37,386 nucleotides of DNA from a virus: the IMG/VR virus record IMGVR_UViG_3300042881_003046, positions 1 through 37,386 of that record; one strand, 5' to 3'. A program made the translations under genes and the position numbers. The notes under the pieces are model-generated. The model ran no database searches. It saw nothing but the letters and a program-made list of their open reading frames with translations, and was not told the origin of the DNA. Positions 1 to 37,386 of the stretch are shown piece by piece; position 1 is the stretch's first letter, and each line of letters starts with the position of its first letter.

Positions 1-40
1 GTTTCCGGCTTTGAAATCTGGGAAGATTTAGCCCCCCCGG

Positions 41-328
41 TCACACCGGCCAGCCATCAAGTCCGATCTCAACCTTGACCCGATGCCCCATCGCCTCGTT
101 CGTCACGTCCACATGGCATTGACGGCACAGCGCCCGCAGATTGCCCCGCCAGGTTGCGTGACCACCCAGGTGCAACGGCACGATGTGATCGACTTCAGCG
201 GCTGCCGTCACCCGATCACTGGCCAGACAGATGCGGCACAGCGGTTCAGCCATCAGCACCTCGCGCCGGATGCGCTGCCATGCTCTTCCACGAACGCGCT
301 CGGTTGCTGCGGTCATATCGCTGGCCAT
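41..328 (-). CDS. HNH endonuclease (packaging-associated)
   Basis: A 95-residue HNH nuclease. A CRIC pair (about residues 31-34) and a CRQC pair (about 68-71) form the zinc-binding frame around the core AEVDHIVPLHLGG, followed by NLRALCRQCH. In HK97-type phages such proteins work with terminase during DNA cleavage at cos; that role is known for the family and inferred here. If the molecule is circular, the gene ends 98 bases upstream of the small terminase gene, in the same orientation. Met1 and Met5 are both possible starts and neither has a clear Shine-Dalgarno sequence. A strong terminator just upstream (377-412) separates it from the early genes, so it may open the late operon, though no obvious promoter is visible in the 50 bases before it. 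Confidence 0.85.
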   Translation of the reverse strand: MASDMTAATERVRGRAWQRIRREVLMAEPLCRICLASDRVTAAAEVDHIVPLHLGGHATWRGNLRALCRQCHVDVTNEAMGHRVKVEIGLDGWPV

Positions 329-376
329 CTGATGCTATGGGCTTGTGTCGTGGCCAGCGCCCCGTGAGGGGAAGCC

Positions 377-412
377 TAAAGAAAAACCCCCACACCGGGC
401 GAGGTGCAGGGG
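377..412 (-). terminator. Rho-independent terminator of the early-left operon
   Basis: On the minus strand CCCCTGCACC pairs with GGTGTGGGGG over 10 bp with two G-T wobbles. The 6-base loop is TCGCCC, and TTTTTCTTT follows. It lies 72 bases after the stop of the alpha-CTD-like gene (484-813) and ahead of the HNH gene, so it separates early from late transcription. The rest of 329-483 holds only a weak inverted repeat (CAGCTA/TAGCTG near 440-458). Confidence 0.85.
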
Positions 413-483
413 CTTCACTTAACTAAGTGCGCTAGGCGCAGCTACAATCAATAGCTGTTTCTTATCATCTGCCGCGCGGGTCG

Positions 484-813
484 TCAAGCGCGGTCGCGCA
501 AGCGGTGACAGTGTGCAACAATTTCGGCATAAGACTTGCGGCCAACGTTAGGGGTGTTCAACCATTCCTTAGCTGACCGACCTAGTATGCCCCGCCAATC
601 ATCAATTGCAAAACCTTCGTTGAGCAATACGTTGCGCGCCCTAATTCCTAAACCGTGACCCTCTGCTGCAATAGCTTCCACCTTGCGGCGGCGTTCGATG
701 ATCTGCTTTGCGCGCAAAGAGCTTACACCAAACTGCCTCCCAATTTCAGCAAACGATGCGCCGGCTTTGAAGGCCGCAACAATGGCGTCATTGCGTTCGA
801 CGTTTTTACTCAC
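484..813 (-). CDS. HTH protein with an RNA polymerase alpha-CTD-like domain
   Basis: A 109-residue protein in two parts. Residues 5-43 look like a helix-turn-helix (AGASFAEIGRQFGVSSLRAKQIIE). Residues 54-101 closely resemble the C-terminal domain of the RNA polymerase alpha subunit: GIRARN and TPNVGRKSYAEI match VRSAN and TPNLGKKSLTEI of E. coli alpha. R58, N61, N89, G91, K93, S94 and E97 align with alpha R265, N268, N294, G296, K298, S299 and E302, which include the UP-element contacts. The GTG start at 813 overlaps the upstream stop as GTGA and is preceded by AGAGGAA. It is the last gene before the terminator at 377-412. A transcription regulator, possibly of the late genes, is inferred. 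Confidence 0.7.
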   Translation of the reverse strand: MSKNVERNDAIVAAFKAGASFAEIGRQFGVSSLRAKQIIERRRKVEAIAAEGHGLGIRARNVLLNEGFAIDDWRGILGRSAKEWLNTPNVGRKSYAEIVAHCHRLRDRA

Positions 814-1343
814 GCCACATTCCTCTCACCCATCACCTTCCACGCCAGAAGATCATCCGCCACATAGCCGATCTGCATCTGCGCCCGCAACCGTGCTGCA
901 TCCCGACTGCCAACGCACAGCCGCCGCGCTGTCTGATCAAACGTCTCGCGGTCTGGCGGATCAAGCGCCTCACACGTCAGGATCATGGCCGCCTGGTCAC
1001 GGCAGGCGTTGCGCATTGCGGCGTAACGCTGCCGGCGTGCAAACAGGCGTTCTGCGCTGTTGCCCATGCCCTCGCCTGTCGGCTCACACAGCGCGCTGCG
1101 AACGGTGCCATAGCCCGCGTCATCGGCGGCCTGGGCGAACAGCACCAAGATGCCCCGCTGATCCACAGACAGCCAAGACCACCGCATGGCCGGGCAAGCG
1201 CGGCGTTTGGTGTTCAGCGCCTCCCGTTTTACCTCGCCGGGCATCATCACCACGCGGGCATCGGTGAAGCCCTCCCCTGCCCTGATCTGATCAACGAAGT
1301 CGCCAATCGGTTGCGGCGTGGCTTTGCGCTTGGCTTTCGGCAT
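810..1343 (-). CDS. Hypothetical protein, 177 aa
   Basis: I do not recognise this protein. It has a basic N-terminus (MPKAKRKATP), a central part with several Trp and Arg residues (MRWSWLSVDQRGILVLFAQAADDAG), and a helical C-terminal half rich in Arg and Ala. There is no signal peptide or membrane segment. The ATG at 1343 is preceded by AGGAG eight bases away, a good ribosome-binding site. The gene follows the AAA helicase gene by 27 bases and overlaps the next gene as GTGA, so it belongs to the same operon. Its position between helicase and regulator suggests a replication accessory or regulatory role, but nothing in the sequence proves that. Confidence 0.75.
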   Translation of the reverse strand: MPKAKRKATPQPIGDFVDQIRAGEGFTDARVVMMPGEVKREALNTKRRACPAMRWSWLSVDQRGILVLFAQAADDAGYGTVRSALCEPTGEGMGNSAERLFARRQRYAAMRNACRDQAAMILTCEALDPPDRETFDQTARRLCVGSRDAARLRAQMQIGYVADDLLAWKVMGERNVA

Positions 1344-1370
1344 CGGTGCAACTCCTAAGCTGGTTGGCGA

Positions 1371-2879
1371 TCAGATCAGCGGTTCTTGGTTGTCAAACTC
1401 GGTCAGGTCATCGGGTGCATACCAAGGCACATCGTTAAGCTCGGCCTGCACTGCGGCGAGGTAGCCATCGTCATCCGGCAACGGCTGCGGCCCAGCTTCC
1501 AAATCGTAATCTGCTTCTCCGGTGGGGGTGCCATCGGCCCCACCGGATATATACGTAGTATATAGGGGGGTGTGTGGGCGGGTTTGGGCGGGGTTTGGGC
1601 GGGGTTTGGGCGGGGTTTGGTGCAGGGTTTGGGCAGTGGTTTGGGCGCTTGAAGAAGTGCGCGCAAACTCTTGAAACATAGCTACTTTATCCTCAAAAAC
1701 AGCGTCTATGTCAGTTTCGGGGCTTTTGGGTTTGGGCGGGGTTTGGGCGGCCTTGTTTCGGGCCAATCCGTAGGTCATCCGGCGCTTCTTTTCGTCCCGC
1801 CATAGCTCTTCATTGGCCACGATTTCCTTGCTGGCAAAGAGCCGTTCCATCGCCTGCTCTAGCGCCTTGCGAGACACGCCAGACGCTTCCGGCATTGCGG
1901 CAAAAACCTTTGGGGCGAAGTTGGCAGCGGGCATGTGCGAGACGTGACGGCGCTGTTCAGTGACCGCATCCAGGCACCGCAGGAACGCCACTTCTTCCTG
2001 CACCAGACGACCCTCAGTGCCGGCGATCTGGCTCTCATCGTGAAACGCGCCTTCATGCCACATCATGGTAAGGCGCTCACCCTTACGCGCGCTATTGGCC
2101 TTGCCGCGTGTCAGGATGCGGCGGTCGCTGTCCTCTACTTCCTCGCCCTTTTCATCCAGTTCGCGCTTGAGGAAGAGGCGCATACGCACCGCGTTTTCCC
2201 ATGCCATCGTGCCGGCAAACTCACTGCCCTGCGCCTTGGCAACGTGGCCGGCGAGAATCACAGCCGCGCCCGTTTCAATCGCCAAGCGGGTGAGCGCGTT
2301 GCAGAACACCGTCACCTCGCGCGGATCGTTGAGGTTGCCGACATAGAGTTGCATGGCGTTGTCGAGCGCGATCACCTTTGCGCCGACTGACAGCGCGGCA
2401 TCGCGGATGTCGTCAAAAAACTGGTTGGGCTTAAACTTGCCGTCGTCGCCGATCACGCCGATGGGGTTGTCCATGCCTAAGCGCGCAACCAGATGAAGCT
2501 GGCCAGCATAGGATGCCATGCGCCGGTTAAACGTCTTGGCGATGGCTGCTTGGCGGCGTTGCAGTTCCTCGGCGTCATCCTCGCAATTGACGTACAGCGC
2601 CGGCACCGGGGCAGTGCCGCGCGTTCCCATGAAGCCATCGCCCAGCGCAATTGCCGATAACCATTGCTGGATCAGCAGCGACTTGCCGGTGCCACCCGCG
2701 CCTGAAATCAGGGTCACGGCGCGCGGCAAAATCCAGCCAGGCACCACCCACTCGCGCTCTGGCAGGGTAACGCCTTCCCAGCTTCCCACGTCGATCAGGT
2801 CAAGGCCGCCAACAGGCTGCTGCTTGGCGTCTGCGCCCCATTGATGAAAATGAGCGTTCATATCGTCCCCATCATCCAT
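1371..2879 (-). CDS. RepA-like AAA ATPase/helicase (AAA_25 type)
   Basis: An ATPase of about 502 residues. The Walker A motif GAGGTGKS lies near residues 60-67, a Walker-B-like stretch VIALDNAMQLY near 185, and a sensor-like segment AAVILAGHVAK near 215. This matches the RecA-fold AAA_25/RepA hexameric helicases that phages and plasmids use for replication. The C-terminal part is a Pro/Lys/Gln-rich linker (near 375-435) followed by an acidic tail. The start at 2879 is one base past the upstream stop (TGA-A-ATG); Met at 2861 with GGGGA before it is an alternative. The coding strand is interrupted by a G-rich 11-bp repeat array (on the plus strand) in the linker. It is the most likely replication initiator or helicase of the phage. 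Confidence 0.85.
   Translation of the reverse strand: MDDGDDMNAHFHQWGADAKQQPVGGLDLIDVGSWEGVTLPEREWVVPGWILPRAVTLISGAGGTGKSLLIQQWLSAIALGDGFMGTRGTAPVPALYVNCEDDAEELQRRQAAIAKTFNRRMASYAGQLHLVARLGMDNPIGVIGDDGKFKPNQFFDDIRDAALSVGAKVIALDNAMQLYVGNLNDPREVTVFCNALTRLAIETGAAVILAGHVAKAQGSEFAGTMAWENAVRMRLFLKRELDEKGEEVEDSDRRILTRGKANSARKGERLTMMWHEGAFHDESQIAGTEGRLVQEEVAFLRCLDAVTEQRRHVSHMPAANFAPKVFAAMPEASGVSRKALEQAMERLFASKEIVANEELWRDEKKRRMTYGLARNKAAQTPPKPKSPETDIDAVFEDKVAMFQEFARTSSSAQTTAQTLHQTPPKPRPNPAQTRPHTPLYTTYISGGADGTPTGEADYDLEAGPQPLPDDDGYLAAVQAELNDVPWYAPDDLTEFDNQEPLI
1571..1751. repeat. G-rich 11-bp tandem repeats inside the helicase gene (candidate origin)
   Basis: On the plus strand TTTGGGCGGGG occurs three times in perfect tandem (1583-1593, 1594-1604, 1605-1615). 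It is flanked by degenerate copies from 1571 to 1647, and a second cluster lies at 1730-1750. The period of 11 is not a multiple of three, so each copy is read in a different frame and encodes different residues. This argues that the DNA, rather than the protein, is under selection. Runs of three to six G could form a G-quadruplex. Iterons inside a replication gene recall the lambda origin in gene O. The origin role is an inference. Confidence 0.6.
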
Positions 2880-2880
2880 T

Positions 2881-3477
2881 TCAGGCGGCCACCAGTTCCG
2901 GCTTGCGCACGCGCACAACCGGCAGTCTGGCGGCCTTCAAAATCGCGTCGGCCAGCGGGTTGCGCAGGCTTGGCGTGTCGATTTCAATGCTGTCAGCGCC
3001 CATGATGGCGGCGAAGTTGCCGATGCGGTCAGGTGTGCCGATCATAGCAAAACCGGGCAGCGCGGCCTGTTCAAACATTTCAGGCGTGCGGTGTGCCTCG
3101 CCAGCGGCCTTGATGCGTGACCAGGCGGCGCGGCGTTCGTTTACCCAGGCGCGGGCAAGGGTCAGGCCATCGGCATAGACGCGCAGATGACCGGCGCTGC
3201 GGTGGCCGCCCCAAAAGCCAACAGCGCGGTCATCGTCGGCCCAGCGCATCGCGCCAGACACGCCGTCGATCAGCAGGATGTCGCCGTCGATATTCAACGT
3301 GTCGCTAGCAGCGATCCACCACATGCCATCAACTTGGATCGGCGCGAACGGCAGCATCGACCACCAATCAGCCCAATCGCAGCGCAGTGCGTTGGCCATC
3401 GCATCATGTGCAGAGGTGCGTTCCTCGCGCTTATAGATCGCGCGGCGGGCGGCATACCAGGCGGCGGCGACGGTCAA
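2881..3477 (-). CDS. Hypothetical early protein, 198 aa
   Basis: Not recognised. The protein is rich in Trp in its first third (WADWWSMLPFAPIQVDGMWWIAASD), then has a predicted beta-rich stretch and a helical segment RVYADGLTLARAWVNERRAAW near residues 99-119. The C-terminus ends in basic and hydrophobic residues (LPVVRVRKPELVAA). The reading frame begins with TTG at 3477, overlapping the upstream stop as TTGA. Met26 (MANALRCDW) is the first ATG and would be a more conventional start. The gene lies directly before the AAA helicase with a one-base gap, so a helper of replication is plausible but unproven. Confidence 0.7.
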   Translation of the reverse strand: MTVAAAWYAARRAIYKREERTSAHDAMANALRCDWADWWSMLPFAPIQVDGMWWIAASDTLNIDGDILLIDGVSGAMRWADDDRAVGFWGGHRSAGHLRVYADGLTLARAWVNERRAAWSRIKAAGEAHRTPEMFEQAALPGFAMIGTPDRIGNFAAIMGADSIEIDTPSLRNPLADAILKAARLPVVRVRKPELVAA

Positions 3478-3728
3478 AACAGCACCACCACATCAAGCGC
3501 CTGCCGCCACGCATCTTTGCCCAGTTGCCGCTTGATGATTGCCAGCGCCTCGCTGCGATCCGTGCTGCCCCAGGCGTTGACTTCAATGCCGTTCAGCCAG
3601 CCCTTCAGATCATGCGCGCCGTGCGAGGCGCAGCGGGCTTCCACCAGCTTGGCCCGGTCGCGGGTGAGCTTGATCTGTGCGCTTTCACGGGCGCTCGGAT
3701 CGGGACGGAACTGGCCAAAGCCGCTCAC
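3474..3728 (-). CDS. Hypothetical small early protein, 84 aa
   Basis: Not recognised. The GTG at 3728 is chosen as start because it overlaps the stop of the upstream VRR-NUC gene as GTGA and has a purine-rich GGGGGTGGAT just before it. Upstream TTG or GTG codons would only add four residues. The protein is charged and probably helical (SARESAQIKLTRDRAKLVEARC near residues 12-33), with a second helical part near residues 56-78. No membrane segment is visible. Position in the coupled early-left operon between a nuclease and the helicase module suggests a DNA-metabolism accessory. Confidence 0.65.
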   Translation of the reverse strand: MSGFGQFRPDPSARESAQIKLTRDRAKLVEARCASHGAHDLKGWLNGIEVNAWGSTDRSEALAIIKRQLGKDAWRQALDVVVLF

Positions 3729-4168
3729 ATCCACCCCCAAGACCGCAACGCAGCAAGAGCCTCATCAAGTGACGTAACAACCGCCGCCCGAAACCCATCG
3801 GCCTCCAAGTGCGCCAGTGTCGCCACTTGCCGTTCAGACAGCACACCACCGGCCCGCTTGACTTCCAGCAGCCCAATTTCTGGCCCGCCGCGTTTCAGCG
3901 GACGCAGCACCAGCAGATCGGGAAAGCCCGCGACCTCGCCGTCCATGCGCTTGGCCATCGCCATACGCAGCCGGGCGATGCTGTCGCCGTTGTATTGGCC
4001 ACCGTTGGGAATGTGGATCACGCGCAGATGCCGCTCTCGCAAACCCTTCACGATGCCGCGCTGGATGACGCGCTCAGTTGGGCCGCCTTTGATAGCCTTG
4101 CCCACGCGGGTGCGCTTCACCGGCTTTTCCAGCGCGTCTAGCTGTTCAGGCGTCCAGGCGCGGCTCAT
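3725..4168 (-). CDS. VRR-NUC domain nuclease
   Basis: A 147-residue protein with the VRR-NUC pattern of the PD-(D/E)XK nuclease superfamily. It has HIPNGGQYN near residues 52-60, GFPDLLVL near 81-88 with the catalytic Asp, then GLLEVKRAGGVLSERQ near 98-113 with the Glu-x-Lys pair. Phage stand-alone VRR-NUC proteins act as structure-specific or junction-processing nucleases; the exact substrate is unknown. The ATG at 4168 overlaps the stop of the preceding 44-codon gene as ATGA. It probably takes part in replication or recombination within the early-left operon. Confidence 0.85.
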   Translation of the reverse strand: MSRAWTPEQLDALEKPVKRTRVGKAIKGGPTERVIQRGIVKGLRERHLRVIHIPNGGQYNGDSIARLRMAMAKRMDGEVAGFPDLLVLRPLKRGGPEIGLLEVKRAGGVLSERQVATLAHLEADGFRAAVVTSLDEALAALRSWGWM

Positions 4169-4299
4169 GCGGCCCGCCGGAACAGATACGCCGCCACATC
4201 ATCAATCGGCTGCCCAACGAGCATGGCGATCACATAGACCGGCTTGCCGATGAAGTTCAGGTAACGCGCCTGCAAGCGCCAGGGCAGCAGCGCAATCAT
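4165..4299 (-). CDS. Small protein, 44 aa (coupled on both sides)
   Basis: A short open frame starting MIALLPWRLQARYLNFIGKP and ending in YLFRRAA. It overlaps the upstream DnaA-IV-like gene by ATGA at 4296-4299 and the downstream VRR-NUC gene by ATGA at 4165-4168, so it exactly fills what would otherwise be a 127-base hole in a tightly packed operon. That fit is the main support. The middle (YVIAMLVGQPIDDVAAYLF) is amphipathic and could be a helix. The function is unknown. The alternative is a non-coding spacer. Confidence 0.6.
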   Translation of the reverse strand: MIALLPWRLQARYLNFIGKPVYVIAMLVGQPIDDVAAYLFRRAA

Positions 4300-4586
4300 G
4301 CCTGCGCCGCCATGTTGCGGGCGCGTGCCTGCCGCGACCACTCAGTGTTGCGCCGCCGCTTCTTGTCCCGATTGAAGGCGGCCCATACGCTGCTCGGCAC
4401 CAAGCCCAGAAAGCGGGCAATCTCAGACTGCCCCATGCCGCACTCGGCAGCCAGCGCGCGGATCGCAGCATCGCGGGCGCGCACAACTTCCTGAAACTTT
4501 GACCAGCCATAGATCGCAGCCGGGTTGACGCCGTGCGCGTCAGCAATGCGATGCACGACCGCGTGGCGCTTTTCGTAAGGGGTCAT
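4296..4586 (-). CDS. DnaA domain IV-like DNA-binding protein
   Basis: A 96-residue protein whose centre resembles the DNA-binding domain IV of DnaA. It has VVRARDAAIRALAAECGMGQSEIARFLG followed by SSVWAAFNR, matching the arrangement Arg-x-x-Ala...Leu...Ser-x-x-x-Ile-x-x-x-hPhe/Leu-Gly...(His)-Ser-x-Val in DnaA. The AAA+ part of DnaA is absent, so this is a stand-alone binding domain. The start at 4586 overlaps the upstream stop as ATGA. Proteins of this kind could bind DnaA boxes or a phage origin; which of these it does is not known. It is one of several early genes built from bacterial regulator-like DNA-binding modules. Confidence 0.65.
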   Translation of the reverse strand: MTPYEKRHAVVHRIADAHGVNPAAIYGWSKFQEVVRARDAAIRALAAECGMGQSEIARFLGLVPSSVWAAFNRDKKRRRNTEWSRQARARNMAAQA

Positions 4587-5083
4587 GCGGCCACCTGTTT
4601 GCTGGGCAAATACCAGCGCCCATGAGCGTCCTGCTCCCGCACCGCCCACCCGCGCCTCGCCGCGACTTCACGAAAATGCTTTTCAAATTGCCGGGTTGCG
4701 TGCCGATCAACTGTCTCAAAGCAGCCGCCAGTTTGCGCACGCGGCACCGGGCTGGGTTGACTGCGCCTTGACGTGGTCGGCTCTTCAAGCAGGCGGGCAA
4801 GTCGGCGGGTGACGCTGTGATGAGACAGGCCAAACTTGCGTGCAATCTCGCCGCGCGTTCGACCGGCTGCCGTCATCTTCAAAAGGATCAGATCGCGCTC
4901 ATCGTTCCAATTGGCAGCACGGTCGCCAAGCGGATCATTGTTGCGTAACTGGCGCACACGACCGCGCACCGCGTCCTGGGTGCGGCCCATCAGGCGGGCG
5001 ATTGAGTTATAGCTAAGGTTGCGCGCGATCATGTCGGCCAGCGCCGCATCTTCCTGCTGCGTCCATAAGGTGTAAGAAACCAT
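4583..5083 (-). CDS. GcrA/Myb-like DNA-binding protein
   Basis: A 166-residue protein with two helix-turn-helix-like units. The first, LWTQQEDAALADMIAR followed by SIARLMGRTQDAVRGRVRQL (residues 5-44), resembles the N-terminal domain of the alphaproteobacterial cell-cycle regulator GcrA (WT-x-E...IA..LG.T..AV.G.V.RL) and also generic Myb/SANT folds. The second is WNDERDLILLKMTAAG followed by EIARKFGLSHHSVTRRL (about 57-94). The C-terminal third is basic. The start at 5083 shares its A with the stop of the upstream gene (TGATG). A regulator of phage or host transcription is inferred. Confidence 0.65.
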   Translation of the reverse strand: MVSYTLWTQQEDAALADMIARNLSYNSIARLMGRTQDAVRGRVRQLRNNDPLGDRAANWNDERDLILLKMTAAGRTRGEIARKFGLSHHSVTRRLARLLEEPTTSRRSQPSPVPRAQTGGCFETVDRHATRQFEKHFREVAARRGWAVREQDAHGRWYLPSKQVAA

Positions 5084-5502
5084 CAGCGCACACCAGCAGC
5101 AGCAAGCAGGCGCGTGCGGCGTTTGGACAGTCGTTCGCGGGCTTCTGGGCAAATGTCAGCGCCAGTGTCGCCGCCAGCTACAACAGCAGCCCACTCGTTG
5201 ACGTAGCCGGCAGCTTCCACGCCCAGCGCGTCCAGATCGCCCTCTGGCCCGTCATGGCAAATTACCTTGCCGCCTGGCTCAGTCAGGACAGAAACCAACT
5301 CATCAGGGACGCCCGCTTTTGCAAAACGGTTGAGCGCCGCCAGTGGCATAGCCGTCTCTTTGGCCCACGACTGTAGCGTTGCCACTGGTATGCCGGTGTC
5401 GTAGTGCAGCGCCTTAAACGACAGCCCGGCAGAGTCACAAAGGCGAAAGAACCGCCTCTGAGCTTGCAAAGTATCGCTCAAAATACTGTTAAAAGCGCAC
5501 AT
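5083..5502 (-). CDS. Early HTH-type regulatory protein
   Basis: A 139-residue protein with a helix-turn-helix-like region near residues 24-50 (GLSFKALHYDTGIPVATLQSW), followed by a helical stretch and an acidic middle (GPEGDLDALGVEAAGYVNEW), with a basic C-terminus. It is the first gene of the coupled early-left block, and in that position phages often encode a CII-like or antirepressor-type regulator. The family could not be fixed. The ATG at 5502 has only a weak ribosome-binding site. A promoter with a TTTAAT -10 box around 5520-5525 on the minus strand is possible, but its -35 box is poor. Confidence 0.65.
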   Translation of the reverse strand: MCAFNSILSDTLQAQRRFFRLCDSAGLSFKALHYDTGIPVATLQSWAKETAMPLAALNRFAKAGVPDELVSVLTEPGGKVICHDGPEGDLDALGVEAAGYVNEWAAVVAGGDTGADICPEARERLSKRRTRLLAAAGVR

Positions 5503-5582
5503 GATTTTGATCCGTTAGTGTATTAAATATTGCCAGTGGAAAACGAAAACATCTTGGAACGCTCCCGCCTGATCGGCGGCGC

Positions 5583-5627
5583 AGAAAGTAACGGGCCGGG
5601 AGCCGTGGGGGTCGCTCAACCGGCCCG
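5583..5627 (-). terminator. Probable terminator after the XRE gene
   Basis: On the minus strand CGGGCCGG and CCGGCCCG (5620-5627 and 5592-5599) form an 8-bp perfect G+C-rich stem, followed by the T-rich TTACTTTCT. It lies 37 bases downstream of the XRE gene stop, within the 161-base gap 5503-5663. It probably makes the XRE gene monocistronic and separates it from the early-left operon. The T tract is interrupted, so termination may be partial. Confidence 0.5.
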
Positions 5628-5663
5628 ACCGGCGCGCTGGGTGGGAGGCGCGCGGGTTCAAGA

Positions 5664-5894
5664 TCATGCGGCAGCCTGTTCGATTAAGGCAGCCTGATGC
5701 TCAACAATCGACCGGCCAGTGGCTTTTATAACCAGCGCATCAAGTGCGAGTTGAATGCGTATGTTGACGGGCCTGCCAGCACCTTCCGCCCGCTCCCAAC
5801 GAGAAACGGCGGCTTGATCAACACCGAGACAACCGGCAAGTTGGGCCTGCGTTATCTTCAGGATGTCGCAGCGGATTTTTCGGGCGTGAAACAT
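5664..5894 (-). CDS. Cro-like XRE transcriptional regulator
   Basis: A 76-residue protein with one XRE-type helix-turn-helix: ITQAQLAGCLGVDQAAVSRWERA (about residues 14-36). It is transcribed divergently from the S24 repressor gene, the usual place for Cro or a second switch regulator. No ribosome-binding site precedes the ATG at 5894. The -35 TTGACA at 5925-5930 and a -10 near 5903-5908 would put the transcription start at or beside the ATG, so the mRNA may be leaderless. A perfect 16-bp operator fills the promoter spacer. Cro-like function is inferred from context. Confidence 0.75.
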   Translation of the reverse strand: MFHARKIRCDILKITQAQLAGCLGVDQAAVSRWERAEGAGRPVNIRIQLALDALVIKATGRSIVEHQAALIEQAAA

Positions 5895-5902
5895 GGAGCG
5901 TA

Positions 5903-5930
5903 TTTATGCGCATGCGCATAGACATGTCAA
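5903..5930 (-). promoter_or_regulatory. Leftward switch promoter with operator in its spacer
   Basis: On the minus strand TTGACA (5925-5930) is followed 16 bases later by CATAAA (5903-5908); ATAAAT or TAAATA at 17-18 bases are alternatives. The spacer overlaps a perfect palindrome, TATGCGCATGCGCATA (5905-5920). The same 16-mer recurs with small changes at 6674-6689 and 6706-6721. A weaker half-site (TATGCGTTAGCG) lies at 5936-5947. A repressor bound here would block polymerase directly. The binding protein is inferred to be the S24 repressor, the Cro-like protein, or both. Confidence 0.7.
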
Positions 5931-5958
5931 CGCCCTATGCGTTAGCGAGTTTGCGAAT

Positions 5959-6651
5959 ATGAGCAGCAACGATTACGCAACCGGTATGACAACACTTGTC
6001 GCCAAGAAAATAGTTGGGCTACGCCGTGCCAAGCAGCTCACGCAGGGGCAGTTTGCCAAGCTGTTTGGCGTCAGTCAGGGGTCGGTATCTCGCTGGGAGA
6101 CAGGTTCTATGCCAGAACCTGAAAACTTGGCGATCCTGGCCAGCTTTGCGGGCGTCTCCATCCAAGAGTTCATTGGCCTACCGCGTGCTGACCAAGCGGT
6201 GCCAATGGGGGAGAGCGTGGAAGTGCGTGGTTCTGTTGCAGCAGGCGTGTGGCATGAAGCATGGGAATGGGCCGAGGAAGATCGGTTTACCTTCACTGGC
6301 AGCCCAGAAGCAACGCGGGTAAGGTCGCCACATCGCTTTGGATTGCGCGTGGACGGCGAAAGCATGAATCTGCGCTATCCACCTGGCACGTTGCTTGATT
6401 GTGTGTCTGTTTATGCCTTGGATAAGGAGCCAGCCAACGGTCAGCGCGTAATTGTGGAGCGCAGGCGCTTGGACGGAATGGTCGAGGCTACGGTAAAAAA
6501 ACTGGTTATAGGCGAGGACGGCAAAAAGTGGCTTGTAGCTGAAAGCAGCCACCCCGAATATCAAGCACCGATTGATGCATTTAACGGCGATCCGCTGGTT
6601 TCTGAGACACGCATTATCGCGGTTGTCGTTGGCTCCTATCGCTTAGAATAG
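5959..6651 (+). CDS. CI-like repressor with S24 (LexA-type) self-cleavage domain
   Basis: The phage repressor, about 230 residues. It has an N-terminal XRE helix-turn-helix (QLTQGQFAKLFGVSQGSVSR, about residues 26-45) and a C-terminal S24 peptidase domain. The Ser nucleophile is in DGESMNLRYPPGT (Ser135) and the general-base Lys in VKKL (Lys180 or 181). An Ala-Gly pair in SVAAGVW (95-96) is the likely self-cleavage site, so RecA-stimulated induction after DNA damage is expected. The frame is open upstream to 5893, but that would run through the operator; Met at 5959 or 5986 is more likely, and neither has a good ribosome-binding site. Confidence 0.9.
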   Translation: MSSNDYATGMTTLVAKKIVGLRRAKQLTQGQFAKLFGVSQGSVSRWETGSMPEPENLAILASFAGVSIQEFIGLPRADQAVPMGESVEVRGSVAAGVWHEAWEWAEEDRFTFTGSPEATRVRSPHRFGLRVDGESMNLRYPPGTLLDCVSVYALDKEPANGQRVIVERRRLDGMVEATVKKLVIGEDGKKWLVAESSHPEYQAPIDAFNGDPLVSETRIIAVVVGSYRLE

Positions 6652-6673
6652 CCGAAACTACCAATGGCAGCGC

Positions 6674-6693
6674 CATGCGTAGGCGCATATAAT
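6674..6693 (+). promoter_or_regulatory. Second operator and possible -10 box
   Basis: CATGCGTAGGCGCATA (6674-6689) matches the perfect operator at 5905-5920 in 13 of 16 positions and overlaps a perfect TATAAT at 6688-6693. A matching -35 box 17 bases upstream (TGGCAG) is poor. This could be a weak promoter or an accessory operator that helps cooperative repressor binding to the site 32 bases downstream. Confidence 0.5.
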
Positions 6694-6698
6694 TGCGC

Positions 6699-6727
6699 TT
6701 GACGGTATGCGTATGCGCATATACCTA
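6699..6727 (+). promoter_or_regulatory. Rightward early promoter (PR-like) with operator in its spacer
   Basis: TTGACG (6699-6704) is followed by an operator copy, TATGCGTATGCGCATA (6706-6721, 15 of 16 matches to the perfect palindrome), and then TACCTATAG, which must contain the -10 box (TACCTA with a 17-base spacer). The layout mirrors the leftward promoter at 5903-5930. It would drive the operon starting at 6767. The exact -10 box is uncertain. Confidence 0.6.
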
Positions 6728-6766
6728 TAGTCCCCATAGCCGCTAGACGCGGCGAGGGAGACGACA

Positions 6767-7090
6767 ATGCATTACCTTGCGCATAGAGGCGGCCCGCAGT
6801 GGGTCAGCGATGGCGAACCATCCGACCAGGCCATTGACGCCGCGCTGCTAACAGAGATTGCCCGCCGCGTTGGCATGGATTGGTTTGAGGCCGACGCCCA
6901 AATCCAAAACCACGCGCCCGACGAAACCGAAGCCGAAGCCGCGACCGATCAGGCGCGGGCCTACACCGACGATCTGCTGGCCCACGCGCTGCTGCGGATG
7001 ATGGCCGAACGCCGGGCTGAGATGGTGCGGTTTCAGACTGCACGGCTGATGCACATGCTGGCGCGCGATGTGATGGAGCGCGTCAAGTGA
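6767..7090 (+). CDS. Hypothetical protein, first gene of the early-right operon
   Basis: A 107-residue protein of unknown function. It is acidic in its middle (HAPDETEAEAATDQ) and ends in a long amphipathic helix (LRMMAERRAEMVRFQTARLM). The ATG at 6767 has a good ribosome-binding site (GAGGGAG). It is the first gene after the operator-controlled rightward promoter, so it should be made at once on induction. In that position phages often encode antirepressor, kil-like or replication-switch functions, but no motif here identifies one. It overlaps the next gene as GTGA. Confidence 0.75.
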   Translation: MHYLAHRGGPQWVSDGEPSDQAIDAALLTEIARRVGMDWFEADAQIQNHAPDETEAEAATDQARAYTDDLLAHALLRMMAERRAEMVRFQTARLMHMLARDVMERVK

Positions 7091-7302
7091 CCGCGCCCCA
7101 AATCGACAATTTTGACGAAGCTGCTTGCGACCGCTGGCATGACGGTTGGTTCTTGGGGTTTCGCGGCAGCGCCTGCCCGGTCGATGCTGACGCGGCTGAA
7201 GGCTGGCGCGATGGCGTCGAGGCGCGGAAGGTGCGCCCCGTCCTGATGGAGCGCCCAGAGGGGTATTACCACGGCCCGATTGAAACGGAGGGTCGGCCAT
7301 GA
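7087..7302 (+). CDS. Small phage protein, 71 aa
   Basis: A 71-residue acidic protein with a Trp-rich pattern (RWHDGWFLGFRGSACPVDAD, then EGWRDGVEARK) similar in style to small conserved proteins found in many proteobacterial phages, where function is unknown. The GTG start at 7087 overlaps the previous stop as GTGA and is preceded by GGAG eight bases away. It overlaps the next gene as ATGA. No membrane segment is seen. Confidence 0.7.
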   Translation: MTAPQIDNFDEAACDRWHDGWFLGFRGSACPVDADAAEGWRDGVEARKVRPVLMERPEGYYHGPIETEGRP

Positions 7303-7502
7303 CCGGCACTCGCGCACGCCCGTGGCTGCCAGCCATTAACCAGCACGAACGCGACAGCCGCGCCGCGCTGATCGACCGTCGCCCCGAACCGGGTTTTTGG
7401 CCGACACTGGCGGCTGCGATCCACACCTACCCGCGCACCTGGCGGGTGTCGGTCAGCATCACCGCTGGCATCGTGCTGGCGCAGATCGGGGCAATGCTGT
7501 GA
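7299..7502 (+). CDS. Small single-pass membrane protein, 67 aa
   Basis: A 67-residue protein with a charged N-terminal half and one hydrophobic segment near the C-terminus (VSVSITAGIVLAQIGAML, about residues 50-67), preceded by Arg residues, so probably a C-tail-anchored inner membrane protein with the N-terminus in the cytoplasm. The ATG at 7299 has GGAGGG upstream and overlaps the previous stop as ATGA. Its early expression makes superinfection exclusion or host-membrane modification possible roles; that is speculation. A lysis role is unlikely because the lysis genes are on the other strand. Confidence 0.65.
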   Translation: MTGTRARPWLPAINQHERDSRAALIDRRPEPGFWPTLAAAIHTYPRTWRVSVSITAGIVLAQIGAML

Positions 7503-8080
7503 GCGCGCCAGACCACATCACCGCAATTGCAGAGCAGTGGCTTTCTGTGCCGGAATATCCTGACTACGCCGTGAGCAGCCTTGGCCAAGTGAAGCGTATT
7601 AAGGACGGGAAAAAGCGCGGCTACCTGACTGGGCAGTGCTTAAGGCAATCAGTCAACCGCTCTGGTTATTATTCCGTTACTTTGCTCAAAGACGGCAATC
7701 CGCGCCAGTTTCGCGTGAACCGCCTTGTTTGCGAAGTTTTCCACGGGCCTCCGCCGACGCCAAAGCATCATGCCGCGCATAACGATGGTACCCGCCACAA
7801 CAATTGCGCCGACAATTTGCGCTGGGCTGCCGCCCACGAGAACGAAGCCGACAAGCGGGCGCACGGAACTGCCGCAGTGGGCGATAGGCATTGGTCGAAG
7901 CTTCACCCCGACCGCCGCGCCAAAGGCGAAGGCCACGGAATGTCAAAGCTCAATGCCGACGCTGTGCGGGCGATCCGCCAGGACGCGCGCTACCAGCGAG
8001 TGATTGCCAAAGAGTACGGTGTTACTCAGCGCGTAATTTGGTCGATCAAGACGCGAGTGACGTGGGGTCACGTGCAATGA
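7499..8080 (+). CDS. HNH homing-type endonuclease with NUMOD4 domain
   Basis: A 193-residue protein. The N-terminus has a NUMOD4 motif (EQWLSVPEYPDYAVSSLGQV, about residues 12-31). An HNH_3-type core follows, RLVCEVFHGPPP with HHAAHNDGTRHNNCADNLRW (about 79-115), and a C-terminal helix-turn-helix (VIAKEYGVTQRVIWSIKTR). This is the usual architecture of free-standing HNH homing endonucleases. The GTG at 7499 is chosen because it overlaps the previous stop (GTGA). The downstream exonuclease starts at the stop of this gene (ATGA). It is probably a mobile nuclease gene inserted between early genes, though the perfect coupling suggests it is well settled. Confidence 0.85.
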   Translation: MSAPDHITAIAEQWLSVPEYPDYAVSSLGQVKRIKDGKKRGYLTGQCLRQSVNRSGYYSVTLLKDGNPRQFRVNRLVCEVFHGPPPTPKHHAAHNDGTRHNNCADNLRWAAAHENEADKRAHGTAAVGDRHWSKLHPDRRAKGEGHGMSKLNADAVRAIRQDARYQRVIAKEYGVTQRVIWSIKTRVTWGHVQ

Positions 8081-8769
8081 GTGTCACGTATCACGACGCC
8101 TTTGAGCAAGGCAGTGACCAGTGGTTGCAGGCCAGATGCGGGGTGCTAAGTGCCAGCAACATTAAACTAATCATCACGCCGTCGCTCAAGATGGCCAACA
8201 ACGACAAGGAAAAAAGCCATCTGTTTGAACTGATGGCGCAGCGCATCACGGGCCACGTTGAGCCTCAGTATGTCACGGACTCGATGCTGCGCGGCCACAG
8301 CGACGAAATCCTGGCCCGCGCCAAATATGCCGACATGTTCGCGCCCGTCACCGAGTGCGGTTTCATCACGAACAGCCGCCACGGTTTCACGCTGGGCTAT
8401 TCACCGGATGGGCTGGTTGCAGATCGCGGCCTGATTGAGATCAAGAGCCGCCGCCAGAAATACCAGATTGAGACGCTGACCACGCACTATCTGGCCGGCG
8501 ACTGCCCGCCTGACTTCCTGCTGCAATGCCACACCGGGATGCTGGTTTCGGAGCGGCAGTGGCTCGACCTGATCAGCTATTCAGGCGGCCTGCCGATGGC
8601 GGTGATCCGCGTCTGGCCCGACGAAAAGGTGCAGGCCGCGATCCTTGAAGCTGCTGCCGGCTTTGAGGCGCGTCTGTCTGCCCGCCTGGCTGAATATCAC
8701 GATTTGCTGGCGACCGATCCGCGCCTGATCCCGACCGAACGCACCGTTGAACTGGAGATGACGATATGA
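8077..8769 (+). CDS. YqaJ-type viral recombinase (lambda exonuclease-like)
   Basis: A 230-residue exonuclease of the YqaJ family (PD-(D/E)XK fold). It starts with EQGSDQWLQARCGVLSASN (about 8-26), has GYSPDGLV (about 106-113) with the catalytic Asp, and then LIEIKSRRQKYQIE (about 118-131) with the Glu-x-Lys pair. Such enzymes degrade one strand of double-stranded DNA to make 3' single strands for annealing-type recombination. The ATG at 8077 overlaps the HNH stop as ATGA. Its partner is probably the next gene, coupled by another ATGA at 8766. Confidence 0.9.
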   Translation: MSVTYHDAFEQGSDQWLQARCGVLSASNIKLIITPSLKMANNDKEKSHLFELMAQRITGHVEPQYVTDSMLRGHSDEILARAKYADMFAPVTECGFITNSRHGFTLGYSPDGLVADRGLIEIKSRRQKYQIETLTTHYLAGDCPPDFLLQCHTGMLVSERQWLDLISYSGGLPMAVIRVWPDEKVQAAILEAAAGFEARLSARLAEYHDLLATDPRLIPTERTVELEMTI

Positions 8770-9440
8770 ACGCACCCGTCGATATGAGCCGCTTCATTGA
8801 GGCCAAGAGCGACCAGATCGGGGCAGATGACCTGATCGGCGGCCCGCGCACTTTTACGGTGCGAGGCGTAACGGCCAACGAAGGCGAACAGCCGGTCAAC
8901 GTCTGGCTGGAAGGTGAAGAGCGCGTGTTTCGCCCCTGCAAGACCATCCGCCGCGTCATGGTGGCGATGTGGGGCGCAGACGCGAACCAGTATGTTGGCC
9001 GCTCAATGACGTTGTTCCGCGATGCAGAAGTGCAATTCGGCGGGATGAAGGTCGGCGGGCTTCGGATCAGTCACATGAGCCACATCGACGGCGCGCGTGA
9101 TGTGGTCGTGATGAAGAGCAAGGGCAAAAAGGCCGGCATGAAAATCTTGCCGCTGGCGACGAACACCCGCCCGCCCGCGCTGGCTGTCCCGCCTGCCCTG
9201 CCTGCCCCAAGTGCCGCCGATCTAGTGGTGGCGCAAACGGTGGAACTGCCGGCCACTGCGCAAGATTGGATCGCGGAAACTATGCGCCAAGTCGCTGCCT
9301 GCGAGACGATTACCGACCTGGCTGAACTTCAGACCGGCAAGGCCAAGGGTTTGCGCAAACTTGAAGCGTTCCCCAAGGCCCATGCGGACGTTGTGGCGCT
9401 GTTCAATGATCGGCGGGCGGCGATTGAGGGTGCGGAATAA
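8766..9440 (+). CDS. Exonuclease-linked protein, possible single-strand binding or annealing partner
   Basis: A 224-residue protein of unknown family. The N-terminal 125 residues look beta-rich (RTFTVRGVTANEGEQPVNVW, LRISHMSHID) and contain many basic residues (KSKGKKAGMKI). A Pro/Ala linker (about 135-155) leads to a helical C-terminal domain. It is coupled to the YqaJ exonuclease by ATGA. In phages the gene next to such an exonuclease often encodes an annealing or single-strand-binding protein. I do not see RecT, Erf or Red-beta motifs, so the role rests on position alone. Confidence 0.6.
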   Translation: MNAPVDMSRFIEAKSDQIGADDLIGGPRTFTVRGVTANEGEQPVNVWLEGEERVFRPCKTIRRVMVAMWGADANQYVGRSMTLFRDAEVQFGGMKVGGLRISHMSHIDGARDVVVMKSKGKKAGMKILPLATNTRPPALAVPPALPAPSAADLVVAQTVELPATAQDWIAETMRQVAACETITDLAELQTGKAKGLRKLEAFPKAHADVVALFNDRRAAIEGAE

Positions 9441-9465
9441 CCGCCGCTGTAAGGATTGCTGACAG

Positions 9466-10011
9466 ATGGCCCGTCCCGATTTGCTGATCTGGCTGACGCC
9501 GGCAGAGTTGTCGCGCTGCAAACAAGCAGCCGCACTCCGCTGGCAGTTGGCCCGCGCCTCTGGCGTGGTGGATCAGCGCCGGGACAGTAGCCGCCGGTTA
9601 TACGATCTCGACCTGTTGGGCGTCAAAGCGGAGCAAGCCGTGGCGAAGGCGCTAAACCTTGAATACACGCCCAGCGCGTTGGGCATTGATGACGGTGCCG
9701 ATCTGTATGCCGGCGATGTAAGCATCGACGTTAAGGCCACGTTTTACCCGGACGGGAAGCTGCTGTTTCGCGGCGAGGCACAAGCCAAGGCAGACGTTTT
9801 TGTACTGGTGGCAACCGTCAAGAATGATGAGGCTGTGATGCGCTTGTGCGGGTGGATCAGCCGCAAAGGGTTTCTCACGCAGTGCAAGACCATCGACCTT
9901 GGCCACGGGCCAGGGCTGTCGATGGAGCAGGCCGACTTGCGACACATGACCGAACTTTGGGGGCTGCTGGTGACACGCCGGCACGGCCCCAACCCAGCTT
10001 TTGCGGCGTGA
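9466..10011 (+). CDS. PD-(D/E)XK-like nuclease
   Basis: A 181-residue protein with a likely restriction-endonuclease fold. It contains LGVKAEQAVAKALN (about 51-64, the helix with the first acidic residue), then DDGADLYAGDVSIDVKATF (about 75-93) with a D...DVK signature. A basic and hydrophobic C-terminus follows. Targets could be branched DNA or ends made by the YqaJ exonuclease. It begins 25 bases after the preceding gene. The start at 9466 is the first ATG in frame; only a weak ribosome-binding site is seen (AAGGATT). Confidence 0.65.
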   Translation: MARPDLLIWLTPAELSRCKQAAALRWQLARASGVVDQRRDSSRRLYDLDLLGVKAEQAVAKALNLEYTPSALGIDDGADLYAGDVSIDVKATFYPDGKLLFRGEAQAKADVFVLVATVKNDEAVMRLCGWISRKGFLTQCKTIDLGHGPGLSMEQADLRHMTELWGLLVTRRHGPNPAFAA

Positions 10012-10039
10012 TGGCCGCCTTACTAAACAGGAGCGCAGC

Positions 10040-10093
10040 ATGACCCGCCCCTACACCCCCGCCACCTTGGCCGAACGGGAGCGCGCAGCATGA
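10040..10093 (+). pseudogene. Remnant of an HTH/excisionase-type gene, now a 17-codon leader
   Basis: MTRPYTPATLAERERAA is a short open frame with a good ribosome-binding site (GGAG), ending as ATGA on the methyltransferase start. Its first 12 residues look like the start of many HTH_17 (MerR/excisionase-like) proteins, in which TPATLAERWG-type sequence leads into the recognition helix. Here the frame breaks off right after that motif. The start region is duplicated: GGAGCGCAGCATGACC recurs, with one inserted GC, as GGAGCGCGCAGCATGACC before the next ATG, as if a deletion between similar sites removed the rest of the gene. It may now only help couple translation. Confidence 0.45.
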
Positions 10094-10746
10094 CCGCCTT
10101 GCGCGTCCTAATCGGCTGTGAAACCAGCGGCGTTGTCCGTCGCGCTTTCGCTGCCCGTGGCCACGATGCCTGGTCATGCGATCTGTTGCCGGCAGAGGAT
10201 GGCAGCAATCGTCACATCATCTGTGACGTGCGCGACCTACTTAGTGACGGGTGGGATTTGCTGGCATGTTTCCACCCGCCCTGCACCCGGCTTTGCAACA
10301 GTGGCGTGCGCTGGCTTCACACCCCACCACCAGGCAAAACCCTAGATCAGATGTGGGCCGAACTTGATAACGCCGCCGATCTGTTCAGTGCAGTCTGGAA
10401 CGCACCGATTCCGCGCGTGGCCGTTGAAAATCCGGTGATGCACAAACACGCAAAGGCGCGGATCAAGAATTATCAGCAGCCGGCACAGACTGTGCAGCCG
10501 TGGTGGTTTGGCGAACCGGCGTTTAAGGCCACTAGCTTGTATTTGCGCGGGCTGCCGGCGTTGCTGCCGACGAACCGTCTTGCCCCGCCAAAGGCTGGCA
10601 CAGACGATCACCGCGCCTGGTCATGGGTGCATCGCGCGCCGCCGGGGCCGAACAGGTGGAAAGATCGCAGCCGCACGTTCGATGGCATTGCAACGGCGAT
10701 GGCCGATCAGTGGGCCGGATGGGTTGAAGGGGAGCAAGTGGCATGA
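10090..10746 (+). CDS. DNA methyltransferase-like protein (C5-type motifs)
   Basis: A 218-residue protein with a Rossmann-like start (VLIGCETSGVVRRAFAARG, about 6-24, motif I). It has HPPCTRLCNSG near residues 59-69 (motif IV with the Pro-Pro-Cys of cytosine-C5 enzymes) and AVENPV near 118-123 (motif VI-like). It is short and has no clear target-recognition domain. Phage genes of this type are often called DNA cytosine methyltransferases and may protect phage DNA from restriction. Base specificity is uncertain. The start overlaps the leader stop and the end overlaps the next gene, both as ATGA. Confidence 0.7.
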   Translation: MTALRVLIGCETSGVVRRAFAARGHDAWSCDLLPAEDGSNRHIICDVRDLLSDGWDLLACFHPPCTRLCNSGVRWLHTPPPGKTLDQMWAELDNAADLFSAVWNAPIPRVAVENPVMHKHAKARIKNYQQPAQTVQPWWFGEPAFKATSLYLRGLPALLPTNRLAPPKAGTDDHRAWSWVHRAPPGPNRWKDRSRTFDGIATAMADQWAGWVEGEQVA

Positions 10747-11060
10747 CCGATCTGCAAACACTCGCCAGCAAATACCGCCGCGCCCTGCGGAACGGCACAG
10801 GCTGCCGGCTGACACATGAGGAGTTGCAGGCGTTGGCCGGCATCGGCACGCTTGAAACCCTACAGATAGCTGAGGCGCGGGAGTTACAGGCAGCATGGCA
10901 AACAAAACACAACACAAACGTCGAACACTTAGCCCGTTCGTCATGGGCGACTTCTGGCTCGACCGCAGGCCAGACGGCAAATCAGCCTCTTGGCAAATCG
11001 CTCGGTATGACGCCAAGGCCCAGTGCGTCCGCTATGTTAGCACTCGCTGCCAAACCCTAG
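10743..11060 (+). CDS. Hypothetical protein overlapping integrase, 105 aa
   Basis: The first 55 residues (LASKYRRALRNGTGCRLTHEELQALAG, then AEARELQAAW) form a typical small phage helical domain, seen before integrase genes in related phages as far as I recall. The rest is Ser/Thr/Ala-rich and lies in a different frame over the first 166 bases of the integrase gene. Either the overlap is real or integrase starts later. The ATGA overlap with the methyltransferase supports this start. An excisionase-like role is possible because of its place, but no recognisable helix-turn-helix is present. Confidence 0.6.
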   Translation: MTDLQTLASKYRRALRNGTGCRLTHEELQALAGIGTLETLQIAEARELQAAWQTKHNTNVEHLARSSWATSGSTAGQTANQPLGKSLGMTPRPSASAMLALAAKP

Positions 11061-12154
11061 ACGATGCCAAGACGGCTCTAGAGGCGCATTACGCCGCCGC
11101 CAAGGCAACCGGCCAGCAGGACGCCAGCGCCGCCGTGTTGCCGCAACTCTTGCTGTATTGGGACGAACGCGGCCAGCACGTTGTCAGCCCTAGCCAGATC
11201 GCCAGCAGCCTGCGGGCGTTCATCGGCTTTCTGATGCAGGATGACGCCAGCCCAGGCGTGACCTACGCAGAGTGCAACCCGGCGCTGTTCCGGCGCTTTC
11301 AGAACTGGCGCATGGGGCCGCACGCCTATTCGGTCGATTGGAAGGGCCGCAGCTACACGCACAAGCACATCGGTGTCAGCGGCAACGCGGTGCAGCGCAA
11401 TCTGGAAGATATTAGCGCGGCCCTGAATTACGCGGTCAAAGAGGGCCGGGTGCCATACGCGCCGCACGTTCCGTCAGTGGAAGCGCGGCATCGGCCAAAG
11501 AAGCCGGTGACGGTGCTGACGCTCGACCAGCTTGCCGCCATCATCGGCTATGCGCTTGATGACCGCGTGCTGTTGCGCTTCGTGCTGGCACAGGTGGCCA
11601 CCCTCACCCGCCCCGAAGCCGTCCGCGCATGGCAGCCTTGGCATCAGGCCGATCTTGCGCTGGGCATCATCGACACGCACCCGACCGATTGGCAGCGCAC
11701 AAAGAAACGGAATCCGATTCTGCCGGTGCCGACATGGTATCGTGATTGGCTGGCCGAATGGATGGCATCCGGCGAGGTGCTGCCGACGCAGACCCGCAGA
11801 CGCTGGGCCACAATGCGCGCCGCGCTGGGCCTGCCCGACGATACCGACGCCAAGATCATCCGCCGCACAATGGCGACCTGGCTGAACGCTGCCGGCGTGC
11901 CAGAGTTTGAGGTCAAGACGATGCTAGGCCACACGGCAGGCGGTGCGACAGACCATTATATTCACGTTCGCCCTGATCACCTGGTCGCCGCACGAACCAC
12001 ACTAGATTCGCTTTGGCTGCGCATTATGTTCTCTGTCCGTTCATGGCGGACGAACCATCGACGAACCACAAACCAGTTTGGCAAGATTATCGTGATCGAC
12101 GAAATTCCGGCTATATCTCACAATATCAAACACTTGGCGGCTGGTGGGCGCTGA
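10895..12154 (+). CDS. int: Tyrosine site-specific integrase
   Basis: A 419-residue tyrosine recombinase. The N-terminal part carries an arm-binding-like region (MGDFWLDRRPDGKSASWQI) and a SAM-like core-binding domain. The catalytic part shows the first Arg in TLTRPEAVRAW, a Lys in KKRNPILP, IIRRTMATWL with the second Arg (the usual His before it replaced by Lys), LGHT with its His, and Tyr355 in TDHYIHV. A tail of 64 residues after the Tyr is unusually long, and its coding DNA overlaps the attachment arms. The stop codon lies within the tRNA acceptor sequence of attP. It sits at the end of the lytic early-right operon. Confidence 0.92.
   Translation: MANKTQHKRRTLSPFVMGDFWLDRRPDGKSASWQIARYDAKAQCVRYVSTRCQTLDDAKTALEAHYAAAKATGQQDASAAVLPQLLLYWDERGQHVVSPSQIASSLRAFIGFLMQDDASPGVTYAECNPALFRRFQNWRMGPHAYSVDWKGRSYTHKHIGVSGNAVQRNLEDISAALNYAVKEGRVPYAPHVPSVEARHRPKKPVTVLTLDQLAAIIGYALDDRVLLRFVLAQVATLTRPEAVRAWQPWHQADLALGIIDTHPTDWQRTKKRNPILPVPTWYRDWLAEWMASGEVLPTQTRRRWATMRAALGLPDDTDAKIIRRTMATWLNAAGVPEFEVKTMLGHTAGGATDHYIHVRPDHLVAARTTLDSLWLRIMFSVRSWRTNHRRTTNQFGKIIVIDEIPAISHNIKHLAAGGR
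12049..12069 (+). repeat. Left pair of arm-type repeats (GACGAACCA x2)
   Basis: GACGAACCA occurs at 12049-12057 and 12060-12068, 11 bases apart. The whole 21-base pair recurs with one mismatch at 12271-12291 on the other side of the tRNA half. A single related copy (ACGAACCAC) is at 11992-12000. Paired same-direction repeats one helical turn apart on both sides of a core are typical integrase arm-type sites. Confidence 0.7.
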
Positions 12155-12190
12155 GGGTTTCGAACCCCCGACCCTCTCGGTGTAAACGAG
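12142..12190 (-). other. attP core: 3' half of tRNA-Val (UAC anticodon)
   Basis: On the minus strand 12142-12184 gives exactly positions 34-76 of a tRNA: anticodon TAC, anticodon stem CGAG, a 5-base variable loop, T stem GGGGG/CCCTC with TTCGAAA loop, AGCGCCC acceptor strand, discriminator A and CCA. CTCG at 12187-12190 completes the anticodon stem (4 bp). Upstream of this no D arm or 5' acceptor strand is found, so it is not a tRNA gene. It fits a phage attP that restores the 3' end of the host tRNA-Val gene on integration. Crossover is probably in the anticodon stem-loop. Confidence 0.8.
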
Positions 12191-12270
12191 CGCACACGTA
12201 TGCCCCAGCACGGTTACACCAAGGACGCGCGCCCCGATTTACGCGAACAAGAAGCGAACACGGCTGAATT

Positions 12271-12291
12271 GACGAACCATTGACGAACCAC
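12271..12291 (+). repeat. Right pair of arm-type repeats (GACGAACCA x2)
   Basis: GACGAACCA at 12271-12279 and 12282-12290 is the partner of the left pair at 12049-12069, with one mismatch in 21 bases and the same orientation. It lies about 90 bases beyond the core. The remainder of the 248-base gap 12155-12402 shows an inverted partial copy of the core (TTACACC at 12214-12220 against GGTGTAA at 12179-12185) and no gene. Confidence 0.7.
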
Positions 12292-12366
12292 CGCTTGGAC
12301 ATATGCCGACGTTTGTTCAGCGTCCCGCAGCGCCCACTTCATGTGTCGCTTTCCGCTACATTTCTG

Positions 12367-12399
12367 TTGACCGTGCTGCGTATGTAGCTTAAAGCTACA
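12367..12399 (+). promoter_or_regulatory. Promoter and palindromic operator of the toxin-antitoxin pair
   Basis: A perfect palindrome, TGTAGCTTAAAGCTACA (12383-12399), stands three bases before the toxin ATG. TTGACC at 12367-12372 could be the -35 box and TAAAGC at 12390-12395 the -10 box with a 17-base spacer, putting the operator over the -10 box. Autoregulation by the antitoxin is the usual arrangement and is inferred. No ribosome-binding site is visible before the toxin, so its message may be leaderless. Confidence 0.65.
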
Positions 12400-12402
12400 G
12401 AC

Positions 12403-12657
12403 ATGAAAGCGATTAGCTACAGCAAGGCAGCCATCAAAGCCCTTCGGCGGATGCCGGTGCCGACCGCTAACCTGATCAAATCAAAGATCGAAGCCTATGC
12501 TGCCGATCCTAATGCAATGGCAAACAACGTGAAAGCCCTACAAGGCCGAACGGGGCTGCGCCTTCGTGTAGGCAACTGGCGGGTTATCATGGACGACCAG
12601 GGGAACGTGCTGGCCGTTTTGGAGATTGGCCCCAGAGGCAGCGTGTATGACCTGTGA
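12403..12657 (+). CDS. RelE/HigB-like toxin
   Basis: An 84-residue protein of the RelE/ParE superfamily. It starts MKAISYSKAAIKALRRMP (beta strand and helix), then KIEAYAADP, VKALQGRTGLRLRVGNWRVI (about 46-65), the typical core with the Arg-x-G-x-x-R-hhh pattern, and LAVLEIGPRGSVYDL at the end. RelE and HigB toxins cut mRNA at the ribosome, whereas ParE relatives act on gyrase; sequence alone does not decide between them. Toxin-before-antitoxin order is as in higBA. Next to attP, it would mark one end of the prophage and could stabilise lysogeny or act against other phages. Confidence 0.85.
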   Translation: MKAISYSKAAIKALRRMPVPTANLIKSKIEAYAADPNAMANNVKALQGRTGLRLRVGNWRVIMDDQGNVLAVLEIGPRGSVYDL

Positions 12658-12674
12658 CCCCTTGGGAGGATTAT

Positions 12675-13016
12675 ATGAACCAGATGATTACTATCCCGAA
12701 GGCTGAATACCAGTCTCTGCTTGAGGCGGCTGAAAGCCTGTCGGACATTATCGCCTTTGACCGCGCCGCCGCTGCGCTTTCCTCTGGCGATGAGGAATTG
12801 ATCCCGGCTGCGTTTGCCGACCGACTGATTGCAGGCGAAAATCCGCTTGCCGTCTATCGTGATCTGCGCCGCCTTACGCAGATTGCGCTGGCGGAAAAGT
12901 CCGGCGTTCATCGCGTGAGCATTGCCGAGATCGAAACAGGCCGAAAGCAAGGCTCACTTGGGACGCTAAAGAAGCTGGCCGATGCTCTGGGCGTGGCCGT
13001 TGACGATCTGATCTGA
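12675..13016 (+). CDS. XRE-family antitoxin
   Basis: A 113-residue protein. The N-terminal part (ITIPKAEYQSLLEAAESLSD) resembles the Phd/RelB-like start of antitoxins and would wrap the toxin. The C-terminal part is an XRE helix-turn-helix (LTQIALAEKSGVHRVSIAEI, about residues 65-84, then GTLKKLADALGVAVDDL). The ATG at 12675 is chosen for its GGGAGG ribosome-binding site; a GTG at 12654 overlapping the toxin stop is in frame but has none. Binding to the palindrome at 12383-12399 is expected. It converges with the spanin gene, whose stop is only three bases away, with no terminator between. Confidence 0.85.
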   Translation: MNQMITIPKAEYQSLLEAAESLSDIIAFDRAAAALSSGDEELIPAAFADRLIAGENPLAVYRDLRRLTQIALAEKSGVHRVSIAEIETGRKQGSLGTLKKLADALGVAVDDLI

Positions 13017-13019
13017 TTG

Positions 13020-13262
13020 TTAGCGCGGCCATGCACTCACCAACGCCGCCCGCCGCGCCTCGCACGCCGCAATAGCTGCCCCGCGCTCAATCAGCGCCGC
13101 CTCCACATCAGCAGCAGACCCGCCCATCAGCGCGGGTATCTGGCACGCCTGCATCGCCTCACTTGGCGGCGTTGGCAGACGTAACGGCGGTGTCACTGTC
13201 CGCGATGGCCCGCAGCCGATCAGCAGACAGGCAAGCGACATTGGCAGCAGGATTCTGAACAT
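13020..13262 (-). CDS. Outer-membrane spanin lipoprotein (Rz1-like)
   Basis: An 80-residue lipoprotein. A short signal peptide, FRILLPMSLACLLIGC, ends in a lipobox (LLIGC) with the Cys at residue 17; after cleavage it would be lipid-modified and anchored in the outer membrane. A Pro-rich stretch (TPPLRLPTPPSE) follows, as in Rz1 proteins. Its first 104 bases lie inside the inner-membrane spanin gene in another frame, the classical Rz/Rz1 arrangement. Together they fuse the two membranes in the last lysis step. It is the last gene of the late operon. Confidence 0.85.
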   Translation of the reverse strand: MFRILLPMSLACLLIGCGPSRTVTPPLRLPTPPSEAMQACQIPALMGGSAADVEAALIERGAAIAACEARRAALVSAWPR

Positions 13263-13530
13263 AAAACGTCCTTGTGTTCAGTTTCTGAACATGGGTTATC
13301 CGATCAATCGCAGCCGCCTGTTCAGACAGTGCCACGCCCGCAGCATCGACTTGGGCTTGCAATGCCGCGCTCTTGGCCTGTGCGGCTGCTACAGCGGCGA
13401 TCTCAGACTTCTGCCACTTTGCCCGCTCTGCCTGCCTGCCGTTGCTGTATGCCCAGAAATACGCCCCCACCGCCAGCAAGATGCCAGCGGCATATGGTGC
13501 AAGCCGGATTGCCCACGCTGGCATGAACAT
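13159..13530 (-). CDS. Inner-membrane spanin (Rz-like)
   Basis: A 123-residue protein with an N-terminal membrane segment (IRLAPYAAGILLAVGAYFWAY, about 7-27) followed by a periplasmic helical coiled coil (ERAKWQKSEIAAVAAAQAKS through EQAAAIDRI). The start at 13530 is two bases past the holin stop; Met three residues... later at 13524 is an alternative. The Rz1-like gene is nested in its 3' part in another frame. It spans the periplasm with its lipoprotein partner to disrupt the outer membrane. Confidence 0.8.
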   Translation of the reverse strand: MFMPAWAIRLAPYAAGILLAVGAYFWAYSNGRQAERAKWQKSEIAAVAAAQAKSAALQAQVDAAGVALSEQAAAIDRITHVQKLNTRTFYVQNPAANVACLSADRLRAIADSDTAVTSANAAK

Positions 13531-13532
13531 GG

Positions 13533-13736
13533 TCAGACCTTGCGATGCCAGATGATGCCGCCCAGGCCAGACGCAAACAGCGCGGTGATCAGCCATTGCA
13601 CGTTTTGGCTGGTCAGCGCGGCAGCATCAGCCGGCATGATCATCGGAATGATTAGCAGCGAGACGCCCAACGCAATTGCGACAAAGCCGGCGTAGGTAGA
13701 TTTTTCGCGCAACCTGGCGCGGATGTATTCAATCAT
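13533..13736 (-). CDS. Putative holin (two membrane segments)
   Basis: A 67-residue protein with a basic N-terminus (MIEYIRARLREKS) and two hydrophobic segments, AGFVAIALGVSLLIIPMIM (about 16-34) and VQWLITALFASGLGGIIW (about 46-63), ending in HRKV. Size and topology fit a class II holin, which makes holes in the inner membrane and releases the endolysin. The start at 13736 shares a base with the endolysin stop (TGATG). No family was recognised, so the call rests on topology and on its place between endolysin and spanins. Confidence 0.75.
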   Translation of the reverse strand: MIEYIRARLREKSTYAGFVAIALGVSLLIIPMIMPADAAALTSQNVQWLITALFASGLGGIIWHRKV

Positions 13737-14236
13737 CAGCCTTCTCCCGTTGTGTCTGCCGCCGCAGCGCCCGCCCACGGTGCAGGCGATGACCGCGCAA
13801 CACCCTTGGGCCAGCGCAGATCAAGCAGCCGGGCGCGCGGAAAACGGCGCACGTTGACCGCATCGCCCTGATTGCCGCCAAGTATGTTCAGGCTGCCGTC
13901 CGTGTTGACGCTCTCGACAAAACCGACATGCCCGCCACCATCGCGGCCAAACACCGCCACAGCGCCAAGCGGTGGCCGCGTGGCGGTTGTTCCGACGCTA
14001 TCGCCCCAAGACGCCCACGCCTTCGCACGGATCGCAATGGGCGGCGGTTTCAGCCCAGCTTGGGTGATGCAGTGGGCCGCAAACAGACCGCACCAAGGCA
14101 CGCTATCCGCCCCGTATGCGATGCCCAGCACCTTAGCGCCAAGCCGGTTGCCCCACGACATAATCACCGGGTTGCTGGCACCGCCCGGCACCTCGCGCAG
14201 CCCGATGTGGCGGCGCGCTTCTGTCATCCATTGCAT
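13736..14236 (-). CDS. Endolysin-like CHAP/NlpC peptidase (TIGR02594-like)
   Basis: A 166-residue cell-wall hydrolase. The Cys nucleophile is in VPWCGLFAAHC (Cys49) and the His in GGGHVGFVES (His103), followed by LNILGGNQGDAVNVRRFPRARL, the pattern of the TIGR02594 peptidase family found in phage lysis cassettes. The start MQWMTEARRHIGLREVPG is typical. There is no signal peptide, so it depends on a holin. The C-terminal 20 residues are Ala/Pro-rich and probably disordered. It overlaps the 58-codon gene upstream by 13 bases and the holin by one. Confidence 0.88.
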   Translation of the reverse strand: MQWMTEARRHIGLREVPGGASNPVIMSWGNRLGAKVLGIAYGADSVPWCGLFAAHCITQAGLKPPPIAIRAKAWASWGDSVGTTATRPPLGAVAVFGRDGGGHVGFVESVNTDGSLNILGGNQGDAVNVRRFPRARLLDLRWPKGVARSSPAPWAGAAAADTTGEG

Positions 14237-14400
14237 GTGTCGGCCCCCGTTGCCCGCCTGATCGCGTCCTGAAATTCCTGCTGCCTGCGCTGGATGATGC
14301 CGGCAAACTGGCGCTCGACCTCGGCCACAGCGCGGTCACGCGCGGCATCGCGGGCTTCATACGCTTCGTGCAGCGCGTCCAAGGCGTCGAGCGTGTTCAT
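14224..14400 (-). CDS. Small helical protein, 58 aa
   Basis: A short frame starting MNTLDALDALHEAYEARDAA and ending GADTCNG, charged and almost fully helical, probably a coiled coil (Arg/Glu/Ala/Gln rich). It overlaps the upstream phosphoesterase gene as ATGA at 14397-14400 and the endolysin start by 13 bases, filling an otherwise empty 160-base gap. That exact fit supports it. The function is unknown; a lysis regulator or structural accessory are guesses. Confidence 0.6.
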   Translation of the reverse strand: MNTLDALDALHEAYEARDAARDRAVAEVERQFAGIIQRRQQEFQDAIRRATGADTCNG

Positions 14401-15455
14401 GCGGCCAGCTTCCGGCGTTTGAATGTGAGAAACTCGGCGGCTTCGGCCACGTCATCAAACGACTGAACAATAGGCTGGCAGCCTTGGCGCGGCGTGATGA
14501 TCGTGACCACCGACTGCCCAGCGCGCTGCTCAGTGAACTGGCCCTTTAGGGCGTAGTCGTCGCTGTCTTTATACCCGCGCGCACGGATCATCGTTGCACG
14601 CCGCCCGCCCGGCAATTCCACGTCTCCGGTTGCAAACGTGTGGATGTGGAACGCCGCGTAAATGTCGGCCTGCTCATCCATCATCGCCGCGCGCTTTAGC
14701 CCGTGCAGTTCATTGTAGATCGACGAACCTTTGAAGTTGTGCCGCGCCCATGCCCGCGTGATGCCGCCGCAGGGTGACACGATCTTGAGCTTTGCGTCCC
14801 AATCGCGCATCAGCACCCGGTTGGTGTTCAGCCCCTCAAAGATGCGCTTTCCGTAGTTCCAGGTGTCGTGGTTGCCCAGCAGCCAGATCAGCCAATTTAC
14901 GCCCAGGTCTTTCAGCGCCCACTCAACCAGTTCCCAGCCCTCGGAAACCGTGGCCGACTGCTCACCGTAAAGCCGCTCTAGCTTACCGACCCAGTTGTTG
15001 ATGCTGTCGCCGCCGTTCGCGCCGTAAAGCCCTTCGGTGGTGGCGCAAATGCGGGCGTGTTTCTCAAACGCCACAAGATCACAATACGGATCGTCAAGGT
15101 GAGGATCGCCAAACCAGCAGATGCCATACGGGCCAGAGATAGGCACGCGCACAGTCTGCCAGGCTTGCGCGCGTTCGTGAGCAATACGCAGTGCGTTGCG
15201 CTGCTTCATGGTCGCCAAGCGTTCAGCAAACGGTAGATCGCTTGGCGGCAGCGGATCGGCCACCGGCATGTCAGACCGCAGCACTTCATTAGCGCGCTTG
15301 GCGTGGCGCTTGCAGGCTTCCTGCACTGCGCTGCGGCTGATCTGCAAAGCAACGGCTGCCATGTTCTGGCTGCCGTGTTCAATGGCAGCGGCGGCAATCA
15401 TGGCATCCTGCGCCGGATCAACCTCGCTGCCGTTGCGGGGTAGGATGATACTCAC
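14397..15455 (-). CDS. Calcineurin-like metallophosphoesterase with N-terminal HTH
   Basis: A 352-residue protein. Near the N-terminus (about 28-56) is a helix-turn-helix-like segment, NMAAVALQISRSAVQEACKR. The phosphoesterase domain follows with all main motifs: WFGDPHLDD (about 115), NGGDSINN (about 150), LLGNHDTW (about 197) and FHIHTFATGD (about 270). These bind two metal ions. Possible substrates are DNA, nucleotides or phosphodiesters; family members in phages are not well characterised. The GTG at 15455 overlaps the previous stop as GTGA. Its place in the late lysis region, not the early genes, is notable. Confidence 0.8.
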   Translation of the reverse strand: MSIILPRNGSEVDPAQDAMIAAAAIEHGSQNMAAVALQISRSAVQEACKRHAKRANEVLRSDMPVADPLPPSDLPFAERLATMKQRNALRIAHERAQAWQTVRVPISGPYGICWFGDPHLDDPYCDLVAFEKHARICATTEGLYGANGGDSINNWVGKLERLYGEQSATVSEGWELVEWALKDLGVNWLIWLLGNHDTWNYGKRIFEGLNTNRVLMRDWDAKLKIVSPCGGITRAWARHNFKGSSIYNELHGLKRAAMMDEQADIYAAFHIHTFATGDVELPGGRRATMIRARGYKDSDDYALKGQFTEQRAGQSVVTIITPRQGCQPIVQSFDDVAEAAEFLTFKRRKLAA

Positions 15456-15655
15456 TTGGGCGCACCCCAAATAAACGCTGCAATTCCCGCGATGGCCGCC
15501 AGCACACCTACCAACCATTTCAGCAAATTGCCGCCCACCTTGGCCGCCTGATAGACCTCGCTGACCGGCGTGATCTTGGCGTCAAGCGCGTCAAGGCGCT
15601 CTTCAAGGCGCGCGATTGAGACAGCCAGATCGGCATGGCTGGGCTGTGCAGTCAT
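15452..15655 (-). CDS. XhlA-like or holin-associated membrane protein
   Basis: A 67-residue protein: a helical coiled-coil start (SIARLEERLDALDAKITPVSEV, about 13-34) and one C-terminal membrane segment (LLKWLVGVLAAIAGIAAFIW, about 44-63). This organisation resembles XhlA/hemolysin-type small phage proteins that help holins. It lies several genes upstream of the endolysin and holin. It could be the holin, an antiholin or an accessory. No signal peptide is seen. Confidence 0.65.
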   Translation of the reverse strand: MTAQPSHADLAVSIARLEERLDALDAKITPVSEVYQAAKVGGNLLKWLVGVLAAIAGIAAFIWGAPK

Positions 15656-15682
15656 TGTAGCAGTCTCCGTCTGGCGGGGTGA

Positions 15683-16174
15683 TTAGTCTTGCAGCGTCCA
15701 AGTGACGGCGGCGATTTCTGCCAGCGTTTCGGCGGCATCAATGCGGCTCTTGAGGACGCGGGCGCGGGCGTGCATGGCGGCGACATGCGCTGCTATGGCC
15801 AGGCCCGCCTCTTCCAACTGAGGCACCGTCAACAAAACATCCTTGTCGTCAGCAAGCGTCCACTTCACTTCGGTAAGCAGACCTTTCGCGGCCAATCTCT
15901 CAGCGGCATCAAGCGAACCCTTGAGGAAGTCTCGGCTGCGCGGGCCGCACTGAAACAGACCGTGCGGCGTTTGGCAGACGCCATCTTGTGCAGCATCGCG
16001 CGCCAAATTGATGATTGCACGCTGGCGGGCGCGACCGGCGGCCAGATCGGGAATTAGCACATCATCCGATTCTGCCGGCAGCACCGTCATGCCGGTCAGA
16101 TCGTAGTGTGTCAGATCGGCATCATCCGGCACCCGCTGCACCAAATTGCCATCAGCGTCGATAAAGGCCAGCAT
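15683..16174 (-). CDS. DUF4376-like tail-fibre-associated protein
   Basis: A 163-residue protein. The central and C-terminal parts match the DUF4376 pattern: RARQRAIINLARDAAQDG, then CQTPHGLFQCGPRSRDFLKG, VKWTLADDKDVLLTV and HARARVLKSRIDAAETL. Such domains occur in or next to tail fibre proteins, perhaps as assembly or tip elements. The start at 16174 is chosen because its ATG overlaps the stop of the tail-tip gene by one base (TGATG). It probably belongs to the adsorption apparatus. Confidence 0.7.
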   Translation of the reverse strand: MLAFIDADGNLVQRVPDDADLTHYDLTGMTVLPAESDDVLIPDLAAGRARQRAIINLARDAAQDGVCQTPHGLFQCGPRSRDFLKGSLDAAERLAAKGLLTEVKWTLADDKDVLLTVPQLEEAGLAIAAHVAAMHARARVLKSRIDAAETLAEIAAVTWTLQD

Positions 16175-19100
16175 CACGGCACCCACGAAATTATGGCGTT
16201 GTTGGGCGTCCCTGCTAGGGCATCGCCCGTCAGGCGGCCTGTCACACGGAACTCGTTGTTGGCCACAGAAACTGGCCCTGCCAACGTGCGCACGATTGTC
16301 ACCGCACCAAGCGTTATGTCGCCCGGTTCGCCAGGAGCAATATCATCTGCACGGGTAGCCTCGCTGCCGGTTTGCGATGAGCCAATCTGCGTCCAGCTTC
16401 CAGTTCCCGGCACTGGTCGCCAATCAACCGTCAACTCAATCGCCCCTGATCGCGGGCCACTGCCGCCCGATTGCGGAGAATAATTGATTGTGGCGCTAAC
16501 CTGTGTGGTGCCGTTAGGGCCGACACCCAACGTGCCAACGCCAAGCTGCGCAAAGCTGGCGGTGGTTGGCATTGAGACGGCGAAACTGGTGCGGGCGTTG
16601 GCGATAAACTCCAACTGCACCTCCCACGCGGAGCCGCTCCAGCGCCGCAAACGCTGCTCACCGGGGATTGACCAATAGTCGCCAGCTTGAGGGCCAACGG
16701 GTGTTGCCGCCCCTGTGAACGTGCGGTTTTTTGAATTGGCCGTGGTCTGCGCCGTTGTGATGTTGCCGGCCACTGTTGCCGCTGGCGTGCCGCCCAGCGC
16801 GTTCGAATTGGCGGAAGTGTTGGCGCTGGTGACATCTGCACCAGGCGCAATGCCCGCCAGCTTGCTGCTTTCAGTGGTGTTAATATCGGCCAGCGCAACC
16901 GGCCTGCCGGTTAGCCCATTATATGCCGTAAGTGCGTTTGCGCCTGTCAGCCACGCGCCGCCGCTGCGCAGTTTGAACACGGCAAATGTCCCGCTGGTAT
17001 CAACCCACAGATCGCCATCAACGGGGCTGGCTGGCGCGGTGGCGCTATAGGTGACGTTGTTGCGGGTGGCATTGTCAGCGGGCCTGCCCGTGCCGGTGAC
17101 GCTGGGCCAGAGTGCAGTGGTCGCGGCAGAATTTATTCCAGAAGTCAGTTCTTCTGGTGCCTGCATCCAATCAGTGGGCTTGTTGCCTTCCTCTACCTTA
17201 ACGTAGCCAACATTTAGCGTAAATCCTGCAGCAAGTGGGAAGAAATAAAACCGACTATACGTAAGGTTTGCGCTGTTAGGCGTGAGGAATGTGTAGTAAA
17301 TTAGCCTCCATGATGTTGAAACTGCCGTGTCAGCAGCTATGGCAGTTTCTTGATGGACGTTGCCCGTGTCTTCATCGCGCCAGTTTTGGATATGCAGCGT
17401 TGTATCGGCACCGCCAGCTAAACTGCTGCTACCTTTTACCACCGCGCTGACTGTGTATTGAGTGTTAGGCTTCAGGCGCATTAGGGTTGATTTCACTGCA
17501 CCGCCAGAACCTACTATTTTCAGGGTGCTGTATTGGCCGTAAAGAACGCTGGCGTCCAAGGACACTGTCCCGCCATTAGACGACCAATCAGCCACGTTGG
17601 TAAACTGCCCGCTGTTCGTCATAAGATTGCGAGCGCCTACCAAAACCTTAGTGTTGTCAACACTAGTTCCGGCACCAGAAGAAACACCCTGAATAGTGCC
17701 GTTAGCGTCTATTGAGGTATTGTTTGCGTTATCAGCCGGCCTGCCTGCGCCGGTAACGTTAGGCCAGAGCGCAGTCGTTCCGGCAGTGACGATGTTGCTG
17801 GCCACCGTTGCCGCCGCCGTGCCGCCTAGGGCGTTGCTGTTAGCTGCGGTGTTGGCGCTGGTAACATCGGCACCAGGCGCAATATCCGCCATCAGCCAGC
17901 TTGCCGCCGCTCGGCTGTCAAACACAACCGGCGCAACCGGCGTAACCTGTGCGCTCTCGCTGGCCGACCACGCATAGATTGCAGCGTTTTCCTCACGCAG
18001 CACAACCTCAACCGTTGCGTCTGCATTGAAGGTCAGCGACCGCACTCGGAACAGTTTACCCGTCCACCCGCGCGCCGATGACGTGACGGCAACCACCATG
18101 TTGCGCCGCAGCAACCAGCCACGCACACCCAGCGTGACGGCAAACGTGCCTTGGTAGAGATTGCGAACGGCAGCCTGTTTGGCAATGCGCTCGGCGCGGC
18201 GCGGCTCTTGGACGGCGCTCAGTTCAAGCGTCAGCGGGCGCGGAGCAAGAGACGTGCGCGCGATGGCGACTTCGGGATAATCCACCAAGCTATAAAGCGT
18301 TGCGCCTGGTGCGCTATAACGGCCACGCACAACCGTATATTGCTGCTCAATAGGTGCGGCAGGCTTCCACGAATAGCCGCTGACAAAATCATCATCGGTC
18401 AGCGTGTACGCGGCAGTGAGATCGTTGACCGCAAGCCGCAGCGACAGCCGCCCGCCATCGTCCACCAGTTCACCGTTCATGGCGTCCAGCAGCGTGCGGA
18501 TCACCGCCAGCGGATCATCGCTATCAGCAAAGGCGCGGCCCGCTTCATAGCGGCGCTGTGAGCCACCAGCGGCAAGCGCAACACTTTCATCGCACAGTGC
18601 CGCAGCGGTGGCAAAAGATGGCAGATCAATCGTATCGACAGGCAGGCCACAGCCGACCGACACAACGCCGCCGATGCGCCAGCCCAGCAGATAGGTCAGC
18701 AGTTGCAGCGCCGGGTTGTTGCCGCGCGCTGCGCCTGCCGTGTAAGCCCAAGTCGTTTGCGTGGCCGCGCGCTGTGAGCCGCTGCCGCCCGCAACCGTGC
18801 TATCAAGCGCCGGATCATAGACCGGGATGCCGCGCCCAATGACAGCCCAGCGCCCATTGATGCCGCTGCTAAACGGAGATTGACTGTTCTTGCTGTTGTC
18901 GCTGCGCTTCACCCGCACCTTCATGGTGGTGCAGCCGGTCAGGCGCGTGCTGCTGTTCCATGTCGTGCCGGCGTTGACTGTGTGGTACGCGCCGCTGCCG
19001 GCTTCTAGAATGACCTCGACAGTCAGATAGCCAACGTATTTGCCTTGAGCGCCCCCGCCCACAGTCCATGCAAGATCATCCTCGATGTAGATTTCGCTGA

Positions 19101-19470
19101 TGGCGTCTGATTTGTGCGCGGCCAAGGCGAAAATGTAGTCGATATATTCTTGGTTGGTGCCGCTCGGTTCAGCGTAGCGCAGATCAACCACAAACGTGGT
19201 CTGGCCAAACACCAACTTGCGCGGCGATGCCGGATCGGGGTTGATGCTTTTGGGGTCAAACGCTGTAAGTGCGCGGCGCGCTGCGGTGGTTAACAGGCTC
19301 CCGCCAGCGGTTGCAGCAATTGACACAAGGGTGGCAACCGAAGCGATGCCCGCCGCCGCCGATGCAATCCCCGCCGATGCTATGCCAGCGCCCGCCGCCG
19401 CGCCGACCCCTGTCGCAACCAAGGCGACAACGGCGGCAATCGTGCCGATAGTTTTTAGCGCCTTACCCAT
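16174..19470 (-). CDS. Tail tip / host-specificity (J-like) protein with internal repeats
   Basis: The largest protein, 1098 residues. It begins with a Gly/Ala-rich hydrophobic stretch (GTIAAVVALVATGVGAAAGA, through about residue 60), then the tail-hub-like part of phage tip attachment proteins (to about 520). The distal part holds repeats: IAPGADVTSANT followed by ANSNALGG occurs near 530 and again near 870, and TTALWP...VTG.GRPADN near 565 and 785. Between the latter lies a carbohydrate-binding-like beta domain (about 600-770), coded by visibly more A+T-rich DNA. The final part carries QAGDYWSIPG and Trp-rich segments. It should contact the cell surface receptor. Confidence 0.82.
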   Translation of the reverse strand: MGKALKTIGTIAAVVALVATGVGAAAGAGIASAGIASAAAGIASVATLVSIAATAGGSLLTTAARRALTAFDPKSINPDPASPRKLVFGQTTFVVDLRYAEPSGTNQEYIDYIFALAAHKSDAISEIYIEDDLAWTVGGGAQGKYVGYLTVEVILEAGSGAYHTVNAGTTWNSSTRLTGCTTMKVRVKRSDNSKNSQSPFSSGINGRWAVIGRGIPVYDPALDSTVAGGSGSQRAATQTTWAYTAGAARGNNPALQLLTYLLGWRIGGVVSVGCGLPVDTIDLPSFATAAALCDESVALAAGGSQRRYEAGRAFADSDDPLAVIRTLLDAMNGELVDDGGRLSLRLAVNDLTAAYTLTDDDFVSGYSWKPAAPIEQQYTVVRGRYSAPGATLYSLVDYPEVAIARTSLAPRPLTLELSAVQEPRRAERIAKQAAVRNLYQGTFAVTLGVRGWLLRRNMVVAVTSSARGWTGKLFRVRSLTFNADATVEVVLREENAAIYAWSASESAQVTPVAPVVFDSRAAASWLMADIAPGADVTSANTAANSNALGGTAAATVASNIVTAGTTALWPNVTGAGRPADNANNTSIDANGTIQGVSSGAGTSVDNTKVLVGARNLMTNSGQFTNVADWSSNGGTVSLDASVLYGQYSTLKIVGSGGAVKSTLMRLKPNTQYTVSAVVKGSSSLAGGADTTLHIQNWRDEDTGNVHQETAIAADTAVSTSWRLIYYTFLTPNSANLTYSRFYFFPLAAGFTLNVGYVKVEEGNKPTDWMQAPEELTSGINSAATTALWPSVTGTGRPADNATRNNVTYSATAPASPVDGDLWVDTSGTFAVFKLRSGGAWLTGANALTAYNGLTGRPVALADINTTESSKLAGIAPGADVTSANTSANSNALGGTPAATVAGNITTAQTTANSKNRTFTGAATPVGPQAGDYWSIPGEQRLRRWSGSAWEVQLEFIANARTSFAVSMPTTASFAQLGVGTLGVGPNGTTQVSATINYSPQSGGSGPRSGAIELTVDWRPVPGTGSWTQIGSSQTGSEATRADDIAPGEPGDITLGAVTIVRTLAGPVSVANNEFRVTGRLTGDALAGTPNNAIISWVP

Positions 19471-19873
19471 CTGAACGCCCCACCGGCCAAGCGATCACAG
19501 GCGCAATTTGCACCATGCCATCTTCGCTAAATGCAAAGCAGCCGTGTGCGGCCTTAATGCCCAACACGCTGCCATCGGACACCACATCGCCGCGATGCGC
19601 CTGCAAGGGTGCAATGCGGTCACCCAGCATGGCATCAGCGGCGGCGGGCAGATCATCCCAGCCAAATTCACGCAGCGCCCGCGCTTGGCCTGCCTGGGTC
19701 TTGTAGGGGCGCAATTCCAGTGCCAGCTTTTCGCCTGTTACCGCCTCAATGCCGGCCAACACAAACGAAGCGCAATCGCGGCCCAATGCAAAGGCGTATT
19801 CGCGCGCCGTCCAATCCTCGACGCACGCGGCAAGGCGCGGCTCCCAATCACGGTGACGGGTGGCAAGCCTCAC
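19463..19873 (-). CDS. NlpC/P60-like tail protein (DUF6950-type)
   Basis: A 136-residue protein with an NlpC/P60-like pattern: ALGRDCASFVLAGIEAVTG (about 30-48), with the presumed Cys nucleophile, and RGDVVSDG followed by GIKAAHGCFAF (about 94-116), with the His region. Proteins of this kind sit before the tail-tip gene in GTA-like tails and may open peptidoglycan during entry, or be an inactive structural relative. It overlaps the tip gene by 8 bases and the upstream gene by ATGA. Confidence 0.75.
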   Translation of the reverse strand: MRLATRHRDWEPRLAACVEDWTAREYAFALGRDCASFVLAGIEAVTGEKLALELRPYKTQAGQARALREFGWDDLPAAADAMLGDRIAPLQAHRGDVVSDGSVLGIKAAHGCFAFSEDGMVQIAPVIAWPVGRSDG

Positions 19874-20499
19874 AGATCACGCTCCTTGGCGTCCCATTGC
19901 GGAAAATTGCCACCGCCGCCGGGTATGCCTGGCGTTGTGCCGGCCATGCGCACCGCACCGGACACATCGCCGGCATCGTATAGGGTGGACTGAACATAGG
20001 TGCGGTTCTGCGCGCCGCTTAACAGAGCCAGATAATTCTCTGCTTCCATCGTAATGGTGTAGCTGCTGGCGTCAGCCTCTTGTGACGGCTGCGTCATGTA
20101 ACCCCGATATAGCGGGCGCAGTTCAGTAACGGTCGCGCCGCCGCTGGTGACGGTTGCCGGGTTGTAGATTGCCAGCCACACCCGCACCCGCCGCCCAGCA
20201 TAAAGCGCCGAGTTTTCAATAGCTGACATCAGCGCGGTGTCGGCAGGATCGGCTTGCAGCGTAAAGCCAAGCGTGTCTGTGCCGCCGTCATCGTGACTAA
20301 CCGCGCCGACTTGCAAAACCTTGCTATCAATCACGTCAAACGTGAAGCCGGCACAATCGCTGTCGCTATCAGTCAGGCCGGTCGGCACATGGATTGGGCA
20401 AGGCGCATAGGCACCGCGCAACGGCAGATCAACAAAGTCGGCAAAGAACAGGATGGCCGAATTTGGCGTGGCTGTAAGCGTGGCATCAACCAACGGCAT
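19870..20499 (-). CDS. Tail hub-like protein (DUF2163-type)
   Basis: A 209-residue beta-rich protein. Features are DLPLRGAYAPCPIHVP (about 23-38), CAGFTFDVIDSKVLQVGAV, the segment RVRVWLAIYNPATVTSGGAT (about 113-132) and RPLYRGYMTQPSQEADASSY. The C-terminal part has FPQWDAKERDL, similar to the end of GTA hub proteins. Order between the Dit-like protein and the NlpC-like protein matches GTA gp12-gp14-like clusters. The structural role in the tail baseplate is inferred from this order. Confidence 0.65.
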   Translation of the reverse strand: MPLVDATLTATPNSAILFFADFVDLPLRGAYAPCPIHVPTGLTDSDSDCAGFTFDVIDSKVLQVGAVSHDDGGTDTLGFTLQADPADTALMSAIENSALYAGRRVRVWLAIYNPATVTSGGATVTELRPLYRGYMTQPSQEADASSYTITMEAENYLALLSGAQNRTYVQSTLYDAGDVSGAVRMAGTTPGIPGGGGNFPQWDAKERDL

Positions 20500-21119
20500 C
20501 AGAAGAACTCCTCTGCCGTCAACCGCTGGAAGTCATACACGCCGCCCGGCGACACGGCCCAGTTGACTGCGCTGTCACTCAGCCGCATCGCCGAAACTGG
20601 AAAATGAATTTGCACCACAGCGTTGTCAGCCGGTGGGCCGCGCAGCGGGGTTGCCAGCGTTGCAGCCGCCTGCCCGCTGCCGTTAGCAACCAACGCGCTG
20701 CGCAACACGATTAGCTGCCGGTCGTCGGTCGTGATCGGAACAGAGATCATCGCGCCGGCAGGGAGGTTCGTGACGCTGGCTTGCAGGCCATCCAGATTAA
20801 GCGTCTGGCCAAGCTGATTGGCACCATTGACCAGGCACGTCACCGGCACCGGAGCGACGGCCTGCGCGGCTTCCACGGCTTCCAGGCGGAACCCATCACC
20901 GGGCTGCGCCATATCAGCCAGGAACTCGCGCAAGAGGTTCAGCGCGCTTACGCTGTTCGTCGGCACGAAATCCAGATCGCACGTCCACCTTGCGCTCGGC
21001 CCAATGCGCAGTTCGCGCGTCTTGCCGGTGAACTCGCTGCGGTTGCGGACAACGCCGCCCGATTGCCGCCAGTTGACGGCGCGCAGGGGGATGCCAGCGG
21101 GAAAGTCGATAATTGCCAT
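20499..21119 (-). CDS. Distal tail (Dit-like) protein
   Basis: A 206-residue beta-rich protein directly after the tape measure gene. It starts AIIDFPAGIPLRAVNWRQSGGVVRNRSEFTG written in segments (IPLRAVNWRQSGG, then RSEFTGKTRELRIGPSARW), has MAQPGDGFRLEA (about 91-102) and ends SPGGVYDFQRLTAEEFF. Position after the tape measure is where distal tail or GTA gp11/gp12-type proteins lie; it would cap the tube and join the tip. The exact family is uncertain. Confidence 0.6.
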   Translation of the reverse strand: MAIIDFPAGIPLRAVNWRQSGGVVRNRSEFTGKTRELRIGPSARWTCDLDFVPTNSVSALNLLREFLADMAQPGDGFRLEAVEAAQAVAPVPVTCLVNGANQLGQTLNLDGLQASVTNLPAGAMISVPITTDDRQLIVLRSALVANGSGQAAATLATPLRGPPADNAVVQIHFPVSAMRLSDSAVNWAVSPGGVYDFQRLTAEEFF

Positions 21120-21120
21120 T

Positions 21121-22977
21121 TTACACCCCCGCCGACATGGGCATCCGCTGCCGCGTGGACTTGCGGAGCGTCTCTTGTGCTGCCGCCTGTGCGCCTTGCG
21201 CCACCGTGGTGATGAACAGCGGCGACGGATTGACCGTCACGTTGACCGACTGCTGCCCGCCGCCGCCCTGCCCGCTCGGTACGCGCGGCATGATGTAGCC
21301 AGAGGTTGATGGCACAAACAATTCAGGGCGGTTTTCGCCAACAACATATGCGCGGCCTGGCATCACGCTGCCGCCCGTTGCACGCCCGCCGCCAAAAAGA
21401 CTGGTAACCGCGCTAATGCTTTCGCCAAAGCTGACACCGCGCTTTCCACCTGACAGCAAATTAAGCAGTCCAGACGAAATCAACTCAGACGCAGCTGCCT
21501 TGATGCTGTTTAATAGCGCGTCACCCAGGCTCTGGCCGTTTAAAATAGCCTGTGCCAAACCGCTCGAAAGGCTGTTGGTAAAATCATCAGCCAACTTAAT
21601 TTGTTCTTGGCCAATAATATTAATTTCAAAATCGTAAGATTGCAAATCGCTAAGTGTAGACGCAATGCCTTGCAACGCTTGGTTGGTCACTTCAATTTTA
21701 GCTGGCGTGCCGGCATCAAGCAATTGCCGCAGTTCAAAGCCGCTCTCCATGTTGGCGGGTGTAAAGTCTTTGGCAGCTTTGCCTTTTTTCTTTTTGTCGG
21801 AAGATGCAGCTTTTGGCAAAGGCGATTTACCAAACCGGCCACGCTGGTTGAGCGGAAAGCGCCCAACAATATCAAGCATGTAATCTTCTTTTTCAAAACG
21901 GGTCAGCGTTTCAAGCGCCTCTCGTTCTTCTTGGCGCGTTCGTCCAATTACAGCCGCACCGCCGCCAATCAAATTGCCACGCTCACGGGCGCGTTCGGCA
22001 GCAATCCGCGCCAGCTTTGCGTCATTGGCTTGACGCGCCAAACGGTCACGCATTCCAGTCGCCGTGCCGGATGCCGCCGCTTCGTCAAGGCTTACGGTCA
22101 TCATCGCGCCAACGCCTTCGCTTTTGCGGATGTTGGCCAAGCCGCGCGAAACGCGCTCTAGATATTCAAAGCTTTTGGCGGCCTTGTCCAACTGGCCCAT
22201 AAAGAAATCATTGAAGCCCAGCGCCCCCAGAGCCGTCGCCAGCCGGCTTGCCGCGTCCCCTAGGTTCGACAGCTTACCGTCAATGGTGTCCATCTGCTTG
22301 GCCATACTGCCAGCAAACACGCCGCTTTCATCGCCCAGCCCGCGCAAATATGCGGTGATCGCCTGTGCCGTGTTCTGAACGGTTGTCGTTACACCTTGGA
22401 ACGTGAACTTTACCTTGTCGCCTTCCTTGCTGGCCTTGATGCCAAACTCTTTGAGACGCTCGAACTCGCCAGTTGCCGCATCGGCAACCGCTTCGATGAA
22501 CTGCATGATGTCCTTGCCCATAGCGGCGCTGGTGTTCCCAAACGAACGCAGCGCCTCGGTAGAGGGATCAAGACCAAGGTTCTTTAGCTTGATGTAAGCC
22601 TCAGTCACCTGGCCCAGCGTGAACGGGGTTTCAGCGGCAAACGACTGCAACTCTGACATGGCACTTGCCGCGCTGCCGGCGCTGCCCGTGGCAACTTCCA
22701 GCATGGCAGACAGCCGCTGCATGTCGGCATTGGCGCGCACCATAAACGATGCCGCCTGGCCAACGGACAACAGCCCCGCCGCAAACCCGGCAAGACGAGC
22801 CGTGGCTGCGTTGGCTGAATTGCCCATCCCGGCAAAACCGGCGTCAATCTTTTGGAGCTTGGCCGCGCCCTTGTCCGCAAACCCATCAATATCGTTGCGG
22901 GCTTTAGCCACTTCCTGCCGCAACAGCGTGGCACTGGCGTCGATCTGCAAAAGCAGGCGCTGCACATCTTCAGCCAT
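21121..22977 (-). CDS. Tail tape measure protein
   Basis: A 618-residue protein. The N-terminus is helical (VQRLLLQIDASATLLRQEVA), followed by the tape-measure N-domain signature FAAETPFTLGQVTEAYIKLKNLGLDPS (in parts: SFAAETPFTLGQV, LKNLGLDP, about 112-136). The middle is charged and helical with a Lys-rich spot (DKKKKGKAAKDF), then LAQAILNGQSLGDALLNSIK, and a C-terminal part with RATGGSVMPGRAYVVGENRPELF (GGxVxxGxxYxVGExGPE motif, about 534-556). By the usual 0.15 nm per residue the tail would be about 93 nm long. This length is a rough estimate. Confidence 0.9.
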   Translation of the reverse strand: MAEDVQRLLLQIDASATLLRQEVAKARNDIDGFADKGAAKLQKIDAGFAGMGNSANAATARLAGFAAGLLSVGQAASFMVRANADMQRLSAMLEVATGSAGSAASAMSELQSFAAETPFTLGQVTEAYIKLKNLGLDPSTEALRSFGNTSAAMGKDIMQFIEAVADAATGEFERLKEFGIKASKEGDKVKFTFQGVTTTVQNTAQAITAYLRGLGDESGVFAGSMAKQMDTIDGKLSNLGDAASRLATALGALGFNDFFMGQLDKAAKSFEYLERVSRGLANIRKSEGVGAMMTVSLDEAAASGTATGMRDRLARQANDAKLARIAAERARERGNLIGGGAAVIGRTRQEEREALETLTRFEKEDYMLDIVGRFPLNQRGRFGKSPLPKAASSDKKKKGKAAKDFTPANMESGFELRQLLDAGTPAKIEVTNQALQGIASTLSDLQSYDFEINIIGQEQIKLADDFTNSLSSGLAQAILNGQSLGDALLNSIKAAASELISSGLLNLLSGGKRGVSFGESISAVTSLFGGGRATGGSVMPGRAYVVGENRPELFVPSTSGYIMPRVPSGQGGGGQQSVNVTVNPSPLFITTVAQGAQAAAQETLRKSTRQRMPMSAGV

Positions 22978-22980
22978 GCA

Positions 22981-23094
22981 TCACCTCGGTGCGTTGATTT
23001 CTTTATGGATTTCCAGCGCGGCCCACGCCTCATGCGGGGTGGCCTGCCAGAAAGACGACGGAGGCAGATGAAACACTGCCGTCCAGATGCCCAT
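22981..23094 (-). CDS. Tail assembly chaperone, GTA gp10a-like (Phage_TAC_6-like)
   Basis: A 37-residue protein, MGIWTAVFHLPPSSFWQATP then HEAWAALEIHKEINAPR. The FW-x-x-TP-x-E pattern matches the small chaperones next to the tape measure gene in GTA-like clusters (DUF2376). Its ATG at 23094 shares a base with the upstream chaperone stop (TGATG), so the two proteins are made by coupling. Many other phages make the second chaperone by frameshifting instead. The frame is open for longer upstream, but that part is not similar to anything. Confidence 0.7.
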   Translation of the reverse strand: MGIWTAVFHLPPSSFWQATPHEAWAALEIHKEINAPR

Positions 23095-23510
23095 CAGCCG
23101 GCGGCGGGGGTCGCCGTTTCCGTCACCGGCTTCCACTCCCCCGATGCCGTCACGCCGCCGGTTGCGGCTGCCATCAGCACAATGGCGCAACGCTCAGTGG
23201 CCTGCACCAGCCCGTGTTCGTGGATCAGCCGCGCCACCTTTTCAGGCCGCGCGCCAGTTGCCGACCGCGCTTCGGGCTGGTCGTTGCCGTTTGCCGCCTG
23301 CTGCTTGCCCCATGCGCGGATGCACTCAGTCACGATGATGGCGGCGTTTTTCAGGCTTAGTTCGCCCTGTGCCGCCAGATTGACCAGCGCCACCACACCG
23401 CGCCCGGTCGCCGTCTCAATCGCCTCAATGGCTTCATAAGACGGGCGCATCACATAGGTGGCGTCCAGATCAATCGTGACCTCGCCGCGTGTGTTGGCTT
23501 CACTCATCAA
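23094..23510 (-). CDS. Tail assembly chaperone, GTA gp10-like (Phage_TAC_11-like)
   Basis: A 138-residue protein with EVTIDLDATYVMRPSYEAIEA (in parts: VTIDLDATYVMRPSY, then EAIETATGRGVVALV), the pattern of the GTA gp10 chaperone family, followed by NAAIIVTECIRAWG and KVARLIHEHGLVQA. It would bind the tape measure protein before tube polymerisation. It overlaps the upstream 86-residue gene by 11 bases and the small chaperone by one. Met1 and Met2 are equivalent starts. Confidence 0.75.
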   Translation of the reverse strand: MMSEANTRGEVTIDLDATYVMRPSYEAIEAIETATGRGVVALVNLAAQGELSLKNAAIIVTECIRAWGKQQAANGNDQPEARSATGARPEKVARLIHEHGLVQATERCAIVLMAAATGGVTASGEWKPVTETATPAAG

Positions 23511-23760
23511 TCACCGTTTCGTTTGTTGCGATTGCATCAAGCAGCGCCGCGCGCCACGACCATTCGCCCGCCTCTGCCGCCATTGCGCTGGCCAGTTCAG
23601 GAACGGTGGCCTTGTGACGAAGCAGCGGCGCAGCGATTGCGGCCATGACGCCAAAGCCTGGCGGCAGCGGGCCGGTCAGTGCATCGCGCGGGGTGGTGCC
23701 GATGCGATCCAGCACCGCATCGGCATAGCCTGAAGGCGCGCGGCCCAGCTTATCAATCAC
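23500..23760 (-). CDS. Hypothetical tail-region protein, 86 aa
   Basis: A small mostly helical protein between the tail tube and the chaperone: SGYADAVLDRIGTTPRD, then LPPGFGVMAAIAAPLLRHKA and EWSWRAALLDAIATN. It starts three bases after the tail-tube stop and overlaps the chaperone start by 11 bases. I do not recognise the family. The position would suit a third chaperone-like or tail-assembly factor. Confidence 0.65.
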   Translation of the reverse strand: MIDKLGRAPSGYADAVLDRIGTTPRDALTGPLPPGFGVMAAIAAPLLRHKATVPELASAMAAEAGEWSWRAALLDAIATNETVIDE

Positions 23761-23763
23761 TGG

Positions 23764-24180
23764 TTAGACCAGCAGATCGGTGGACGGCGCAGCGACAGGC
23801 GTGAACGCAACATTGACGGTGTTCACGTCATTCAGCGGGCTGCCGGTGTTCATCGACGCAACGCGCATGGAGCAGGCAAAAACCACCGTAGGCGTGCCGA
23901 CTTTGACCACCTGAATGACAGTGGCCGCACCGCTGGCAAAGATCGTTTCAAGGCGCGTGTGGCCTGCCGCATCGGGCAGATCGGGGCGATACTCAAGCGA
24001 CAGGCTGTAGTTGCGCATCGCGCGCCCGGTGGTTTCAACCACCGCAGATTTGTCGATAGTGCTGAACGAGGTTTCGCCGCGATCCAGCGTAACGCTGATC
24101 TGGCCAGCAACCTCGGCAAAGGTGCCAGGCGTGGCGCTGTCAACGCGCACGCGATATTCATTTGATGAAAGTTTAGCCAT
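23764..24180 (-). CDS. Major tail (tube) protein, copy 1
   Basis: A 138-residue beta-rich tail tube protein. It starts MAKLSSNEYRVRVDS and contains RGETSFSTIDKSAVVETTGR (about 34-53), NYSLSLEYRPDLPD and ACSMRVASMNTGSPLNDVNT, ending VAFTPVAAPSTDLLV. It is about three quarters identical by eye to the gene directly upstream, with identical length and frequent identical DNA stretches. Tube proteins stack as hexameric rings around the tape measure. It is the second (3') of the two copies and has TAAGGAG before its start. Confidence 0.88.
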   Translation of the reverse strand: MAKLSSNEYRVRVDSATPGTFAEVAGQISVTLDRGETSFSTIDKSAVVETTGRAMRNYSLSLEYRPDLPDAAGHTRLETIFASGAATVIQVVKVGTPTVVFACSMRVASMNTGSPLNDVNTVNVAFTPVAAPSTDLLV

Positions 24181-24192
24181 CGCAAAAGCTCC

Positions 24193-24609
24193 TTATGCCA
24201 GCGTGTCAGTGGTGGGGGCAGCAACCGGCGTAAATGCCGCGTTGATCGTGTTCACATCGTTCAGTGGGCTGCCGGTGTTCATGCTTGCCACCCGCATGGA
24301 GCAGGCAAACACCACGTCACCCACGGCAAAAGGTGACTTGCGGACTTGAACGCCAATGGCCGCGCCGCTGGCAAAGATCGTTTCAAGGCGCGTATGACCC
24401 GCCGTGTCTGGCAGATCGGGGCGGTATTCCAGCGCAACGCTGTAGTTGCGCATCGCGCGCCCGGTGGTTTCAACCACCGCAGACTTGTCAATAGTGCTGA
24501 ACGAAGTCTCGCCGCGATCCACAGTCGTGCTGATCTGGCCAGCAACGGCGCTAAAGACCGACGCAGTGTCGATGAAAACGCAGTAATCGTTAGATGACAG
24601 CTTGGCCAT
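24193..24609 (-). CDS. Major tail (tube) protein, copy 2
   Basis: A 138-residue protein and a tandem paralogue of the gene at 23764-24180. The central part (ISTTVDRGETSFSTIDKSAV, YRPDLPDTAGHTRLETIFAS) and the C-terminal part (ACSMRVASMNTGSPLNDVNT) are nearly identical, while residues 8-25 and 88-97 differ. Both have a strong ribosome-binding site (AAGGAG) at the same distance, so both should be made in quantity. One could form the tube and the other a minor or terminal ring, or both could mix. The family call is by pattern and position. Confidence 0.88.
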   Translation of the reverse strand: MAKLSSNDYCVFIDTASVFSAVAGQISTTVDRGETSFSTIDKSAVVETTGRAMRNYSVALEYRPDLPDTAGHTRLETIFASGAAIGVQVRKSPFAVGDVVFACSMRVASMNTGSPLNDVNTINAAFTPVAAPTTDTLA

Positions 24610-24621
24610 AGATGCCGCTCC

Positions 24622-25035
24622 TTAAAGAATAATCAGATCAAAGATTTGCCGACCAACATGCACAAGGTTGGCATCGGTCACTTCTTCACCAACGCCGCTT
24701 GCTTGCAGCCTGCACTCGGACACGGAAAACCCGGCAACTGTCAGCTTGTGGCCTTCTAGAAGGTTGAACACCCTGCCCACGATGGCCTGCGCGCTGGGCT
24801 TGCTGCGGCCACGGTAGATCGTAACGATGCTCACACTGGCGCGGCGCGGGGTGGCGTCTTTGCTTTCAGCCGCCTGCAAATCAACGCCATCGACAACCAC
24901 GATTGCCGGCAGCACCTCATCGGGCGCACGCTGGTAAACCGGCACCGCAAGCGTCACGCCGCCTTCGGTGTATGTGATGCCGGCCAGGCGTGCGAAAACC
25001 GCCGCAGCGATTGCGGCAGTTGGATCGTTTGCCAT
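24622..25035 (-). CDS. Tail terminator-like protein (DUF3168-like)
   Basis: A 137-residue protein starting MANDPTAAIAAAVFARLAG (start at 25035, five bases after the upstream stop at 25040). It has VPVYQRAPDEVLPAIVVVDG (about 29-48), SIVTIYRGRSKPSAQAIVGR, and EVTDANLVHVGRQIFDLIIL at the end. This is the arrangement of DUF3168/tail-completion proteins that close the tail tube at the head end. It lies between the HK97 gp10-like protein and the tube genes, the normal place. Confidence 0.78.
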   Translation of the reverse strand: MANDPTAAIAAAVFARLAGITYTEGGVTLAVPVYQRAPDEVLPAIVVVDGVDLQAAESKDATPRRASVSIVTIYRGRSKPSAQAIVGRVFNLLEGHKLTVAGFSVSECRLQASGVGEEVTDANLVHVGRQIFDLIIL

Positions 25036-25039
25036 GTGA

Positions 25040-25525
25040 TCAGCTCCCTGCGGAAAGCCGCTTAATTGCCTTGGCCAAGATGCCCCGCAGATCGTCGCCA
25101 AGGGTGCGCTGCATAAACTGAACCGCTCGGCCTCTGACGAAATCGTATCGGTTGGCGCTGATAGCCTTCACGCGAATGATGTATTGAGCCGTCCCGCCTG
25201 ATACGGGCCGCCGCCGCTTTACCGTGGCCGACTGTGCCTTGCGCCCGTATTCAAGAATGCGCGCATAGAAAAACTTCTTTTGCACCGTCTTGGTTAGCAG
25301 GCCGATACGAAGGCGCAGTGTCTTGGGGTAAATCTTGTAATTCAGTGCTGCCCGCAACTTGCCTGTGCGGCTTGGCACTTCACTGCGCGCTTGAGCCAGG
25401 ATAGCCGGCGCGTGCCGTTGATACGCAGCCAAAACCTCTTGCTGCGCTTGCGGCCCGATGCCCGTTAAAAGCCGCCTCACCCGCATTCTATCTCGCGTGG
25501 CAAACTGGCTTTTGCTCCGTGCCAT
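25040..25525 (-). CDS. HK97 gp10-like neck/tail-completion protein
   Basis: A 161-residue basic protein. Its N-terminus (SKSQFATRDRMRVRRLLTGI) is followed by HAPAILAQARSEVPSRTGKL (about 39-58), where the SxTGxL pattern is typical of HK97 gp10 family proteins, then YARILEYGRKA (about 87-97), another hallmark. It joins head completion to the tail. It overlaps the head-tail adaptor stop by one base and is followed four bases later by the tail terminator gene. Confidence 0.82.
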   Translation of the reverse strand: MARSKSQFATRDRMRVRRLLTGIGPQAQQEVLAAYQRHAPAILAQARSEVPSRTGKLRAALNYKIYPKTLRLRIGLLTKTVQKKFFYARILEYGRKAQSATVKRRRPVSGGTAQYIIRVKAISANRYDFVRGRAVQFMQRTLGDDLRGILAKAIKRLSAGS

Positions 25526-25866
25526 TAGGTCGGCACGCCTGCGGTCACAAACGCCACTAGCTCATGCCGCCGCCCGTCTGGATCGGCGATGCTATCAATC
25601 CGCAAATCAACCGCATCGCCGTCAGAGCGCAGCCACACTAGCCGGCAATCAACAGGCACGTCTGCACGGTAGCGCATACGGAGCTTAAACCGCTGCTGCC
25701 CGATTGAGATTAGCCCGCCTTCCAAATCTTTGCCGCCGCCCGTTGGCATCAGTTCCCCAAACACCGTGGCAACGGTTGCCCAGGTCGTCACCTGACCGCC
25801 CGCGCCGTCGCTGGTGTGTGCGGGGCGATCAATCCGCATGCGGTCGCGCAGCCTACCGATACGCAT
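25525..25866 (-). CDS. Head-tail adaptor (SPP1 gp16/Phage_H_T_join-like)
   Basis: A 113-residue beta-barrel protein with the typical start RIGRLRDRMRIDRPAHTSDG then AGGQVTTWATVATVFGELMP (about 22-41), LRMRYRADVPVDCRL and DLRIDSIADPDGRRHEL. These are the hallmarks of the head-tail joining family that sits under the connector ring and closes it until the tail is attached. It overlaps the neighbouring genes by one base on each side. Confidence 0.88.
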   Translation of the reverse strand: MRIGRLRDRMRIDRPAHTSDGAGGQVTTWATVATVFGELMPTGGGKDLEGGLISIGQQRFKLRMRYRADVPVDCRLVWLRSDGDAVDLRIDSIADPDGRRHELVAFVTAGVPT

Positions 25867-26765
25867 CAGGCCACCATCAAAACGCGATAGGCGCTGATCA
25901 GGGCGTCATAAGCCAGCGGCACATCAACCGGCGTGCTGTCGCTGGTCACGGCCTCACGGTGTTCATACCAGTGGCCGATCAGCAGCAGCGCGGCATGACG
26001 CAGCGAGGCCGGCACCGCGTCATTGCTTGCATAGCCGGCCTGATACGTCACCCGCACCGTGCCGATGCCAAGCTCTACCGCAGGCCACGTCACAGCGTTG
26101 GCCGGCACAATCCACGATGCGCCGGCAAAGCTACGCGACCGATACTGATTGGCCGCCAGCACCTGTTCAGCACCAGCTTCGTCGTCATAGGCAACGGTCG
26201 TCACCGACACCACCGGCCCGCGCCACAACGGCAGGCGCTGGCGGCCATTGATTGACCAGCCCTCAAACGCCACGCTCACCGCGCGCTGGCGCAGCACCAG
26301 CCCGGTGTCGCGTTCGATCATGTCAGCAGCCGCGCGGATCAGGCCAACAATGTGGTCATTCTCGCTGTCGTCCACCACGCGCAGATGCGCCTTGGCTTCT
26401 GCCAGGGTCAGCGGCGCATTGAGCGAATCTGACTGCGCCACCCGCACCAGAACAGACCGCTGAAACGTGCGCGCTGGGCTGGCGTTGGTGGTCACCGTCG
26501 CGGTGACGACAGCCAGCACACCCGCCGCAAACGCTGCGTTGCTCGGCTGCGCACAAGTCAGCCAGAACCGCACCGACTTGGACACGGCGATAGGTGCATA
26601 AGCGCCTGAACCCAGCGCCAAGCCCACGCCCGTGCTGGTCGCGTCGATTGTCACCGATTGCAGCGCAACGGTTTCGTTCGTGTCAAGCAGATCGTCAAAA
26701 GCGATCACATAATCCGCCACATCGGACGGGTCATGCATACCAGCGAACAGCGGTGCCTCACTCAT
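25866..26765 (-). CDS. Head-tail connector (gp6/phiE125 gp8-like) with N-terminal extra domain
   Basis: A 299-residue protein of two parts. Residues 115-299 (LTLAEAKAHLRVVDDSENDH, LIRAAADMIERDTGLVLRQR, GIGTVRVTYQAGYASND, LRHAALLLIGHWYEHREAV) are the connector family that stacks on the portal. Residues 1-110 (VIAFDDLLDTNETVALQSVT, then a stretch ending FQRSVLVRV) look like a separate beta-sandwich domain that in other phages, as I recall, is encoded as an independent gene of about 110 codons. Fusion of the two appears to be natural here, as no stop or start intervenes. Confidence 0.8.
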   Translation of the reverse strand: MSEAPLFAGMHDPSDVADYVIAFDDLLDTNETVALQSVTIDATSTGVGLALGSGAYAPIAVSKSVRFWLTCAQPSNAAFAAGVLAVVTATVTTNASPARTFQRSVLVRVAQSDSLNAPLTLAEAKAHLRVVDDSENDHIVGLIRAAADMIERDTGLVLRQRAVSVAFEGWSINGRQRLPLWRGPVVSVTTVAYDDEAGAEQVLAANQYRSRSFAGASWIVPANAVTWPAVELGIGTVRVTYQAGYASNDAVPASLRHAALLLIGHWYEHREAVTSDSTPVDVPLAYDALISAYRVLMVA

Positions 26766-28150
26766 GCGTTCGCCTCCCGTTTTCTACCTTGCAAATTCAA
26801 CGTCCGCGATCCGCCAGCCACAGTCGCAGCCCGGTCGCCACTAGACGCCGATGCCGCACGCACAGCGCCCGCAACACCAACACCACGGCTTTGCCCGTCA
26901 ACGGTCAGCACCCTGTCGCCAGCCGGCACCAAGTCGCCGGCAACCAAGGCCGTTTGATCACCAACCAGGCCAATAGTGCCGTCATTGGCTGCAACACGCG
27001 CCAGGGCGGCAAGCGCCGCATTGCCCGCCACTAGGCCCACAACGCCCGCATTGGCCGCCAGCGTGGCGCTGGCTTGCGTAACGGTCGCGGTACCACTCAA
27101 TCCAACCGTGCCAGCACCAACCGACAGATCAGCCGGCGCTTGCAACGTCAGCGCATCGGTCAAGCCCAGCGTGCCAGCATTAGGCAGCAAGGCCGCATTG
27201 GCCGCCAAAGCTGTAGAGCCGCCCAGCAAGCCAAGCGCGCTTGGTGCCGCCGTCAGCGTTGCCGTTGCTATTAGCGCCGTAGTGCCGCCAGATAGCCCAC
27301 TAGTTCCGGCATCAACAGACAGCGCAGCATCCGCTTGCAGCGTCAGCCCATCCGTCAAGCCCAACGTGCCTGCGCTTGCCAGCAAGCCGGCATTGGCCGC
27401 CAAGGTCGCAGAGCCACCCAGCAAGCCAATTGCGCTTGATGCCGTCGCCAACGCGGCATTTGCTGTTAAGGCCGCCGTCTCGCCAGATAGCCCACTAGTT
27501 CCGGCATCAACAGACAGCGCAGCATCTGCCGCAAAGGTTGCCGCGCCAGCAGAGAGGCCCAGCGTGCTTGCGCTGGGGAACAACGCCACGCCAGACGCAA
27601 ACTGCGCATCGCCGCCCGCAATACCTAGCACGCCCCCGTTGGCCGCTAGACTTGATGCACCGCTAAAGGTTGCCGCGCCGCCGACCAGGCCAATGTTGCC
27701 TGAATCCGGCGCAATCGCTGCGACAGCGGCAAAGTTTGCCGCACCGCCAGTTAGCCCAACTGCGCCCGCTGCGCCGGTTAGCGTTGCCGCTGCCGCAAAC
27801 GCAGCATCGCCGCCAGACAGCCCAAGTGCGCCGCTGTCAGCCGCCTGAGTGGCTGCTGCCGTAAAGGTCGCAACGCCGCCAGTTAGCCCAAGCAAACCAG
27901 ACGCGGCTGTTAGTGCAGCCGCCGCCGTAAAGGCGGCAGTCCCACCCGAAAGGTCAATGCTGCCAGCGTTAGGCGTAATCGTAACCGCGCCGGCTGCCGG
28001 TGGTGCGAGGCCAACAACCGGCTGACCGGCCAGTGTGTAATCAAGCGTGTTTGACGAAGGCGAAAGTGCCTTCGCTTCCAGGTACGCGGCAGGCTGCCCT
28101 GCGCCCGTAAAATCAAGCGTTAGAACGTCACTCCGGGTCGGCAGCGGCAT
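26762..28150 (-). CDS. Repetitive Ala/Gly-rich protein of 22-residue repeats
   Basis: A 462-residue protein of unknown family. After a short N-terminal domain (SDVLTLDFTGAGQPAAYLEA, then LDYTLAGQPVVGLAPP) come about 16 repeats of 21-23 residues with consensus AALxxxAGxxGLxGGxAxFxA. Regular hydrophobic spacing and Gly turns suggest a beta-solenoid or fibrous structure. A basic C-terminal tail (GGSRTLNLQGRKREANA) closes it. Two copies share a 46-bp identical DNA stretch. It lies between a beta-helix protein and the connector and might be a head-displayed fibre; this is inference. It overlaps the connector gene by ATGA. Confidence 0.75.
   Translation of the reverse strand: MPLPTRSDVLTLDFTGAGQPAAYLEAKALSPSSNTLDYTLAGQPVVGLAPPAAGAVTITPNAGSIDLSGGTAAFTAAAALTAASGLLGLTGGVATFTAAATQAADSGALGLSGGDAAFAAAATLTGAAGAVGLTGGAANFAAVAAIAPDSGNIGLVGGAATFSGASSLAANGGVLGIAGGDAQFASGVALFPSASTLGLSAGAATFAADAALSVDAGTSGLSGETAALTANAALATASSAIGLLGGSATLAANAGLLASAGTLGLTDGLTLQADAALSVDAGTSGLSGGTTALIATATLTAAPSALGLLGGSTALAANAALLPNAGTLGLTDALTLQAPADLSVGAGTVGLSGTATVTQASATLAANAGVVGLVAGNAALAALARVAANDGTIGLVGDQTALVAGDLVPAGDRVLTVDGQSRGVGVAGAVRAASASSGDRAATVAGGSRTLNLQGRKREANA
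27286..27526. repeat. 46-bp perfect direct repeat within the repetitive gene
   Basis: 27286-27331 and 27481-27526 are identical over 46 bases, 195 bases apart. That distance equals 65 codons, or three protein repeats (22+22+21 residues), so recombination between them would add or remove three repeats in frame. The flanking bases differ, so this is a recent or conserved duplication inside an older repeat array. Confidence 0.8.
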
Positions 28151-28331
28151 CTGTCATTACCTCCGCTGCCATCTGTTCCTGCATCATCGCGTCGTAACGC
28201 GCAGCCTCGGCCTGCACTTCCTCGTCTGTCGGATCGTCTTGGAACTTAAACGTTACAGTCTGGCCGTTGATGGCTACGCGGATGCGCCACTTGCCGGCGT
28301 CGTCCTGCTCACGGTCGATGATCTCGTACAT
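28128..28331 (-). CDS. Small acidic protein, 67 aa
   Basis: A 67-residue protein: a beta-strand-rich start (MYEIIDREQDDAGKWRIRVA, then INGQTVTFKFQDDPTDEEV) and an acidic helical end (EAARYDAMMQEQMAAEVMTD). The ATG at 28331 lies one base after the stop of the large beta-helix gene. It overlaps the following repetitive gene by 23 bases. I do not recognise it. Its size and place between two candidate fibre genes suggest a chaperone or connector for them. Confidence 0.7.
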   Translation of the reverse strand: MYEIIDREQDDAGKWRIRVAINGQTVTFKFQDDPTDEEVQAEAARYDAMMQEQMAAEVMTDAAADPE

Positions 28332-28332
28332 G

Positions 28333-30660
28333 TCAGACCTGTGTCGCTGTGAGGTTGCAGACATAGCCAGAGAACGTTGAGCCTCCGAAAGCATGGGCGT
28401 AGATGTCCACCGCGCCGGCCTTGGTGGGCGTGAACGTGATGCTGACCATCTCCCAAGTGTTTGCCGCCGCCGTCATGTCGCTGAACACGCTGTTTGAGAC
28501 GCCAGTGATCTGGCCGCCGGGGCAGATCAGGCGCATTTTCAAGCCGGTGTTGCTGCGCTGCATACGAGCCGTGACGGTCACGGCGCTGCTGGCGGCGCAG
28601 ACCACCGTGCCGAGTTTGAGTAGCAGCGGACTGGTTGCAGTGGCAGTGGATGATGTTGGACGCATCCGCCACGCCGTCGTCGCGGGGCTGTCCACCACTG
28701 CGGTCTGCTGGTTGACGGTGCCGATGCCGGTTTGAAACACCCAGCTATTGTTGTCGGTGTCGTCGAGGCGATTGGCGTAGACAAAGCCCGGTACGGGATT
28801 ACCGCTATCAACCTCTGTCGCTTCATTGATGGTGAAGTTGTTAAGATATAATTGGCCAGCCAAATTGTTTACACCCTGACTGTGTCCCGAACTGCTGCCG
28901 CCATTAATTGAGTTTCCAAAAGAATTGCCTGCATTAATAATGGCAGGCGATGTCGAACTATTAGTTAGCGTGGCTGTGCCAACGGTGCAGTTAAAAGAAC
29001 TGTTAAATCTAATATTGCTAGTTGTACTGCTAGTGCCACTATTCCCGCCGATAACGGAGCCAACCGCATGGGAGTCTCCGCTAAAATCCAATCCAAAAGT
29101 GGTGTTATTAGACGCCAGTTTAACATCTGTAATAGTTGAGCCTGTTCCGGCAAGCGCAATGCCTTCGTTGTTGTTATTGACCCATAACGAAGAGATGTTG
29201 ATACCTACAACTGACGTTGACCCAAAGTCAAAACCAGTGGTGCCACAGGCAGTCATGTACGCAGAACCAACGGTGATGTTTGCTGTGGTAGACGCAAACT
29301 GGATGCCTGTTTGGTAACGGCAGAAATTTAACCGGTCGATCTGAATGAAGCTGCGGGCGCTGGCCTGCAAGCCGATGCCATTACCGCTGCTGCCGTCGTA
29401 CCACGTTACGCCGGTCTGCGTGGACATGTCCGTGCGGTTCCAGCCGCCGCTGTACGTGATAAGGTTCCCGCTGGTGCCGCTATCATTAACAGCAGCCACA
29501 ACCGCGGTGAATGCAGCCACCGTGGTTTTAGTCGTCTCGCGCTTGTAAGTCGTCACCGTCTCAGAAATGCCGTTATAGCCTCGGATGTTGGTGGTTTGAC
29601 TAGTATTATTATTAACGTTGGCCAGCATGATGACATCGTTGTTCAGGCTCTGGATGGCGTACCACGCCTCGTCGCCCGTGCCGTTCGACTTTGAAACCAG
29701 CGACTGAAGCGTCACGCTGTCGGCGGATGAAGCGGCTTTGCAGGCCACAATGTTGTCGAGAATAATCGTCTGCGCGCCAACATCGGTGACCACATAGAAC
29801 GCCACGGACCGAATAGCCGCGTTGAGGTTAGTGCCAAGGTCAACGGTGACCGTTTGAAATGTGCCAATATCACCAAGGGCAGGGACGTTGCACTGATGCA
29901 CAACCGTGTCGCCAATGGTGTCTGTGCAGAGCGCCACATACGTCTGGCCGGCAGCGCCTCGAGTTCCAGAGTTTTGGCGTATCCAAAAAGTTACTTGTTG
30001 GTAGGCGGAAAGGTCGAGCGTGGCAGGCAGCGTGTAGTAGGCCGCCTTGCCGGTGGTAAATCCAGCGGCGATAGCTATCTGTGCGGACGAGTTGCCCTCT
30101 TTCCACACCGTGATATTCTGCGTAGCGGTGACGTTTGCACTCGCCGTCCACGCAGGCTTCTGCCCCAAGCCGCCACACAGGGCGATGTTCTGCACCAGCG
30201 GCGTTGCTGTCTTGACCATGCAGTTGTTGACTTTGGTAATACCGCCACTTGCGGGGCCAACGGCGTTACCCGTGGTGTTACTGCCGTCCATGTTAAGAAT
30301 TTGAAATGTGTTAGCTGTCGTGGTGCCGACCATCCAGACGCCGATGGCGTTGGTGTTGCCAGCTTGACCCGTCAACGACACATAGTCGCCTGTCACCAAT
30401 CCGTGCGCGGCGAACGTAACGACGATGGGTGTGGTATTTGTAGACGACGGAGACCCTGCGGGGCTAGCAGGACGCCCGCCACCCGTCCAAGTTGCGCTGC
30501 CGATGCTAGTCGGGTCGGGCGACGCCATGATCCTGATCTCGTCGCCCGGCGCAATGCGCGCAGCCGTCGCGCCATTGGTAATCGTCTTCCACCGCTGGGC
30601 GAAAGACAGGCCGGTGTTGGCGTCGTTGCCGCCGTCCTGATCGAGGTAGTAGGTGGGCAT
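28333..30660 (-). CDS. Right-handed beta-helix (pectin lyase-like) protein
   Basis: A 775-residue protein. It begins PTYYLDQDGGNDANTGLSFAQRW split as YYLDQDGGNDANTG and RWKTITNGATAARIAPGDEI, the usual opening of pectin-lyase-fold proteins of phages. Residues about 110-310 include a beta-sandwich insertion (SAYQQVTFWIRQNSG). The region from about 380 to 600 has Asn/Thr/Ser/Gly-rich parallel beta-helix coils (TACGTTGFDFGSTSVVGINI). The last 150 residues form a beta-sandwich (TGLKMRLICPGGQI). It could bind or degrade surface polysaccharide. It is unusual for it to lie between capsid and connector genes. Parts of its DNA are A+T-rich, a sign of transfer. Confidence 0.78.
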   Translation of the reverse strand: MPTYYLDQDGGNDANTGLSFAQRWKTITNGATAARIAPGDEIRIMASPDPTSIGSATWTGGGRPASPAGSPSSTNTTPIVVTFAAHGLVTGDYVSLTGQAGNTNAIGVWMVGTTTANTFQILNMDGSNTTGNAVGPASGGITKVNNCMVKTATPLVQNIALCGGLGQKPAWTASANVTATQNITVWKEGNSSAQIAIAAGFTTGKAAYYTLPATLDLSAYQQVTFWIRQNSGTRGAAGQTYVALCTDTIGDTVVHQCNVPALGDIGTFQTVTVDLGTNLNAAIRSVAFYVVTDVGAQTIILDNIVACKAASSADSVTLQSLVSKSNGTGDEAWYAIQSLNNDVIMLANVNNNTSQTTNIRGYNGISETVTTYKRETTKTTVAAFTAVVAAVNDSGTSGNLITYSGGWNRTDMSTQTGVTWYDGSSGNGIGLQASARSFIQIDRLNFCRYQTGIQFASTTANITVGSAYMTACGTTGFDFGSTSVVGINISSLWVNNNNEGIALAGTGSTITDVKLASNNTTFGLDFSGDSHAVGSVIGGNSGTSSTTSNIRFNSSFNCTVGTATLTNSSTSPAIINAGNSFGNSINGGSSSGHSQGVNNLAGQLYLNNFTINEATEVDSGNPVPGFVYANRLDDTDNNSWVFQTGIGTVNQQTAVVDSPATTAWRMRPTSSTATATSPLLLKLGTVVCAASSAVTVTARMQRSNTGLKMRLICPGGQITGVSNSVFSDMTAAANTWEMVSITFTPTKAGAVDIYAHAFGGSTFSGYVCNLTATQV

Positions 30661-30674
30661 CGCAGCGGCCTGGC

Positions 30675-31037
30675 TTACACCAGCGCCGTCGCAGTGACCG
30701 TAAAGGCGGCCACGTTGATCGCAGACCCGCTGTTAGCCGTCTGCGCGGTGCCGGTCGTCACATACAGCAACGATGACGCCGTGCAGAGCGCAACGTGGTC
30801 GATGTTGCCGCTGCTGTTGGCGGTGGCGCTCTTGGCGGCAACAGTCAGCACGCGGTTGCCGGTGCTGGTTGTCTTGGCATAGTCCCCGCCAGCCATCGTG
30901 ATAGCCGCAGCGTGACGCGCCTTGCTGATTGCGTCGGCACGGTCAGTCGGCTGACCGTTGCAGATGTAGAGTTCTGTCGCCGTAGCGATCACGTCCAGCG
31001 GCGCATCTTGCACTGCCAGGGCTGCAAATTTGGCCAT
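30675..31037 (-). CDS. Possible head decoration/fibre-base protein, 120 aa
   Basis: A 120-residue beta-rich protein, directly after the capsid gene. It contains FAALAVQDAPLDVIATATEL (about 4-23), YICNGQPTDRADAISKARH, IDHVALCTASSLLYVTTGTA (about 79-98) and ends INVAAFTVTATALV. Its size and place fit a capsid decoration protein or the base of a head fibre; it has GAAAGG-like purines (GAAAGG) before its ATG. Family membership is not established. A strong hairpin separates it from the capsid gene. Confidence 0.6.
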   Translation of the reverse strand: MAKFAALAVQDAPLDVIATATELYICNGQPTDRADAISKARHAAAITMAGGDYAKTTSTGNRVLTVAAKSATANSSGNIDHVALCTASSLLYVTTGTAQTANSGSAINVAAFTVTATALV

Positions 31038-31064
31038 GTTCGCGCCTTTCGTATTTTAGGAAGT

Positions 31065-31095
31065 TGGGGCCGGCGCACTTCCAACGCCGGCCCCA
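31065..31095 (-). terminator. Strong hairpin after the capsid gene (attenuator-like)
   Basis: TGGGGCCGGCG (31065-31075) and CGCCGGCCCCA (31085-31095) form a perfect 11-bp stem with a 9-base loop, 12 bases after the capsid stop. No T run follows on the minus strand (AACTTCC), so it is not a classical terminator. It could protect the capsid mRNA 3' end or partly attenuate transcription, making more capsid than downstream proteins. Confidence 0.55.
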
Positions 31096-31106
31096 GTTCT
31101 TTCCGC

Positions 31107-32291
31107 TTAGGCGGTGGCGACCTTCAGGAGCTTGATGGCTTCGCTGTCCACCAGATCGCCGCCCACACGCTTGGTCGAATAGAACATCGTGTAAGGCTTG
31201 TTGGTGTACGGGTCGCGGATGACCACAGACGGCCCCATGTCCACGATGGTGTAGCCGGCGAAGAAGTTGCCGAAAGCCACCGGGAAGGCGTTAGCGGCCA
31301 CAGCCGGCATGTCCTCGGCTTCTGCCACAGCATAGCCCAGGAACGTGGCCGGCATACCGGCTTGCTGCGAAGGCTGCCAAAGCGTCTGCCCATCGGTTGC
31401 CTTGATCTTGCGGATCGAGTGAACCACCGACTTGGACATCATCCACACAGCGCCGGCACGGTGGCCAGCCTTGAGGGAGCCAACCAAGTCAATGTACGGG
31501 TCAAGCGTAGTGGGAAGCGCGGCAGCCTGACCGCCAGCAACGTATTGCAGCACGCCAGCAGCACGCGAGGCGTCCACGGTCGTGACCGGGGTGCCTTTGA
31601 TGAAGCCCTGCGGCTTGTTGCTGCCATCGCCAGTGATGAACGAAGCCGCTTCAGCGCGGGCAAACTCAGTTTCGACTTCCCTGGCGATCCAATCCGCCAC
31701 GTCAAAATTGAGATCGTTCAGCGCAAAGGAAGTCACACCAGCGTTGGCGTACAGGTCGCCAGACGGCGGGGTGATTTCCTGAATGGCAGGCGTGTTGGTT
31801 TCGGGGCGTGCGGCGGTTTCACCCACCCAGCCAGAAGCGGCACCGCGACGGTTGACCAAAATGCGGAAATCGCGGCCACCAGCCCGCACAACGCGGGCGA
31901 CAGAGCGCACCGGGCTGATGTCAACCAAGCGGTTGATCATGGTCGGGTCGATGATCTTGGGCAGCGCAAAGCCGCCGTCCGCGTTCACCGCCGTCGAAAC
32001 CGACTTGGCATCATAGCCGTCAGCAATGCGACCGCTGCGGGCATAGTCCGCGAAGGCGCTCTTGGCTTCCAGCGTGGCAGCACGTTCGGCATCATCGCCG
32101 ACCGGGCGGGCAGCCTTGGCTTCGACTTCGCGCATCTTGGCACCGATGGTGTCCAGCGCGTCATTCAGCTTCTTGATTTCGTCGGTCACAACCGCGTCGG
32201 CCTTGCCGGCCAGTTCAGCGTCAACCTTGGCCTTGAACACGTCAAAGACCTTGCCCTGCTCTTCAAGCAGGGACTTAATTTCGATGCTCAT
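31107..32291 (-). CDS. Major capsid protein (HK97 family)
   Basis: A 394-residue HK97-fold capsid protein. Residues 1-65 are a coiled-coil scaffold-like delta domain (LLEEQGKVFDVFKAKVDAEL and DEIKKLNDALDTIGAKMREV), normally removed by the protease; a cut near residues 95-101 (before VSTAVNADGGFALP) is likely. Further landmarks are PTMINRLVDISPVRSVARVV (about 116-135), FVGETAARPET-like GWVGETAARPET, and ITPPSGDLYANAGVT. The C-terminus ends DLVDSEAIKLLKVATA. A good AAGGAA ribosome-binding site precedes it. It forms the icosahedral shell. Confidence 0.95.
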   Translation of the reverse strand: MSIEIKSLLEEQGKVFDVFKAKVDAELAGKADAVVTDEIKKLNDALDTIGAKMREVEAKAARPVGDDAERAATLEAKSAFADYARSGRIADGYDAKSVSTAVNADGGFALPKIIDPTMINRLVDISPVRSVARVVRAGGRDFRILVNRRGAASGWVGETAARPETNTPAIQEITPPSGDLYANAGVTSFALNDLNFDVADWIAREVETEFARAEAASFITGDGSNKPQGFIKGTPVTTVDASRAAGVLQYVAGGQAAALPTTLDPYIDLVGSLKAGHRAGAVWMMSKSVVHSIRKIKATDGQTLWQPSQQAGMPATFLGYAVAEAEDMPAVAANAFPVAFGNFFAGYTIVDMGPSVVIRDPYTNKPYTMFYSTKRVGGDLVDSEAIKLLKVATA

Positions 32292-32302
32292 GTGTTTGTT
32301 CC

Positions 32303-33109
32303 TTATCGGGAGAGAATTGACAGATTGCGGCGCAACAGCGCCACCACGTCCGCCGCTTCCTGTTCAGGCTCTCCCTGATCGGATTTGGCTTGGAAGTTGC
32401 TCATCACAGCTTCCACCTGTGACCGGCTCCAGCCCGTTGCCTCACGCACCAGCTTGCCCAGTTCAGATAGGGTTTTGATCTCTTGCTTGAGATCGTCAGC
32501 CGACTTCACAGCAGTGAAGCGCGCGGCTTGATTCATTGGATCGTTGACCAGCGACACCTCGACTAGCGAGGCGGCCTTGATCTGGCGGCGTTCGGCAGCA
32601 CCCATCGGCGGGCGGCCCAGTTCCTTGGCGCGGTAGCCAATCGACAGGCCACCAATAGCGCCGCCCTTCAACGCCACGTAAAGGTCGCGGCCCACGCTGT
32701 GATCAAACAGCTTACCCGACACGCGCAGCCCTTGGCTGTCCTCTTCCATCGCGGTGTAAACGCCCACCGGCATCACCGGCCCGCCGCCCATCTGGCCGTG
32801 CTGGTAAAGCATCGTCGGCAGGCGACCGCCCGCCTTCCACTCGGCCAGGGTTTCGGTGAACGCGCCCGGCAAAATCTTGTCGCCGCCACGATCAACATTG
32901 TTGAAGATAGCGCCGTAGCCATCAAAGGCCATCGCATCGCCGCCATCAGCAAACTTGATTTCGGTCAGTTCGCACGCGGTTTTGCAGGCAATATCCACCA
33001 GTTCGCCAATGATCTCGCCCTTGCCAGCAAGCTGCGCCTCGGCATCAGCCCAGGTGTCAGCTTCCACGCGGTCAAGATCGGCATTGCCGTTCACAAGATA
33101 GATCGTCAT
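32303..33109 (-). CDS. Prohead serine protease (S78/U35 family)
   Basis: A 268-residue protein. The protease part shows AFDGYGAIFNNVDRGGDKIL (about 61-80), LPTMLYQHGQ with catalytic His104, LSIGYRA with Ser156 and LVEVSLVNDPMN with Glu184. It cuts the capsid delta domain and itself during head maturation. An extra N-terminal stretch of about 45 residues (with ADAEAQLAGKGEIIGEL) and a helical C-terminal tail flank the domain. Its ATG overlaps the portal stop (ATGA), and the capsid gene follows after 11 bases. Confidence 0.92.
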   Translation of the reverse strand: MTIYLVNGNADLDRVEADTWADAEAQLAGKGEIIGELVDIACKTACELTEIKFADGGDAMAFDGYGAIFNNVDRGGDKILPGAFTETLAEWKAGGRLPTMLYQHGQMGGGPVMPVGVYTAMEEDSQGLRVSGKLFDHSVGRDLYVALKGGAIGGLSIGYRAKELGRPPMGAAERRQIKAASLVEVSLVNDPMNQAARFTAVKSADDLKQEIKTLSELGKLVREATGWSRSQVEAVMSNFQAKSDQGEPEQEAADVVALLRRNLSILSR

Positions 33110-34368
33110 TCGGCAGCACTCCCGCCAGGGTCGCGCGGCCCAAAGAGGTTGGCAGCCGGCGTGTATTCATTGAGAATGGCTTCGTTTTCCCGCGACATAT
33201 CCATCTGTTCGCGGAACTGGTTGCCGGTCAGCGCGCCGTTCTGGCGCATGATCGCAAGCGTTTCAGCGCGCTCTTTGGAGGTGCCGCGAGTAAGAACATG
33301 CTCGACAAGTTCGATTTCGTATTCTTGTCGTTCGCGTTCGTTTAGCAGATGGCACTCAGCCGATTGTTCAAAGCGTTCAAACCACGGCCCAAGCGTGTGC
33401 GTGCGGTGGGCCAAAAACATCTGCTCAACGCTGGCATAGCTTGCCGTGCCGTCCTGATGCCCCACCATCACCGGCATGACGCGGAAGAAACGGCAGATTT
33501 CCGGCACCAGAAACTTGCGGGTTTCGATATACTGCGCCTCATCGGCTTTGACTTCGTGCGGGCTGAACTTAATGCCGCCAGCCAGCAGCGCCGTTTGCAG
33601 GCGATTGCCGCTGCCTTGATGCACAGCGTTCCAGGTCGAACGGATCGCCGCCAGCGTTTCAGGGCTAGGCGTACCTTCAACTTCAAGGTGGCCAGAAAGG
33701 CGCACCCCGTTGGCAAACATTTCGCTGCCGAAGCTCTCTGTTGCCAGCGCCAGCCCAACGCTATCGCGCGCCAGAGCCAGCACATCCTCGCCGCGCCAGC
33801 CCGTCCACGACGATCCGCGAATGTGCCACATTGCAGACGCAGGAACCTCGACTTCGCGTGTCTCAGGCCCGCGCACCCAATAGCGCACAGACATATCGCG
33901 CTGGCGTTCCAGGCGCACATAACCCGGCTCAAACGGCAGCAGTTCCAGCACCCGGCCTTCGCTGTCCCGCGTCACCACCACAAACGCATTGCCAGCCAGG
34001 CACAGGTGCATGGCGATCTGTTCGCGGAACTCAAAGCTGGTCTGCGACAGGTTCGGCTTGCGATACAGCAGCGACCACAACGGATGATCGCGCGCTTCAA
34101 TGCGCCCACCGTCAGCGGTGCGGCGGTAGAGCTTGCACGGCACTTGTGCCATGCCTTCAGCCACCACCCGCACGCAGGCGTACACCGTCGAAACGCCAAG
34201 CGCCTGCCGCAGTGTAACGGCCTCGCCCGACTTGGAGACAAGGCCATTGATGCCCTGCACGAAATCAGAATAGGCCGCCGTTCCCGGTGTGGGCGCAACG
34301 TAGGACTTCGCCTCGGTCGGCAAGGTTGCCGGCCAGATGCTGTCTCGGATGAACGAAAGCGCACCCAT
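33106..34368 (-). CDS. Portal protein (HK97 family)
   Basis: A 420-residue portal protein. Motifs include LRQALGVSTVYACVRVVAEG (about 52-71), LWSLLYRKPNLSQTSFEFRE (about 97-116), CLAGNAFVVVTRDSEGRVLE, WHIRGSSWTGWRGEDVLALA (about 182-201) and FFRVMPVMVG (about 296-305). These are typical for the HK97 gp3 family that forms the dodecameric DNA channel at one capsid vertex. The start overlaps the large terminase stop by one base (TAATG). Confidence 0.94.
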   Translation of the reverse strand: MGALSFIRDSIWPATLPTEAKSYVAPTPGTAAYSDFVQGINGLVSKSGEAVTLRQALGVSTVYACVRVVAEGMAQVPCKLYRRTADGGRIEARDHPLWSLLYRKPNLSQTSFEFREQIAMHLCLAGNAFVVVTRDSEGRVLELLPFEPGYVRLERQRDMSVRYWVRGPETREVEVPASAMWHIRGSSWTGWRGEDVLALARDSVGLALATESFGSEMFANGVRLSGHLEVEGTPSPETLAAIRSTWNAVHQGSGNRLQTALLAGGIKFSPHEVKADEAQYIETRKFLVPEICRFFRVMPVMVGHQDGTASYASVEQMFLAHRTHTLGPWFERFEQSAECHLLNERERQEYEIELVEHVLTRGTSKERAETLAIMRQNGALTGNQFREQMDMSRENEAILNEYTPAANLFGPRDPGGSAAE

Positions 34369-36209
34369 TACAGCACGAACACCATAGGATCGGGCGCGGC
34401 TTCTTTCGTCATCGTCGCCGCTCCTATTGCCATTGCCAGCGCCACCGCAGGGTCAATCCGCTGCGTTGCTTTGCGCTTTGCAAACCATCTGTTTTCCAGC
34501 GGGTCGCTATCGAACACCGCTGACATCATTGCGCTGATCAACACCGGGTTGCGCTTCAAGCGCAGCCGGCCTTCGATCAGCAGTTCTTCAAGCATTGTAA
34601 CGCTGCCCGGCATCCAAAGCCCGGCGTCACCATCGTCCGTCTTGGCGCGCTTGCGGCCAGCTTGCGGGTGCTGCATCTCAGGGACGCTTAACCCCATACT
34701 GTCAGCCGCCTCGCGGAATCGGTCAAAGGCGTAGTTATCGTATGCCAGCACCCCAATGGGGCTGGCTTCGTGAACGTCCAGCACGCCCTTGGCGACGTGT
34801 TCATAACCAACCCGCGCGCCCGGCGTAGTGTGGAGCCAGCCAAGATCGGCCCACGCCTCATACGGCGCACGGTCTTTCTCGCCGCGCTCCCGGATGCCCT
34901 GTTCAGGCGTCCAGGCTTCCACCCACGCCGCAAACTTGGGCTTGCCGTCTTCCGTAAACCCATCAGCCGCAATAAACGCCGCAGCAGTCAAATCGTTGCG
35001 GCCCGACAAATCTAGCCCCGCCGCCAGGACGCTGCCAAACTCAGACGGGTCAAAATCATCAAGCCGCTGTTCAAGCAACTCGCGGGCGATCCAGCTATTC
35101 TCGGCGTCCGTCCAGCGGCAGAAGTTTAACCGCATGATCCCGTTGCGCTTGCCAGGCAGTTCTTTGGCCTGCTTGGCCTTCTTGGCGAGATAGTCCGGTT
35201 GCAGGATCGTACCTAGCAGCGGGTTAGCCTTGATCCAGCAAGTGGGATCGTTCAGCGGATCATCGTCTTTATCTAGGCCGCAGACAAAGCTGAACGTATC
35301 ATCGTCAATCGGCTCCCCGATGTAGGGGGCGTCATCGTCCTTTGCCTCGCGGTTGCCGGATGCCACCCGGATCGCGTGTTCATGTTCTTCCCAGCAGATC
35401 GAATTGCGATCCGTGCCGCTGTTCGTAATCATCAGCAGCATAGGCTGCCGGCGAAACTTAAAACCCGCCTCCAGCATTTCAATGGCGTCACGGCTCGGAT
35501 GCTCATGCACCTCATCCGCCAAGCCAATGTGCGGGCGCAGACCAGAGCCGGTCTTGCCGGCATCGCGCGACATTGGCCGAAAGAAGCTGCCAGTTTGCAG
35601 CCAGGCCAGATTGTATTCCCGCGCCGGCCCGCCCGACTTTGTCACCCGCTTTGCCAGATCGGGCGACTGATCAACCATCTTGACCGCATCGCGGAACAGG
35701 ATGGCTGCCTGATCGCGCTGCGCTCCCAAGCTGTAAATCTCTGCCCCAGCCTCGCTATCGGCCATCATGCCGTAAAGCCCAACGCCAGCAGCAAAAGGGC
35801 TTTTGCCGTTGCCCTTGCCTTCCTCAATATAGGCCCTGCGAAAGCGGCGGGTGTTGTCCTCGCGCTTCCACCCAAACAGGCAGCCCAGCTTGAACGCTTG
35901 GCTTGGTTGCAGCAGAAAAGGCCGTCCCTCAAACTGCCCGCCGTTCAAACGCAGCTTTGTCTCAAAGAACCGCCAGACGCGCTCGGCAGCCTCAACGTCA
36001 TACCGCAGGCCGCGTTCATGGCCGAGCTTCAGATCGTCAAGGTGCCGGCGGCAGGCGTTACGGATGTGAGGCCCGGCAATGACTTTGCCGGCGACGACAT
36101 CGGCTGCCCAGGCCGTGGCGCGGTCAGCTAAAGAAGTAGTTCGCGCCGGTTTCTTTTGCGCAGGTTTTCGGCGGCCCATAGCGGGCGCAGATTTGTTATC
36201 GCCCAACAT
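34368..36209 (-). CDS. Terminase large subunit (Terminase_1/HK97-like)
   Basis: A 613-residue packaging motor. The ATPase domain shows EEGKGNGKSPFAAGVGLY (Walker A, about 129-146) and HIGLADEVHEHPS (Walker B). The nuclease domain has LAAGLDLSGRNDLTAAAFI (first Asp), GVLAYDNYAFDRF and RIDPAVALAMAIGA (third Asp). It cuts concatemers and drives DNA into the prohead using ATP. Met1 (36209) or Met11 (36179) may be the start; neither has a good ribosome-binding site. The first 52-82 bases overlap the end of the HNH gene in another frame. Confidence 0.95.
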   Translation of the reverse strand: MLGDNKSAPAMGRRKPAQKKPARTTSLADRATAWAADVVAGKVIAGPHIRNACRRHLDDLKLGHERGLRYDVEAAERVWRFFETKLRLNGGQFEGRPFLLQPSQAFKLGCLFGWKREDNTRRFRRAYIEEGKGNGKSPFAAGVGLYGMMADSEAGAEIYSLGAQRDQAAILFRDAVKMVDQSPDLAKRVTKSGGPAREYNLAWLQTGSFFRPMSRDAGKTGSGLRPHIGLADEVHEHPSRDAIEMLEAGFKFRRQPMLLMITNSGTDRNSICWEEHEHAIRVASGNREAKDDDAPYIGEPIDDDTFSFVCGLDKDDDPLNDPTCWIKANPLLGTILQPDYLAKKAKQAKELPGKRNGIMRLNFCRWTDAENSWIARELLEQRLDDFDPSEFGSVLAAGLDLSGRNDLTAAAFIAADGFTEDGKPKFAAWVEAWTPEQGIRERGEKDRAPYEAWADLGWLHTTPGARVGYEHVAKGVLDVHEASPIGVLAYDNYAFDRFREAADSMGLSVPEMQHPQAGRKRAKTDDGDAGLWMPGSVTMLEELLIEGRLRLKRNPVLISAMMSAVFDSDPLENRWFAKRKATQRIDPAVALAMAIGAATMTKEAAPDPMVFVL

Positions 36210-36877
36210 GCTTTAAAGTTTTCATCCTCATGCGAGGAGAAGGAAAACGCGGCCACCGGAACAATATGGTCTACGTGCCATTGACCATAGTTATTCCAAG
36301 ACATGCCCGGCTGAAATTGCCGCTCCAAATGAGTCTGCAATTCTTCAATGGTATAGCCAAGAATGTCGGCCGTCTTTTTTCCGTTCTTTTTGTTTTTTAG
36401 ACACCAGTACACGTATGAAGAAATCGAATTAGCTAAACGGTAACGAGGGTCTGTAGCTTGTTTTTGTGAAAACCAAGCCCGCATGTTTTCTTGCACGCGT
36501 TTTTTATTTTTTTGAGACCACTCGGCAGCTTGTTTCTTTTTGCGATCCTGAAATTTTTCGTACTGCCGCTGATCAATTAACCTGCACTTTTCCGGATTGG
36601 CGTTACGCCACGCCAAAACAGATGCCCGCTTTTTCTCGGGATTTTCTGCGTAACGCTTTCGATCTTGCGCGCGCGTCTCGTCGCTTCTCTTAGCCCGAAC
36701 GGCTGCGTTTATCTGCTCGGCATTTGCCGCGTAGGTCGCCTTCCTATCGGCAGACCGACAAGAACGACACCACGCAGTTAAGCCGTCAAGCTTCTTGTTA
36801 AACCAATCAGTGTTTGCAGGAAAATCCTGTTGACACTTTCGGCAACGCTTATTCGGTACTAAACTGGCAACAACCAT
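36128..36877 (-). CDS. HNH endonuclease inserted between terminase genes
   Basis: A 249-residue nuclease. The N-terminus has a zinc-binding pattern, CRKCQQDFPANTDWF then WCRSCRSADRKATY (about 12-42), followed by a long basic helical spacer with many Lys residues. The HNH core is near the C-terminus, GQWHVDHIVPVAAF followed by ITNLRPLWAAENLRKRNR. Its DNA is clearly more A+T-rich than its neighbours, a sign of recent transfer. The start at 36877 has GGAG six bases before it; an in-frame ATG at 36892 is possible. Its 3' end overlaps the large terminase gene. Confidence 0.87.
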   Translation of the reverse strand: MVVASLVPNKRCRKCQQDFPANTDWFNKKLDGLTAWCRSCRSADRKATYAANAEQINAAVRAKRSDETRAQDRKRYAENPEKKRASVLAWRNANPEKCRLIDQRQYEKFQDRKKKQAAEWSQKNKKRVQENMRAWFSQKQATDPRYRLANSISSYVYWCLKNKKNGKKTADILGYTIEELQTHLERQFQPGMSWNNYGQWHVDHIVPVAAFSFSSHEDENFKACWAITNLRPLWAAENLRKRNRRELLL

Positions 36878-36903
36878 GCGATGCTCCATCATCGTCTTGG
36901 CAA

Positions 36904-36937
36904 GAAGCCCGGTGGCGTTGCAGCGCTGCCGGGCTTC
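36904..36937 (-). other. Stable hairpin between TerS and the HNH gene
   Basis: GAAGCCCGGTGGCG (36904-36917) and CGCTGCCGGGCTTC (36924-36937) form a 14-bp stem with two wobble pairs and the loop TTGCAG. On the minus strand it starts 10 bases after the small terminase stop and is followed by TTGCC, not by a T run. It may limit expression of the HNH gene, mark its insertion edge, or stabilise the upstream mRNA. Confidence 0.55.
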
Positions 36938-36947
36938 GTCTTATAAC

Positions 36948-37328
36948 CTAGTTCACTCCAAAAAAATCGTCTTTTTCCTCTTCATCCGCCGGCACAGAAA
37001 TCTTGCTTCTGTCGGTCGGCGTTGCGCCCAGCTTAGACAGCACCGCAGATAGCGCCTGCAATGCCGACACGCCCACCCCGGCAGCGTCCTCAATCAGCCG
37101 CCCGCGCAACGATGACGCGACCTCGACTAGCGCACGGTCGCCCTCAGTCAGCCAGGGCAGTTCCCGCTTAAACGCCTCAAAGGCGCGCTTGCCGAAGTCG
37201 TCCAAGTGGATTGAAGGCTTGCCCAGCGGGGTGTTCGCAGGCTCTTTTCGGTCGCGGTGGCGCTCAGGATGGCGAAGGGCAGCGCCGGTCACTGCGGCCT
37301 TTGCTGCCGGCAGTCTCGGTCGCGGCAT
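36948..37328 (-). CDS. Terminase small subunit (P27-like)
   Basis: A 126-residue protein. It has a basic N-terminus (MPRPRLPAAKAAVTGAALRH), ELPWLTEGDRALVEVASSLR (about 55-74), then GVSALQALSAVLSKLGATPT (about 85-104) and an acidic tail (PADEEEKDDFFGVN). This order (PxWLTxxDRxxVE...ALxxxLxxLGxTP) is typical of P27-family small terminases, which recognise the packaging site. AGGACACACC before the ATG gives a ribosome-binding site. It is the first gene after the window junction. Confidence 0.88.
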   Translation of the reverse strand: MPRPRLPAAKAAVTGAALRHPERHRDRKEPANTPLGKPSIHLDDFGKRAFEAFKRELPWLTEGDRALVEVASSLRGRLIEDAAGVGVSALQALSAVLSKLGATPTDRSKISVPADEEEKDDFFGVN

Positions 37329-37386
37329 GGTGTGTCCTATAATTGCAGGGCAGTCATGTTTTGAATTGGGTTTGCCAAAAAGAAGG
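37329..37386. other. Right edge: half of the HNH-TerS intergenic region (candidate cos side)
   Basis: The 58 bases before the small terminase start contain no gene. Joined to bases 1-40 at the left edge they make a 98-base spacer between the HNH and TerS genes, where cos-type phages carry the packaging site. A CCGGTCACACCGG hairpin spans 38-50, at the HNH stop. No end repeat between the two window edges is visible. Confidence 0.45.

Follow-up and report, generated by a model that had tools for sequence, protein, structure and literature searches.

A conserved pair of adjacent tail-tube genes that may supply two subunits to one phage tail

Tail tubes are generally regarded as homopolymers, and the fused two-domain tubes of some phages are explained by an ancient duplication. 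In the cited excerpts, T5 pb6, phiCbK and P74-26 have fused tube domains that build trimeric, pseudo-hexameric tubes (PMC5717097, PMC10034513, PMC8718954). These tubes resemble the locus described here in that a tube domain was duplicated in tandem in a siphophage and two non-identical domains line one tube, but their domains are fused, their rings are trimers and the halves are very diverged (16% in P74-26), whereas here there are two genes with 79% identical products. SPP1 likewise places two tube subunits, gp17.1 and gp17.1*, in one siphophage tail at a ratio of 3:1 (excerpt of PMC8718954), and co-assembly is what we propose here. However, the SPP1 subunits come from one gene through a ribosomal frameshift that adds a C-terminal FN3 domain, whereas ours come from two genes that differ inside the tube domain.

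Mixed rings of tube-fold paralogues have a precedent in the type VI secretion system (T6SS) of Bacteroides. The title of PDB 9vne names a B. fragilis Hcp2-Hcp3 heterohexamer, and Bacteroides Hcp heterohexamers appear in the cited part of PMC13323088. That structure is a contractile secretion tube with effectors and not a conduit for phage DNA, and mixing is demonstrated there but only proposed here. The tube initiators Alg5 and Alg7 of contractile systems likewise have the tube fold and share a particle with the bulk tube protein, their paralogue (PMC8894135, in part), although they sit at the spike end only and Alg7 has an extra domain, whereas our two proteins are close, encoded side by side and have a stacking loop in common. 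The tube protein of the Rhodobacter capsulatus gene transfer agent (GTA), Rcc01691, is similar in fold and is a minimal tube protein without a decoration domain, and a GTA-gp10-like chaperone is encoded close to the tube genes here; as excerpted, however, the GTA has one tube protein in five rings (PMC7296036, PMC8718954). The “two major tail proteins” of JBD30 were considered as a further precedent and set aside, as in the passage concerned the phrase meant neighbouring copies of one protein. Within the portions of the open-licence PMC literature searched, we found no siphophage in which two closely similar tube proteins are encoded by separate genes, and no unfused stage of the fused-tube duplication.

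The DNA analysed, hereafter the window, is the whole 37,386-nucleotide record IMGVR_UViG_3300042881_003046. A preliminary description had proposed that it carries a tandem duplication of the tail-tube gene in the form of two adjacent 138-codon genes, and the analysis supports this. Both genes are intact and lie on the minus strand, copy A at 24193-24609 and copy B at 23764-24180 (each 138 codons plus stop). The 12 bp between them (24181-24192, minus strand), together with the A stop codon, form TAAGGAG, the Shine-Dalgarno sequence of B, and the AAGGAG of A lies in the region 24610-24625 (minus strand). The motif precedes the ATG by ~8 nt in both copies, so the two do have the same ribosome-binding signals, as had been claimed. 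Aligned, the proteins are identical at 108 of 136 residues (79%) with two 2-residue gaps, which makes the earlier figure of about three quarters slightly low while bearing out the high similarity; the DNA agrees at 330 of 407 aligned bases. A within-record search matched B to A at E = 2e-64, far above chance, and found no third tube copy in the 37,386-base record. Furthermore, because 13 other contigs show the pair, it is not an assembly artefact. Unlike a T5-type fused tube, A and B are separate open reading frames (ORFs) 12 bp apart, each with its own stop, Shine-Dalgarno sequence and start; unlike the SPP1 subunits, they are genes of equal length with no C-terminal Ig-like extension.

Are both products tail-tube proteins, as the preliminary description had assumed? 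AlphaFold modelled the two copies with middling confidence (mean pLDDT 75 and 73), and both models contain the beta-sandwich, flanking helix and long beta2-beta3 loop of the tube fold. Among solved structures, the best matches of both models were siphophage, monocin and GTA tubes. The copy B model aligned with the monocin tube at Z 12.1 (rmsd 6.5, 130 aligned) and the copy A model with solved tubes at Z 11.4-11.8 (rmsd 6.1, 119 aligned; monocin tube Z 11.4). The GTA tube followed at Z 11.0 for B and 10.7 for A, and lambda gpV at about 9-10. By sequence, the sole solved-structure match (alignment A1) was an aminopeptidase at E 0.13, which we took as chance. Copy B scored 22.7 bits against Pfam Phage_tail_2 (PF06199), below the gathering cut-off of 23.8, and copy A had no match to this family at E 0.001; the family matches 21 of the 34 members of our tube alignment A2 at E 0.01.

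The gene order is Hc1, Neck1, terminator, A, B, an 86-aa gene, tail assembly chaperone (TAC), tape measure (TMP) and distal tail protein (Dit), all those from the terminator on being on the minus strand. Directly before A is a tail terminator-like gene (24622-25035; PHROG 176 tail terminator, 3.9e-7; Pfam tail completion gp17 just below cut-off). Directly after B is the predicted 86-aa ORF (23500-23760), which has no Pfam or PHROG match and keeps this place in relatives; in L013, L028 and L039 it is found at the same place yet is 43-48% identical between clades. The chaperone, of the GTA-gp10-like family (23094-23510; Pfam Phage_TAC_11, 5.4e-8), the 618-aa tape measure protein (21121-22977; Pfam TMP_3, 1.5e-13; PHROG 1716, 3.6e-50) and the distal tail protein (20499-21119; PHROG 1302, 6.5e-20) follow. 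The pair thus stands between the tail terminator and the chaperone and tape measure, as expected of a major tail protein, and the predicted fold together with this genomic place supports the assignment of both A and B as tail-tube proteins.

IMG/VR scans with A or with B returned an identical set of 13 other contigs. All 13 carry both copies in unchanged order, and the 12-bp gap is present in 14 of 14 when the window is included. The copies are both complete and open in 12 of the 13; in IMGVR_UViG_3300004126_000001 (L016, L010; 31.6 kb), copy B spans the overlapping contig ends, as in a circular molecule. The contigs fall into two clades, the first 93-100% identical to the window copies and the second 64-66% identical in A and 76-80% in B. 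Several contigs are near-identical, so the 14 copies are not independent observations; one contig (L003) has tail genes identical to those of the window and may be the same virus. The dN/dS ratios (NG86, six within-clade pairs for each copy) were 0.02-0.11 for A and 0.06-0.19 for B, low values which indicate purifying selection on both copies. It had been suggested at the outset that relatives be checked for retention of both copies or decay of one. Each of the 13 further contigs has the pair, the B copies group as a single clade irrespective of virus clade, and none of these contigs shows decay of a copy, the B gene lying across contig ends in one of them.

A sister group of eight contigs (L028, L037-L043) has the same gene order with one tube gene, which immediately follows the terminator and has the 86-aa gene on its other side. 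Identity between sister and window is 54-76% in most full-length neighbour genes compared, the exceptions being the 86-aa gene (43-48%) and the tape measure of L040 (39%), and no remnant of a second tube gene was seen in this group. A further 23, more distant loci (L027, L036, L044-L064) have one tube copy in the stretches examined; among the single-copy loci, the search for tube genes covered the whole record for MT835603 and the records of L039 and L040.

In the tube tree, the B copies of the two clades group together with support 100/98, whereas the grouping of A and B to the exclusion of the single-copy sister has support 63/15. The tree of neighbour genes does not settle the branching among clade 1, clade 2 and the sister. 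Since the trees are undecided on this point, the single-copy state may be ancestral or may reflect a clean loss of B, either being possible from the sequences. The A copies of clade 1 fall weakly nearer to B than to the A copies of clade 2 (87/72), but a single clade of A copies was not rejected (AU 0.37), and neither was grouping of the copies by virus clade, at the 0.05 level (AU 0.08 and 0.06). Because the grouping of the B copies is firm, we attribute the odd placement of A to blurring by conversion and not to two duplications. Judged from these trees, the duplication predates the split of the two virus clades.

Comparison with single-copy tubes indicates which copy has changed. Residue 12 is Phe in all 14 A copies, in 8 of 8 sister tubes and in 22 of 23 outgroups (the other has Tyr), and Arg90, Pro93 and Asp98 are present in 14 of 14 A copies, 8 of 8 sister tubes and 23 of 23 outgroups; window A keeps all four. 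Copy B, on the other hand, has Arg12, Val or Ile at 92 (Val92 in the window), Thr98 and a two-residue gap with no Pro in its shortened beta4-beta5 loop, each in 14 of 14, and lacks residues that are invariant in all 31 single-copy tubes. As A shares the single-copy residues and B departs from them, A keeps the old state and B is, on sequence grounds, the derived copy.

Where, then, do the two copies differ? Differences had been said to cluster in residues 8-25 and 88-97, and they were found at about residues 8-25 and 86-99. Across five clade-1 and four clade-2 viruses, 14 alignment columns distinguish A from B whichever clade is considered, and five distinguish the clades whatever the copy. 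Seven of the 14 diagnostic columns lie within 89-100, compared with 2 of the 62 other variable columns (Fisher p 5e-5), and 10 of the 14 lie on predicted outer strands, compared with 12 of the 62 (p 3e-4). The outer-strand set comprises the predicted beta1, the short strand that follows it, beta4, the beta4-beta5 loop and early beta5; the tested regions were picked after seeing the columns, though they largely match the stretches named beforehand. No diagnostic column falls in the stacking-loop columns 41-52. The paralogue-specific stretch of the predicted beta4/beta4-beta5 loop is VQVRKSPFAVGD in copy A (residues 87-98; 24316-24351, minus strand) and, two residues shorter, IQVVKVGTPT in copy B (residues 89-98; 23887-23916, minus strand).

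As excerpted from the review, beta1, beta4 and beta5.1 form the outer sheet of the tube domain, and the beta2-beta3 loop makes most ring-to-ring contacts (PMC8718954). In the account of JBD30, as far as it was available, this loop docks between two loops of the adjacent ring, one of which may be the beta4-beta5 loop, going by strand order only. From strand order, the nomenclature of the review and the JBD30 docking, we infer that the copy-specific patch is the outer face, the docking socket or both. Because the models are of middling confidence, this placement follows strand order, and we word it accordingly: the copy-specific residues appear to lie mostly on predicted outer strands.

The stacking loop behaves differently. 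Window A is B-like at 11 of the 73 sites that are diagnostic among clade-1 copies (sites with one state throughout the other A copies and another throughout the B copies), and seven of the 11 form a single run in codons 41-52; none of 20,000 shuffles gave a run as long. The run corresponds to the predicted beta2-beta3 stacking loop of copy A (residues 39-50; 24460-24495, minus strand; codon-alignment sites 121-156), overwritten by B, the likely donor being the predicted stacking loop of copy B (residues 41-52; 24025-24060, minus strand; both sets of coordinates computed by hand). A KAS motif shared by the other A copies, the clade-2 A copies and the sister has been lost from window A, which sets the direction as B to A. 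In L011 and L012, A and B agree at 27/30 and 28/30 stacking-loop positions within a genome, compared with 24/30 between orthologues, which is suggestive of a second conversion there. The gene conversion indicates that the stacking loop is exchangeable between the copies, at least in the lineage of the window.

Recombination between the copies, along with changes mostly on predicted outer strands, is also what one would expect if virions used A, B or A/B recombinants to alter the outside of the tail and drew on the tandem copies as a store for recombination. Surface variation of this kind was among the options raised in the preliminary description, and the predicted location of the paralogue-specific residues agrees with it. 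However, within each copy those residues do not vary (14 of 14), the recombined tract is the stacking loop and not the outer patch, and the 12-bp gap contains, by eye, no promoter or inversion device. We consider alternative use of the copies very improbable.

The signals for expression of the two genes are closely matched. Among 12 structural genes they have the most weakly structured initiation regions, at -11.2 (A) and -12.7 (B) kcal/mol, compared with -13.6 for the capsid gene and -14.6 to -29.3 kcal/mol for the others, in a comparison that took the tube genes and others from the starts of the ORF list and in which the terminator and chaperone starts are off by 3-6 bases. Shine-Dalgarno pairing is -8.8 for A and -8.5 for B, codon adaptation is equal (0.587 and 0.586), and eight relatives keep AAGGAG at all of their A and B starts (16 of 16). 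Equal signals would suit two bulk subunits more than one bulk subunit and one six-copy protein.

Could the second copy mainly raise dosage, or persist by drift, with both doing the same job? The identical strong initiation signals, the gene conversion that keeps parts of the copies alike and the existence of single-copy relatives are all compatible with such redundancy. On the other hand, each copy has kept its own paralogue-specific residues in two clades whose A proteins differ at roughly one position in three, residues shared by every one of the 31 single-copy tubes are gone from B, and both copies are under purifying selection. Redundancy therefore seems to us distinctly improbable.

The reading that we prefer, with a probability of roughly one half (0.52), is that an old, retained pair of paralogues supplies two bulk subunits that co-assemble in one tail, having stacking loops that can be exchanged and outer faces that differ. 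Under this mixed-tube reading, A and B would be produced in similar, large amounts and would co-assemble within one tail. Because the stacking loop is interchangeable, the shared loop would let A and B subunits or rings stack on each other, and the altered outer face or socket of B would mean that certain subunits or rings touch their neighbours differently or present another exterior. The copies might be mixed within a ring (e.g., alternating 3+3), placed in separate rings or arranged at random. At roughly 1.5 A per residue, the 618-aa tape measure would correspond to a tail near 90 nm long with some 140 tube subunits. Of the three options offered in the preliminary description, a mixed tube fits best with the equal, open initiation regions and the gene-converted stacking loop. 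Two copies are not needed for this tail type, since the single-copy relatives do without B.

The remaining option was that one copy builds the bulk tube and the other a dedicated end ring, either an initiator that sits on the distal tail protein or the final ring, below the terminator. Tube-fold paralogues do so in contractile systems (Alg1 with Alg5/Alg7). Furthermore, B lies on the tip side in gene order, is more conserved between the clades than A (76-80% versus 64-66%) and alone departs from the single-copy consensus, and the two-copy clades have in common a near-identical distal tail protein (96%; 54% for the single-copy sister). The cross-clade conservation of B and the shared distal tail protein may point to a link between B and the tail tip, but gene order and B conservation are only suggestive of a tip-end, tube-initiating paralogue. 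In the excerpted GTA account, it is the stacking loop that contacts the distal tail protein (PMC7296036); here that loop has no paralogue-specific residue and has been gene-converted, and a six-copy protein is not expected to match the initiation signals of a bulk subunit. An end ring is thus, in our judgement, doubtful but credible.

Within the mixed-tube reading, the most specific arrangement would be hetero-hexameric rings of alternating A and B (A3B3) built from two unfused genes, which we hold to be unlikely. If true, it would be a living intermediate between the tubes of ordinary siphophages, which are homo-hexameric, and those of T5, phiCbK and P74-26, which are fused and trimeric; the symmetry of the tube would drop from six-fold to three-fold and so agree, over the full tail length, with the three-fold symmetry of the tip. 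More generally, a conserved unfused pair beside a single-copy sister makes the path of duplication testable, as the same tail module occurs with one or two tube genes, and a converted stacking loop beside fixed differences predicts which surfaces may mix and which must differ.

Among 50,697 phage records, one had a tube relative (36% identity); plasmids yielded none, and genome contigs yielded one tube locus. A profile scan with alignment A2 over 398 Pseudomonadota genomes found only G001, the metagenome-assembled genome (MAG) that contains L028. In the same 398 genomes PF06199 marked 81 places in 77 genomes with no adjacent intact pair, a tandem base rate that is a weak control because PF06199 detects this lineage poorly. 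Two abutting PF06199 places in G275 were considered as a tandem pair and rejected, as they look like halves of one broken gene. The contig L028 belongs to a Nitrosomonadales bin, and at about position 2466 bacterial-looking genes (small heat-shock-like and PEBP-like, by eye) join the last codons of the phage terminator; the contig is probably chimeric, and the Nitrosomonadales host label is consequently not reliable. Searching for a host through the integrase turned up nothing beyond a 25% match from a Tritonibacter record.

An S24-type repressor (5893-6651), a weak integrase match (10895-12154) and a ParE-like/HTH toxin-antitoxin-like pair (12403-13016), all on the plus strand, point to a temperate phage. 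Between the capsid and tail genes, a 462-aa Ala/Gly/Leu-rich ORF without a Pfam match (26762-28150, minus strand) has repeats of roughly 20 residues, and its DNA contains tandem repeats of 195 bp (2 copies, 83%) and 66 bp. A 1098-aa tail protein (16174-19470, minus strand) carries a carbohydrate-binding domain, CBM_4_9, after its Phage-tail_3 match, and this domain is a possible receptor-binding part. The distal tail protein (20499-21119 in the window; L034, L035 and L039 compared) is 96% identical between the two-copy clades, whereas the tape measure, terminator and Hc1 are about 57-71% identical, a pattern of mosaic exchange at the tail tip. In L020 and L009, the chaperone gene is 51-52% identical to that of the window and the tube genes on one side of it are 93-96% identical, which marks another mosaic boundary inside the tail module.
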